A stretch of DNA of 64,000 nt, from contig MEQX01000093.1 of assembly GCA_001770415.1 (NCBI GenBank), positions 1 to 64,000 on the forward strand, written 5' to 3'. The translations under genes and the position numbers were made by a program. Below, in pieces: positions 1 through 64,000 of this stretch. A model generated the notes under the pieces. It worked only from the letters and a program-made list of their open reading frames with translations. It was not told where the DNA came from and ran no database searches. This DNA comes from Betaproteobacteria bacterium RIFCSPLOWO2_02_FULL_63_19. GTDB taxonomy: Bacteria > Pseudomonadota > Gammaproteobacteria > Burkholderiales > SG8-39. Positions within the stretch are counted from its first letter, which is position 1, and each line of letters opens with the position of its first letter.

Positions 1-1
1 C

Positions 2-1087
2 GTGCTCGCCGCTTCTCACGCATCGGCAGTCGAACTGGTCTATGGGACCGGCAGCGGCGCCAAGAGCCGCATCAATATCGACGCCATCGAGCCGTTCATG
101 GCCGAGACCACCAAGGACAGCGGCGGCTCGATAACGTGGAAATACCTGCCTGGCAACCAAATCGTCACCATCAGAACGGCGCTTAAGGGCCTGCGCGACA
201 ATCTGGTGGATGCGGGAATGGTCGTACCGGTCTACGTACGCAAGGATCTGATCGAAATCAATTCGGTCTACGATACGGTGTTCTTCGGCGACGACGATAT
301 TGTCGCCTCGGCTGGAGCCGCGCACGAAACCCTTGTTCTGCACTGCCCGGAATGCGTCGCAGAGTTCGGCAAGAATAACTCGTTCTTACTCGCGTCCTAC
401 GCGAGCTCCGAACAGGTGCTCGCGTGCACCAAACCGGTAAAGACTGTCGCCGAACTGAAGGGGCTGAAGATCCGCGCGCCGGGACCGCTGCAGCGCGTAG
501 CAAAGGCCTTGGGCGGCGTGCCGGTCAGCCTGCCGCCGCAGGAACTGGCGCTCGCACTCGACCGGGGCGGGCTGGATTGCGCGTTTACGCCGCTGAACTG
601 GATGATCAGCTTTGGCATCCAGGATGTCGCCAAGTACGTGGTCGACTACCATTTTGGCTCGTCCCGCGCGCTCGGACTCATCGTCATGAACAGGGACACA
701 TGGCGCAAGAAACTCACGCGTGAGCAGCGCCGGATTCTCTGGCAGCGTGCGCCATTGGCCTCGGCTCGTTCGGTGGTCGTCTCCTACATCCAACTCGACG
801 CCAAGTACCGCAAGACCATCGGTCCAACGAAGGGCGTACAGTTCTTCAAGGCCGGCAGCGATTTTACGAAAATCATGGACGGAATCCGCAGCGGCGCAGA
901 GAAAGTGCTGGTGGCCGAGATAAGCAAACAGGGTGCCAAGCAGGCCGCGAAAACCGTCGCGGCGTTCACGAAGACACTGGCCAAGTGGCGCAAGCTGTCG
1001 CAGACGGAAATCAAGAACGACACCGATGCCTACGCCAGGGTGCTCAAGCGGGAAATCTACGACAAACTCGATCCCGAGAAGTTGTAA
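2..1087 (+). CDS. TRAP transporter substrate-binding protein (DctP/TAXI-type), 5' end truncated by window edge
   Basis: Signal-peptide tail followed by ELVYGTGSGAKSRINIDAIEPF and GLKIRAPGPLQRVAKALGGVPVSLPPQELALALDRGGLDCAFTPLNWM, typical of DctP-like solute receptors; next to DctM/DctQ genes. Confidence 0.85.
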   Translation: MLAASHASAVELVYGTGSGAKSRINIDAIEPFMAETTKDSGGSITWKYLPGNQIVTIRTALKGLRDNLVDAGMVVPVYVRKDLIEINSVYDTVFFGDDDIVASAGAAHETLVLHCPECVAEFGKNNSFLLASYASSEQVLACTKPVKTVAELKGLKIRAPGPLQRVAKALGGVPVSLPPQELALALDRGGLDCAFTPLNWMISFGIQDVAKYVVDYHFGSSRALGLIVMNRDTWRKKLTREQRRILWQRAPLASARSVVVSYIQLDAKYRKTIGPTKGVQFFKAGSDFTKIMDGIRSGAEKVLVAEISKQGAKQAAKTVAAFTKTLAKWRKLSQTEIKNDTDAYARVLKREIYDKLDPEKL

Positions 1088-1100
1088 CGTCCTCTTCATG

Positions 1101-1124
1101 ACGGCGGCGCTCGTGCGCCGCCGT
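1101..1124. terminator. Strong hairpin between convergent genes (bidirectional terminator-like, no T-tract)
   Basis: Perfect inverted repeat ACGGCGGCGC-TCGT-GCGCCGCCGT (10 bp stem, 4 nt loop) between the stops of two convergent CDSs. Confidence 0.55.
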
Positions 1125-1128
1125 GTCG

Positions 1129-2436
1129 TCAATTCATTTGCGCCGGCAGGAACAGCGAGATCTGCGGAAACGCGATAAGCAGCGTCATAACCAGGATTTC
1201 ACAGGCAAGAAACCAGCCGACGCCCTTGAATATCGTCTCCAGGCTGATTTCATCGCCGACGATGCTCTTGACGATATAGACCTGAAATCCCACCGGCGGC
1301 GTGAGCATCCCAATCTCGAGGTACTTCACCACGAGGACACCGAACCAGATCAGGTCAAGCTGGAGCTGTGCGAACAACGGCAGCAGGATCGGCAATGTGA
1401 CCAGGAGAATGCCCAGCGGATCGAGGAACATGCCCAGCACCACGTAGATCAGCGAAGCACCGATGACCAGGTGAAGCGGATCGACCGCCCACTGTGCCAT
1501 GCGCTCACCGATGAATATCGGCACCCCGGAAAGAGCCATGAAGCGGGTAAGCAGAATGGCCCCAACGGCGACGAACATCAACCGCGAAGTCGCAGACGCG
1601 GCCTCCAATACGCTTTCGCGGAAAACCTTCCAGTTCATCCGGCCTTGTAGCCAGACGATCACGATGGCGAGCACCGCGCCGAATGCTCCGGCTTCGGTCG
1701 GTGTGACAACCCCGCTGTAAAGTCCGCCGATGATGCCCAGGACCAGCAACAGCAGCGGCCATACGGCAGCAAGCGCCCGGAATTTCTCCGCGCGATCGAC
1801 GACTATAGCCGCTTTCGGAGCGAGTCCCGGGACTAGCGAGCAACGCAGCAGAATCATCCCGGCATAAGTAACGGCAGTCAGCAGCCCGGGAAAGATGCCC
1901 GCAATCAGGAGCTTGGTGATCGACTGTTCGGCGAATATGCCGTACAGAATGAACAGAATGCTCGGCGGAATCAGCGCGCCCAGCGTACCCGCGCTTGCCA
2001 CGACCCCGGTCGCAAGGCCTTTGTCGTAGCCCTGACGCACCATTTCCGGGATGGCGATCCGACCCATCGCCGCCGACGTTGCGATACTCGAGCCCGAAGC
2101 GGCGGCAAAGCCGGCGCAGGCGAAGTTCGTCGCCACCGCGAGACCGCCAGGCAGGCGGCCAAGCCAAAGCCGCGCTGCGCGAAACAGCGATTCGCTCACG
2201 CCCGAGTGGTAGACGACCGCGCCCATCAACAGGAACATGGGGATTGCGGACAGTTCCCAATTGGCAGCAAATTCGAAGGGCATCGACCGCAGCGTGCCCA
2301 CCGCGACTGGGAATCCTCGCAACAGCCCGATCCCTACAAAGGAGGTGAGGCCGAGCGCGACGCCGATGGGCGTGCGCAGCGCCAGCAAGACGAGCACGGC
2401 GCCCAGACTTGCAAAACCGATGGCTACCGGAGACAA
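1129..2436 (-). CDS. TRAP transporter large permease (DctM)
   Basis: 435 aa polytopic protein; FAAASGSSIATSAAMGRIAIPEM, GALIPPSILFILYGIFAEQSI and GVVTPTEAGAFGA motifs of DctM. Confidence 0.93.
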   Translation of the reverse strand: MSPVAIGFASLGAVLVLLALRTPIGVALGLTSFVGIGLLRGFPVAVGTLRSMPFEFAANWELSAIPMFLLMGAVVYHSGVSESLFRAARLWLGRLPGGLAVATNFACAGFAAASGSSIATSAAMGRIAIPEMVRQGYDKGLATGVVASAGTLGALIPPSILFILYGIFAEQSITKLLIAGIFPGLLTAVTYAGMILLRCSLVPGLAPKAAIVVDRAEKFRALAAVWPLLLLVLGIIGGLYSGVVTPTEAGAFGAVLAIVIVWLQGRMNWKVFRESVLEAASATSRLMFVAVGAILLTRFMALSGVPIFIGERMAQWAVDPLHLVIGASLIYVVLGMFLDPLGILLVTLPILLPLFAQLQLDLIWFGVLVVKYLEIGMLTPPVGFQVYIVKSIVGDEISLETIFKGVGWFLACEILVMTLLIAFPQISLFLPAQMN

Positions 2437-2503
2437 ATAGATCTTCCGTTCAAGCGATCACCTTTCGAATCATTCCCGCGTTTCCGGGATCCCTGCGGCA
2501 CCG

Positions 2504-3037
2504 TTAACGGCGCCAAATTGCGGCGTTGAAATCCTTGAGCAACTGATTGAGGACAACCAACGCCATCGCGGCACATCCGAGCGGCACCGCCCAGCGCGCC
2601 GGCCAGATGAACAGGTAGCCACCTGAAATTTCGCGCAATTCGCGCTCGACTGTCATAGCGACTGCTTCCTCGCCCGAATACCAGGCGAGCAGTACTACCC
2701 ACGCAAGCGTGAGCAACCCGACTGCGGCTTCGAGCGCGGCGAGCGCGCGCGGAGACAGCTTGCTGGTAAACAGTTCGACAAAGATGTGCCGTTCCGTTCT
2801 CGCGACATAGGCGAACGGTAGAAAAACCAACATCAACATGTAATAGTCCTCGACCATTTCGAAAGTGGCCGGGACCGGTTGCCGAAACAGGTATTTTCCC
2901 GCCACGTCTGCGGTGACCTGCAGCATCATCAGCGTGATAGCCGCGCCAGCGATCAGCATAAGCAGCATCGCAGACCGCTGCGCCGCGTGATCGAGAAGAC
3001 TGCGCACTCGGGAGGGTTGCTCTATTTCTACGGACAT
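2504..3037 (-). CDS. TRAP transporter small permease (DctQ)
   Basis: 177 aa, about 4 hydrophobic segments, immediately upstream of dctM on the same strand. Confidence 0.85.
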   Translation of the reverse strand: MSVEIEQPSRVRSLLDHAAQRSAMLLMLIAGAAITLMMLQVTADVAGKYLFRQPVPATFEMVEDYYMLMLVFLPFAYVARTERHIFVELFTSKLSPRALAALEAAVGLLTLAWVVLLAWYSGEEAVAMTVERELREISGGYLFIWPARWAVPLGCAAMALVVLNQLLKDFNAAIWRR

Positions 3038-3092
3038 TCCTGCGCGGCGGCCAAGGTGTCGCGCCCCTCCCGCCGACAGGCCGGAACACGGG

Positions 3093-3395
3093 TCAACTTA
3101 CGGTCTCGCGCGTATTGTCCACCACCAGCGGGACATCGAAATAGCGCACCTGCGGTTCATGACCATTTTCGGCCGTCATGCGCGCGCGCCATTCGGCGTT
3201 ATAGTGCGCCTCTGCTGCGACGCGCGATTCCCAGACGTACATGCCACCGCCCATCCCGGTTTCGCGCTCGCGCAAATAATGCTTGCTTAGCAAACCCGGT
3301 TTGCCGCGAAACCGCGGCGCCGACCGTTCGGCGATCGCCCGCGCCTGGTCAGGCGTCTGGGGCGGCTGAGGCCAAAGTACCTGAACGACGACCAT
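3093..3395 (-). CDS. Small YdhR-like/ABM-type putative monooxygenase
   Basis: MVVVQVLWPQPPQTPDQARAIAERSAPRFRGKPGLLSKHYLRERETGMGGGMYVWESRVAAEAHYNAEW; internal Met chosen over the longer ORF start at 3671. Confidence 0.7.
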   Translation of the reverse strand: MVVVQVLWPQPPQTPDQARAIAERSAPRFRGKPGLLSKHYLRERETGMGGGMYVWESRVAAEAHYNAEWRARMTAENGHEPQVRYFDVPLVVDNTRETVS

Positions 3396-3508
3396 TGCTC
3401 GATTCCTCCGCGTTTTGATCAATAAGGCGAACGACTCCAGCCAGCGAGGGTCCTGCCAAGTGCTTCTGTATGGTACCCGCATGGCGAGTGGTAAATCAAT
3501 CGGAAGCT

Positions 3509-3540
3509 CAGCCGCACTTGGTGCGCCACTAAGTGCGCTG
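3509..3540. promoter_or_regulatory. Candidate operator palindrome in divergent promoter region
   Basis: CGCACTT-g-GTG-cgc-CAC-t-AAGTGCG with flanking CAGC...GCTG; lies between divergent start codons at 3395(-) and 3691(+). Confidence 0.4.
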
Positions 3541-3690
3541 GATGTCCAGTATTTAGGTCCGATAGTACGACCCCGTCGCAACTCGAACTCGTTTCCGCCC
3601 GCAGAACTCGCATCCGATGCCGAATTCGCGTGAAGAAATGCTACCATCGTCGACGACGTCCTCAGAACCAATCGGAAGGAGGTTTGACCC

Positions 3691-4605
3691 GTGGTGAGCT
3701 ATCGCCTGCTTAGTTACCAGTCTCCTACAGGTCCGCGATCCGCCGTCGCTGTTGACGGCACGGTTCATGACCTCGCCAGCGCAACCGGTCGCGCGGACTA
3801 CGGATCCATGCTCGGCGTGCTCGCTGACTGGTCAACCGCGCACACCGCCCTCGATGCCCTCGCCAGTGAGTTGGACGGCAAGTCGGGGATGCCGCTAGCC
3901 GATCTTCGCATTCTTGCTCCGGTGCTCTACCCCTCCGCAATCTACTGTGCCGGTGCCAACTATTCCGATCACACGGCGAACATGGCCAAGCTACACAATC
4001 TGCCCGTTGATCCCGATCCGCGCGGGCCGGGCAAGAAGCCCTGGCATTTCATCAAGGCGTCACGGTGCGTCGTTGGACCGGATGCGGAGGTTCCACTCCC
4101 TTGCGAGAAACTGGACTGGGAGGTGGAACTCGCGGTGGTCATCGGCGAAACAGCGCGGAACGTGCCCGAGTCCAGGGCCCTGGATGTCGTCGCCGCCTAT
4201 ACCGCCGCCAACGACCTGTCGGCGCGCGATCTATCGCGCCGGCCCGGGGTGTCAGACGCCTCCCCGTTCAAGTACGACTGGATCGGACAGAAGAGTTTCG
4301 ACGGCGCCTGCCCCATCGGACCATGGCTGGTACCCGCGGCAGAAATAGCAGATCCGCAGAGGTTGGCCCTCAGGCTCTGGGTGAACGACTCGCTGCGCCA
4401 GGATTCCAACACCGCGCGCATGATATTCAGCGTAGCCGAGCAAATCGCGTATCTCTCGTCGCGAATTACACTCTATCCGGGAGACCTCGTGCTGACCGGT
4501 ACCCCCGCGGGGGTCGGGGCGGAGACCGGAGTTTTTCTAAAGCGCGGCGATACGGTCAAGATTTCCGTCGAAAAGATCGGCGAACTGGTGACAACGATCA
4601 CCTAG
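3691..4605 (+). CDS. Fumarylacetoacetate hydrolase family protein
   Basis: YCAGANYSDH, DWEVELAVVIG, AAYTAANDLSARDLSRR and LVLTGTPAGVG motifs of FAH family. Confidence 0.92.
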   Translation: MVSYRLLSYQSPTGPRSAVAVDGTVHDLASATGRADYGSMLGVLADWSTAHTALDALASELDGKSGMPLADLRILAPVLYPSAIYCAGANYSDHTANMAKLHNLPVDPDPRGPGKKPWHFIKASRCVVGPDAEVPLPCEKLDWEVELAVVIGETARNVPESRALDVVAAYTAANDLSARDLSRRPGVSDASPFKYDWIGQKSFDGACPIGPWLVPAAEIADPQRLALRLWVNDSLRQDSNTARMIFSVAEQIAYLSSRITLYPGDLVLTGTPAGVGAETGVFLKRGDTVKISVEKIGELVTTIT

Positions 4606-4686
4606 GTGCCGGTTCCCGCCCGGCGCATGGCCAGATTGACGGAGACGGGCCAGCGGCGCGCAAGGCCGCGGGTCCGAATCTGCACG

Positions 4687-6429
4687 TTATCGTGCCCTGA
4701 GCCGCGTTGTCTCCGCAGTGTCGATCGCTAACGTCTCTGGATCCACAGCGACCCCGTACAGCTCGCGCGCGGCCTTCGCCGACACGTAGCCCTGCAACAC
4801 GTCCTCTCTGACGGACTCTACTGAGCGCAAGTGCGGGTCGCCGAATCCGCCGCCGCCACCGGCCCGCACCGCGAATGCGTCACCCTCCTTAAGTTCAGCC
4901 ACCAAGACCTTCGCGTTGACGTAATCGTCCTTCCATTCGCCGTTGACTTCGATGGCTACGGAATTGCCGAGGGCTTCACCTCCGCCCCCGAGTCCCCACG
5001 GACGGCAGTGGGCGCGGTCGATCTGGGCGTTGAAGGTGAGCGCGCAGCGCGCCCGCACCACGCGCTCCACACCGAGCCCGCCTCGATAACGCCCGGCGCC
5101 CCCGGAATCCGGGATCAACCGATAGCACTCCACCACCAGCGGTGACTTGACCTCCGTCTGCTCATTGGGACTGTTATGCGTGTCACCGTCGTTGATGCAC
5201 ACCGTGCCGCTGACACCGTCTTCTGTAAGCTTCGCTCCCCAGCCGCCGCCCAGCGGACCGAAGTTCGCAAGGAAAAACTCCCCTGTCTTCGGATTCATGC
5301 CGTGGCCCATGCAGACGACGAGATCCGCGTGATGGCCCGCGATGACCCGGTCCGGAATCACCGGAGCGAGGGCCTTGAAGACGGTGTCCACCACGGTCAT
5401 TGGAAAAGTCATCCACCAGCGCATCGCCGCAGGTCGCACGGCGCTGATTACCTTGCCCATCGGGATCACCACCTTCAGGTTCCGGAATGCCCCGTCATTG
5501 ATGGGGTAATCCGTCGGCGAGGTCAGGCACTTGAATGCGACCTGGGCGCAGGCGTAACCGGCGGTGACGCCCGAGTTGTAGAAACCCTTCACCTGCTCGG
5601 ACACGTGGGTGAGATCGACCGTGAACTCGTCTCCCTTGACAATCACCTTGACTCGGATCGGTATCTGTTTGCCCACCGCGACCCCGTCGTCGTCCATAAA
5701 GGACTCGGCCTCGTATTCGCCATCAGGAATAGTAAGCGTGCGCTTGCGAGCCGCTGCCTCCGCCTGATCCATGATCGCGGCGATCGACTGGCGAACCGTT
5801 TCCGCACCATAGCGGTTGACGAGTTCGAGGAAGCGCCGCTCGCCGGTCTTGACCGCCGTAAGTTGAGCGCGCAGATCCCCCATGGCTCGAGTCGGCACCC
5901 GAACGTTCATGCGGATGATGTCCTCGAGCAGCGTGTTGACCTTCCCCTCGTCCTGGTACTTGCAAATCGGAATCTGCAGTCCTTCGGAGTAGATGTCCGT
6001 GGTCATGCCGCCGAGGGGTCCACCGATGTCGATCCAGTGGGCCATGCAACAGGAGAAGCCGATGAGAACGCCATGGTGAAAGATGGGTAGCGAAAACGTG
6101 ACGTGATTAAGGTGACTCCCGGTGATGTAGGAGTCATTGGTAACCAGAATGTCGCCCGGCCGGATACCGTCCCGCCCGAAGTGGCGCAGTTTCGCCTTCA
6201 CCGTTTCCGCCATACCCCGGATGAACATCGGCAGTCCTATGCCGATGGAGACGGTTTCACCTTCCGCCGTGAACAGACCCGTCGTGAAGTCCAAAGCCTC
6301 ATAAATGATGGTGTTGTACGCGGTGCGCATGAGGTTCGTCTTCATTTCCTCGGTCACCGCAAGTACGCCGTTGCGCATGATCTCGGTGGTAACCGGATCG
6401 GTGGCGGGGTAACGATCAATTTGCGTCAT
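4687..6429 (-). CDS. hyuB: Hydantoinase B/oxoprolinase family protein
   Basis: DPVTTEIMRNGVLAVTEEMKTNLMRTAYNTIIYEALDFTTGLF; DILVTNDSYITGSHLNH; GGGGFGDP near C-terminus. Confidence 0.92.
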   Translation of the reverse strand: MTQIDRYPATDPVTTEIMRNGVLAVTEEMKTNLMRTAYNTIIYEALDFTTGLFTAEGETVSIGIGLPMFIRGMAETVKAKLRHFGRDGIRPGDILVTNDSYITGSHLNHVTFSLPIFHHGVLIGFSCCMAHWIDIGGPLGGMTTDIYSEGLQIPICKYQDEGKVNTLLEDIIRMNVRVPTRAMGDLRAQLTAVKTGERRFLELVNRYGAETVRQSIAAIMDQAEAAARKRTLTIPDGEYEAESFMDDDGVAVGKQIPIRVKVIVKGDEFTVDLTHVSEQVKGFYNSGVTAGYACAQVAFKCLTSPTDYPINDGAFRNLKVVIPMGKVISAVRPAAMRWWMTFPMTVVDTVFKALAPVIPDRVIAGHHADLVVCMGHGMNPKTGEFFLANFGPLGGGWGAKLTEDGVSGTVCINDGDTHNSPNEQTEVKSPLVVECYRLIPDSGGAGRYRGGLGVERVVRARCALTFNAQIDRAHCRPWGLGGGGEALGNSVAIEVNGEWKDDYVNAKVLVAELKEGDAFAVRAGGGGGFGDPHLRSVESVREDVLQGYVSAKAARELYGVAVDPETLAIDTAETTRLRAR

Positions 6430-8510
6430 CGTAGAGCGCTCCCGATGGTGATGACGAGGTTGCGGAATCCGTCGACGGCGAGCGTGTCACTAGGCAGCAC
6501 TACCGTAGTGGAGGCATGCTCCTCCACCACCGCCGGCCCCGGGATGCGGTTGCCCGGCACGAGCGCGACCCGCGCGTAGGACGGGGTATCGACAAACCGG
6601 CCCCCGAAGAACACCGGCCGCGTTCCGGTGAATGCCCTGGCGTCCGGGGTTTCCTTGCCCTCGGCGACCCGTGCGAGTGGCGGCTTTTTCAGGATACCGG
6701 TTACCGTGGATCGCAGCGAGACGATCTCGGCGCGCTCCTGTGGCGCCGAGGTTCCATAACGCAGCTCATGCGTTCGGTCGAAAGCTTCCTTGATGGCTTC
6801 AAGATTGTGGTCCGCAAAATACTCACCGGGCAGATCCACGGTTACCGCGTGCTCCTGTCCGACGTAGCGCATGTCGAGCGCGCGCGCCAGCACGATCTCC
6901 TCCACCGCCACTGCTGTCCGGCGGACCGCCGCAATGCCGGTTCCCTCCAACTCCCCGAATTCGGGCTCGATTTCGTCGAAAACCGCCTCCGAGAGCCGCA
7001 TCGGGTGCGTACGCACATAGTCGTAACGCAGGTCCGAAAACAACATTCCAAAAGCCGAGAAGTGCCCGGGTGAAACGGGAATAATGATGGTCTTCATCCC
7101 GATCTCCCGCGCGACCTCGGCCGCATGCAGCGGTCCCGCCCCACCGTATGCCACCATGGTAAAGGCCGCCGCGTCGAGTCCCCGCTCCGTCGTCACTCCC
7201 TTGACCGCATAGGACATGGCCGTAGCCGCGATGCGCAGGATGCCTTCCGCAGCCTCCACCGCGTCCATGCCAAGCGGCACCGCGATGCGCTCCCGAAACG
7301 CCCGCTCCGCAGCCATCACGTCAAGTTTCATCTCTCCTCCCAGGAACCGGTCGGGTGCGAGCCGACCGAGGAGGAGGTTGACATCGGTGACGGTGGGCTC
7401 TGTGCCTCCCAGGCCATAGCAGACCGGCCCCGGCGCGGCGCCCGCACTTTCCGGCCCCACCCGCAGGCTCCCACCGTCCGCGATGCGGGCGATGGACCCG
7501 CCTCCGGTACCCACCTCGAAAATATGCATCATTGCAACCTGAACCGGCAACGCGTGATCATAGCCGCCGATGAGGGCGGCACCGGTAGTCAGTGATTTTC
7601 CCTGGTAAATGACTCCCGCTTTCGCGGTGGTTCCGCCCATGTCAAAAGAGATGGCACTATCGATTCCGGTGGCCGCACATAACGCGCGGGTCCCAAGCAC
7701 ACCGGCGGCGGGTCCGGACTCGAGCATTCGCACGCATTGCTCCTTCGCTTCCCCCGCCTCATACAGACCGCCGGTGGATTGCACCACTAGGAATTCGCCC
7801 GCGAAGCGCTCGGCAGCCAACCGGTCCTCGATCTCTCCCAGGTATTGCCGTACCCTCGGGCCGATGTACGCATTGGCGACCACCGTCGAGCATCGCTCGA
7901 ATTCGCGATACTCCTGACTGAGTTCGTGGGAAACGGAAACGAACAGACCCGGTGCCTCCTCCTGCAAGATCTCCTTCACACGGATCTCGTGGGCCGGATT
8001 CCGGTAAGAGTGGAGCAGAAGCACCGCCACAGCCTCCACCCTGATTTCCCGCAACCGTCGCGCTAATGCTCGTACCTGCGCTTCGTCGAGAGGTGTTCGT
8101 ATCTCCCCCTCGGCATACATGCGCTCGCGAACCTCGAAGCGCATCGCCCGCTTCACCAGCGGATCGTGCTTGCGAAAGTACAGGTTGTAGGCGTCGGGCC
8201 GGTTGACTCGCCCGATCTCGTAGACGTCGCGGAAGCCGTCAGTGATAAGCAACGCGGTGCGCGCTCCTGTCCGTTCCAGCATCGTGTTGATCGCTACGGT
8301 AGTGCCATGCAGGAAAAGATCCGCGTCGGCGAAATTGACGCCCGCCTTCTTCACCCCGTCCCCGATGGCCTCCACGAGTGACGCCGGCGTCGAAAGAGCC
8401 TTGCCGAAACGCAGTTCGCCGGCTGCGACGTCAAAGGCGGCGATGTCGGTGAAGGTTCCCCCAATATCTGCGGCCAGGCGGATCCGGTGTCGCGTGGTCC
8501 CCGCGCTCAC
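6426..8510 (-). CDS. hyuA: Hydantoinase A/oxoprolinase family protein
   Basis: LAADIGGTFTDIAAFD; FLHGTTVAINTMLERTGA; SFDMGGTTAKAG; AYGGAGPLHA; 4 nt overlap with hyuB. Confidence 0.93.
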   Translation of the reverse strand: MSAGTTRHRIRLAADIGGTFTDIAAFDVAAGELRFGKALSTPASLVEAIGDGVKKAGVNFADADLFLHGTTVAINTMLERTGARTALLITDGFRDVYEIGRVNRPDAYNLYFRKHDPLVKRAMRFEVRERMYAEGEIRTPLDEAQVRALARRLREIRVEAVAVLLLHSYRNPAHEIRVKEILQEEAPGLFVSVSHELSQEYREFERCSTVVANAYIGPRVRQYLGEIEDRLAAERFAGEFLVVQSTGGLYEAGEAKEQCVRMLESGPAAGVLGTRALCAATGIDSAISFDMGGTTAKAGVIYQGKSLTTGAALIGGYDHALPVQVAMMHIFEVGTGGGSIARIADGGSLRVGPESAGAAPGPVCYGLGGTEPTVTDVNLLLGRLAPDRFLGGEMKLDVMAAERAFRERIAVPLGMDAVEAAEGILRIAATAMSYAVKGVTTERGLDAAAFTMVAYGGAGPLHAAEVAREIGMKTIIIPVSPGHFSAFGMLFSDLRYDYVRTHPMRLSEAVFDEIEPEFGELEGTGIAAVRRTAVAVEEIVLARALDMRYVGQEHAVTVDLPGEYFADHNLEAIKEAFDRTHELRYGTSAPQERAEIVSLRSTVTGILKKPPLARVAEGKETPDARAFTGTRPVFFGGRFVDTPSYARVALVPGNRIPGPAVVEEHASTTVVLPSDTLAVDGFRNLVITIGSALR

Positions 8511-9187
8511 GCCGGTTCTCCGCGCAGAGCGCCAGCGACGCGGTCAGGCGCGACGATGTGGCAAACCACGGACACTTCGCAGAAGGTCAGCCATCGGGCG
8601 CGGCTTACGCCCGTCACATCCTGTTCGGCCGAACTCGCGTTGAAGTATTGGGTATTTGAGACTGCATGCATATCGAAAATGGCTCTTGATGAAGTCGAGG
8701 CAAGGCTTGATGGAGTGAATACGCCTTCTACGTGTTGCTCAAACCCGACGCATACGCATAAGGGCGAATTCGAGCGATTTTGCCCGCGTCATGCCGTAAC
8801 TATCTGATCTCGTGGCTCCCCGAACTTGGGGACCTGCAGATTAGCAGCGCGAGCCAACGAGCGAGGCCCGAATTTTACCCCAAAGGCCCTGCATCGATCT
8901 GCTCGGATTCACGGCCTCACGCTCTTTCTGCCGGCGCGATGAACCGTCGAGCCGATCTCTTTGACCCTGCATGCTACATCCGGTCCCCGGCGACGCGATC
9001 AATTTGGCGACGCCGCCGCTTCCGTATTGGCCGCAATCGTCGGCGTGACGCAGGTGCTCGGACGTCGTTCCGATTTTCGATTGAACCGCGATCTAATCCT
9101 CGATCAGCATGCGCTGGGTCATCGACCGACTTCCATTCATGCGGCCAGATTGATCGATCACAACGGTGACGAACCGACGCGAAAGAA

Positions 9188-9265
<78 letters not shown>

Positions 9266-9331
9266 AATCGAACTGGAATTGAAGCAAAAGACTTGAGCGC
9301 ACCGGCAAATCGCCGACCCACGTGATTGGCC

Positions 9332-10300
9332 TTAGTACGCGCGCTCGACCGCAAATCGCGTCAATTCTAGCAAAGATTGCTTGTATTTTGAATTGTCCAT
9401 CCCGCCGAGAGCCTCGCATGCCCGCCTGGCTTCCTCGCCGGCACACGCGCGTGAATAGGCAAGCGCATCGGTATTACGTATTGCCGAAAGCACCGACTCG
9501 AACCCTTCCCGTCCGCCTTCCTCGATCGCGCGACGCACCAGCGCGGCGTCTGACCGCGATCCATGCTGAATCACTCGAATAAGTGGGAGCGTCGGCTTGC
9601 CTTCATTCAAGTCATCCCCAAGATTCTTACCCGTCTCGGCCGCGTCTCCCGAATAGTCGAGCACGTCATCGATCAATTGAAATGCGGTGCCCAGATGCCT
9701 GCCGTAGGCTGCGAGCCCCTGTTCCAGTTCGCTTGGGGCCTCGCCGAGCACAGCACCTATCTGCGCCGCGGCCTCAAAAAGTTTGGCCGTCTTGCGACGT
9801 ACTACGTCAAGATAGACATTCTCCCCGATCGTTGCATTGTGTGCATTCAACAGTTGCAGCACTTCGCCTTCGGCGATGGTGTTGGTCGCTTCCGCCAGCA
9901 CCTCCATCACTCGCATACTGCCCACGTCAACCATCATCTCGAATGCACGCGAATACAGAAAGTCACCTACCAGAACGCTGGCCGCATTTCCAAATTCGGC
10001 GTTCGCGGTCCGGCGGCCACGTCTCAGGTCAGACTCATCGACTACGTCGTCGTGCAGCAGCGTCGCCGTGTGTATGAACTCCACCACGGCCGCGAGATCG
10101 TGGTGATAGTGTCCACGGTATCCGGTCGCCCCGGCCGCAAGCAGCACTAGAGCCGGTCGCAACCGCTTGCCTCCGCTGCCGATGATGTACTCCGAAATTT
10201 GGCGAATAAGGACGACGTCTGATTTCAACCGACGCCGGATGAGTTCATCGACAGCCTCCATATCGGTGGCTATCAGCGTTCGAAGGGACTCAAGTGGCAC
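9332..10300 (-). CDS. ispB: Polyprenyl (octaprenyl) diphosphate synthase
   Basis: GSGGKRLRPALVLLAAG, LHDDVVDESDLRRGR, FQLIDDVLDYSGD; divergent from rplU. Confidence 0.93.
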   Translation of the reverse strand: MPLESLRTLIATDMEAVDELIRRRLKSDVVLIRQISEYIIGSGGKRLRPALVLLAAGATGYRGHYHHDLAAVVEFIHTATLLHDDVVDESDLRRGRRTANAEFGNAASVLVGDFLYSRAFEMMVDVGSMRVMEVLAEATNTIAEGEVLQLLNAHNATIGENVYLDVVRRKTAKLFEAAAQIGAVLGEAPSELEQGLAAYGRHLGTAFQLIDDVLDYSGDAAETGKNLGDDLNEGKPTLPLIRVIQHGSRSDAALVRRAIEEGGREGFESVLSAIRNTDALAYSRACAGEEARRACEALGGMDNSKYKQSLLELTRFAVERAY

Positions 10301-10383
10301 GATAGATTAGAGGCGGGAAGGAACATGCGGAAGCGGCGCCGATTGTCTCGGTGTCGGGCGGCCAGAGAATACCACAAAAGCTT

Positions 10384-10413
10384 TTGACCACGCAGCCTAA
10401 GGGCATGTATAAT
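10384..10413 (+). promoter_or_regulatory. Candidate sigma70 promoter for rplU-rpmA
   Basis: TTGACC (10384-10389), 18 nt spacer, perfect TATAAT (10408-10413), 39 nt upstream of rplU ATG. Confidence 0.6.
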
Positions 10414-10451
10414 TTCGGGTTTTCGATAATACCCGAATACCGGAGCGTTTC

Positions 10452-10763
10452 ATGTACGCGATTATCAAGACGGGCGGCAAGCAATACCGTGTCAGAGCTG
10501 GGGCAAAACTTAGAGTGGAAAAGCTCGTCGGCGACATCGGTAGTGAACTTTCGATTGATCAAGTGCTTCTCGTCGGGGCCGGCGAGGACATAAAGGTAGG
10601 AACGCCTCTGGTGGCGGGAGCTTCGGTTAAGGCCAAGGTGCTCGCTCACGGACTTGGCGAGAAGGTTAAAATTTTCAAAATGCGCCGTCGTAAGCACTAT
10701 ATGAAGCACCAGGGTCACCGTCAGGGTTATACTGAAATTGAGATAATGGATATTTCCGCTTAG
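10452..10763 (+). CDS. rplU: 50S ribosomal protein L21
   Basis: [48 protein letters not shown]. Confidence 0.98.
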
Positions 10764-10784
10764 GCGCGCTAAGGAACCGACACC

Positions 10785-11042
10785 ATGGCACACAAAAAGG
10801 CAGGCGGCAGTTCTCGCAACGGCCGAGACTCGCAGGCAAAACGCCTCGGCGTAAAGCGTTTTGGCGGTCAAATCGTCTCTGCCGGAAGCATACTCGTGCG
10901 GCAGCGAGGCACGAAGGTGCATCCGGGTGAGAACGTCGGCATCGGCCGCGACCATACACTTTTCGCCAAGATTTCCGGCAAAGTCGAGTTTAATGTCAGG
11001 GGCCCGGACAACAGGAACACGGTACACGTCCTTCCGGCATAG
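10785..11042 (+). CDS. rpmA: 50S ribosomal protein L27
   Basis: [29 protein letters not shown]. Confidence 0.98.
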
Positions 11043-11062
11043 TCCGGCTGATTGAGACAAAG

Positions 11063-13251
<2,189 letters not shown>

Positions 13252-13299
13252 CAGCGCCGGTTCCTGGAGAACGTGTGACCTGTTGCGGGAAAAATACGT

Positions 13300-13316
13300 T
13301 CAGCCGGGACGGCTGA
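13300..13316. terminator. Weak hairpin between convergent proB and CNP1-like gene
   Basis: TCAGCC-GGGAC-GGCTGA then TTT. Confidence 0.3.
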
Positions 13317-13349
13317 TTTCGCGCACTGCCCATCGCAATGCTGTGGACC

Positions 13350-13886
13350 CTACCTGTCCGTCGAATACCCTGCGCGCGGATTGCCGCCTTCCCTGAGCAC
13401 TCTTTTCGCCGCGGCGACGTCGCGTACCGTCGTCCGGTCCGGACAAAAATAAGCGTCATGCAGCGTCGCCTGTGCCAGATCACGCGGCGCAATGGAAATC
13501 GGGGTCCATTGCGGATCGCGGGCGATCGCCCAAGTACGATCTTTTCGCCCGAATGCGTAGAACTTACGTTCCCTGCCCTTGCACTTGATTCCTTCGTAAC
13601 TGATGTTGGTCGCGCCTCCGACGCTACGGGCCAAAAGCGTGTACCGCACGATCCCGTCGCGCCCTACGCTGACCGATTCGAGGTCGACGAAAAAATCAAA
13701 GTTTACGTCACCGTCGACCTGAATTCTGACCATGTTTTCATCCCTGGGAAATGCCGGCAGCACCAGTTTCTGCTCGTCCGATGCCTGCTCGCCGGCCTCG
13801 TCTTGCGCTATATAGAGTTCTTGTTGGCGCGTTTGTGCGGCCGCTGCAGAGCTGACCAAGGCCAGCGAAAAAACCAGCCAGCGCAT
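13350..13886 (-). CDS. CNP1-like family secreted protein
   Basis: Signal peptide MRWLVFSLALVSSAAAA; RYTLLARSVGGATNISYEGIKCKGRERKFYAFGRKDRTWA...FCPDRT pattern of the CNP1-like family. Confidence 0.7.
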   Translation of the reverse strand: MRWLVFSLALVSSAAAAQTRQQELYIAQDEAGEQASDEQKLVLPAFPRDENMVRIQVDGDVNFDFFVDLESVSVGRDGIVRYTLLARSVGGATNISYEGIKCKGRERKFYAFGRKDRTWAIARDPQWTPISIAPRDLAQATLHDAYFCPDRTTVRDVAAAKRVLREGGNPRAGYSTDR

Positions 13887-13897
13887 GTCCTCGATGC

Positions 13898-14500
13898 TCA
13901 GGCCAGATCCCGCGCCAACGCATCTCGAACCGCTACCGGGATATCCCGAATCGCCTGATAATCGGGATGATCGATACCCATCGAAAGCCCGGCGCCGGAC
14001 TTCAGGGTCCGAGCCATCGATTCTGTCAGTTCGAATCGCAGAAAATGCACCGCCGACGTCTTCTGGTCATTCTCCCGTTCCAAATCCTCGTCCGCAACCG
14101 CCGCGATGCGCCCGAAACCCTGAATCTGGATCCAAACCCGATCCTCTATGCCGATCAGCTTGGCAAGTCTTTCTTGGCGTTCTTCAGGATCCGGATATTC
14201 GATCATCATCGTGGCCTTGAAGTTGCGACCGTCCGGGACCAGCGGGTCGTAGGTATCCAGCTCGTCCTGTATTCCCCGCTCTTCGAAAATTCGCTCGACG
14301 CGTAGCATTTCCTGGATCTGGTAGCGGATCGTCAACTCGTCTTCGAAAATCAGAGTCACGCTGTCTCCGAGTTGCACCGTGCGATTCTTCTTATGCGCGA
14401 TGACTCGCGCGCGGAAGTCTGAACGCTCGCGCGCATAGGCCTCGAGGGTCAGCAAGCTGTCGCGCCGGATCTTGGGTCTGGTCTTCACCGATTGATTCAT
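13898..14500 (-). CDS. DUF3501 family protein
   Basis: ERSDFRARVIAHKKNRTVQLGDSVTLIFEDELTIRYQIQEMLRVERIFE; next to GlpC-like and rubrerythrin genes. Confidence 0.8.
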   Translation of the reverse strand: MNQSVKTRPKIRRDSLLTLEAYARERSDFRARVIAHKKNRTVQLGDSVTLIFEDELTIRYQIQEMLRVERIFEERGIQDELDTYDPLVPDGRNFKATMMIEYPDPEERQERLAKLIGIEDRVWIQIQGFGRIAAVADEDLERENDQKTSAVHFLRFELTESMARTLKSGAGLSMGIDHPDYQAIRDIPVAVRDALARDLA

Positions 14501-14513
14501 GCTTGCGGCACAC

Positions 14514-15842
14514 CTATAGTCCGTAGGCAATGCGCAGCAGCGAAAGTGGATGCTCCCTCACCGCCCGTACCTCACCCATGCCCTGCTCTATGTGTCTTGC
14601 GGCGATCGCACAATCCGAACAAATGTAGTTGGGATCACCTGTGGCCATTTGCTGAAATACCGGACCGCCGATCTTCATGGAATTCTCGAAGTACTCGCGC
14701 TTGACGCCCCATGTGCCGTCATGCCCGGAACAGCGTTCAACGGAGTTCACTGTCGTGCCTGGCACCATCTGCAGGATCTCACGCGTCCTCTGCCCCATTT
14801 TCTGCACGCGACTGTGGCAGGGATTGTGATAGGACACTCTCCCGAGCGGCTTCGTAAAATCGGTCCTGAGCAGGCCGTCGCGGTTGCGAAGCGCGAAATA
14901 TTCGAATGGATCGAACATGGCCGCGGCGACAAGCTTCACATCTTCATCCGAGGGGAACATCAATGGTAGTTCCTGCTTGTGCATCAGGGTGCACGAGGGC
15001 ACTGCAGTGAGAATGGCATACCCCTCGCGCGCGAGCCGCACCAGTGCCGGGATGTTGATTTCCTTGAGTTTCGCCACGCCCTCGAGATCGCCCAGTTCGA
15101 GTTTCGGCATGCCGCAGCAGGCCTCCTTGTCGGCGAGCACGTAGGGAATCGCGTTGTGATCGAGAATCTTCAACAGGTCGTGACCGATACCCGGTTCGTT
15201 ATAGTTTACGTAGCATGTTGCGAAAACCGCTACCTTACCGGGGGTACGCTCACCGTCCCTTACTGGATGCGGATCACTCGCCGGCGCATCCGAACGGAAC
15301 TTGGACGGGCTGTAGGGCGGCAAACGCCGTTCCCGGTGCACACCGATCGTCTGTTCCATCACCGCGCGTGCGGCGCGGTTGCGGTTTGCCGCGTTGACCG
15401 TCTGCGCAATCACCGGAATCGCGGCCAACTTGCCGATCGCGTCCGTCGAGGATAGAAGCCTGTCCCGAAACCGGGTCTCTCCCTTTCGAAACTTCACCGC
15501 CTTTGCGCGCAGCATAAGGTGCGGGAAATCAACGTTCCAGGTATGCGGTGGCACGTATGGACACTTCACGACGTAACACATGTCGCACAGGTAGCACTGG
15601 TCGACCACCTCCCAGAAGCGCGTCTTTTCTACGCCGTCGACTTCTCCTGTCTTTCCTTCGTCGATCAGGTCGAACAACCGCGGAAAGGACGTACACAAGC
15701 TGACGCAGCGGCGACATCCGTGACAGATGTCGAATACGCGCTCGAGCTCCGAATGAAGCTTTGTTTCATCGAAAAAATCCGCAGACTTCCACTCCAGCGG
15801 ATGCCGAGTGGGCGCATCGAGATTTCCTTCTCGGGTGGTCAT
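14514..15842 (-). CDS. GlpC/HdrD-like Fe-S protein (two 4Fe-4S motifs plus CCG domains)
   Basis: CHGCRRCVSLC, CYLCDMCYVVKCPY, ACCGMPKLELGD, CSGHDGTWG, CSDC. Confidence 0.85.
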   Translation of the reverse strand: MTTREGNLDAPTRHPLEWKSADFFDETKLHSELERVFDICHGCRRCVSLCTSFPRLFDLIDEGKTGEVDGVEKTRFWEVVDQCYLCDMCYVVKCPYVPPHTWNVDFPHLMLRAKAVKFRKGETRFRDRLLSSTDAIGKLAAIPVIAQTVNAANRNRAARAVMEQTIGVHRERRLPPYSPSKFRSDAPASDPHPVRDGERTPGKVAVFATCYVNYNEPGIGHDLLKILDHNAIPYVLADKEACCGMPKLELGDLEGVAKLKEINIPALVRLAREGYAILTAVPSCTLMHKQELPLMFPSDEDVKLVAAAMFDPFEYFALRNRDGLLRTDFTKPLGRVSYHNPCHSRVQKMGQRTREILQMVPGTTVNSVERCSGHDGTWGVKREYFENSMKIGGPVFQQMATGDPNYICSDCAIAARHIEQGMGEVRAVREHPLSLLRIAYGL

Positions 15843-15940
15843 TGCAGGTCACAATCTATCGGAGTACAGCCACGAAAAGCACACGCGTACTAGGCGAGAC
15901 TTTCGCCTCGCCCAGCGCACGCTACCGTTCCAAAAGCGTT

Positions 15941-16360
15941 TCAGTCAGCCAACTGGTCCAACGCCTTCTGGAAGCGGTTTGCATGCGAGCGTTCCGCCTT
16001 CGCCAGTGTCTCGAACCAATCGGCGATTTCAGTAAACCCTTCCGCGCGAGCGCTCTTCGCCATGCCCGGGTACATATCGGTGTATTCGTGAGTTTCCCCG
16101 GCAACAGCAGCCTTCAGGTTCTGTCGGCTCGATCCGATCGGCAGATCCGTCGCAGGGTCCCCGACGTGAGCTATGTAGTCGAGGTGGCCGTGCGCGTGGC
16201 CCGTTTCACCCTCGGCCGTTGAGCGGAACAGTGCTGCGATATCGTTCTGTCCCTCCACATCGGCCTTGTTTGCAAAATATAAGTAGCGCCGATTGGCCTG
16301 CGATTCACCTGCGAAAGCCGCTTTCAAATTTTCGAGCGTTTTCGAGCCTTTGAGTTCCAT
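15941..16360 (-). CDS. Rubrerythrin-family diiron protein lacking the rubredoxin domain
   Basis: [68 protein letters not shown]; 139 aa, no C-terminal CxxC pairs. Confidence 0.92.
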
Positions 16361-16388
16361 GACAAGCTCCTATCTGGGGGGTTGACGG

Positions 16389-16418
16389 AATAGCTATATA
16401 GACTATTTCTAATAGCTA
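16389..16418. promoter_or_regulatory. Candidate operator upstream of the rubrerythrin/Fe-S/DUF3501 group
   Basis: AATAGCTA repeated with 22 bp period (16389, 16411) with CTATT-tct-AATAG inverted pair at 16403-16415. Confidence 0.4.
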
Positions 16419-16583
16419 GAATGAGTTTAAATCAATGTGCTTTCACTCGTCAAGATTTGAATGGGCGGGTATCTAAATTTAGGCTAGCCCAATTTCGCCC
16501 CTATGACACGCGTGCGCGTCACACTCAGTCGAAAATTGGAGCCCGGACCGACTGTGCGCGATCGAGCCACGGCGCCAGCGATT

Positions 16584-17177
16584 CTAACTGCCTAGCGCAG
16601 CTTCAATCTCGGCAAACGTACTCGCGATCTCAGTGGATGGTATTGACACCCCAAGTTGCCGCGCAATCTGCGACAGAGAAAAGATGCCACGCACGGTCTG
16701 ACCGATCCCGTTGGGGCCTGGCTCTGCAACCAATGCGTGCTGTCGGCCGGCATATCTTAGGGTTGCCACGACGTGCCCTACCTCCGCGGCGATCAGGTCG
16801 CTATACCAAAGCACCTCAAGGCGCTCTCGGGGTGTCATGATGTCGCGCACCAGTATGTCCTGGCGACTGACGTCACGCTCGACGGCGAATTTGACCGGTC
16901 TTTCCCCAAGAACATCGGTGGCGGTGATCAGGCCAAGTACCTGCCTACCGTCATCGGTCACCAAAAGAAGCCGCACCCCGCGCCGGATCATGAAGCGATT
17001 TGCCGCATCGAGCGGCGCTTCAGCATCTATAGTCGCCGCCGGAATCATGCACAGGTCGGTCATTACGTCGAGCGCGGGCGCGTCAAGTCGGACTCGCTCC
17101 CTTTGCATTGCGGGTTCCTGAAAACGCGCCCCCGCGACTAGCGGCCGGTTTGAAAGCGGCTGATAAATTCGGTTCAT
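16584..17177 (-). CDS. CBS domain-containing protein (tandem CBS)
   Basis: DVMTDLCMIPAATIDAEAPLDAANRFMIRRGVRLLLVTDDGRQVLGLITATDVLG and VRDIMTPRERLEVLWYSDL; internal start chosen. Confidence 0.8.
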   Translation of the reverse strand: MNRIYQPLSNRPLVAGARFQEPAMQRERVRLDAPALDVMTDLCMIPAATIDAEAPLDAANRFMIRRGVRLLLVTDDGRQVLGLITATDVLGERPVKFAVERDVSRQDILVRDIMTPRERLEVLWYSDLIAAEVGHVVATLRYAGRQHALVAEPGPNGIGQTVRGIFSLSQIARQLGVSIPSTEIASTFAEIEAALGS

Positions 17178-17302
17178 CCCCGATCTCCCAAACTGCACCG
17201 GCGCCCATGCCGCGCAACTGCCTGTCCGAAATTGATTGGACTGTCGCGTCGGCCGTGACTTGCTGCCGATTTCAATGACCAGCGTACCGCGCGCCCGCGC
17301 GG

Positions 17303-17818
17303 TCAGCGCGCGAGCGATGAGGTCGAACCGCGCTCGCGCCTGCGATCGCGGTTGATGAAGCGCGCCAGTTCCGTAAGCGCCTGCTGATAGACTTCGCGCT
17401 TGAACTCGATAACGGTTTCCAACGGAATCCAGTAATCGTTCCAGCGCCATGCATCAAATTCCGGATGTTCAAAGGCGCGAAGGCACACGTCGCTATCGCG
17501 TCCAATGAGTCGCAGCAGGAACCAGATCTGCTTTTGCCCTTTGTAGTTGCCGCGCCACTCGCGCTTTATCCAATGCCGCGGAACCTCGTAGCGCAACCAG
17601 TTCCTGGTTCGTCCCAGAATTCTGACGTGCGAAGGAAGCAACCCGATTTCCTCGCCCAACTCACGGTACATCGCCTGCGCCGGCGTTTCGCCGTGCTTGA
17701 TGCCACCTTGCGGGAACTGCCAGGAATGTTCCTTGACTCGTTTACCCCAGAAGACCTCGTTGCGCCAGTTGCAAAGGATAATGCCGACGTTCGGGCGGTA
17801 GCCGTCTCGATCGAGCAT
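17303..17818 (-). CDS. rppH: RNA pyrophosphohydrolase
   Basis: [60 protein letters not shown], Nudix box; internal start chosen. Confidence 0.95.
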
Positions 17819-17946
17819 ACATAGTCCAGCAATTGGTTCAGTTACTTTGCATTGTTCCACATTTTACGGGGGATTTGAAGCGCGGACCCGCGTGTCGCCA
17901 GGGTCCAATCAAGTAAAATAATTAACCCTTAGCCCGCTATTGCCGC

Positions 17947-19659
17947 ATGCGCGTCAAACAATTCTTTCTGTCGACACTGAAAGAGGCGCCAGCCGACGCC
18001 GAGATCGTCAGCCACAGCCTGATGATCCGTGCCGGCTTGACTCGACGCCTTGCCGGAGGCATTTATACGTGGATGCCGCTTGGACTCCGGGTGGTGCGAA
18101 AGGTGGAGGCGATCGTGCGCGAGGAAATGAACCGCGCCGGAGCGGTCGAGCTGTTTATGCCCGCGGTGCAGCCCGGGGAACTGTGGGAGGAATCGGGGCG
18201 ATGGCAGAAATACGGACCTGAGCTGCTACGCCTAAAGGATCGTCATGATCGCGATTTTTGTATCGGCCCGACACATGAGGAGGTAATCACCGATATAGCG
18301 CGGCGCGAATTGAGGAGTTACCGGCAGCTGCCGGTTCATTTTTACCAAATCCAGACGAAGTTTCGCGACGAAATTCGGCCGCGATTCGGGGTGATGCGCG
18401 GGCGGGAATTCCTGATGAAGGATGGTTATTCATTTCATGCAGACTACGCGGACCTGCAGCGCGAATACCGCAACATGTACGATACCTACACGCGTATTTT
18501 CAGCAGGCTCGGACTGAAATACCGCGCAGTGGCCGCGGACACGGGTTCCATCGGCGGCACGGGCTCGCACGAGTTCCACGTCCTCGCGGATTCGGGTGAG
18601 GACGCGATCGCGTTCTGCCCCGACTCGGAATATGCCGCGAACGTCGAACTCGCGGAAGCGCTCGCTCCGGAAACACCCCGCGCTCCACCGACAGTCCCGT
18701 TGCAAAAGGTTCCCACTCCGGGGAAGACCCGCTGCGAGGACGTGGCTGAATTGCTCGGCGTGCCCCTAGCGCTCACCGTCAAAGCGATCGCCGTGGTGCA
18801 CGACGACGAATTCACGCTCCTGCTTCTTCGTGGCGACCACGAATTGAATGAAGTCAAAACGCAAAAGCTCCCCGGTCTGGATCCGTTCCGTTTCGCCACC
18901 GAGACGGAAATCGAGCAGACCTTGAACTGCGGCGCCGGATATATCGGCCCGGTCACGGTCCATGAACGGGTACGGGTAATCGCGGACCTGAGTGTCGCCG
19001 TAATGTCGGATTTCGTCTGTGGTGCAAACGAAGCAGGTTACCATCTTACAGGCGTCAACTTCGGGCGCGATCTGTCCATACCCGTGTTGGTCGCCGATAT
19101 CCGCAAGGTCGTCGCCGGCGACCGTAGCCCCGACGGCAAGGGCAAACTGGAGATCGTTCGAGGCATCGAAGTCGGTCATATCTTCCAACTGCGCACGCGT
19201 TATTCCGAATCGATGGGCGCAACGTTCCTGGACGAGAACGGAAAGAAGAGAGTCTTCGAGATGGGTTGCTACGGCATCGGCGTCACGCGCATTGTGGGCG
19301 CAGCCATCGAGCAAAATCACGACGAACGCGGCATCATTTTCCCGGAGCCGATCGCACCTTTCCAGGTGGCTCTCGTACCGATGGGCTACGCGCGTAATGC
19401 CCGGATTCGCGAGGCAGCCGATACCATACATGACGAGTTGACCGCGATGGGGATCGAAGTCCTGCTTGATGACCGCGACGAACGCCCAGGGGTCATGTTC
19501 GCCGATATGGAACTGGTCGGGATACCACACCGTATCGTAATCGGCGAGCGTGGGCTAAAGGATGGCACCGTCGAATACCAGGGACGCCGCGACAAAATGG
19601 CGACGCGCGTGACCCTGGGAGATGCCGCGGCGGTCCTGCGATCCAAGCTGCCGTGTTGA
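17947..19659 (+). CDS. proS: Prolyl-tRNA synthetase
   Basis: [72 protein letters not shown]. Confidence 0.97.
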
Positions 19660-20270
19660 AGGTGCTGCGGTTCTGTTTTGCGTTCGCGGTGATTGTCTGC
19701 GCACCTGAGGTGCACGCGGGCGCGCAGATTTATGAGCCTCTCGCCGACAGCGTGCGTGCCGGGCTGCAAGCTTCGATCGCCGACAAACCAGCCTCGCGCC
19801 ACGCCTTTTCAAACGCGCTTGATGCCGTTGATTGGCTCGCGGGCATGGCTGTGCGCATGGAAAAGCTGGTCCCATCGCTTCGCATCCGACTGGATCTGTT
19901 GCGAACGGTTCATTACGAAGCCTCACGAGCCGGTCTCGACCCGCAACTTGTACTCGCCGTGGTCCACGTGGAAAGCAATTTCCGCAAGTATGCCGTTTCC
20001 TCTGCTGGGGCGCGCGGCTACATGCAGGTCATGCCGTTCTGGGTCGACTTGATCGGTAAGAAAGGCGACAATCTGTTCAATTTACGCACGAATCTGCGCT
20101 ACGGATGCGTGATTCTGCGGCACTATCTCGATATCGAAAACGGCAATCTGTCACGAGCGCTCGGGCGCTACAACGGTAGCCTGGGAAAACCTGACTACCC
20201 GAATCTAGTCCTAAGGACAATGCGGAGAAAATGGCGCTACAACAGCCCTCCCGCTTCCGATCGCCGCTGA
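19653..20270 (+). CDS. Lytic transglycosylase (SLT domain)
   Basis: [49 protein letters not shown]; overlaps proS stop. Confidence 0.87.
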
Positions 20271-20297
20271 GCCACCCTCGTTCGCCGAACTTCGCGC

Positions 20298-21026
20298 TCA
20301 TTCCGGAAAAATCGTTGCGATGGTCTTCTGAATCGCCTGGGTCGCTGCTCGCGGATCGCTCGCTGAACGGATCGGCCTTCCGACGACAATGTAGTCGGCC
20401 CCGTTCGCGAACGCTTGGGCAACATCCACGGTCCGCTTCTGATCGTCGACGGGGCGGTTTTCCACCGGTCGAATCCCCGGCGTTACGACGACAAGCCGGG
20501 GACCGAGTTCCCGCCGGAGAGCCGCGGCTTCGAGTCCCGACGAGATGACGCCATCGCATCCGGCCAGGAGTGCGCGTCTCGCGCGCGACAGCACGAGTCG
20601 CTCGACGTCACAATCAAATCCGAGATCATCGAGATCGCCCCGATCCAGACTTGTAAGCACGGTCACGGCCAGGATCTTTACGTCACCCTTGTCGCGCCCC
20701 GCCGCTTCGAGCATCGCCTGATTGCCGTGGACTGTCGCAAACGTAACGCCCCGGTTACGCAATCCTCGAACTGCTGAGCGCACCGTTTCCGGAACGTCAA
20801 AGAATTTCAGATCGACGAACACCTTGCTTCCGCGCCGCACGAGCCAATCGAGCAATTCGAAATACCCGCCCGATGTAAGCAACTCAAGGCCGATCTTATA
20901 GAAGCAGGCAGCATCGCCGAGTTCGTCCACCAGACGCTTTGCCTCTTCAGCGTTAGGAACGTCCAGAGCTACGATCAGTCTCTCGTTCCTGGATATGACT
21001 TTGCTCGTGCGCATTTCGGTTGTCAT
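20298..21026 (-). CDS. pyrF: Orotidine 5'-phosphate decarboxylase
   Basis: LIVALDVPNAEEAKRLVDELGD; VFVDLKFFDVPETV; GADYIVVGRPI. Confidence 0.95.
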   Translation of the reverse strand: MTTEMRTSKVISRNERLIVALDVPNAEEAKRLVDELGDAACFYKIGLELLTSGGYFELLDWLVRRGSKVFVDLKFFDVPETVRSAVRGLRNRGVTFATVHGNQAMLEAAGRDKGDVKILAVTVLTSLDRGDLDDLGFDCDVERLVLSRARRALLAGCDGVISSGLEAAALRRELGPRLVVVTPGIRPVENRPVDDQKRTVDVAQAFANGADYIVVGRPIRSASDPRAATQAIQKTIATIFPE

Positions 21027-21388
21027 TGGCGCTTCCTAGTCCCCTACTGAGCGGTCCCTTGCGACAGCGTCTCACCGTCGAAAAAAGGAACTCCTTTGCA
21101 GACACATTCCCGCGAGCCGGTACGATACCGCCCGCGGCGTCGGCAATCGTCGCCCATCTTAGCCGATCCCGAAAATGTTCTTGCCAGTGGCTTCGGCGGT
21201 GTACCAGACAAAACAGGAATAGGAAAAGCGTCGCTTCCGCAACTTCCGGTAAACCGAGGTGAAGATCGCCAGCACCGGATCGGACCGCACACTTTCGACC
21301 CTGCGCCAGGGGCGCTCGCATATAATCGCAGGGAGATCCTAGGACCCAGACGCGTGCGACGGACTGCCCGGCAAACGAGCGGACAAGC

Positions 21389-21739
21389 GTGCTTTCCGTG
21401 ACCCCTGCGACGCTCGCAAGAACAGCCCTTGCTAGTCTGCTGGCAATGATCTGTCTCTGCCTCGTCTGGGAACTGTGGCTCGCGCCGCTACGTCCGGGCG
21501 GATCGTGGCTGGTATTGAAGGTGCTCCCGCTGCTCGCGCCACTATTTGGCGTCCTTCACGCACGACGATATACCATGCAGTGGTGCTCGCTGCTTGCGCT
21601 CGCTTACCTCGCAGAAGGCGTAGTAAGGGCAACTACGGAGTCCGGCATATCACGTTGGCTCGCCCTGTTTGAATTGATATTCGCCCTCGGTCTTTTCTTC
21701 GCCTCGGCCCTCTATGCGCGCGTTACCCGCCAGAGTTGA
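21389..21739 (+). CDS. DUF2069 family small membrane protein
   Basis: 116 aa, four hydrophobic segments, VLKVLPLLAPLFGVLHARRYTMQWCSLLALAYLAEGVVRA. Confidence 0.75.
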   Translation: MLSVTPATLARTALASLLAMICLCLVWELWLAPLRPGGSWLVLKVLPLLAPLFGVLHARRYTMQWCSLLALAYLAEGVVRATTESGISRWLALFELIFALGLFFASALYARVTRQS

Positions 21740-21759
21740 TCGCCGTTTGATCGAGCCAG

Positions 21760-23298
21760 TCAGATCTGCGGATTTATTCGCTCGGTCTTGTCGTGGAGCT
21801 TGTTCAGCGCAGCGAGATACGCCTTAGCAGATGCCACCACGATGTCGGTATCAGCCCCCAGTCCGTTGACAATACGGCCGCCTCGTTCCAGGCGCACCGT
21901 CACCTCACCCTGCGACTCCGTACCCGTAGTGATGGCATTGACCGAATACAGCAACAGCCCAGCACCGCTATTGGCGACGCTCTCGATCGCCTTGAACGTT
22001 GCGTCCACTGGCCCATCGCCCTGCGCCTGAGCGCTATGCTCCCTGCCTGCTTCCGAAAGGACCACGGACGCCTGCGGGCGCTCACCCATACCGCTAGCCT
22101 GACTCATATGTATCAGTTTCCAGTGTTCCTCGGAGGAAGTTACCACGCCATCGGAAAGCAGCGCCTGAATGTCCTCGTCGTAAATCTCGGATTTCTTGTC
22201 GGCAAGGTCCTTGAATCGCTGAAACGCTTTGTTGTACGCCTCCTCGGATTCCAGATCAATGCCGAGTTCCTTGAGCCGTTGCTTGAAAGCGGTCCTCCCC
22301 GACAGCTTGCCGAGCACGATCCTGTTCGCGGCCCAGCCCACGTCCTCAGCCCGCATGATTTCGTAAGTCTGGCGTGACTTGATCACACCATCCTGATGAA
22401 TTCCCGAGGCGTGCGCGAAGGCATTGGCCCCGACCACAGCCTTGTTCGGCTGCACGACAAAGCCTGTTATCTGTGACACCAGGCGCGACGCAGGCACGAT
22501 CTGGGTAGTGTCGATGCCGGTTTGAACAGGAAAGAAGTCGCCGCGCGTCTTCAATGCCATTACAACCTCCTCAAGCGAAGTATTTCCTGCGCGCTCGCCC
22601 AGCCCATTTACCGTGCACTCGATCTGTCTCGCGCCGCCAATTACAACCGCCGCGAGTGAATTGGCAACCGCCATGCCAAGGTCGTTGTGGCAGTGCACCG
22701 ACCAGACCGCCTTGTCGGAATTGGGCACACGCCCGCGCAAGGTACTAATGAATTCGCCGAATTGCTGCGGTACCGCATAGCCGACGGTGTCCGGAATATT
22801 TATGGTCGTAGCACCCTCCACTATTACCGCCTCCAGGACGCGACAGAGAAAATCGAGCTCGGACCTGCTCGCGTCTTCGGGCGAGAACTCAATGTCGGGG
22901 CAGTGCTTACGCGCATAGCGGACTGCGTTCTTGGCGTCCTCGAGCACCTGGTCCGGTGTCATCCGCAACTTCTTCTCCATGTGGAGGGCGCTGGTGGCGA
23001 TAAACGTATGGATTCGCCAGGATCTGGCGCCCTTCAACGCATCGATGCCGCGACCGATGTCACGATCGTTGGCGCGGCACAGCCCCGCAACCGTGGATTC
23101 GCGGATTGCATTGGCCACTGCCCGCACGGCCTCGAAATCACCGTTCGAGGCCGCTGGAAATCCGGCCTCGATCACATCCACGCGCATGCGCTCAAGCTGC
23201 CGCGCAATCCGTATCTTCTCCTCCCGGGTCATGGATGCGCCAGGGCTCTGTTCTCCGTCGCGCATCGTGGTATCGAATATGATCAGCCGGTCTTTCAT
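21760..23298 (-). CDS. leuA: 2-isopropylmalate synthase
   Basis: [51 protein letters not shown]; alternative ATG at 23310. Confidence 0.96.
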
Positions 23299-23391
23299 TT
23301 CGCACTCCATTGGCTATGGATGGACTCACTCCGCAGTGGCCTCGCCTTGGCCTGCTGCGCTCAGGTACTGCCGAATTGGGAAATTGGATAT

Positions 23392-23472
23392 TTAGCGCGC
23401 GACGCGCAGCAGCGGACCCACAGGAAGCAGGTCGCCGATGAGACAGGTCAGATAGTGGCTATCGCAGAGCAT
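23392..23472 (-). promoter_or_regulatory. Candidate Leu-rich leader peptide ORF upstream of leuA
   Basis: Minus-strand ORF ATG...TAA, 26 aa MLCDSHYLTCLIGDLLPVGPLLRVAR; 7 Leu of 26; in the pssA-leuA gap, about 93 nt before leuA ATG. Confidence 0.5.
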
Positions 23473-23525
23473 GCACCGGAATATATCGGGTTTCCCCCAC
23501 TGATGCAACCGCCGGCAGACACTGC

Positions 23526-24293
23526 TCAGGTCCGCCCTTGCTTCCGCGATCGCCGCCACTTTACCAGCCAGACCGCATACCCGGAAAAAGAATAGGTGAC
23601 GAAAAGCAGAAACAATATCATCGGCGGATTACTAGATATGAGAATCATCGCGAACGCAACCAGCAGTACCGCCCAAAACGGTACGCTCCTGCGCAGGTTG
23701 ATGTCCTTGAAACTGTAAAAGGGAACATTGCTCACCATCGTAATACCTGCAAACAGCGTAAAGGCGGCGGCAATGCCGCGGATGATTTCGGCGCGTTGTA
23801 TGCCAAAATCATTTATTACCCAGACTAGCCCGGCACAGAGGGCCGCCGCGGCCGGGCTCGGAAGTCCTTGAAAATAGCGCTTGTCGACCACATTGATGTT
23901 GGTGTTGAACCGCGCCAGCCTCAACGCGGCGCCGAGACAGAAGACGAACGCCGAGATCCAGCCGAAACGGCCCAGATCCTTCAGCGTCCACTCGTACATG
24001 ATGAGTGCGGGCGCGGCACCGAAGCAGACCATATCCGAAAGGGAATCGTACTCCGCGCCAAAGGCGCTCTGCGTACGCGTCAGCCTTGCCACCCGCCCGT
24101 CGAGGCCGTCGAGCACCATCGCGACAAAGATCGCCACCGCCGCCTGCTCAAAGCGCTGGTTCATCGCCTGGACGATGGCGTAGAAACCCGCAAACAATGC
24201 CGCAGTTGTAAACAGGTTAGGCAGTAGATAGATCCCTCGGCGGCGGATCTCCGCATTGAGCAACGGCCTATGTGGCTTATCGAAATCGGGCAT
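23526..24293 (-). CDS. pssA: CDP-diacylglycerol--serine O-phosphatidyltransferase
   Basis: RGIYLLPNLFTTAALFAGFYAIV; DGLDGRVARLTRTQSAFGAEYDSLSD, CDP-alcohol phosphotransferase motif. Confidence 0.93.
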   Translation of the reverse strand: MPDFDKPHRPLLNAEIRRRGIYLLPNLFTTAALFAGFYAIVQAMNQRFEQAAVAIFVAMVLDGLDGRVARLTRTQSAFGAEYDSLSDMVCFGAAPALIMYEWTLKDLGRFGWISAFVFCLGAALRLARFNTNINVVDKRYFQGLPSPAAAALCAGLVWVINDFGIQRAEIIRGIAAAFTLFAGITMVSNVPFYSFKDINLRRSVPFWAVLLVAFAMILISSNPPMILFLLFVTYSFSGYAVWLVKWRRSRKQGRT

Positions 24294-24319
24294 CAGGATG
24301 CCTTGCTCAATAAACGAAT

Positions 24320-24955
24320 CTACAGAAGTGCCAGAATACTACTGCCGCCCTGAACCTTGTCGCCAAGAGCGGCTTTGACGCGTGCCGAAAGTGGCAAATA
24401 GACATCAACACGCGATCCGAAACGTATAAAGCCGAAGCGCCCGCCCCGCAAGAGTCGGTCGCCGGGCTTGACGTGGCAAATGATTCGCCGCGCGATGAGC
24501 CCTGCGATCTGCACGCACGTCACATCAGCGCCGCTTGTTGTCTTCAGCCAAAGGGCATTGCGCTCGTTTTCGAGCGAAGCCTTGTCAAGTGCAGCATTTA
24601 GAAACTTGCCCGTGTTATACCAAGCCTGCCTAACCTCACCGTCGACCGGCGAGCGGTTTGAATGGACATTGAACACGTTCATGAACACGCTTACCTTGAT
24701 CGCATCGCGCTCCAGATACGGATCTCGCGTGGTCTCTACCACCACGATGCGCCCATCGGCCGGAGAAACCACCGTACGTTCGTCGCCGGGAATGCTGCGG
24801 GCCGGATCGCGAAAGAACTGCAGAATGAATAGGGCCGCGAGCCAGATCGGCGCGGACCACCACCCCGCCAGCCACTGAACAACGATCGCAGCGATAACGG
24901 CAGCGCCCAGAAACGGCCAGCCCTCGCGAGCAACAATGGGATGAGGGTAGCTCAC
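24320..24955 (-). CDS. psd: Phosphatidylserine decarboxylase
   Basis: [47 protein letters not shown] with the GS self-cleavage site. Confidence 0.93.
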
Positions 24956-25034
24956 TCGCGAACGGAAATCTCGAATCTGCGTTGGAAATGCGAAGCGCCA
25001 GCCCGTGCGCGTCGCCTCTGCGTTCCAGTCCTCG

Positions 25035-26126
<1,092 letters not shown>

Positions 26127-26150
26127 CTACTCCACCCTCCTCGCACTTCC

Positions 26151-26642
26151 CTAAGCCCTAAGCACCCGTTCGCCGCGCGATATCCCCGATGCTCCCGTAC
26201 GCACGGTCTCCAGGATCACGCTCCTCTCTATCGCCTGGATGAACGCATCCAACTTCGCGCCGGTACCGGTCAGTTCAATCGTGTAGGTATGCTCAGTTAC
26301 GTCCAGTATGCGTCCGCGGAAGATATCGGCCATCCTCTTGAGTTCGTCGCGGTCCTTGCCGACCGCACGCACCTTGATCAGCATGAGTTCCCGTTCTATG
26401 TGCGACGATTCGGACAGGTCCACAACCTTGACCACTTCGATCAGTTTGTTCAACTGCTTGGTAATCTGCTCGATCACATCGTCAGAGCCCGTAGTGACGA
26501 TAGTCATTCTCGACAGGGATGGATCCTCGGTCGGTGCGACCGTTAGTGATTCGATGTTGTAACCTCGCGCCGAAAACAGACCGGAAACGCGCGACAGGGC
26601 GCCGGACTCGTTTTCCAGCAGGATCGAAATGATATGCCGCAT
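26151..26642 (-). CDS. ilvH: Acetolactate synthase small subunit
   Basis: MRHIISILLENESGALSRVSGLFSARGYNIESLTVAPTEDPSLSRMTIV; longer ORF start at 26705 possible. Confidence 0.95.
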   Translation of the reverse strand: MRHIISILLENESGALSRVSGLFSARGYNIESLTVAPTEDPSLSRMTIVTTGSDDVIEQITKQLNKLIEVVKVVDLSESSHIERELMLIKVRAVGKDRDELKRMADIFRGRILDVTEHTYTIELTGTGAKLDAFIQAIERSVILETVRTGASGISRGERVLRA

Positions 26643-26739
26643 GACTCTTGTCTCGTCGCTCAGGATCGAATAAGGACTAGGTGCGATGGAAGATGGTGCA
26701 TTCATAGTTGCGGCTGAGGGCGGGCGATACGGTTCTGCC

Positions 26740-28461
26740 TCACAGCTCCTCTGCCAGAATCATTTCCGAAATGCCCATGCCACCCGGGACCATCGGAAAC
26801 ACGTTCTCACTCTGGTCGGTAATGAAGTCCAGAAAGACTAATTCGTCCTTGCGCTTGAACGCGTCTTTCAGCGCGGGCTCTACGTCGGCAGGGTTCTCGA
26901 TCCGAATGCCGGAATGTCCATAACTCTGGACCAGCGCCACGAAATCGGGCAGCGCATCCATATACGACTCCGAATACCGGTTGCCGTGAAAAAATTGCTG
27001 CCACTGGCGCACCATGCCCATGTAACGGTTATTCAGACATACGATCTTGATCGGCAGTCGGTACTGTTTGCAGGTAGACAGTTCCTGTAGACACATTTGG
27101 AACGAGGCTTCACCCGTAACGCAGGTCACCGTTGCTTTGGGATTAGCGATCTGAGCTCCCATCGCCGCGGGCAGTCCGAACCCCATGGTGCCCAAGCCGC
27201 CAGAATTGATCCATCTGCGCGGCTTGTCGAATTTGTAAAACTGCGCAGTCCACATCTGGTGCTGGCCGACGTCCGAAACGATAATCGCATCCCCTTTCGT
27301 CACTTCATAGAGTTTTTCCACCACGAACTGGGGTTTGATGATTTTGCTCGCCCGGTCGTAGCGAAGGCAATCCTTCGCCTTCCACAATTCGATCTGCGCC
27401 CACCATGCCTTGAGCGCCTTCGCGTCGTGCTTTTCACGGTTTGTTTCTAGGACCTTCACGAGATCGCCGAGGACCTCCCGAACGTTGCCAACGATCGGCA
27501 CGTCTACCTTGACGCGCTTGGAAATAGAGGACGGATCGATATCGATGTGAATGATCTTCCGTGGGACCTCGCCAAAATGCTGGGGGTTGCCGATTACGCG
27601 GTCGTCGAATCGTGCCCCCACCGCAAGCAGCACGTCGCAGTGCTGCATGGCCATATTGGCCTGATAGGTGCCGTGCATGCCGAGCATACCGAGGAAATGC
27701 GCGTCCGATCCAGGAAATCCGCCCAAGCCCATGAGCGTATTGGTACACGGATACCCGAGCATTTTCACAAGCTTGGTTAGCTGCGCTGCCGCCTCTGAGA
27801 GGATCACGCCGCCACCGGTGTAGATCATGGGGCGTTTGGCTTCGAGCAGGAGTTGCGCGGCCTTCTTGATCTGCCCCGGGTGCCCCTTAATGACAGGGTT
27901 GTACGAACGCATACTGATTGACTCGGGAAACTCGAACTTGCAGCTCGCCGCCGTGACATCTTTCGGAATGTCGATCAAAACCGGACCAGGGCGGCCGCTA
28001 CGCGCAATATGAAACGCCTTCTTGACCGCCGAAGCCAGCTCCCGAACGTCCTTGACCAAAATGTTGTGCTTCACACAGGGCCTGGTAATTCCGACGGCGT
28101 CGACCTCCTGAAATGCATCCTGACCAATGGCATGCGTCGGCACCTGACCCGTGATGATCACCATCGGGATCGAATCCATGTACGCAGTGGCGATTCCGGT
28201 TACGGCGTTGGTCACCCCTGGACCCGACGTGACAAGACACACCCCGGTCTTGTTGCTTGCCCGGGAGTAGCCGTCGGCAGCGTGGGACGCACCCTGCTCG
28301 TGCCGAACCAGGATGTGCTTGACCTTGTCCTGCTTGAACAGCGCATCGTAGATGAACAGCACCGCGCCACCCGGATAGCCGAAGACGCACTCCACACCTT
28401 CTTCCTGCAAGCAGCGTATAAGAATCTCTGCGCCTGATAGTTCCATGCTCGATTTCTGCAC
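26740..28461 (-). CDS. ilvB: Acetolactate synthase large subunit
   Basis: GAEILIRCLQEEGVECVFGYPGGAVLFIYDAL; GPGVTNAVTGIATAYMDSIP; 573 aa. Confidence 0.96.
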   Translation of the reverse strand: MQKSSMELSGAEILIRCLQEEGVECVFGYPGGAVLFIYDALFKQDKVKHILVRHEQGASHAADGYSRASNKTGVCLVTSGPGVTNAVTGIATAYMDSIPMVIITGQVPTHAIGQDAFQEVDAVGITRPCVKHNILVKDVRELASAVKKAFHIARSGRPGPVLIDIPKDVTAASCKFEFPESISMRSYNPVIKGHPGQIKKAAQLLLEAKRPMIYTGGGVILSEAAAQLTKLVKMLGYPCTNTLMGLGGFPGSDAHFLGMLGMHGTYQANMAMQHCDVLLAVGARFDDRVIGNPQHFGEVPRKIIHIDIDPSSISKRVKVDVPIVGNVREVLGDLVKVLETNREKHDAKALKAWWAQIELWKAKDCLRYDRASKIIKPQFVVEKLYEVTKGDAIIVSDVGQHQMWTAQFYKFDKPRRWINSGGLGTMGFGLPAAMGAQIANPKATVTCVTGEASFQMCLQELSTCKQYRLPIKIVCLNNRYMGMVRQWQQFFHGNRYSESYMDALPDFVALVQSYGHSGIRIENPADVEPALKDAFKRKDELVFLDFITDQSENVFPMVPGGMGISEMILAEEL

Positions 28462-28717
28462 CGCAATAAATGTGACGACGGAAAACTTTGCAGCGTAATT
28501 GTTAGCATTTGATTGGTCAAGTATTTTGACTCAATATTTTCTCGCCACAGCCGCTGGTATCTGGGCGATTTTGGTAACATTCGAGGCGACGCTCCGCAAT
28601 TGGAAAACTGACGGATAACGGACCCGATGAACTGCAGGTGCGGCTGGCCCGCGGTATTCCAAGCCCCTCGCGCGCACGGGCGGCAACAAATTTTTCGAAG
28701 CCAATGAGGAAACACGT

Positions 28718-29284
28718 TTGGCATCCCGCACGGAACTGTCGGACTTTCTTTCCGGCGTAGAGCGGCGCGCGTTCAAGCAAGCGGTATTCGCAGTGCGCGA
28801 CGAGGAGGTTGCGCTGGACATTGTGCAAGACAGCATGCTTAAGCTCGCCGAACGATATGGCGGCAAGCCGGTCGCGGAGCTGCCAATGCTGTTCCAACGT
28901 ATCCTCCAGAATACGATAAGAGATTACTATCGGCGGCAGAAGGTCCGTTTCCGCTGGACAACCTTACTGTCGACGCTCTCCCAAGACCACGGCGCAGAGG
29001 GGTTCGACGCGCTGGAAACGTTGGAAAACGAAGACACTTCCAGCTTGGGGGTGGGCCCCGCAGAGCGAGTGCAAACTTTTCAACTTATTGAAATTATTGA
29101 AAAAGAACTCGCACACCTGCCGCCGCGTCAACGGGAAGCCTTCTTGCTGCGTTATTGGGAGGATTTGGACGTTGCCGAAGCGGCCGCGGTTATGGGCTGT
29201 TCGCAAGGCAGCGTGAAGACACATTGCTCGCGCGCTGCACATGCCCTTGCGACCGCACTGCGGACGAAGGGAATCGAACTATGA
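28718..29284 (+). CDS. RNA polymerase sigma factor (ECF-like)
   Basis: Sigma-70 region 2-like DEEVALDIVQDSMLKLAERYGG and region 4 LPPRQREAFLLRYWEDLDVAEAAAVMGCSQGSVKTHCSRAAHAL; TTG start with upstream GAGGAA. Confidence 0.9.
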   Translation: MASRTELSDFLSGVERRAFKQAVFAVRDEEVALDIVQDSMLKLAERYGGKPVAELPMLFQRILQNTIRDYYRRQKVRFRWTTLLSTLSQDHGAEGFDALETLENEDTSSLGVGPAERVQTFQLIEIIEKELAHLPPRQREAFLLRYWEDLDVAEAAAVMGCSQGSVKTHCSRAAHALATALRTKGIEL

Positions 29285-29661
29285 ACGAGCATCGTTTTGG
29301 TTACCGGGTCCGGCAATACCTTGACCAAGATCTGACTCTGGACCCAGAAAAGCTCGCGCGGCTCAAAGCCGCGCGCGAATGGGCGATCGGTCGCCAACGG
29401 GTCGCGGAGCCAAACGCAGCATTTGCTTGGGCTGCCGATCTGACCGGAAGCCTGCGCTACGACTCGGGACTGCTGTTTTCGCGCATCCTCCTGCCAGCGG
29501 CGATACTCCTGACTGGCGTAGCCGCCATTTACACGTGGCACCAGGCTCAAACGGTGCAGGAACTCGTGGAAATCGATACCCGGGTATTGGCCAGTGATCT
29601 GCCAATTGACGCGTATCTAGACCAGGGATTTGACGTATGGCTAAAGCGCTCCTCGCAATAG
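29281..29661 (+). CDS. DUF3619 family single-TM protein
   Basis: MNEHRFGYRVRQYLDQDLTLDPEKLARLKAAREWA; one TM segment ILLPAAILLTGVAAIYTW; 4 nt overlap with sigma factor. Confidence 0.8.
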   Translation: MNEHRFGYRVRQYLDQDLTLDPEKLARLKAAREWAIGRQRVAEPNAAFAWAADLTGSLRYDSGLLFSRILLPAAILLTGVAAIYTWHQAQTVQELVEIDTRVLASDLPIDAYLDQGFDVWLKRSSQ

Positions 29662-30155
29662 CCCTATCGTTAATTTTTGCCTCGTCCTCGGTCCTTGCCG
29701 CTGGGCCGAAAAAGAAGCAACCGTCTTGGGACGAACTCAGTCGCGAACAGCAGCAGGTTCTCGCTCCTCTCGCGCCAGACTGGAACAATTTCAGCGCGAG
29801 ACGCAAACGCAAATGGCTTGGTATCGCAGAACGATACCCTGTGATGGAACCGTTGGAACAGGCCAAGGTGCAGCGGAAAATGCGACCATGGTCGAAGCTC
29901 ACGCCCGAACAACGACGCGCAGCTCGGAAACGCTTCAAGAAACTGCAAGAGCTTGCTACGCAAAAACAACAGTCCCTGAGCGAAAAGTGGGAGGAATACC
30001 GGCGGATTCCTGAAGCGGAGCGCAAACAGTTCGAAGCCGCAGGCAAGGCGCCCAAGAAAGTGCGGGAAAGCTCGAAACGCCGGCCAAAGAAGAAAGCGCG
30101 CACGCGCGCGTCTGCGCCACCCACGTCGGCATCGACATCCGCAACGACGGAATGA
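29637..30155 (+). CDS. DUF3106 family protein
   Basis: Signal peptide; SWDELSREQQQVLAPLAPDWNNFSARRKRKWLGIAERYPVM...LTPEQRRAARKRFKKLQ. Confidence 0.85.
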   Translation: MAKALLAIALSLIFASSSVLAAGPKKKQPSWDELSREQQQVLAPLAPDWNNFSARRKRKWLGIAERYPVMEPLEQAKVQRKMRPWSKLTPEQRRAARKRFKKLQELATQKQQSLSEKWEEYRRIPEAERKQFEAAGKAPKKVRESSKRRPKKKARTRASAPPTSASTSATTE

Positions 30156-30667
30156 AGGCTGGCATGGATGGTGGCGTGACTACGCAGATGAAGCAGTCAC
30201 CTGCCGCACCTAGCATCGCACGGCGCCTCGCATCGATGCTCTACGAGTCGCTGCTGGCGTTCGCGATCGTTTTTTTTGCGGGATTGATCTTCCTTGGTGT
30301 CGTCGGCGCAAGCGCAGTGAGCGAACCTCTTTCCGGCCATTTCCGTACTCTGTTCCAGATCTATCTTGTTGCCACCCTTGGAATATATTTTGTCTGGTGC
30401 TGGCACCGGGGCGGCCAGACGCTACCCATGAAGACCTGGAAGCTCAAGCTGACCAACGGGGGCGATGGCCCCGTTTCCGTCCGCCAAGCTACTGCGCGCT
30501 ACCTACTCGCGTGCCTCTCAATCGCATTCGCCGGCGCCGGGCTTGTCTGGGCCGTTTTCGATCGCGACCGGCAGTTCCTGCACGACCGCTTAGCAGGCAC
30601 CCGGATTGTCAGTAGCGACAGCGGAACCAACGCCACATCTGCCCCCTCCAGGAATGTAGTCGGCTGA
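30152..30667 (+). CDS. RDD family membrane protein
   Basis: APSIARRLASMLYESLLAFAIVF; GGQTLPMKTWKLKL; FLHDRLAGTRIV. Confidence 0.87.
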   Translation: MKAGMDGGVTTQMKQSPAAPSIARRLASMLYESLLAFAIVFFAGLIFLGVVGASAVSEPLSGHFRTLFQIYLVATLGIYFVWCWHRGGQTLPMKTWKLKLTNGGDGPVSVRQATARYLLACLSIAFAGAGLVWAVFDRDRQFLHDRLAGTRIVSSDSGTNATSAPSRNVVG

Positions 30668-30676
30668 CCTTTCCCG

Positions 30677-31753
30677 CTATCGCCGTTCAGTCCACCACAT
30701 CATCAAGGTAGCCGCGGCCAAAAACACCATGCTCGGTAAGAGCGCCGACAGCGGAGGTGACCAGTTCTGCAACAGCCCCAAATGCGAAAACAGGCTATTC
30801 AGCATGTGAAAGAAGATACCCAGCATTATTCCGGAGAACACCTTGGCGCCAACGCTTCCCGAGCGAGTGTGAATGTAGGCAAACGGCAATGCGAGTGCCA
30901 TCATGACCAGCACCGCGAAGGGGTACACGAGCTTCTTCCACATCGCGATTTCGTAGCGCTCGGTCCGCTGGCGATTTTCGGACAGGTGCTGGGTGTATTG
31001 GTAAAGATTCCATGCCGACATTCGTTCCGGCGTTACGAATAGCACCGACAGGATTTCCGGGGTCAGAACCGACGGCCACGCAATTTGATCGAGATGTTGG
31101 ACGCTCGAGCCGTCACCGGAAAACTGCGTACGCACTACTTTATGCATGCGCCACAGCCCCTCCTTCGCGTACTCGCCCCGCTCCGCAGAACTGATCGAGA
31201 CCAGCCTGTAGTCGCCGTCAAACTCGTAGATGCGGATCCCCAAGAGCGTGGTGTCGGGCAGCACCTCGCGCACGTTTACAAATCGCCGCTCATCCTTTAC
31301 CCAAAAGCCGCTACGAAACTCCTGCGCTATTACCGTACTGGTCGCGCGCAGCTTGAGTTCTTGCGCGGTGCGCTCGCTTACCGGGCTTAGAAATTCTCCG
31401 ACGGCGTAGGTCAGAACCAGGAACACGATACCGATCCGCCCGAGCGTTAGCGCAGCCTGCGCTGGCGACAGGCCCGAGCCGCGCATCACGGTGTACTCGG
31501 AATTCGCTGCCAGGTGTGCTAGCGCGTAGAGGGTGCCAATCAGAACGGCGATCGGAAACAGTTCGTACACATGGCTCGGAACCGACAACAGCACATACAG
31601 CAACGCGTGCTGCAACCGGTAGTTCCCCTTGCCAAGGTCGCCCAATTCGTGAATCAGATCAAAAAAAGCAAACAGTGCGAGGAACGCTACGAACACGAAC
31701 AGCGTCGCACCATAAATTTCTCGGGCGAGGTAACGCCGGATCGTAATCATCAT
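30677..31753 (-). CDS. lptG: LPS export permease LptG
   Basis: MMITIRRYLAREIYGATLFVFVAFLALFAFFDLIHELGDLGKGNY; paired with lptF. Confidence 0.93.
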   Translation of the reverse strand: MMITIRRYLAREIYGATLFVFVAFLALFAFFDLIHELGDLGKGNYRLQHALLYVLLSVPSHVYELFPIAVLIGTLYALAHLAANSEYTVMRGSGLSPAQAALTLGRIGIVFLVLTYAVGEFLSPVSERTAQELKLRATSTVIAQEFRSGFWVKDERRFVNVREVLPDTTLLGIRIYEFDGDYRLVSISSAERGEYAKEGLWRMHKVVRTQFSGDGSSVQHLDQIAWPSVLTPEILSVLFVTPERMSAWNLYQYTQHLSENRQRTERYEIAMWKKLVYPFAVLVMMALALPFAYIHTRSGSVGAKVFSGIMLGIFFHMLNSLFSHLGLLQNWSPPLSALLPSMVFLAAATLMMWWTERR

Positions 31754-32826
31754 CGTCTTGCAGCTCCCGATCCCACGCGCAAGCGACGCCAGAACAATAG
31801 TAGGAGCAGGACCAACATGGCGGCGTGCACGATCCACCAACCTGTCCCGAATTCCAGCCTACCGGAGGAGACCCACGCTTGTGCGATGGAAACCGTGTTG
31901 CTGTAGACCATGTATGTAAGCAGCGCAAATACCAAGTTAACCGAACGACTCGCGCGGGGATTTACAAACGACAGCGGAATCGCCAGCAGAGCAAGTATCA
32001 GCGCCGACGTAGGCAAACTGATGCGCCAAAGCAACTCGGCCAGACTGGCATTGCTACGATTTTCGATCAGCGCCGCCGTTGACATCGATTTCGTTGAAAC
32101 CTGCTGCGCACGCGCCTCCTTCGTCTCCACGCGCATGGCATAGCGCTCGAATGTCATTACCCTGTACGCGGCGGTACCGGGAACCCCCTCGTAGCGTCGG
32201 CCATTAAGGAGCACAACGAACTGATCGCCGTTGACGGCCGTTTCCTTGAATCCGCTCTTGCTGACCAGTATCCCGGTACGTCCATGGTGCACCTGCGAAA
32301 TAAACACGTTCTGGACCCTGTTCAATTCTCCCGCTATCTCCTCGACAAAGAATATTCGGTCTGCGTTGCCTGCCTCACGAAATACGCCAGGGGCGACGCG
32401 GGAAAGTTCATCGCGGTTTTCCATGCGCCGGCGGAACTCCTCGCTCTTGTCCACGGCCCACGGCGACAGGAACAACGACAGCACACCGATCAATGCCACG
32501 AGCGGCAGCGCAAATGTCAGCACGGGCTTCACCCAAGCGATCAGAGATTGGCCAGCACTGAACCAAATTACCATTTCCGAATCGCGGTAACTTCGCGAAA
32601 GCGCCATTAGTACGGTGACAAACAAGGTCAGTGAAAGCAGCACCGGAAGATAGTTGAGGGCAGAAAATCCGAGCAGTGCAAGCACACCCTCTGAGACAAC
32701 TTTGCCGCTCGCTGCCTGGCCCAGTAGGCGAATTAGTTGCGTCGTGAGCGTAACGGCAAACAAGGTCGCAAAAACGGCCAGCGCCAGACTGCCGAATTCA
32801 CGTAACAAGGCACGCTTAAAGATCAC
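31750..32826 (-). CDS. lptF: LPS export permease LptF
   Basis: MIFKRALLREFGSLALAVFATLFAVTLTTQLIRLLGQAASGKV; divergent from pepA. Confidence 0.93.
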   Translation of the reverse strand: MIFKRALLREFGSLALAVFATLFAVTLTTQLIRLLGQAASGKVVSEGVLALLGFSALNYLPVLLSLTLFVTVLMALSRSYRDSEMVIWFSAGQSLIAWVKPVLTFALPLVALIGVLSLFLSPWAVDKSEEFRRRMENRDELSRVAPGVFREAGNADRIFFVEEIAGELNRVQNVFISQVHHGRTGILVSKSGFKETAVNGDQFVVLLNGRRYEGVPGTAAYRVMTFERYAMRVETKEARAQQVSTKSMSTAALIENRSNASLAELLWRISLPTSALILALLAIPLSFVNPRASRSVNLVFALLTYMVYSNTVSIAQAWVSSGRLEFGTGWWIVHAAMLVLLLLLFWRRLRVGSGAARR

Positions 32827-32969
32827 GGGCGCGGAAGATGTGGCAGTAGAAACTCGGAAAATTCCGCAGTACTACACGCAACATGTACGGCGGAGCTGCT
32901 TTGACTTGGCCGGATCAATACGGGGATAATTCCGGCGCTCACCCTCTTTATACTCAATCCGAGGTCATA

Positions 32970-34460
32970 GTGGAATTTAGCACAAAAGTCACAGCGCCAG
33001 AAAAGCTCGTCTGCGCCTGCGTCGCCGTGGCGGTGTTCGAGTCCCAGAAGCTGTCCGCTGCCGCCCGATCGCTGGATCGCGCGGCAGGAGGAATTATCCA
33101 CGCGCTCCTAAGTTCAGGCGACATGGATGGCAAGGTGGGAACGACCCGCCTTCTCTACCATCTGCCCGGCGTTGCGGCCGAGCGCGTGTTGCTTGTCGGC
33201 ATGGGCAAGGCCCCAAAGGTCAGTCCCAAGGATTACCGCGAAGCAGCCCGTGCTGGCGTAGCTGCAATACTCGATACGGGTATTACCGAGCTTTGTTCGT
33301 ACCTGGCCGGCGTTTCCGTCCCCGGTCGCGACATGGCCTGGAAGGCGCGGCAGTTCGGGCTGGTGGCAGCGGACGCCGTTTATCAGTTTGAGGGCATGAA
33401 AAGCAAGAAGTCCGCCCCGCGGGCGCTCGCACGTATCGTGGCCGGGATTGCATCACGAATGGAGGCGCCACAGGCGGAGCGCGGGCAATTCCAAGCTAGC
33501 GCAATCGGAGCAGGCGTGGCCTTGGCACGCGATCTTGGCAACCTGCCTGGAAACGTGTGCACGCCATCCTATCTGGCCGAGCAGGCGGTCACGCTCGCCA
33601 AGCCGTGGAAGCTGGGCGTCCAAGTCCTGGAACGCGCCGAAATGGAAAAACTCGGCATGCGCGCGCTGCTCTCCGTCGCCAAAGGTTCACAGCAGCAGCC
33701 GAAATTCATAGTACTTCACTACCTAGGGGCGCCGAAAAACGAACGTCCAGTCGTTCTGGTAGGCAAAGGCGTAACCTTTGACTCGGGCGGCATCTCGCTC
33801 AAGCCGGGAGCCGAAATGGACGAGATGAAGTTCGATATGTGCGGTGCGGCGAGTGTGCTCGGTGCGTTGCGCGCGGCAAGTCAATTGAAGCTCAAGCTCA
33901 ACGTCATTGGTCTGATTCCGGCCACGGAAAACATGCCCAGCGGCTCCGCCAGCAAGCCTGGAGACATCGTTACGTCGATGTCAGGCCAGACCATCGAGAT
34001 ACTGAACACGGACGCGGAAGGTCGCCTCATACTCTGTGATGCTCTCACCTACGCCGAACGCTTCGAGCCACAGGCAGTCGTCGACATCGCGACGCTGACG
34101 GGAGCGTGCGTAATCGCGCTCGGGCACGTTTGCTCTGGTCTGTATGCCAACAAGCCGGCGCTCGCCCGCGAGTTACTCAGCGCCGGTGACGAAGCATGGG
34201 ACCGCGTATGGCACATGCCGCTTTGGGACGATTATCAGGAACAGCTCAAGAGCAACTTCGCCGACCTCGCCAACATCGGCGGCCGTCCCGCAGGCAGTGT
34301 CACCGCAGCCTGCTTCCTGTCACGATTCGCGACAAAATATGACTGGGCGCATCTGGACATTGCAGGCACGGCATGGCGTTCAGGGAAGGACAAGGGATCG
34401 ACCGGACGCCCGGTTCCGCTGCTGGTCGGTTTTCTGATGAAGCGTGCGCGCCGTGGCTAA
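32970..34460 (+). CDS. pepA: Leucyl aminopeptidase
   Basis: VGKGVTFDSGGISLKPG; NTDAEGRLILCDAL; in-frame GTG start MEFSTKVTAPEKL preferred to the longer ORF. Confidence 0.96.
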   Translation: MEFSTKVTAPEKLVCACVAVAVFESQKLSAAARSLDRAAGGIIHALLSSGDMDGKVGTTRLLYHLPGVAAERVLLVGMGKAPKVSPKDYREAARAGVAAILDTGITELCSYLAGVSVPGRDMAWKARQFGLVAADAVYQFEGMKSKKSAPRALARIVAGIASRMEAPQAERGQFQASAIGAGVALARDLGNLPGNVCTPSYLAEQAVTLAKPWKLGVQVLERAEMEKLGMRALLSVAKGSQQQPKFIVLHYLGAPKNERPVVLVGKGVTFDSGGISLKPGAEMDEMKFDMCGAASVLGALRAASQLKLKLNVIGLIPATENMPSGSASKPGDIVTSMSGQTIEILNTDAEGRLILCDALTYAERFEPQAVVDIATLTGACVIALGHVCSGLYANKPALARELLSAGDEAWDRVWHMPLWDDYQEQLKSNFADLANIGGRPAGSVTAACFLSRFATKYDWAHLDIAGTAWRSGKDKGSTGRPVPLLVGFLMKRARRG

Positions 34461-34511
34461 GCACAGGCAGAATAGCCTTGCCCCTGCCGGAAATGCGACG
34501 GAACGAATCTG

Positions 34512-34940
34512 ATGACCCGCATCGATTTCTACTCGAATGCCGAACCCAAGCTGCGGATCGCGTGCCAGCTTGCGGCAAAGGCGGTGCAGCGGTCATTTCG
34601 GGTACTAATATTGGCACCGGAAGAAGAAATCGCTCGCGCCGTCGACAAGATGCTCTGGACTTTCCCTGCGACAGGATTTCTGCCCCACTGCATGGTTTCC
34701 GACCGGCTCGCGGCGGAAACGCCGGTCCTTATCGCGCGGAACTGTGAAGCACTGCCCCACGATCAGGTATTGCTCAATTTGGCATCCGATGCGCCAGTGC
34801 CGTTTACCCGTTTCCAGCGACTGATCGAACTGGTGGCAAGCGACGAGGCGGATAAGAACGCGGGACGCGTTCGATTTCGGTTCTACCGAGACCGAGGGTA
34901 CGAGATTCATCACCATGATCTCGGAAGGCTTCGCTCGTGA
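34512..34940 (+). CDS. holC: DNA polymerase III chi subunit
   Basis: MTRIDFYSNAEPKLRIACQLAAKAVQRSFRVLI; between pepA and valS. Confidence 0.9.
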   Translation: MTRIDFYSNAEPKLRIACQLAAKAVQRSFRVLILAPEEEIARAVDKMLWTFPATGFLPHCMVSDRLAAETPVLIARNCEALPHDQVLLNLASDAPVPFTRFQRLIELVASDEADKNAGRVRFRFYRDRGYEIHHHDLGRLRS

Positions 34941-35521
34941 CCGAATCCGACAAACTGCTTGCCAAGGCCGACGCACTGCTCGCGCGAGGGCGCACTTCAG
35001 TCGCCGTTCCGAGACCGCCGACCGACTACCCGGTGCTCACTGAGGTTGTGAAGGCGCCGACCAGGCAAACCACAACACCGCAGCAGGGAACTCCACCCAA
35101 TGTCCAGGTTCCTCTGTCGGAGCTGCGCGCTGGCGCAGCGTTGAAGGAAACTGCGGTCCCGGATTCGCGCCCTCCCTCCCGGACAATCGCCGCCCAAGCG
35201 CCGGAGGCGGTCGACGCCTCACTCGCGCAAATCGATCCCGCCGGTGAATTCCCGAATCTGTCCTGGACCGAACCGGCGCAGCCCCCGTCCGACACATCCA
35301 TGCGCGCACTCGAAGAGCGCGTGTATTTGCGCGTGCTCGGTACTGTCGAGCCTTACGTTGGCACATTCATCGAGCAACCGCTGCAACTTCGACTCGAGGA
35401 ACTGGCGCGGAGACTGGCGGCTGGTATCGCCCAAGACGCACGCGACGAGATTCTGATGCTCGTGCGCGAGGCGGTGCGAAGCGCGGTCGCACGCGAGCTG
35501 GAAACGCGGCGCGACGAATGA
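34937..35521 (+). CDS. Hypothetical protein with Pro-rich middle and helical C-terminus
   Basis: 194 aa ORF overlapping the holC stop by 4 nt; conserved-operon position. Confidence 0.65.
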   Translation: MTESDKLLAKADALLARGRTSVAVPRPPTDYPVLTEVVKAPTRQTTTPQQGTPPNVQVPLSELRAGAALKETAVPDSRPPSRTIAAQAPEAVDASLAQIDPAGEFPNLSWTEPAQPPSDTSMRALEERVYLRVLGTVEPYVGTFIEQPLQLRLEELARRLAAGIAQDARDEILMLVREAVRSAVARELETRRDE

Positions 35522-35548
35522 TCAGGCCGCTGCGGATTCCCGATCCCT

Positions 35549-35583
35549 TATAATTGACACCCTCGCGCGCCCCTTCCGGCGCG
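35549..35583 (+). promoter_or_regulatory. Candidate valS -10 (TATAAT) and leader hairpin
   Basis: TATAAT 35549-35554; CGCGCC-N6-GGCGCG at 35566-35583, just upstream of valS ATG. Confidence 0.4.
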
Positions 35584-35605
35584 TTCGCGTCACACGTCTG
35601 TCCCC

Positions 35606-38401
35606 ATGGAACTCGAAAAGAGCTTCGACCCCCGAGCGATAGAGAGCCGCTGGTACCCGATCTGGGAATCGCGCGGTTACTTCGCCCATTCTGCGGACCG
35701 GAGCAAGCCCGCCTTTTGTATCCAACTTCCACCGCCCAATGTCACTGGCACGCTGCACATGGGCCATGCCTTCCAGCAGACGTTGATGGATGCGCTGGTC
35801 CGCTATCACCGCATGCGCGGCGACAATACGAACTGGGTGGCCGGCACCGATCACGCGGGCATCGCCACTCAGATTGTGGTCGAGCGCCAGCTTCAGGCCG
35901 AGGGTCGGAGCCGGGATGAGCTCGGGCGCAAGGAGTTTGTCGAGCGCGTGTGGGAGTGGAAACAGGAATCGGGATCGACGATTACCCGCCAAATGCGCCG
36001 CCTAGGCACATCGTGCAACTGGAACTACGCGGATGCCGAGCGCCAAAACGCCGGATATTTCACGATGGACCCGAGAATGTCGCGCGCGGTAGCCGAGGTA
36101 TTCGTGCGCCTTTACGAAGACGGCCTCGTCTACCGGGGCAAACGCCTGGTGAACTGGGATCCGGTTCTTGGTACGGCAGTCTCCGATCTGGAAGTCGATA
36201 GCGAGGAGGAAGACGGCAACATTTGGGAAATTCGCTATCCCCTTGAGGACGGCAACGGTTCCGTCGTGGTCGCAACCACGCGCCCTGAAACGATGCTCGG
36301 TGACACTGCGGTTGCCGTCAATCCCAGGGACGAGCGCTATGCGGCACTTGTGGGCAAGAACGTTTCGTTGCCGCTGACGGGCCGGACCATCCCCGTGATG
36401 GCGGACGAATACGTCGATCCCGCGTTCGGAACGGGGTGCGTAAAGATCACGCCGGCGCACGATTTCAACGACTGGCAGATCGGACGGCGCCACGGCCTGG
36501 CACAAATCAACATCCTTACGCTCACGGCCACAATCAACGACAACGCGCCGAGAGCTTATCGCGGCCTGGACCGCTTCGAGGCCCGCAAGCGCGTGCTCGC
36601 GGACTTAAAGACGCAGGGACTGCTGGTATCCGAAAAGCCGTACAAGCTTCGCGTGCCACGCTCCGGACGCACGGGAGTGATCGTCGAGCCGATGCTCACT
36701 GACCAGTGGTTCGTCAAGATGGAAGGTCTGGCGCGATCGGGCCTCGATGCGGTCGCCAATGGCAGAGTAAGGTTCTATCCGGACCATTGGACCACGACCT
36801 ACAACCACTGGCTGGAGGGTATCCAGGACTGGTGTATCTCACGCCAGCTCTGGTGGGGCCACCAAATTCCCGCCTGGTACGACGACGCTGGCAATGTCTA
36901 CGTCGCGCGAAGCGAAGGCGAGGCCAGAGAGCAGGCCACGGCGAAAGGAGTTTCGGGTGCGCTAAGGCGCGACGAGGACGTACTGGACACGTGGTTCTCA
37001 TCGGCGCTGGTGCCCTTCACTTCCCTTGGCTGGCCGGAAGGGACTCAGGACCTGGAGACCTTTCTTCCCTCTACTGTGCTGGTCACCGGTTTCGACATCA
37101 TTTTCTTCTGGGTCGCCCGGATGATCATGATGACCCTGCATTTCACCGGCAAAGTGCCCTTCCGCGACGTCTATATCAACGCGCTCGTTCGCGACGCGGA
37201 AGGGCAGAAGATGTCCAAGTCCAAGGGCAACACGCTCGATCCGCTCGATCTGATCGACGGTATCTCAATCGACGCGCTGATTGAGAAATCCACGCAAGGT
37301 CTGCTGCGTGCCGAACACAAGCAAAAGGCCCAGAAATACGTGCGACAGCACTATCCAAACGGCATCCCTTCGTTTGGCGCGGACGCATTGCGTTTCACTT
37401 TTGCCTCGCTCGCAAGCTTTGCGCGCACGCTCAACTTCGACCTTGGCCGGTGCGAAGGCTACCGTAATTTCTGCAACAAGCTCTGGAATGCCACGCGCTT
37501 CGTGATGATGAACTGCGAGGGTAAGGATTGCGGGCTCGACGACTCGAAGTCTATCGAATTATCGGCAGCGGACCGTTGGATCGTAAGCCTTCTGCAGCGC
37601 GCCGAGGCCGAAGTGGAGAGAGGTTTTGCCGACTACCGCTTCGATCACATCGCAGGCGGAATCTACAAGTTCGTGTGGGACGAGTACTGCGACTGGTATG
37701 TCGAGTTTGCAAAAGTGCAGCTTGCCTCGGGCAATGACGCGCAACAGCGAGGCACCCGACGAACCCTGGTGCGAGTGCTCGAGAGCGTGCTTCGACTAGC
37801 GCATCCGATTGTTCCCTATATCACCGAAGAACTCTGGCAGCCGATATCTGTCCTCGCGGGCCGGCGCAAGCCCGCTGAAGAAGCGAGCATCATGGTGCAG
37901 ACCTACCCGCGTTCTCAACCCGAGCGCATCGACGAGGCGGCCGAGAGCAATATCCTGCGTTTGAAGGCAATGATCGAACAGGTACGTGCCTTGCGGGGCG
38001 AGATGGGGCTGTCTCCCGCGCAACGCATCCCGTTACTCGTGATCGGTGACAAGAGCGTGGTTGACGAGTCCTTCCCTTACATGAAGGCGCTTGCCAAACT
38101 GTCCGAGGCCACCATGGTCACTGCGTTCCCCGACACAGACGCCCCGGTAGCTGTGGCCGGGGATACCCGCATGATGTTGCATATCGAAGTGGACCACAAC
38201 GCGGAACGCGAGCGGCTACGAAAGGAAATCGCGCGCCTGGAGTCCGAACTGGCCAAGGCGACCGGGAAACTCGCAAACCCGAAATTCGTCGAACGCGCTC
38301 CTGCGACGGTGGTTTCGCAGGAGCGTGAGCGCATTGCCGCATTTGGCGCAATGCTCGATAAGCTCAAGCCTCGGCTTGCCAGCCTCGATGCGCGACACTA
38401 A
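35606..38401 (+). CDS. valS: Valyl-tRNA synthetase
   Basis: [15 protein letters not shown] (HIGH), [18 protein letters not shown] (KMSKS); 931 aa. Confidence 0.97.
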
Positions 38402-38588
38402 GGCGCCACTCCCCGGCTTGACCTTGACACGGCATGGGTCCTGCGCTTGCCAAGAGAGCGATACGACCCCGCGCAATGTTCGTCGGCGGCGCAGACAATC
38501 ATCGGGTTGCCGCCCCAGGGCCTGAATACCGGCAAGCAGCAAGTCGCGGAGGCCGAAACGAAACATCCCCTCTGGCAAAACGAACTTC

Positions 38589-40037
38589 TCAGGGACCTCC
38601 GCGTGTCCCTTCCCTCCTATTATCCCGTTCTTGCATCAGACGCAGCTGGCGCAGTCGCGCCTCCACGCTTGACAGCTGATAGAAATCGCCGTCGCCGCTC
38701 TTGCGCGCCAGTTGAAGCTGCTCGATCGCCGCCACAACCGCACCCTTCAGCACGTAGGACTCCGCGAGCGCCTGATGTTGAAGGAGCCTTTTCCCCAATG
38801 CCGAAAAGGATTTCGCCCGAAAATCGAAGAGTCGCGCATCGTGCGGGTAGATCTTAAGCAAATCGTCGAGGGCGGCAATCGCCTTCGGATGTTCGCCGAG
38901 CGTCTGCAGATAGTCCACTTGCGCATATCGCAGTGGCCGGTAATCCGGGTGGTGCGCGATTGCCGTCATCACGATACGCAGCGCTGCCGTCGTGTCACCG
39001 GCTCCCGCCTTGATACGCGCGGCAAGCAGCTCCACTATCGGATGAAATCTGACCATACCGCGAAGTTCGGCGACCGCAGTCTCGGCGCGGGCATATTCGC
39101 GCGACCGAGCGAGCGCCGCCGCAAGCCCGTAGCGCGCTGCCGCCTCGTTGGAGAATCGGCGAGTACGGATCTGCTCCTCGAACACGGCGAGCGCATCGCT
39201 CGGCGCACCCTGTTCCACGCGGATCTTCGCCCTGACGAGTTGGAATTCCAGGCTGTCAGGTGTTTGTTTGTATGCCGCGTTCTGCGCACGATCTTGCATG
39301 TCCGCTATGCGCTCCGAGGTGATCGGATGGGTGCGAAGATACGCCGGTGCATTGTTCTCGTATAGTCGTCCGAACTTCTGCAGCCGCTCGAAAAACCGGT
39401 CCATCGCGTGGACATCGAATCCGGATCGTTCAAGGGTCTGAAAACCGACGCGGTCGGCTTCACGCTCGAAATCGCGGCTGTAATCGAGTTGGCTTTGGAT
39501 GGCGCTCGCGCTAATCGCCGTGAGAGCGCCCTGGGCCACCTGCGGGTTAGCTCGCGCTGCCAGGACTGCGATAACCATTGCTGCCAGTGTCGGCACGGAC
39601 ATCTGTTGCTGTTTCCCAAGCATTCGTGCGATATGGTGCTGCGTCACATGCGCGATCTCGTGCGCTAGCACCGACGCGACCTCGGACTCGCTCTGCGCGG
39701 CGACCAAAAGCCCGGTATGCACGCCGACAAATCCCCCCGGCATGGCGAACGCATTGATGGTACTGTCCCGCACCATGAAGAATTCAAAGTCCAGGCGCGC
39801 CTCCGGATTCGCTGCCGTTAGACGGTGCCCGATTGAATTGATATAGGCGGTCAGTTCAGGGTCGTCGAGATAGCTCGGATCCCTGAAACGGATATCGCGC
39901 ATGGCTTCCTCGCCGATCCGGCGTTCCATCTGTGGCGACAAGACCGTTCCGGAGGCATCACCAAGCTCCGGCAGACCCTGCCCGCTGGCAACAGGCAGGG
40001 TGACGAACAAGCAAAGAAGGATGAACGCACGACCCAT
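38589..40037 (-). CDS. M48 family metalloprotease with TPR region (BepA/YfgC-like)
   Basis: Signal peptide; SVLAHEIAHVTQHH (HExxH); YSRDFEREADRVGFQTLERSGFD; TPR-like C-terminus. Confidence 0.92.
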   Translation of the reverse strand: MGRAFILLCLFVTLPVASGQGLPELGDASGTVLSPQMERRIGEEAMRDIRFRDPSYLDDPELTAYINSIGHRLTAANPEARLDFEFFMVRDSTINAFAMPGGFVGVHTGLLVAAQSESEVASVLAHEIAHVTQHHIARMLGKQQQMSVPTLAAMVIAVLAARANPQVAQGALTAISASAIQSQLDYSRDFEREADRVGFQTLERSGFDVHAMDRFFERLQKFGRLYENNAPAYLRTHPITSERIADMQDRAQNAAYKQTPDSLEFQLVRAKIRVEQGAPSDALAVFEEQIRTRRFSNEAAARYGLAAALARSREYARAETAVAELRGMVRFHPIVELLAARIKAGAGDTTAALRIVMTAIAHHPDYRPLRYAQVDYLQTLGEHPKAIAALDDLLKIYPHDARLFDFRAKSFSALGKRLLQHQALAESYVLKGAVVAAIEQLQLARKSGDGDFYQLSSVEARLRQLRLMQERDNRREGTRGGP

Positions 40038-40372
40038 CGTTCCTATGATACCGGCAACGGGCAGCCGGTTCCCCTCAACTGCAAGACGATCTCTTCTGTC
40101 GCTTGTCCGGCTCGCATTGGTCCGCTCAAGACCGGGCTGGAAACATTCAACCCTTCATGGCGGACAGAAACCGGGCAGTATGGCCGGATAGCCCGGAACT
40201 TGGCAAAATGCGCGTGTCGACGGATGTCGCCACCGCGTGATCGGGAGCAGCAACCGCCGGGTCGCAAGACGACGTTGCGGTCGAAGGACGGCCCGGCCCC
40301 GGCTCCCGAGCCGGCCGGACGCGCCCTCGAAGCGCCAGGTTTGAGCCAATTGAGCGACCAGAAAGCTATCGC

Positions 40373-40858
40373 ATGCCAGCACGATTGACGCATTTTGACG
40401 ACAAGGGCTCGGCGCACATGGTGGACGTCGCCGCCAAAGCGCAAACGCACCGCGTGGCGCGCGCATCGGGAGGCATATGCATGCGCCCTGCGACGCTGAA
40501 GATGATCCTCGCTGGAACGGCCAAGAAGGGCGATGTGTTGGGCGTGGCCAGGATCGCGGCAATTCAGGGCGCAAAGCGCACGAGCGACATCATTCCGCTT
40601 TGTCATCCCCTTTCGCTGACGCATGTCGCCGCTGAGTTCAAGGTAGATCGGCGCCGCGCGATAGTCACTCTGACGGTAACGGTGGAGACGACAGGACGCA
40701 CCGGCGTTGAGATGGAGGCTCTCGCCGCGGTAAGCGTCGGCCTGCTGACCATCTACGATATGTGCAAGGCCGTGGACCGCGCGATGACCATCATCGACGT
40801 GAAGCTGCTGGAAAAATCGGGTGGCAAGTCCGGGCGCTTCCGCCACCCCGAGGCCTGA
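40373..40858 (+). CDS. moaC: Cyclic pyranopterin monophosphate synthase
   Basis: [56 protein letters not shown]. Confidence 0.96.
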
Positions 40859-40968
40859 CGCGCCCACATTCCCGGACCGACGTTCTGCCACGGGCGCGCG
40901 GGATACACTTTGTTACCGGAGCCGGACGCGCGACGTGATAGAGTCGCAACGCTACCCTAAGGTCTCCC

Positions 40969-42516
40969 ATGAAGAAGTTCTTCTCCGCAATCATATTGGT
41001 CGCGCTGGTTGCTGGCGGCGGATATTTCTATCTGCGCCAACAGGCGTCGGCCACTGCCGGGTATCGGCTCGTCAAGATCGAGCGCGGCCCGATTACCGCA
41101 GTGGTTTCATCCACGGGCACCCTGAACGCCGTCATCACCGTTCAGGTCGGCTCGCAGATTTCGGGCCAGATCAAGGAAATACTGGCCGATTTCAACACCG
41201 AGGTGAAAAGCGGTCAACTGATAGCGCGAATCGATCCGGAGCAGTTTGAGTCGCGTGTGGCCCAGGTCAGGGCCGATCGCGATGCCGCACGCAGCGCGGT
41301 GGAGGTCGCGCGCAGCAACGTTCGAGCGGCAACAGCGGACCGTGCGCGAATCCAGGCGATGCTTGCCGACGCCACCCGTGATCTGGAGCGCAAGCAACTT
41401 CTGCTGGCAAAGAATTTCATCACCGCATCGGAGCGCGACAAGGCCCAAACCGTGTTTACAGTCGCCAAAGAGCAAGTGCGCACCGCCGAAGCCCAGATTG
41501 CCGTCCAGGAAGCCCAAGTCCGTAATGCCCTATCGGTGGTCAAACAGCGTGAAGCGGCACTCCGGCAAGCGACGATAGACCTTGATCGGACCTACATCCG
41601 GGCCCCCGTCGCCGGTACCGTCATTTCGCGAAACGTTGATGCAGGCCAGACCGTCGCGGCCAGCCTTCAGGCACCGACCCTGTTCACCATTGCCAAGGAC
41701 CTATCGGCAATGCAGGTCGATACCTCGGTCGACGAAGCGGATGTCGGGCGACTACGGGTCGGGCAGCAAGCGACATTCACCGTGGACGCCTTCCCGCGCC
41801 GGAATTTCAACGGAAGCATCGTCCAGATCCGCAAGGCGCCCACGATCGTGCAAAACGTCGTCACATACACGGTGGTGATTTCGGCGGAAAACCCGGATCG
41901 CTCCCTACTGCCGGGGATGACAGCCAACGTGCGCATCGTCGTAGACCAGCGTGAAAGCGTACTCAAAGTTCCCAATGCGGCGCTGCGCTTCCGTCCTGCT
42001 GTCCGGGTTGAATCAGCGCGCGAGGCACCTGTGCCGGATTCCGCCACCAGGCGCCCCGGCGCGCAGGAAGGACAGGCATTCAGACAGCGGATCGTCGCCG
42101 AGCTCGGCCTCGATGAGGCCCAAAAAGTAAGGGTCGAGCAGATTCTCGCGGATTCGCGCGCCAAAATGCGGACCTTGGCAGAGATGCAGAATGCTTCGGA
42201 GCGCCGCAAACATGCTGAGCGCATACGCGCCGAGTCGCGAAACGAAATCGCCTCCGTGCTTCGCGCCGAACAACGCGCAGGGTTCGAGCGCATCGTCGCG
42301 GACCTGTTTGGAGCACGAACCAGCGCCGGCCGCGTCTGGATTATAGATGCCGAAGGTCACCCCAAGCCGGTCGACGTCAGACTGGGCCTCTCCGATGGCA
42401 GTTCGAGCGAAATCCAATCGCGCGAACTTGCGGCGGGCCAGGAGGTTATCGTCGGCTTTGCGCAGACGGGCAGACCTGTGCAACCGCAAAGTGGCGCCCC
42501 GCGACTGCGATTCTGA
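40969..42516 (+). CDS. MacA-like periplasmic adaptor (HlyD family) with extra C-terminal helical insertion
   Basis: GPITAVVSSTGTLNAVITVQVGSQISGQIKEILADFNTEVKSGQLIARIDPEQF; followed by MacB-like ABC genes. Confidence 0.9.
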   Translation: MKKFFSAIILVALVAGGGYFYLRQQASATAGYRLVKIERGPITAVVSSTGTLNAVITVQVGSQISGQIKEILADFNTEVKSGQLIARIDPEQFESRVAQVRADRDAARSAVEVARSNVRAATADRARIQAMLADATRDLERKQLLLAKNFITASERDKAQTVFTVAKEQVRTAEAQIAVQEAQVRNALSVVKQREAALRQATIDLDRTYIRAPVAGTVISRNVDAGQTVAASLQAPTLFTIAKDLSAMQVDTSVDEADVGRLRVGQQATFTVDAFPRRNFNGSIVQIRKAPTIVQNVVTYTVVISAENPDRSLLPGMTANVRIVVDQRESVLKVPNAALRFRPAVRVESAREAPVPDSATRRPGAQEGQAFRQRIVAELGLDEAQKVRVEQILADSRAKMRTLAEMQNASERRKHAERIRAESRNEIASVLRAEQRAGFERIVADLFGARTSAGRVWIIDAEGHPKPVDVRLGLSDGSSSEIQSRELAAGQEVIVGFAQTGRPVQPQSGAPRLRF

Positions 42517-42529
42517 ATTCCGGCACCGC

Positions 42530-43248
42530 ATGCTGATCCGCACCCGTAACCTGCGAAAGGAGTACTCCCTGGGCACGCACAGAGTCCACGCCCTTCGTGG
42601 AGTGTCCACTGAAATCGACGCGGGTGAATTCGTCGCAGTCATGGGACCGTCGGGTTCGGGGAAATCCACGTTCATGAATCTGCTCGGCTGCCTGGACGTG
42701 CCGACCTCCGGTGATTATGAACTCGCCGGAGACCCGGTCGAGCACCGCGCTCCCGACGAACTCGCTGCAATCCGTAACCGTCGCATCGGCTTCGTATTCC
42801 AGGGCTTCAATCTGCTTGGGCGCGCAAATGCGATGGAAAACGTCGAATTGCCGTTGATCTACGCTGGTGTTGCGTCGGCCGAGAGGCACCGCCGGGCGCG
42901 AGCCAAGATTGAACAGGTGGGTCTTGCCGAGCGCGGGCACCACCTTCCCTCCCAGCTCTCGGGGGGCCAACAGCAGCGCGTTGCGATTGCTCGAGCCTTG
43001 GTAACCGACCCCGTGCTACTGCTCGCCGACGAACCCACGGGCGCGCTGGACTCGCGCACGAGTCTGGAAATCCTGGCGCTGTTCCAGGAGTTGAACAGCC
43101 AAGGCATTACTGTGGTGCTGGTAACCCATGAGCGTGACATTGCGCAGTTCGCACGCCGCATCATCAGTTTCCGCGACGGAATTGTCGCGGATGATCGAGC
43201 AAACCCGGCGCCGGGCAACGCGCAGCGCATGCTCGGAGAATACGCGGC

Positions 43249-43252
<4 letters not shown>
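42530..43252 (+). CDS. ABC transporter ATP-binding protein (MacB-type)
   Basis: MGPSGSGKSTFMNLLGCLDVPTSG; QLSGGQQQRVAIARALVTDPVLLLADEPTGALDS. Confidence 0.95.
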
Positions 43253-44478
<1,226 letters not shown>

Positions 44479-44528
44479 GCCCGGACCAGCAGCCCCCCGC
44501 AGACAATAGCGTCGGTACGCAGGAGAAT

Positions 44529-44867
44529 TCAGCGATCCTTCTTGCGGCCGGCCTTCGATTCGAGCGTGATCATGGTTACCAGCTCATATGTCCAGGCCTC
44601 GACAAGGTCCGGAGGGTACCCAGCGTCCCGCAGTGCCCATCGGAAACTGTTGCCCATCCGGGCTCTCTTGTAAAAATTGAGCCGATGGCTGTGTGCAAAA
44701 TGTTCGGCACGGGTGAATATCGCGTGATGAGAACTCTTTAGCTGGCCGACGGTTTTCTTCTTTCCCGAGTCCAGAGAAGACGGCGGCACGCGCTTGGTGA
44801 GTTCGGAAGCAATCGAGCGGCCAAATTCATCCATTTCACTGGTATCAAACCACTGAAGAATTCCCAT
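44529..44867 (-). CDS. Hypothetical protein
   Basis: MGILQWFDTSEMDEFGRSIASELTKRVPPSSLDSGKKKTVGQLKSSHHAIFTRAEHFAHSHRLNFYKRARMGNSFRWALRDAGY; coherent protein-like composition. Confidence 0.55.
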   Translation of the reverse strand: MGILQWFDTSEMDEFGRSIASELTKRVPPSSLDSGKKKTVGQLKSSHHAIFTRAEHFAHSHRLNFYKRARMGNSFRWALRDAGYPPDLVEAWTYELVTMITLESKAGRKKDR

Positions 44868-45087
44868 AGACGAATCCCGTCGAGTCAACTCCGCACTGAT
44901 GATACAACCAATCGGCTTCGCGGCGCCGCGCGGCGGAACCCGTCTTCGCAGATCCAACGCGGACCTTGCCGGCGGCGGACTTCCTTCTTATATCGCAAAC
45001 GTCAGGCACGCTTCCAGGCACGTTCCGTGACACGCTTGGTGGAGCTGGCTGCGCGCGGTGTTCCGGTCGGGCGCCAATGCAAACAGT

Positions 45088-46692
45088 CTAGTCGCCTTTG
45101 GATTTCGGACCAGACGCCTCCTCGTGGTATTCGTCATCTATGTTTACGTCCCAGATCGGGGCCTTGTCACCACTGCCGGACAGTACCGCTTCCACTGCAA
45201 GCTTGGCGGACAACATCGAATGGTCCTGGTTGTTGTAGCGGTGCATCCCGTTGCGCCCGATCAGAAACAAATTCGGAATCTTGTCGAGATATTCGCGTAG
45301 TTCGCCGAAGAACGCGTATGAACCGTAGTAACCGGGGTAGGCCTTTGGCATTCGGATCACGACCCCATCCAAGTAATCTGCGGCACTAGCAAGACGTAAT
45401 CGACGCATCTCCTCGATGCCGAGCTTCACCAATTCAGGGTCAGACGTTTCCCACAACTCGTCCCCTTCCTGGCAGAAATATTCCAATCCAATCCAAACGC
45501 TGTTTGCGTCACGAACCATGTGGGGGCTCCAGTTATTGAAGATCTGGAGGCGACCGACCTTTACGCCGGAATCCTGCACGTAAATCCAGTTATCGGGGAC
45601 GAGGTTCGTTGCTCCTTGGCCAGCCGAAGTCGGCAGCATTCGCCTGTACAGCAGGCCGACCGTAATAAAATCGCGGTACTCGAGCCCGCCCGCAACTTCC
45701 CGGACGCGCTGCGGCGGCGCAGGCGCGAGCCCAAGAACAAGATCGCGAATCGGCATGGTCGAAAGAAAAAAGTCGGCCTCGTAACACTGTTCTTCCCCGC
45801 CTGGCATCCGGGCGCACGCCGCTCTAATGCATGTGCCATCGTGCTCGAGACGGATCACAGGCGCCTCGGCAACAATGGTCACGCCCAGCTCACGCAAACG
45901 CTCGGCGGTGGTCTCCCACATCAACCCAGGGCCGTACTTCGGGTATAGAAAACGCTCGATAAGGGATGTCTGCTCGGCCTGACCGATGCCGGTGCTGTCG
46001 CCACCTATCAGTTTCAAAATCGCGTGGCGCAGCGCCGTGCCTACCGAAAGGCTCTTGATTCGCTGGGCCCCCCATTCCGCGCTGATTTGACTACACTGTT
46101 TGCCCCAAACCTTTTCCGTATAGGCCTTAAAGAACTGCAAATAGAGCCGACGGCCGAACCTGTTGACAAAAAAATCCTCGAGCGTGCGTTCCGGACGAAT
46201 CGGGAAAAGCGCTGCACGCAGATAGCTTGCCGCAAACGTTGCGCTGCGCCACAACCCGAGCTTGAGTGCCGTTTCGACGTTTGCCTTAACGGGATAGTCG
46301 AAGAATCGCCCATTGAAATAGATGCGCGAAAGGCGGCTTCGTACCAGCATCACGCGTTCATCCGAGGCCGGTGCCTCGGAAGCCGTGCCCAGCGCGTGCC
46401 GCTTTCCCTGGTAGGCGAGAAGCAACACCCTGTCCTTCTCATTCAGATCGACCTCGCGTACGAGTGGTAGCATGTTCAGCCACCAGTCCATGATCCAATC
46501 CGACTTGGAGAAGAACCGGTGTCCGCCGATGTCGATGCGATTCCCTTTGTAATTGACGGTCTTCGCCAAGCCGCCGATGTCCCGCGTTGCTTCGAGAACG
46601 ACGATGTTTCTGACACCGGCTTTCGCCAGCTCGTATGCCGCCGTAAGACCGGCCGGCCCAGCGCCGATGATCACTGCCCTCAGTTGATTCAT
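45088..46692 (-). CDS. NAD(P)/FAD-dependent oxidoreductase (amine oxidase/UDP-galactopyranose mutase-like)
   Basis: [63 protein letters not shown]. Confidence 0.88.
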
Positions 46693-46693
46693 G

Positions 46694-47140
46694 TCATGCC
46701 TGGAGACGGGTGAAAAGAAGCAGCTTACGACCCAGAAAATTGCAGCAGAACACGATACCGGCCGAAACCAGTTTGGCGAGTTCGGGAGACAGCGACAACC
46801 ACGCGACGCCGACGTAGAGCACCAGTTCATTCACTAGTAGACCGAAAATACCGATCAGCGCGAATATCACGAATTCGGAGCGCCGTCCGGCGAGGCGCCG
46901 CTGGTGAAACACCCAGCGGACGCTGAGAATGTAGACTGTCACCAGACCTAGCATGAACCCGCTCGGCCCCGCAATGAGGTAGTGGATGTCCGCGAGCCGG
47001 ATCATTGCGATATAGGTACCGGCATCAACGGCGAGCGCGACAGCCGAAGCGACGAAGTAGCGCAGAGCCTCTTTCAGCATGCCGCCGGCGGCCGTCCTCG
47101 CGGCACGCATCTCAGTCGCCAGCGAAGTCCTGCCAATCAT
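46694..47140 (-). CDS. GtrA family membrane protein
   Basis: [56 protein letters not shown]; start uncertain (47080 or 47140). Confidence 0.85.
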
Positions 47141-47204
47141 AGATATGGATTGATCCGCCCAGTTTTGCTCCTGCAAAAGGAAACGTCCTGTACACGTTCT
47201 CGTC

Positions 47205-48908
47205 TCATTCGAGCAGCCATAGCTCACCCCATGCTCCGACGGTAACTCGCCTAGCGCCCGCGTGCAGTCGATGTGCCATTTCCGCATTTTCCTTGCGACC
47301 ATGGCTAATCATGAAAAGGACCTTCCTCGTCAGCGGCGGATAATTGTGCAGCATGTCGATCGTGTAGTAGCCATAGCTCGTGTCGATAAAAGCGACTTGC
47401 GCCATGGACGTATCGGCCAATGGAACCTGGCCAAGGTGCCGTTCGATGAACGCGTTGACCTGCATAACGCGTAATGAGGTAGACAACAGAAGGCTCCCGA
47501 GCGCAAGTGCTCCGACCGCCGCAACGAATCGCCTTCCGCCCGAAGACCTTACCGGAACGCGAACCATGGCGGCTGCTGCCAGCACGGCAAGAACGCCCCA
47601 GGCGGAGTGGAAATATCGGTATCCCCATCCATGGCCCTGGTCAAAGGGGATCAGAAAGTACCCTAGGAACGTCGTAATCGCTGATGCAAGCAGCAACCCG
47701 TACCGCGGATCCGTCCGGGCTTTCAGGAAACCGAACCACGCAAGGATCGGCAGTCCGGGCACTGCCCATACCCAAAGTTTCACCAAGCCGCCAACACGAA
47801 CCAGTACGGTGTGCGCATCCGGGAGGTTCGCGATCTTTCCGATCGCCGCCATCCAGCGTATTGCATAAGGTACAGTCGCCGCAGCGCTGCCCGGTGGCGT
47901 ATGAATCGAGCCAGCACTGCGCAAATCGCCGAGCAATTGCAGCCACCCGACGCCAAGGGCACCCGCGAAAGGTATATAACCGAGTGCCAGCGCCACAAAA
48001 CACCGGAACTCGCGACGAACGAGGAGCCAGACTATCCAGGGCGCCGCATAGAGCATATGAGGTGGCGGGCTGTGCATGACCAGCGCAAACCCACCGACCA
48101 TTCCCGCGGCGAGTGCCTTTCCCGGTGTAGGCCGCAGCAGCAACAGCGTGTAGACCGTACTGAACAGAAGGTTCGCGCTCATCGAATAGTAGGACATCGC
48201 GTTGATCGAGAACGCCGGGGACGCGAGCGCGAAAAGAATCGCCCAGCCTCCGGCTTCCTCGCTGGCGCAGAGCTCGCGCGCCAGCCGGTGCACAGCCACG
48301 AGCGACAATGCCCCGATCGCAGGGTTGGATGCCCACGGGATGCCGAGAAACGTAAAGGGCGTGAGCAGAAGCGCGAATCCGGGCATGAAATAGGAAACCA
48401 CCTCGCCCCCTGGGCGGGACACGATTAGAAACGATTTCTGAAATGGCTTCGCGATGAGCCAATCCAGGAGTTCCACCGGATAGTGGCCTATGAGATGTCC
48501 CGCGGCGAATACTTCGCTCTGAAAACGAACGCTGTACTCGTCCATCGACAGCGGATAATCGTGATAGGCGAATACTGCGCCGACGCAAAAGGCGACGAAT
48601 GCCACGCCAGCGACAATGTTCGGATGATTTCCAATTGCGCGCACCACTGCGATCGTCGGCCCGCTATTCCTTGAAAGAAGCGCCACAGCCAGTAGGCCGA
48701 CGATCAGCAGTGCAGCCCAGTAATCCTGATTGATCAGCAGATTCCAGAAGATTGGCGCCGAGTATGGGTCGTTTACGCCGAGGCGGTGCCGAACTATAAA
48801 GCCCAGACAAAAGACGGAGACGATTACACTGCCGAGAAAGAATGAACGTGAAACATCATTCTCGCTCCCGGGAAACAGGAACTCTCCTACGCTTGTCGCT
48901 TGCCTCAT
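47205..48908 (-). CDS. Polytopic membrane protein, ArnT/PMT-like glycosyltransferase (GT-C fold candidate)
   Basis: Many TM segments; YHDYPLSMDEYSVRFQSEVFAAG (acidic motif in first large loop, GT-C style). Confidence 0.65.
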   Translation of the reverse strand: MRQATSVGEFLFPGSENDVSRSFFLGSVIVSVFCLGFIVRHRLGVNDPYSAPIFWNLLINQDYWAALLIVGLLAVALLSRNSGPTIAVVRAIGNHPNIVAGVAFVAFCVGAVFAYHDYPLSMDEYSVRFQSEVFAAGHLIGHYPVELLDWLIAKPFQKSFLIVSRPGGEVVSYFMPGFALLLTPFTFLGIPWASNPAIGALSLVAVHRLARELCASEEAGGWAILFALASPAFSINAMSYYSMSANLLFSTVYTLLLLRPTPGKALAAGMVGGFALVMHSPPPHMLYAAPWIVWLLVRREFRCFVALALGYIPFAGALGVGWLQLLGDLRSAGSIHTPPGSAAATVPYAIRWMAAIGKIANLPDAHTVLVRVGGLVKLWVWAVPGLPILAWFGFLKARTDPRYGLLLASAITTFLGYFLIPFDQGHGWGYRYFHSAWGVLAVLAAAAMVRVPVRSSGGRRFVAAVGALALGSLLLSTSLRVMQVNAFIERHLGQVPLADTSMAQVAFIDTSYGYYTIDMLHNYPPLTRKVLFMISHGRKENAEMAHRLHAGARRVTVGAWGELWLLE

Positions 48909-49023
48909 ATTAGGTCGTTCCCGCTTCGAATCGGCGGAATCATTAGACAGCCCGCCGAAGGCGCGTACCACTCAACAAGAATCGTCGTTCGGCGCAGAAC
49001 CCTAGGCAGCCCAAGCTGTCGGT

Positions 49024-50439
49024 CTAATAGGCGGCCGGCTGCGTGAAACCGCGCACTACCGTCAAGAAGACAATCTTGAGGTCCAGCCAAATCGACCAGT
49101 TTCGGATGTAGTAGAGGTCGTGCTCGACCCGTTTGCGCATCTTCTCCACGGTGTCGGTTTCACCGCGCCACCCATTCACCTGTGCCCAACCCGTGATGCC
49201 CGGCTTTACTTTATGCCTGAGCATATATCCCGTAACGAGCTTTCGGTATTGTTCATTGTGCGACACCGCGTGTGGTCGCGGACCGACGACCGACATATGC
49301 CCTTGGAGCACGTTGAAAAACTGCGGTAGTTCATCCAGCGAAGTGCGTCTCAGAAAGGCGCCGAAACGCGTTACTCTCGGATCGGCCTTACGCGCCTGCG
49401 GCACGTCCCCGCCGTCCTCGAGAACCTTCATCGTACGGAATTTCCATACTTCGACAACTTTGCCGCTCATTCCGTAACGGTGCTGGACAAATAGCACCGG
49501 GCCACGCGAGGTTAGCTTTATCGCTAATGCGACCAGCAGCATTAAGGGCAACGCGGGTATCAAAATAAGCCCGGCCAGGGCGATGTCTTCAAGTCGCTTG
49601 AGTGAGCCGTCTACGCCCAGAAACGGCGTATCGAATATGCTCACGACTGGCATGCCCTCGATTTCTGTCCAGCGCGCATTCATCATTTCGAACATGAAGA
49701 ATTCGGGCACGAGAAAGACCGACGCGGTGGTGTCGGAAAGCTCCCTGATCAGATCCATGACTCTCCGCTCATTTACAAGTGGCAGCGCGACGTACACGTA
49801 ATCCAAATTGCCTGACCTAGCGCGCTCAACCATGGTCGCAAGGCTTCCCTCGACCCTGTAAGGGTGCCCTGCAAGTGGCTCCACTCCGCGGTGCACATCG
49901 TCATCGTAAAAACCGATCAGATTCAATCCAAGCCATTCAGCGGCCAACACGCGTTCGGCGACGCGGCGCGCAAGATCTCCCGCGCCGGCGATCGCGAGCG
50001 AGCGCATGTTGCGCCCATTCGCTCGGCTTGCGCGCAAGAACAGGCGTATCGCAAACCGAAGTATTACCAGTATGGAAAACGAGAGGCTCCACCAAAGGAT
50101 CATTATGACGCGGGAATAGTGCTCGGAGGTCTTGGTCAGATAAGCAATAGTGACCAGCAGCGCGGCAACGCCAGCACAGACAGCAGCAAGTTCAGCGACC
50201 TCTTGGCGCAACGCGTAGACACGCCAAGATGAATACAAATGTGTCAGCTCGCCAGCGGTCACGAACACAAGCACGGCAAGGACCGCAGCCAGCCAATAAT
50301 ATGGCCCCATCGATTGTGGGTCGTAAAAGGCTACCGCTCCGAACAACGACAAAAAGACCACCGCGGAGTCAAGCAGGCGGTGCAGGAATGCGAACTTGGA
50401 GGCATGGGGTCGGATCAGACCACCAGCATCGGATGCCAT
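49024..50439 (-). CDS. Undecaprenyl-phosphate sugar phosphotransferase (polyprenyl glycosylphosphotransferase, WcaJ-like)
   Basis: N-terminal TMs; KRLEDIALAGLILIPALPLMLLVALAIKLTSRGPVLFVQHRYGMSGKVVEVWKFRTM; RTSLDELPQFFNVLQGHMSVVGPRPH. Confidence 0.95.
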   Translation of the reverse strand: MASDAGGLIRPHASKFAFLHRLLDSAVVFLSLFGAVAFYDPQSMGPYYWLAAVLAVLVFVTAGELTHLYSSWRVYALRQEVAELAAVCAGVAALLVTIAYLTKTSEHYSRVIMILWWSLSFSILVILRFAIRLFLRASRANGRNMRSLAIAGAGDLARRVAERVLAAEWLGLNLIGFYDDDVHRGVEPLAGHPYRVEGSLATMVERARSGNLDYVYVALPLVNERRVMDLIRELSDTTASVFLVPEFFMFEMMNARWTEIEGMPVVSIFDTPFLGVDGSLKRLEDIALAGLILIPALPLMLLVALAIKLTSRGPVLFVQHRYGMSGKVVEVWKFRTMKVLEDGGDVPQARKADPRVTRFGAFLRRTSLDELPQFFNVLQGHMSVVGPRPHAVSHNEQYRKLVTGYMLRHKVKPGITGWAQVNGWRGETDTVEKMRKRVEHDLYYIRNWSIWLDLKIVFLTVVRGFTQPAAY

Positions 50440-50555
50440 TTCTTTATGAACCCTCCGTTGAAAGCGACCCCGTATGCCGCTTGCAAAATGCTAGCATGCC
50501 CATTATTACGGCAAACGAGAACAAATTCCTTAGCTTGATGCGATCGTCGTTCCCG

Positions 50556-51812
50556 CTAGGACTTGGTGAGCCCCTCAAGCTCGCGCACGAATTCACCGAG
50601 GATCGCGCTTCGATTCCACTCCGATTCCGCCCTCGTGCGTCCGGTTGCTCCGAGCTCCAAACGCAACCGCACGTCCCGCGCCAGTTCGATAATTGCGCCG
50701 GCAAACGCGTTCAGGTCACCTGGAGCGACCACCCTGCCACAGGCCTCCAGCGCCAGCGATATCTCAGAATCTGCACTCGCAGTAGCCACAACTGGTCTTC
50801 CGCTGGCAAGCATGCCCGTGAGTTTGGATGGCATTACCAGATCGGCAATACCCGGTCGCTGAGGAAGAAGATGAATATCGGCGAGATTCAAGAGTTGATT
50901 GAGAAGGGAAGCAGGTTGAATTGGCATGAAGCGGACGTTGGCGAGCTCTGACGCCGCCGCCTCGAGTTTCGCCCTCGCAGGTCCATCACCGCATAACACG
51001 AAATCTACCGGCTCGCCTGCCAGAAGCTGCGCCGACTCAATGATGAGTTCGAGACCTTGTTTCGATCCCATCGCTCCCGAGTACAGTGCCACCACGCGGC
51101 CCGCACCAATGCCCAGCCGCTCCCTGAATATACTTGGCTCTCTGGTTGGGTAAATTTCGGCGGTGTCTACCCAGTTGCGCAGAAGCAGCGTGCGTTCCAA
51201 TGCAACGCCCTTCGTCGTCAACCGCTGCCGCATTGCCGATGAAATCGTAGATACCTTGTCAAATCGGCGCAGCAGCGATCCCTCGCAGGCATTGACGATT
51301 GCACGCGGGAAACCTGCTCGAAGCAGCCCCACCGCGAATGCAGCGTCAATTTCGAAGTCCTGAACGTGCAACCACGCAGCAGCAGCAGCGGCCCGAGCGG
51401 TTGCAAGCGCGGCAGGCGCTGATATGAGCGTAGGCGCAATCGCGATAACGACCTGCGGACGCCATGCAATCTGGCAAAGGGCTGCGGGAAGACTTGATGC
51501 CGCGAAAGAAATCAGATGCAGAACCCGGCGAAGGCCTGTCGGCCGTTTCGGAACGTAGATCGGACAGCGCCATATTTCGACCGACTTGCTCGCGACTCGG
51601 GCAATATTCGATGCCGAACGATCGATGAATTCGCGGTGATACCTGAATCGCGACCGTCCCTGCTCGCGCTCCCACCGCGGGTAATACGGCGGGCCCGCGA
51701 TGATCCGAACTTCATGCCCGACCTCGGCAAACCAAGCCGCCATTTCGCCCGTGTACTTACCCACGCCGACCAGTTCCGGCCAGAAGTTGAGACCGACTAT
51801 GAGGATCTTCAT
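50556..51812 (-). CDS. Glycosyltransferase family 4 (WcaI-like)
   Basis: MKILIVGLNFWPELVGVGKYTGEMAAWFAEVGHEVRIIAGPPYYP; VALYSGAMGSKQGLELIIESAQLL. Confidence 0.92.
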   Translation of the reverse strand: MKILIVGLNFWPELVGVGKYTGEMAAWFAEVGHEVRIIAGPPYYPRWEREQGRSRFRYHREFIDRSASNIARVASKSVEIWRCPIYVPKRPTGLRRVLHLISFAASSLPAALCQIAWRPQVVIAIAPTLISAPAALATARAAAAAAWLHVQDFEIDAAFAVGLLRAGFPRAIVNACEGSLLRRFDKVSTISSAMRQRLTTKGVALERTLLLRNWVDTAEIYPTREPSIFRERLGIGAGRVVALYSGAMGSKQGLELIIESAQLLAGEPVDFVLCGDGPARAKLEAAASELANVRFMPIQPASLLNQLLNLADIHLLPQRPGIADLVMPSKLTGMLASGRPVVATASADSEISLALEACGRVVAPGDLNAFAGAIIELARDVRLRLELGATGRTRAESEWNRSAILGEFVRELEGLTKS

Positions 51813-51922
51813 GAAGGTTCGTGCCGACGATGCGCGCTCGTGTGAACTGTTGAGATTACACGCGACTGGTGTTATACGGCGCGCATCGCCGCGGGGTAGA
51901 TGGTACCGAGCCCGCCTGCCAT

Positions 51923-53188
51923 TTAGCCCCTTTCCGCTTCCCGCACGGCAAGTGTATCGTACAGCTCGGTCATCTTCACGATCACCGATTCCCAGGTGAA
52001 CTTCTGTTCCACCAGTTGCAGCGCATTCGTGGCCAGTTCCCTAGCCCGCTCTGGATTCGCAAGAAGCCCGGTGATCGCGTCGGCCGTTTGTTGCACATCG
52101 CACGGAACAACTATGCCCGCACGGACCCCGCTGATTTCCCGCCAGATGTTGACCTTGTCTGAAATGATCACCGGGCACCCGGCGATCATGGCCTCTACGA
52201 CGGCAAGGCCAAAATTTTCCGTATATGAGGGGAGTACGAATACGTCCGCCGCGCAGAGAGCGGACCACTTTTCCTGGTTCCAGAGCATACCCGTGAATGT
52301 TGTTCGTTCGGCCACTCCCTCCTGGATCAACCACCGCCGGACCTGCTCTGCGTATCCCTCGTGGTCCGGGCCTGCAATGACCAGTTCGGCCTCGGGCCGA
52401 ACGCGTGCCACCTTGGCAAAAGCGCGTGCGAGTATGTCCAGTCCTTTCTTGAAGTTGATCCGCCCGAGATAGAGAACGAGTTCTCTACCCCGCAAATGAG
52501 GATACCTGTCCAGAAACTTCTCGCCGCCGTCAGACGCAGCTTTCCCACTATCCAGGCTGAGTCCTTCGGCGATCACAACGTTTCTTGACCGTTGCGTGGG
52601 TTCGGAGCCCTCGCCATACTTCCGATCGGCTTCCGCCACCCTGGATTTCTGCTTCCCGAAAAGCGATGTCCGCAGAGCAAGGTCCCGCTCCTCGTCTGTC
52701 GTAAACTGAATTGCTGCTGCGCCGCATATCGCTGGCCGCTCGAATAGCATTTCGTGAACCGACTTTCGCCAACGCCTCCGGACGAACAAGAACGGGTCCA
52801 GGCTGCCATGCGGCTTAATGATGTACGGAACGCCGAATTTCCTACATAGATGCACCGCGGCGGGAAGATGAAACCGGTAGAGAGAATGGACGTGCACAAC
52901 ATCGCAGGACGGAATATTCGCTTCCAGCGCCCGATACATCATCGGCGATATCCAGTACCAGCGGTACCCCAATACCGGAAAGAACCGAATCTCCACGCCG
53001 TCCCTGACCGTCCGGCCCTCCTGGTCCATATGCCAGTCGTAGGGTGCGTCGATCGTGGTGGTGTAGATGGAAACCTCGAGCCCCGCTTTAGCGAGTTCCC
53101 TGCAGAGATCGAAGCAGGCAATTGGAGCGCCACCGTGCTGGCCCCCGATCGTGGGTATGACGTGCAGGATCCTCCGATTTCGCTTCAT
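51923..53188 (-). CDS. Glycosyltransferase family 4
   Basis: RILHVIPTIGGQHGGAPIACFDLCRELAKAGLEVSIYTT; VLYLGRINFKKGLDILARAFAKV; VLPSYTENFGLAVVEAMIAGCPVI. Confidence 0.92.
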   Translation of the reverse strand: MKRNRRILHVIPTIGGQHGGAPIACFDLCRELAKAGLEVSIYTTTIDAPYDWHMDQEGRTVRDGVEIRFFPVLGYRWYWISPMMYRALEANIPSCDVVHVHSLYRFHLPAAVHLCRKFGVPYIIKPHGSLDPFLFVRRRWRKSVHEMLFERPAICGAAAIQFTTDEERDLALRTSLFGKQKSRVAEADRKYGEGSEPTQRSRNVVIAEGLSLDSGKAASDGGEKFLDRYPHLRGRELVLYLGRINFKKGLDILARAFAKVARVRPEAELVIAGPDHEGYAEQVRRWLIQEGVAERTTFTGMLWNQEKWSALCAADVFVLPSYTENFGLAVVEAMIAGCPVIISDKVNIWREISGVRAGIVVPCDVQQTADAITGLLANPERARELATNALQLVEQKFTWESVIVKMTELYDTLAVREAERG

Positions 53189-53237
53189 TGGGTCTATTTG
53201 CGCCGTTCGCTATCGCTCGGGTCCTTCAACGACGCCC

Positions 53238-54212
53238 CTAGCGGTCCTGCTCACGCATCCAGCGCACGGTGCGCTCGATTCCGTCTTGCAACGAGTAAGG
53301 CAGTTCGCCGACGACTCCCTTGAGCGGCGACATGTCATAGCGGGCGTTCGTGGTTATGTTTCCAAGCCGGTACGTGGTAAGCGGCGGATGCGTGATGCCC
53401 AGGTACCTGGATCCGTCTCCGGCCAGAGCCATGAGGTGCAGAATCGCCATAGGGACCCGGCAAACTCGTCGGGCACCGAAAGCGTCCCGGATGTGGTCCG
53501 CAAAAATCCCAATTTCGACCGCATCGTAATCTGCGACATAGAACATGCGGCGATCAACGAGCGATACCTGCGCCGTCGTTAGGCGATGCAGCTGCACCAC
53601 CGTGTTGCCGACGTATCCGAGCGACTTGAAGACCTCCTTGTTCATCGGGTGAACGTAGACTCCTCGCCTTATGGCCTGGAAGAATTCGCGGAAGGGCGTG
53701 CCAAACCACGGCCCCCAGATAGAGGTTGGACGGACTATTGTCCAATGTCCGACATCGGCCGCACGCTCACGAACCAGTTTCTCCCCTGCGACCTTGCTTT
53801 CCCCGTAATAGGTGTCGGGACGATAGTCGTACTCGTCTTTCGGCGTATACCCAATCGGACACACGAAACGCGTCGAAGCGAATATGATGCGCCTTACGGG
53901 TCTGGGCGCAGCCGCCAACGCCGCTATCAGGTTTACGACGCCAAGCGTGTTGGAATCGTATTCCGCGAGGGACTTCCCGTCGAGATCCGTCCTCGCCGCG
54001 AGATGATAGACAAGATCCGGCTGAGTCCTTTGCATAACGCCCGCCAACGCCTCGCGATCACGTATATCGGTATTGACCCAGCGTGCGCCGAACTGCGGGT
54101 TTCTCGGCGCCGCAATATCGACGTTGTATACATCGTCGCCCAGCGCGCAGTGATATTCCACCACGCTGGTACCGATGAACCCCGAGCCGCCAGTAACAAG
54201 GACCACACTCAC
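53238..54212 (-). CDS. NAD-dependent epimerase/dehydratase
   Basis: MSVVLVTGGSGFIGTSVVEYHCALGDDVYNVD; YYGESKVAGEKLV (YxxxK). Confidence 0.92.
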   Translation of the reverse strand: MSVVLVTGGSGFIGTSVVEYHCALGDDVYNVDIAAPRNPQFGARWVNTDIRDREALAGVMQRTQPDLVYHLAARTDLDGKSLAEYDSNTLGVVNLIAALAAAPRPVRRIIFASTRFVCPIGYTPKDEYDYRPDTYYGESKVAGEKLVRERAADVGHWTIVRPTSIWGPWFGTPFREFFQAIRRGVYVHPMNKEVFKSLGYVGNTVVQLHRLTTAQVSLVDRRMFYVADYDAVEIGIFADHIRDAFGARRVCRVPMAILHLMALAGDGSRYLGITHPPLTTYRLGNITTNARYDMSPLKGVVGELPYSLQDGIERTVRWMREQDR

Positions 54213-54446
54213 TTATGCATCCGAACTATGCTCAACCTATGCTCCTGCGACGCGCGTGTGGCGAACATGTATTTCACCACAAACCGCAGGGCGCGCCCGG
54301 GATTATTCCCTGAATCTACTGCGATTGTCTTAGAATGGCGCGAATGCTTCTTTTCACGTCGCGATACCGGACGCCGCGGATCCGCGGCCCGCGGCGGACA
54401 TAGCCGATCCCCGACCATAAAAAGGGAAGCTGCCTTGCTCGTTCAC

Positions 54447-55187
54447 ATGCTGCAGAAGATGCTCAGCGCCTTTGAGGCACCGACCACCGTCGTTGCGGCG
54501 CTCGCCTGGCCGAAGTTTTCCCTCTCTTCACTGCTGATCGCGACCAGACTCAGACGGCGCGGCATCAGGCCAACCACGATCATAGACGCAGGCGCCAACG
54601 AGGGGCAATTCGCGATCGCGATGGCGCATGTCTTCCCCGATGCGACCATTCATTCGTTCGAACCAGATCCGAAGACCTACCGGCGATTGGCTCGCAACGT
54701 GAGAAGGTACTCTCGCGTGCATACGCACGAACTGGCGCTCGGCGACAGGCGCGGAGAGAGCCAATTCCATGTCAATACCGACGCCCAGGTTAGCTCGCTG
54801 CTACCAGCGTCGGAAGAGCGCAAGCGTGCCTTTCCCAACGCTCGCACCACCGGGACGATCGTCGTCAAAACGGACACCCTGAGCCGGTTCTTCGCCGATC
54901 TGGACGTAGCCCAACCAGTGCTGCTCAAGCTGGATGTACAGGGATATGAGCATCGAATTCTGGAAGGTGCCGGCGGGTTCCTGCCGAAAGTAGACTATGT
55001 CCTGACCGAAACGGCGATCCGCCCGCTTTACGTCGGAGAGGTCCCCTGCGGACACATGACGGGAATTCTGGAAAATCTCGGCTTTTCGCTCGATCTGGTC
55101 GCCGACTGGCATCACTCGCCGCGTGATGGAACGGTCATTGAACTTGATCTTCTCTTTGCTCGCGGATCGGACCGGGAGCCTCGGTAG
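54447..55187 (+). CDS. FkbM family methyltransferase
   Basis: TTIIDAGANEGQFAIAMAHVFPDATIHSFEPDPKTYRRL; LLKLDVQGYEHRILEGA; internal start chosen. Confidence 0.88.
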   Translation: MLQKMLSAFEAPTTVVAALAWPKFSLSSLLIATRLRRRGIRPTTIIDAGANEGQFAIAMAHVFPDATIHSFEPDPKTYRRLARNVRRYSRVHTHELALGDRRGESQFHVNTDAQVSSLLPASEERKRAFPNARTTGTIVVKTDTLSRFFADLDVAQPVLLKLDVQGYEHRILEGAGGFLPKVDYVLTETAIRPLYVGEVPCGHMTGILENLGFSLDLVADWHHSPRDGTVIELDLLFARGSDREPR

Positions 55188-55298
55188 TAATCAGCCATGG
55201 TAGGCGGTCCAAACTGCCGGATTCCGGAAACCACGACGCTCCCCGACACCTGCGAACCGTCTCGCCTGTTGCGCTCGGGCTTTCGCGCACGATCGCTG

Positions 55299-56108
55299 CT
55301 ACTCTCCTCGGAATCGCCCGTATATAGGTCCATGCAGCAGGCGTTCCTTGAATCCACGCCAGTTTCGCAGATGCTTAACGACCCGTACCGCACCAATCCA
55401 GGTCCAGTCCGCAGTCGAGGGCTCACGTCCAAATTGCTCCTTGAATCGCCACTTAAAGTACTTGCGAGTAGCCGCATCCAAGCGCGCGCCGCCGGTGATT
55501 GTTCCTTCATGAATGCGGTAAGCGCTTAGGAACCGGTCAAGCAGCGAAAATCGGGCCCCACTCCTGTGCATCTGGAAGAACAGCTCCCCGTCCCAGGCAA
55601 CATTGTTTTGCGGATTAAACCCACCCACTTTATGGAATGTCTCCGCCCGAAAAAACGTGGAAGGCTGCATCAGGACGGCCGCGCCCAGGGCATCCATTCG
55701 AGCGGAATACGGATCAGAGTAGCTGCGTCTGAGCACGCGGTTCGCCCCGTCGACGATCATTGCGTGACCTGATACGACGTCGACGTCTCCGTGCGACTCC
55801 AGGTAGTCCTGGACAATACGCAAGGCATGCGGGAGCAGGTAGTCATCGGAATTGAGAAACCCGAAAACGTCTCCGGTCGCGCAGGCAAACCCCTTGTTGA
55901 GACCGTCCGCCGGCCCGCAGTCCGTTTCCAGAACGATATGCGCCAGTCTCTCCGAGAAGCGTGCGATCACGGAGCGACTGCCGTCCGACGAGCCAGGGTC
56001 CACGACGATATACTCCAGATCGACGTCACTCTGGTCGATCACGGACCGCAGCGCTTGCTCCAGGTACTTCACCTGGTTGAACGAGATCGTGACGATCGAA
56101 AATCTCAT
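55299..56108 (-). CDS. Glycosyltransferase family 2
   Basis: MRFSIVTISFNQVKYLEQALRSVIDQSDVDLEYIVVDPGSSDGSRSVI; FGFLNSDDYLLP. Confidence 0.94.
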   Translation of the reverse strand: MRFSIVTISFNQVKYLEQALRSVIDQSDVDLEYIVVDPGSSDGSRSVIARFSERLAHIVLETDCGPADGLNKGFACATGDVFGFLNSDDYLLPHALRIVQDYLESHGDVDVVSGHAMIVDGANRVLRRSYSDPYSARMDALGAAVLMQPSTFFRAETFHKVGGFNPQNNVAWDGELFFQMHRSGARFSLLDRFLSAYRIHEGTITGGARLDAATRKYFKWRFKEQFGREPSTADWTWIGAVRVVKHLRNWRGFKERLLHGPIYGRFRGE

Positions 56109-56227
56109 GGGCGGGTCGGATCAGCAACGCCGCCGCGCATCGTCCCGGACATACGTCGCACCACGCGGTCAGTGCGAATATGGCATGCTAAGTTCTTGCG
56201 AAATCTCATTGGCCGAGCAGCTGTTAG

Positions 56228-56962
56228 ATGAAAGACCATATTGTTCATACGTTTAAGCGGCTGCTCGCGCGTTCAGGGCTGGAACTCAACCGGCTGGACT
56301 CCAGCAACAGCGAACGTGCCCTGGCATGGCGGCTGATCAGCGCGAGCGCGGCCGATCTGGTCGTTGATGTGGGCGCCAACGAAGGGCAATACGCGCTAGC
56401 ACTGCTTTCCATCAGGAATGACCTGCGTATTGTATCGTTTGAGCCGTTGTCAACGGCTCGTGGAGCCTTGCTCGAAAGATCCCGACGATACGAGAACTGG
56501 ACGGTGGCCGAACGAATGGCGCTCGGGTCCGCCAAGGGGTCCGCATGGTTATTCGTCTCCGCGAATTCGCTGTCGTCATCGCTGCTTCCAATGCGGCCCG
56601 AGCATGTGCGCGCTGCCCCGGAAAGCGCTTACGTAAGGCAAGAGTCGACACCTCTCGAACGATTGGATGACATCGCCGGCCGCTACTGGAGTCCGTCTGA
56701 CAGGCTGATGCTGAAGATCGATGCCCAAGGCTATGAAGCCGACGTGTTGGCCGGGGCGCGGGGCATTTTGAATCAGGTGACGGGCATCCAGACCGAAATA
56801 TCGTTTGTCACGTTGTACGAAACCCAGATGCTCGCCTACGACGTCATTAGGCAGATTGAGGAACTGGGATTCACGCTGTTTGCCATCAACAGCGATTTCA
56901 GGGATCCCCATTCGCATGCGCTTCTTCAGGCCAATGCCTTCTTCGTAAGAACCGCCGGTTAG
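56228..56962 (+). CDS. FkbM family methyltransferase
   Basis: DLVVDVGANEGQYALALLSIRNDLRIVSFEPL; RLMLKIDAQGYEADVLAGARGIL. Confidence 0.88.
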   Translation: MKDHIVHTFKRLLARSGLELNRLDSSNSERALAWRLISASAADLVVDVGANEGQYALALLSIRNDLRIVSFEPLSTARGALLERSRRYENWTVAERMALGSAKGSAWLFVSANSLSSSLLPMRPEHVRAAPESAYVRQESTPLERLDDIAGRYWSPSDRLMLKIDAQGYEADVLAGARGILNQVTGIQTEISFVTLYETQMLAYDVIRQIEELGFTLFAINSDFRDPHSHALLQANAFFVRTAG

Positions 56963-57149
56963 CGCCGTTCGGCACATCGATCTGCCCACTTTATTCCGAT
57001 ACCGTGGCTCTCCTGTCCGCCCTGAGCAAAGTCGACCGGCCCCCGTCCCTGCTGCCGCGTTGGCACCGGAAAGATAGCTGCTATCGGGCTGGATTATCCT
57101 TGAGCAACCGCGCTTTCGCCCGGGTTCACGGTGATGCGCAACGCGACTA

Positions 57150-58130
57150 CTACGACTCCGGCAGTGAGGAAACGTGTTCCGACTGCGGCGAAAAATAGCT
57201 CGCGTACGACGCCCTTGGATAGGCATCGAGAAGCCCTCCCTCCGTCGCGTTGACAATGCGAACGCCGAGCGATTCGGCCTTGCTTCTGATCAGGCGATGG
57301 CTCTCAAACTCCCGCCGGATAATATTGAGAAACCCTTCGTAACCAATTCCTCGGCCGTCCTTGGCAATACTGTCGAACTCGGGAAATTGTTCATGCTTGT
57401 CATAGAAGTGATAGCTTGCACCGGTATCTGCGAGCCAATTGCAATCGAAACCGATCAGGCAGATCTCCTTGAAACCGAGGTAGACCGCAAGCGGAATAGC
57501 GATGGCGCTGCCCGTCGTCATACCGATGTTTCTCGGTCTGCAGAAATCGAAATCCACCAGAGCGGCCCGCCGAGTCTGAAACCCGGCGCGGGCGTAGTAG
57601 ACACTTCTACCGGTATACAGCCGATACTTTGCAACGAGTGGGCGCGCAAGTTCATGAATTACCAGCGACGTATTCGGCAGCTCGCGCTCGATGGTCCTGT
57701 GCCACTCGACCGAGCGGGACTCGTCTAACATGAAGTGCGGATCGAAGATACAGAGAAACTTGAGCCCGATCGACGCGGCGTGCGGGTGCTTGTAAAAGCT
57801 ATTCGCCCCTATTGTGAATTCGTTCGCGAGCGACCGCAGATCCATCGCCTTGAGCGAGGGACCGTTGCCAATAACGAAGCACCGTCTATGATTCGAAAAA
57901 CGGTTCTTCAGCGGTCGCATTTCGGGGTCCCCGGAACCAAACAGCCTTCTCCAGGCGTCGCCGGCAATATCGCGCGTATTGGGCCCAACGACCCAATCGG
58001 CCGTCTCAAGTATGACCTTCTTGACGGAGGTCATCTTTCCTCTCCCACTATTGCGTTCAGGTGACAAAATCGGATCAGGAATTTCCTGACATGTGACCTC
58101 CATTCGGCATCCGCTGTCAGGCAAATGCAC
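57150..58130 (-). CDS. DUF115 (6-HMP/Maf)-like or GT42-like putative nonulosonate transferase
   Basis: RRCFVIGNGPSLKAMDLRSLANEFTIGANSFYK and GMTTGSAIAIPLAVYLGFKEICLIGFDCNW; start may be 58038 (MTSVKKV). Confidence 0.65.
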   Translation of the reverse strand: MHLPDSGCRMEVTCQEIPDPILSPERNSGRGKMTSVKKVILETADWVVGPNTRDIAGDAWRRLFGSGDPEMRPLKNRFSNHRRCFVIGNGPSLKAMDLRSLANEFTIGANSFYKHPHAASIGLKFLCIFDPHFMLDESRSVEWHRTIERELPNTSLVIHELARPLVAKYRLYTGRSVYYARAGFQTRRAALVDFDFCRPRNIGMTTGSAIAIPLAVYLGFKEICLIGFDCNWLADTGASYHFYDKHEQFPEFDSIAKDGRGIGYEGFLNIIRREFESHRLIRSKAESLGVRIVNATEGGLLDAYPRASYASYFSPQSEHVSSLPES

Positions 58131-58201
58131 CTACGTTCGATCCTACGACAACAAAACACGCGCCGCTGCATAAGGTACCGCCCGATCAACCGTCCCCCAA
58201 G

Positions 58202-58999
58202 TTACCTGTCTGGCTCTCGCGCTTGCGCGTCGGACAAACGACGTGGCTGCCAGACCATGAAATCCGCCGCGCTGGCGAAGGCTCCTGCATTCGCGCGAAG
58301 CGTATCCAGACTCAGCTCCCACCATCGCGACGCGAGGAGTTGCGCGACCACTGCCTCGTCGAACCGATGACGAACCACTTTTGCGGGCACGCCGCCTACG
58401 ATCGCGTATGGTGGAACGGATCCGGCGACCACGGCACCGGCGGCGACGATTGCGCCATCGCCGATCGACGCCCCATCGAGGATGATTGCTCTAGCACCGA
58501 TCCAGACATCGTTCCCGATACGTATACTCTGGAACTCTTCGAATTTTTGTTCATCAACGAAAGATACCTGCGACTGTTTAAGCGTCGAATAAAACGCAGG
58601 GTGCGAGCTGACGAAAGCTTCCGCCGGATGGCGTCCTAGCCCGATAAGGCACTCGGGCCCAACGCACGTGAACTTGCCTATCGTCGCGTTCATGATCCTG
58701 CTGCCATGCGATACATAACTCATATCGCCGATCTCTACATCTTCCATATAGACGTGGTCGTAGAGCGTATTGAAACGCCCGAACCTGGATCGTTTCGCAG
58801 TTGCCATGTAGCCAATCCTGAGATGGCTTCCGAAGCACCGAAACTTTAATGCCAATGTTCTCACCAGCCAGGCGATCCAAACCGTGAGCGGGTTCTTCAG
58901 CAGCATCTCATGGGCTCGCATAATCCCGCCTACGTATTTCGCCATTCGCGCCGCAACTAGAATTCGCCTTTGGCGCATCAAAAAGGTGACTTGCGTCAA
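58202..58999 (-). CDS. CatB-like hexapeptide-repeat O-acetyltransferase
   Basis: SIRIGNDVWIGARAIILDGASIGDGAIVAAGAVVAGSVPPYAIVGGVPAKVVRHRF, left-handed beta-helix acyltransferase; start uncertain. Confidence 0.9.
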   Translation of the reverse strand: MTQVTFLMRQRRILVAARMAKYVGGIMRAHEMLLKNPLTVWIAWLVRTLALKFRCFGSHLRIGYMATAKRSRFGRFNTLYDHVYMEDVEIGDMSYVSHGSRIMNATIGKFTCVGPECLIGLGRHPAEAFVSSHPAFYSTLKQSQVSFVDEQKFEEFQSIRIGNDVWIGARAIILDGASIGDGAIVAAGAVVAGSVPPYAIVGGVPAKVVRHRFDEAVVAQLLASRWWELSLDTLRANAGAFASAADFMVWQPRRLSDAQAREPDR

Positions 59000-59060
59000 T
59001 TCTGGGTACGAGAGGCGGTGAGGAACAGGCCACAGTATGCGAGGACGAGTTAGCCGTGAA

Positions 59061-60233
59061 TTACAGTTTCTCGAGAAATTCGATTCTGTTCCGCCATTTC
59101 ACGATGTGTGGCATCGAAGACGAGTGAAGGTACTCGTATAAGGATTCCCCTTCGAGTGCCGACTGAAGGATCGCCAGATACTCCTCGCCTTCGACGCCGC
59201 GCTCGCTCCGCCGTATCGTAAAATCTACGGTCACGGCGCTTTCGGGGGTTGACTTGAGCGATACCACGGGCGACCGCTTCTCGATTGCTGACAGGATGTC
59301 CGAGTTAATGATCATCAGCCAATGGCCAATCTGTTCCTGACTGAGCCGGTCCAGACGTTCCTCAATCGACTGCATGCGGTTTAGAAATCCAAGCATGCGG
59401 AATTCCTTCATCCAGGCGGAAAAAGAGTGCACAGGATAGCTATGATATTGGTGCTCCTCCAATTGGCTGCTCCGAAGAAATACCAGCGACAGATCCCCGA
59501 TGTGCGCACGATTTATTCCCAGCATCTCGTTTCTCAGCCAGTATGACTCTCTGGCCAGTCCGTCCGGCAACAAAAGCACGCTCTCGCCGTCCCGCCACGA
59601 GAACACCACGTCATTCGCCGCTGCCTGGATGCCCTCATTCCACCCGGAAGTGTCGAACATCTGCAATGCGTGAAGGTACCCATCAGTCAGACTTCCCTCG
59701 ACCGGAATGCAGTTCAGCCCGACGCCGAACAGTCCGCGCAGACAGTACGGCCTCGTCGGAAGCCGTTTCCTAATTTCGGACGAGAATCGGGCCGCGTTGA
59801 TGAATACGCCTGCCACCTCGTGCTTGTTCAGATGGACAATCTGCTCGTTCATCAGCATGAACTCCGGCGGCAGGAAGTACCGGCGGACATTTCGGAATTC
59901 GCGCGTGATGGCCTTTTCGCCGTATTCGAAGTTCAAGCGGAACCCGTCCTGGCTGCGCAACAGGGCGACGTCGTGGGCGAAGGGACGCAGGATGACCTCG
60001 AAGATGTCCGGATTCCGGTTTATGAGCTGGATCGCCTCAGGGTTGTGCTGCGCAACGTCGGCAACCGTTGCGCCGGTAAGACCGAGAACCATGCGCTTGT
60101 TCAGGTCGACATAGAGTTGCAGCCACTGCGACAGGATGGAACGGCGTCCCCCTTGCAGGGCCTTTATCCAGTTCTTGCTCGGCAAGCAAGAGGCGTCGGC
60201 GTTGAAATTCACCACATCGACAAGCTGCTTCAT
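59061..60233 (-). CDS. Uncharacterised protein; possible GH57/deacetylase-type barrel
   Basis: VDVVNFNADASCLPSKNWIKALQGG...MVLGLTGATVADVAQHNPEAIQLINRNPDIFEVILRPFAHDVALL...YFLPPEFMLMNEQIVHLNKHEVAGVFI; ATGA overlap with upstream gene. Confidence 0.5.
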   Translation of the reverse strand: MKQLVDVVNFNADASCLPSKNWIKALQGGRRSILSQWLQLYVDLNKRMVLGLTGATVADVAQHNPEAIQLINRNPDIFEVILRPFAHDVALLRSQDGFRLNFEYGEKAITREFRNVRRYFLPPEFMLMNEQIVHLNKHEVAGVFINAARFSSEIRKRLPTRPYCLRGLFGVGLNCIPVEGSLTDGYLHALQMFDTSGWNEGIQAAANDVVFSWRDGESVLLLPDGLARESYWLRNEMLGINRAHIGDLSLVFLRSSQLEEHQYHSYPVHSFSAWMKEFRMLGFLNRMQSIEERLDRLSQEQIGHWLMIINSDILSAIEKRSPVVSLKSTPESAVTVDFTIRRSERGVEGEEYLAILQSALEGESLYEYLHSSSMPHIVKWRNRIEFLEKL

Positions 60234-61273
60234 GCGAGCAACGCGCCTTGAAATTCTCGGTTGAGTTCCAGAAATTCTGAGTACTGCGCATCGTGTATCG
60301 GAATTCCCTCGTTTGTGCGCCGAGCCAGACTGATCTTCTCCGGGTCTCCGGCCACCATAACCGCTCCGCCGTCGCTCAGCGGCGGCATCGACCGTACGCG
60401 ATCCACGACCGCCTGCAAGTTCTTGCGGAAAACTGCCGGTTCAACGAAGCGGGAAATATCCAGCGCTGCAAAGAAGTGGCTCACGCGCCGTTTGTTGCTG
60501 CCGAGCGGCAGGGTGTACATCGGCGGGATATCCTTGCCAATCGGCCCGCCCGCGAGGATTGCGCACAGGACCTCGACCATCATGCCCAGTCCATACCCCT
60601 TGTATCCGCCGGCAGGATTCAGACTCGTCGCCTTGCCGGGGTCGGTCACGCTGTGCCCGTCCGCATCAAAGCCCCAGTGCTCAGGAATGTTCCGCTTTTC
60701 GCGACGGAAGTTGTTTATCCGGTTCCAGGACACGAGCGAAGTCGCCATGTCCAGACAGTATGGTCCTTCATCGTGAAGTGGCGCAGTGAAACAGATCGGG
60801 TTCGTACCAAAGAAGGCCTCTTTGGCACCAAACGCCTTGACCAGGGCGTCGGCATTGGTAAATGCAAATCCCAGGAAATCGCACTCGGCGGCCATCAGAC
60901 CGAAATACGCGGCCGCCGCAAAGTGGGTCGAATTCCTCACGCTCGCGGCGCCCATGCCGCTTTGCCTGGCAAGGGCCATGGCTTCCTCCATCGCGACAGC
61001 GCCGGCGTGGTGCCCGAAGGCGTGGTCCGCATCGACCATGGCGGTCGATGCGCCGCCGCGGGAAACGTGAATATTCGGTCGAGGGTTTACCCTTCCGGCG
61101 ACTACGCCCCGGCAATAATGCGGAAAAAGATTGATGCCGTGGGAATCGACCCCGCGCAGGGATGTCTGGATAAGAGACGCAACTACGTGACGCGCAGAAT
61201 CCGATGTGACGTTCTGCCTGGCCAACTCGTTGGCCATTAGCTCGGAAAGCTTTGCTGCATCAAACCGGATCAC
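60230..61273 (-). CDS. Ldh family (malate/L-lactate/ureidoglycolate-type) oxidoreductase
   Basis: GVDSHGINLFPHYCRGVVAGRVNPRPNI; SVRNSTHFAAAAYFGLMA; GYKGYGLGMMVEVLCAILAGGP; GTG start. Confidence 0.92.
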   Translation of the reverse strand: MIRFDAAKLSELMANELARQNVTSDSARHVVASLIQTSLRGVDSHGINLFPHYCRGVVAGRVNPRPNIHVSRGGASTAMVDADHAFGHHAGAVAMEEAMALARQSGMGAASVRNSTHFAAAAYFGLMAAECDFLGFAFTNADALVKAFGAKEAFFGTNPICFTAPLHDEGPYCLDMATSLVSWNRINNFRREKRNIPEHWGFDADGHSVTDPGKATSLNPAGGYKGYGLGMMVEVLCAILAGGPIGKDIPPMYTLPLGSNKRRVSHFFAALDISRFVEPAVFRKNLQAVVDRVRSMPPLSDGGAVMVAGDPEKISLARRTNEGIPIHDAQYSEFLELNREFQGALLA

Positions 61274-62435
61274 GCATGTCCTTCCACGAGGAATTCTCCG
61301 CCAGGCTCTGGTTCACGGCGTCCACGACCGCCGTGGATACCAGCGCCTCACGCATCGTGGGCCGGTTGCCCCTAAGCTCAGCGGCGTCAACCCGCCGTGA
61401 GACGACGTCGAAAACGTCGCGAACGAACTGGTCGATGCTCTCGTGGCCGTAGCCGCGAAATGCAAGTTGTCCGTCCACGTCAGGGAGGTAATCCGAAAAA
61501 TAGGGGTTGATCTGCTGTATTCCGAGATCTTCGTGCACTACTTCGAGGCCCCGGTTCTTCTGGTCGCACTGAATCCTGCCGCGCGTGCCAATCACGCTGA
61601 ATTTCTGGTCCGACATCGCGCTGCTGCAGGCCGGATCGATCCAGTTGACGGAAATCTGCGAAACGAACCGGTCCGCTTTGTCCGCCGGGTTCTGCCAGAT
61701 TACGGTGGCGTGAACCGAGTCCCAGGTGTCGATCCCGTGCCGACGAAGCGTGCCTTCCGTGCCGACGGCCATGGCCCGGATGGGCACGCAACGCGTAAGA
61801 AACCAGATCAGGTCCACATAATGCACGCCAAGATATTGGAAGATATTCGTCCGGCTCGACCAGCTGCGAAACGTGGTCCATGGAATCGTGATTCTCTGGC
61901 TGTACTCCACGGTGAAATAGAGCAGCTTGCCGAGTGTTCGACTTTCCAACTCTCGACGCACCCAAAGATTGGTCGCATCCCATCGCTTGTGGAACTCCAC
62001 TACGCCGTAAAGCCCGTTTTCAGCGCGGATGCGCTCGAGCTCTCTGGCTTCAGCCAACGTCGGTGTTAGCGGCTTGACCACCAGGCAATGCATCGCCTGC
62101 CGCAGAATCGCCCGAGCGTAGGCGAAATGCAGGTGATCGGGTACTGAGACTATCGCGCAGTCATAGCGGGCGTCACTGCACAGCGCGGCTATTTCATCGT
62201 CCACCGTGCGTGCGATGGCGCGATAGCGCACCTTCAGGTCCGATCCAATCGTCGCATTAATTCGCGCCGCGGCCGCGTCGACCGTCGCAGCGTTAGCGGG
62301 GCTGGTGGCGACAACCGTGACCTCTTCGATGGGCAAGGCCTTCGATGTCTGCGCTAACGACGAAAGCACCGTCCCTGGACCCGTCCCGTCCCTTCCGGTT
62401 ACATACATGCCCGCCCCGATGACAAGTACCTTCAT
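61260..62435 (-). CDS. Gfo/Idh/MocA family oxidoreductase
   Basis: MKVLVIGAGMYVTGRDGTGPGTVLSSL; DCAIVSVPDHLHFAYARAILRQAMHCLVVKPLTPTLAEARELERI. Confidence 0.88.
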   Translation of the reverse strand: MKVLVIGAGMYVTGRDGTGPGTVLSSLAQTSKALPIEEVTVVATSPANAATVDAAAARINATIGSDLKVRYRAIARTVDDEIAALCSDARYDCAIVSVPDHLHFAYARAILRQAMHCLVVKPLTPTLAEARELERIRAENGLYGVVEFHKRWDATNLWVRRELESRTLGKLLYFTVEYSQRITIPWTTFRSWSSRTNIFQYLGVHYVDLIWFLTRCVPIRAMAVGTEGTLRRHGIDTWDSVHATVIWQNPADKADRFVSQISVNWIDPACSSAMSDQKFSVIGTRGRIQCDQKNRGLEVVHEDLGIQQINPYFSDYLPDVDGQLAFRGYGHESIDQFVRDVFDVVSRRVDAAELRGNRPTMREALVSTAVVDAVNQSLAENSSWKDMRDPV

Positions 62436-63160
62436 GCCTTGCCTCCAAACAGGCATTCAGCAATCCGCAAATCGCGCGGCGTATCGATGTCTATGACATC
62501 GTCCGGATTCATGACATACGGCAGGATAAAATCACCTGTCATCGATTTCTTGCGGAATATCGTCACCGGACGGGTCACGTCGATGACGCAATTGTAATAA
62601 TAGACTTGAGGCAGATCCTGACGCCTTAGCAGATACGGAACCGGGTTTTCACCCTTCATGATGGGGTCCAGAAATCCATCCCGATCGATGTAGAACATCC
62701 GATAGGGATGCTTGTCAGGCTGCGAGACGGAGCGCACCGAGTCGGCGTCGGGACGATTCTGGAGCAGAGTGATGCATTCGTCGATCCACTCGGACTTGCG
62801 ATACGGCGCGGTCGGACGAAGATGCACGACCAGGTCGGGGCGATAACTTTCCTGCTCTTCCAGGAAACGCAATGCGTGTTCGAAAACCGGAAGATCTAGA
62901 ACATGATCCTCAGCGAGCTCTGGCGGGCGCAAAAACGGAAGCTCGGCACCGCAGTCCAATGCAACGCGCCGAATTTCCTCGTCATCCGTGGATACGATCA
63001 CGCGGTTGACGAGCCGCGCCTGCGAGGCATGAACGATCGAGTGCGCCACGAGAGTCTTGCCGTTGAACTGCAGGAGGTTCTTGCGCTTGATTCCCTTCGA
63101 ACCTCCTCGCGCGGGAATGATCGCGAGCACCTTTGGAGGGGCGACCCGGCCGGAACTCAT
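62432..63160 (-). CDS. Acylneuraminate cytidylyltransferase family protein (CMP-NulO synthetase-like)
   Basis: VLAIIPARGGSKGIKRKNLLQFNGKTLVAHSI; VIVSTDDEEIRRVALDCGAELPFLRP; HLRPTAPYRKSEWIDECI; DIDTPRDLRIAE. Confidence 0.93.
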   Translation of the reverse strand: MSSGRVAPPKVLAIIPARGGSKGIKRKNLLQFNGKTLVAHSIVHASQARLVNRVIVSTDDEEIRRVALDCGAELPFLRPPELAEDHVLDLPVFEHALRFLEEQESYRPDLVVHLRPTAPYRKSEWIDECITLLQNRPDADSVRSVSQPDKHPYRMFYIDRDGFLDPIMKGENPVPYLLRRQDLPQVYYYNCVIDVTRPVTIFRKKSMTGDFILPYVMNPDDVIDIDTPRDLRIAECLFGGKA

Positions 63161-63984
63161 TTAACAGCCTCTGTATAAAGCGACACGAATTTGCGCCCCT
63201 CGTCGTCCTTGTCGAGAAACAGTTCACTGCATTGCCCCTGCATGAACCCCGCGCGCTTCACCTGGCCGAATCCGCTGTTGGTGACATAGATGCTCAGCGT
63301 CTCAAAGTCCCAGGCGGAAACATGGCCGTATTCCTGCGTCACAAAACTGACAGCCTGCATAGGAGAAACTAGCCGACGGGATGCGCGCGCTGCATCGGCG
63401 CTCTGAATAAACATGAGCGTTTCCCAGCGCTCGAACCAACCGTTATCCCCTTCGCTGTAGTGTTGAACGAACAACGAAACGTCGGGCACGATCACCCTTA
63501 GGACGCTACCGGGTTTCATGACGCGGTAACACTCGCCCAGCAGGCGGCTGACTTCGGCATAGGTCAGATGTTCAAGGACATGCTCGCAGAATATACCGTC
63601 CACTGTGCCGTCGCTGATCTTCAGCGGACGCCGGAGATCGGCGCCATAGTCGATTCCGGGCGTGCCGAAGAAGTCGATGTTGGTGTACCCCTTCCTGCAA
63701 TGGGGACCACTACCCAGGTTGACATAGTTCCTGGTTTGGCGATCGAGAACCAAAGGAAATGCAAGTAGGTTACCCAGAAAGGCGCGCATCTCGAATACGA
63801 TGACGCTAAAAGCCGGATCCGGCAAGAAGAAGAACAGCGCTCTCAGCGCGCGTTTTACCGGACGCATCACGCTGACGGCACCGACACCGTGAATTCCAAA
63901 GTCAATGTTTGACGACCTCGTAAGCAGGTCGGTGGTCTCCATCCTCGTACAAGAACATCGCCGCCAACCCATTTCCCTTGTCAC
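63157..63984 (-). CDS. Class I SAM-dependent methyltransferase
   Basis: NYVNLGSGPHCRKGYTNIDFFG; VDGIFCEHVLEHLTYAEVSRLLGECYRVMKPGSVLRVIVPD; start may be 63867. Confidence 0.85.
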   Translation of the reverse strand: MTREMGWRRCSCTRMETTDLLTRSSNIDFGIHGVGAVSVMRPVKRALRALFFFLPDPAFSVIVFEMRAFLGNLLAFPLVLDRQTRNYVNLGSGPHCRKGYTNIDFFGTPGIDYGADLRRPLKISDGTVDGIFCEHVLEHLTYAEVSRLLGECYRVMKPGSVLRVIVPDVSLFVQHYSEGDNGWFERWETLMFIQSADAARASRRLVSPMQAVSFVTQEYGHVSAWDFETLSIYVTNSGFGQVKRAGFMQGQCSELFLDKDDEGRKFVSLYTEAVK

Positions 63985-64000
63985 CGCGACGGAATTTTAC

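Follow-up and report, generated by a model that had tools for sequence, protein, structure and literature searches.

How does a locus obtain a CMP-activated sugar acid if it encodes a NeuA-like activating enzyme and no synthase? The characterised CMP-activated sugar acids known to us are all built by a PEP-condensing synthase, either NeuB or KdsA. The question arises at one end of the window (the whole 64,000-nucleotide stretch of DNA analysed here), where the original prediction placed a five-gene cassette for a modified nonulosonic-type sugar. The features on which the argument draws are as follows.

63157–63867, minus strand: class I methyltransferase, accessory (Pfam Methyltransf_11, 6e-8), with homologues only in L005 and L006; listed among the open reading frames in a longer form, 63157–63984, with a GTG start at 63984
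62432–63160, minus strand: NeuA-like cytidylyltransferase (CTPT), 242 aa, cassette gene 1 (CTP_transf_3, 1.6e-19)
61260–62435, minus strand: Gfo/Idh-type NAD(P) oxidoreductase, 391 aa, cassette gene 2 (GFO_IDH_MocA, 1.4e-11)
60230–61273, minus strand: Ldh_2-type 2-hydroxyacid/2-oxoacid oxidoreductase, 347 aa, cassette gene 3 (Ldh_2, 5e-105)
59061–60233, minus strand: U5, a GH57-like (beta/alpha)7-barrel protein, 390 aa, cassette gene 4
58202–58999, minus strand: hexapeptide acyltransferase, accessory (Pfam Hexapep, 2.9e-13)
57150–58130, minus strand: putative CMP-sugar glycosyltransferase, GT42/CstII-like and MptE-like (PF01973, 1.7e-9)
49024–56108, minus strand: surface-glycan genes around the cassette, including two GT4-type glycosyltransferases
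55299–56108, minus strand: GT2
53238–54212, minus strand: SDR
49024–50439, minus strand: bacterial sugar transferase with a CoA-binding domain

The predicted layout of five minus-strand genes agrees with the sequence throughout, including three ATGA overlaps (63157–63160, 62432–62435 and 60230–60233) and, at the junction of Gfo/Idh and Ldh_2, a 14-nt overlap with a GTG start (61260–61273). The part that did not stand concerns the methyltransferase. The alignment to its homologues in L005 and L006 begins only at about residue 53, and these proteins start at a point that corresponds to an internal ATG at 63867, so the form beginning with GTG is probably too long and the ATG is probably the true start. 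Moreover, the gene adjoins the cassette in only three of the six genomes that carry it (the window, L005 and L006), and the core therefore consists of four genes. Two FkbM-type methyltransferases (54399–55184 and 56228–56962) lie on the plus strand of this otherwise minus-strand glycan locus, and a 588-aa protein at 47205–48971, which no Pfam family matches, weakly resembles the LA_3751/LA_3752 family of putative glycosyltransferases in NCBIfam.

With U5 as the query, a scan of GTDB contigs recovered five relatives, each 48–49% identical, in Bacteroidota MAGs (L005, L006 and L007), a Gammaproteobacteria MAG (L008) and an Anaerolineae MAG (L009). The order CTPT–Gfo/Idh–Ldh_2–U5 is common to the window and all five of these genomes, distant phyla included. 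The four genes lie in this order on single contigs in L005, L006, L008 and L009; L007 starts within Ldh_2, and its other cassette genes are found on contig G301:C88 (L060), the end of which runs into L007 through a 330-base overlap (96% identity). The overlap of the CTPT and Gfo/Idh genes is retained in L006, L008, L009 and L060. In L005, a gene for a 120-aa four-helix-bundle-like protein (2507–2869) is inserted between these two. Across the six cassettes, matrices of pairwise identity for the four proteins show correlations of 0.91–0.99, as expected under joint inheritance. Synteny and parallel divergence thus bear out the earlier reading of the gene coupling as the sign of a single unit, whose four core families do occur together. 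The Anaerolineae assignment of L009 may reflect misbinning or a recent transfer, because L008 and L009 share 72–87% DNA identity and one accession series. The unit is also rare: a search of 299 genomes of the window's order found no further U5, and no further cassette-type Gfo/Idh (E<=1e-40) turned up among 399 genomes of the window's phylum and 396 of the phylum of L006, a sample of about 790. Among plasmids and phages, U5 had no match and the window's Gfo/Idh gave distant partial matches only. Horizontal spread of the four genes as a unit forms part of the explanation that we tentatively prefer; literature searches returned no description of such a cassette.

The CTPT bears on the kind of product. 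It is 66–75% identical to its copies in the five other cassettes, and it matches the CMP-Neu5Ac synthetase of PDB 6ifd (2e-32). The ARGGSKG signature, the DID acid pair and the Arg that binds the sugar carboxylate (RRQD) are retained, the last being invariant among the cassette enzymes. In the phylogeny, the cassette sequences form one clade (support 100/98) on the NeuA/PseF side of the tree, from which KdsB is split off at 100/100, in keeping with the proposed acylneuraminate-type assignment. In the sugar site, alignment places R115 and D194 where NeuA has Gln and Tyr, which we take to be residues of the sialic acid site in the Neisseria enzyme; these substitutions suggest that the substrate is a different sugar acid. 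R115 (in HLRPT) was considered as a marker of CTPTs that work without NeuB and was rejected, since the NeuB-linked CTPT on contig C47 of G303, a long branch within the same wider clade as the cassette enzymes and their relatives in L059 and L033, also carries it.

Two genes downstream of the cassette lies the CstII-like gene, the sole PF01973 gene in the genome. Its product matches the C. jejuni alpha-2,3/8-sialyltransferase 1ro8 (1.4e-4) over a region that includes GNGPSL, and scores 16.4 bits (0.0064) against Pfam CST-I, below the cut-off of 25. PF01973 homologues adjoin the cassette in L005 and L006 too, the L006 copy being the only one found in that genome. The presence of this single-copy GT42-like transferase makes a CMP-sugar the probable product of the cassette, and it backs the earlier proposal of a CMP-activated acidic sugar. 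In L007–L009, U5 is followed by a different protein, which in L009 weakly matches DUF6716, a putative glycosyltransferase family; a DUF6716 protein in Maritalea sits within a sialic acid cluster, and the predicted model of the L007–L009 protein is poor (pLDDT 55). Taken as a whole, the cassette likely makes some CMP-activated surface sugar. The CstII-like enzyme alone does not fix which one, because Neu5Ac and Kdo are both accepted by transferases of the Maf type (PMC11339370), another group that works with CMP-NulO donors.

Modified nonulosonate and modified Kdo are the main rival products, and the search for a synthase bears on both. The original prediction proposed extending the contig upstream to look for a NeuB/KdsA-type synthase, an epimerase and an aminotransferase. 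None was found in the 20 kb past the window edge, which encode a Wzx-type flippase (contig positions 63997–65376), a 631-aa membrane protein, two pilins and a TPR glycosyltransferase-like protein; a synthase just beyond the edge is therefore ruled out. The pilin genes, at about 67884–69700 of the contig (L003:4884–6700), are near-identical tandem type IV genes upstream of the glycan locus. Genome searches likewise found no NeuB in the window's genome (G000), where one could have been missed because the assembly is 92% complete, and none in G299. Each of these two genomes encodes two CTP_transf_3 proteins, one KdsB-type and the other the cassette CTPT. NeuB genes are present in the remaining four cassette genomes (G300–G303), never on the cassette loci. 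The cassette might accordingly be imagined to decorate a true nonulosonic acid made by a NeuB-type synthase encoded elsewhere, as was first proposed; the four NeuB-bearing genomes, the sialyltransferase-type partners and the NCBIfam model that fits the CTPT best (PseF, TIGR03584, at 149.7 bits under a cut-off of 205.7) are in its favour. We consider this quite unlikely, given that G000 and G299 have no NeuB and that several of the NeuB clusters in G300–G303 carry CTPTs of their own. The 'nonulosonic' label is on this evidence not upheld.

KdsA scored over its cut-off in G000, G300, G301 and G302, and KdsB-type proteins occur in five of the cassette genomes. These observations would suit a diversion of Kdo, in which free Kdo from KdsA/D/C is the substrate that Gfo/Idh, Ldh_2 and U5 alter and the CTPT activates the resulting derivative as an additional synthetase of the CMP-Kdo type; in G000, moreover, no NeuB is available to supply another 2-keto sugar acid. 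Synthesis of 8-amino-Kdo sets a precedent for a dedicated CMP-Kdo-type synthetase that acts on a Kdo derivative. That system (KdnA/KdnB with a dedicated KdsB) shares with the cassette the combination of a dedicated cytidylyltransferase and a redox enzyme that modifies a sugar acid, but it employs a KdsB-type CTPT, an Fe-ADH and an aminotransferase, where the cassette has a NeuA-type CTPT, Gfo/Idh and Ldh_2. Diversion of Kdo is nonetheless unlikely: the CTPT falls clearly outside KdsB in the tree, canonical action of Ldh_2 on C2 of Kdo would remove the very group that the CTPT needs, KdsA did not exceed its cut-off in G299, and G303 has neither KdsA nor KdsB, although its cassette contig may be misbinned.

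The two dehydrogenases suggest another source for the acid. Ldh_2 enzymes convert 2-hydroxy acids to 2-keto acids and back, and the residues common to solved members (S44-H45-G46 and H117) are invariant in the cassette copies. The 2-keto acid that such an enzyme makes or uses is the group that a NeuA-type CTPT requires. Among Gfo/Idh enzymes, oxidation of sugars at C1 is common. The cassette copies share invariant K121-P122 and GVH205YVD motifs; their glycine loop is unusual (GAGMYVTGRDGTG), with KP and H205 kept. We know of no assayed member of these cassette subfamilies.

The fourth protein, U5, has a GH57-like fold. Four of the six homologues match Pfam GH57 (best 1.7e-7), and in whole-genome searches those of G299 and G300 exceed the cut-off; the window copy is below it and matches no Pfam family. 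Its AlphaFold model (pLDDT 67, moderate quality) is nearest to the GH57 4-alpha-glucanotransferase 1k1x (E 7e-7). Motif 2 (E79..P..H87) and motif 3 (PPE124F) line up with the GH57 encoded in the same genome in one of two alignment modes, and E124, invariant in all copies, likewise falls on the WPAE of a pair of GH57 proteins in one mode of the two. An hhalign comparison of U5 with that resident GH57 gave no useful alignment. By eye, WRD215GES resembles motif 4. U5 differs from GH57 in being short, in being encoded within a CMP-sugar operon and in motif 1, where by inspection all six copies have NADAS instead of HxHQP (His-x-His-Gln-Pro), placing Asn/Asp at the position of the first His-x-His.

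Because Ldh_2 enzymes can yield 2-keto acids, Gfo/Idh enzymes can act at C1 and no synthase is encoded with the cassette, we favour, tentatively, an oxidative, NeuB-free route in which the four genes would supply a surface glycan with a CMP-activated ulosonic acid, a sugar acid of the 2-keto type. The NeuB/KdsA-type condensation would give way to the oxidation of a ready-made sugar. The route that we infer, in its order of steps, redox directions, substrate, product and the part given to U5, would run as follows. U5, as a GH57-like hydrolase, may release the sugar or open a lactone; Gfo/Idh would oxidise the sugar to an acid at the aldonate level, with C1 as the probable site; Ldh_2 would oxidise the alpha-hydroxyl to give a 2-keto acid that closes to the hemiketal; and CTPT would couple this acid to CMP for use by the GT42-like transferase (window, L005 and L006) or the DUF6716-like protein (L007–L009). 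The fuller version, a synthase-free sequence that leads from an aldose through an aldonate and a 2-keto acid to the CMP-sugar, with a recruited GH57-like enzyme and a sugar new to bacterial glycans, is more doubtful, perhaps one case in three.

Related clusters were counted in support of the oxidative route. The sister sequences of the cassette CTPTs, which join their clade at 96/98, come from a Bacteroidota MAG (L059:7052–10808), where the gene is grouped with an AP_endonuc_2 TIM barrel and two SDRs, and from an Azospirillum thermophilum plasmid (L033:11971–19502), where it lies near a radical SAM protein, an AP_endonuc_2-like barrel and SDRs; the SDRs number two or three across these clusters. 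No NeuB stands beside the CTPT in either, though L033 has one about 12 kb away, and the two appear to represent a further type of CMP-sugar cluster without a synthase. Like the cassette, these clusters combine redox enzymes with a CTPT of this lineage, but with SDRs and the AP_endonuc_2 barrel instead of Gfo/Idh, Ldh_2 and U5. On a viral contig (L038:2747–4625), which also encodes large repetitive structural proteins, a CTP_transf_3 gene is immediately followed by a gene for a distant Gfo/Idh, 30% identical over its full length. Counted against the oxidative route were the NeuB genes in four of the six cassette genomes, the chance of a missed NeuB in G000, the altered motif 1 of U5 and the moderate quality of its model, the proximity of the G303 C47 CTPT to NeuB and the more distant NeuB of L033. 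The viral pair, which comes without Ldh_2 and U5, would also fit a CTPT that activates a sugar other than a 2-keto acid (for example, a sugar or polyol phosphate), with the redox enzymes and U5 acting on the precursor or on the finished CMP/CDP-sugar. The R115/D194 substitutions and the missing synthase are compatible with such a substrate, but the invariant carboxylate-binding Arg and the resemblance of the neighbouring transferase to CMP-sialic-type enzymes render it improbable.

Gene content sets the cassette apart from established systems. With neuABC, pse and leg clusters it has in common a NeuA/PseF-family cytidylyltransferase, a surface-glycan locus and a nearby CstII-like transferase; it differs from them in having no NeuB, NeuC, PseB/C/G/H or aminotransferase and in having Gfo/Idh, Ldh_2 and a GH57-like protein. 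To our knowledge its gene set matches no neu, pse or leg cluster, as had been anticipated. If the oxidative reading is correct, a NeuA-type activator that works alongside a pair of dehydrogenases, where no synthase is encoded, would break the rule of the PEP-condensing synthase and would point to a new class of acidic surface sugar, and surveys that use neuB as a marker would miss the bacteria that carry the cassette.
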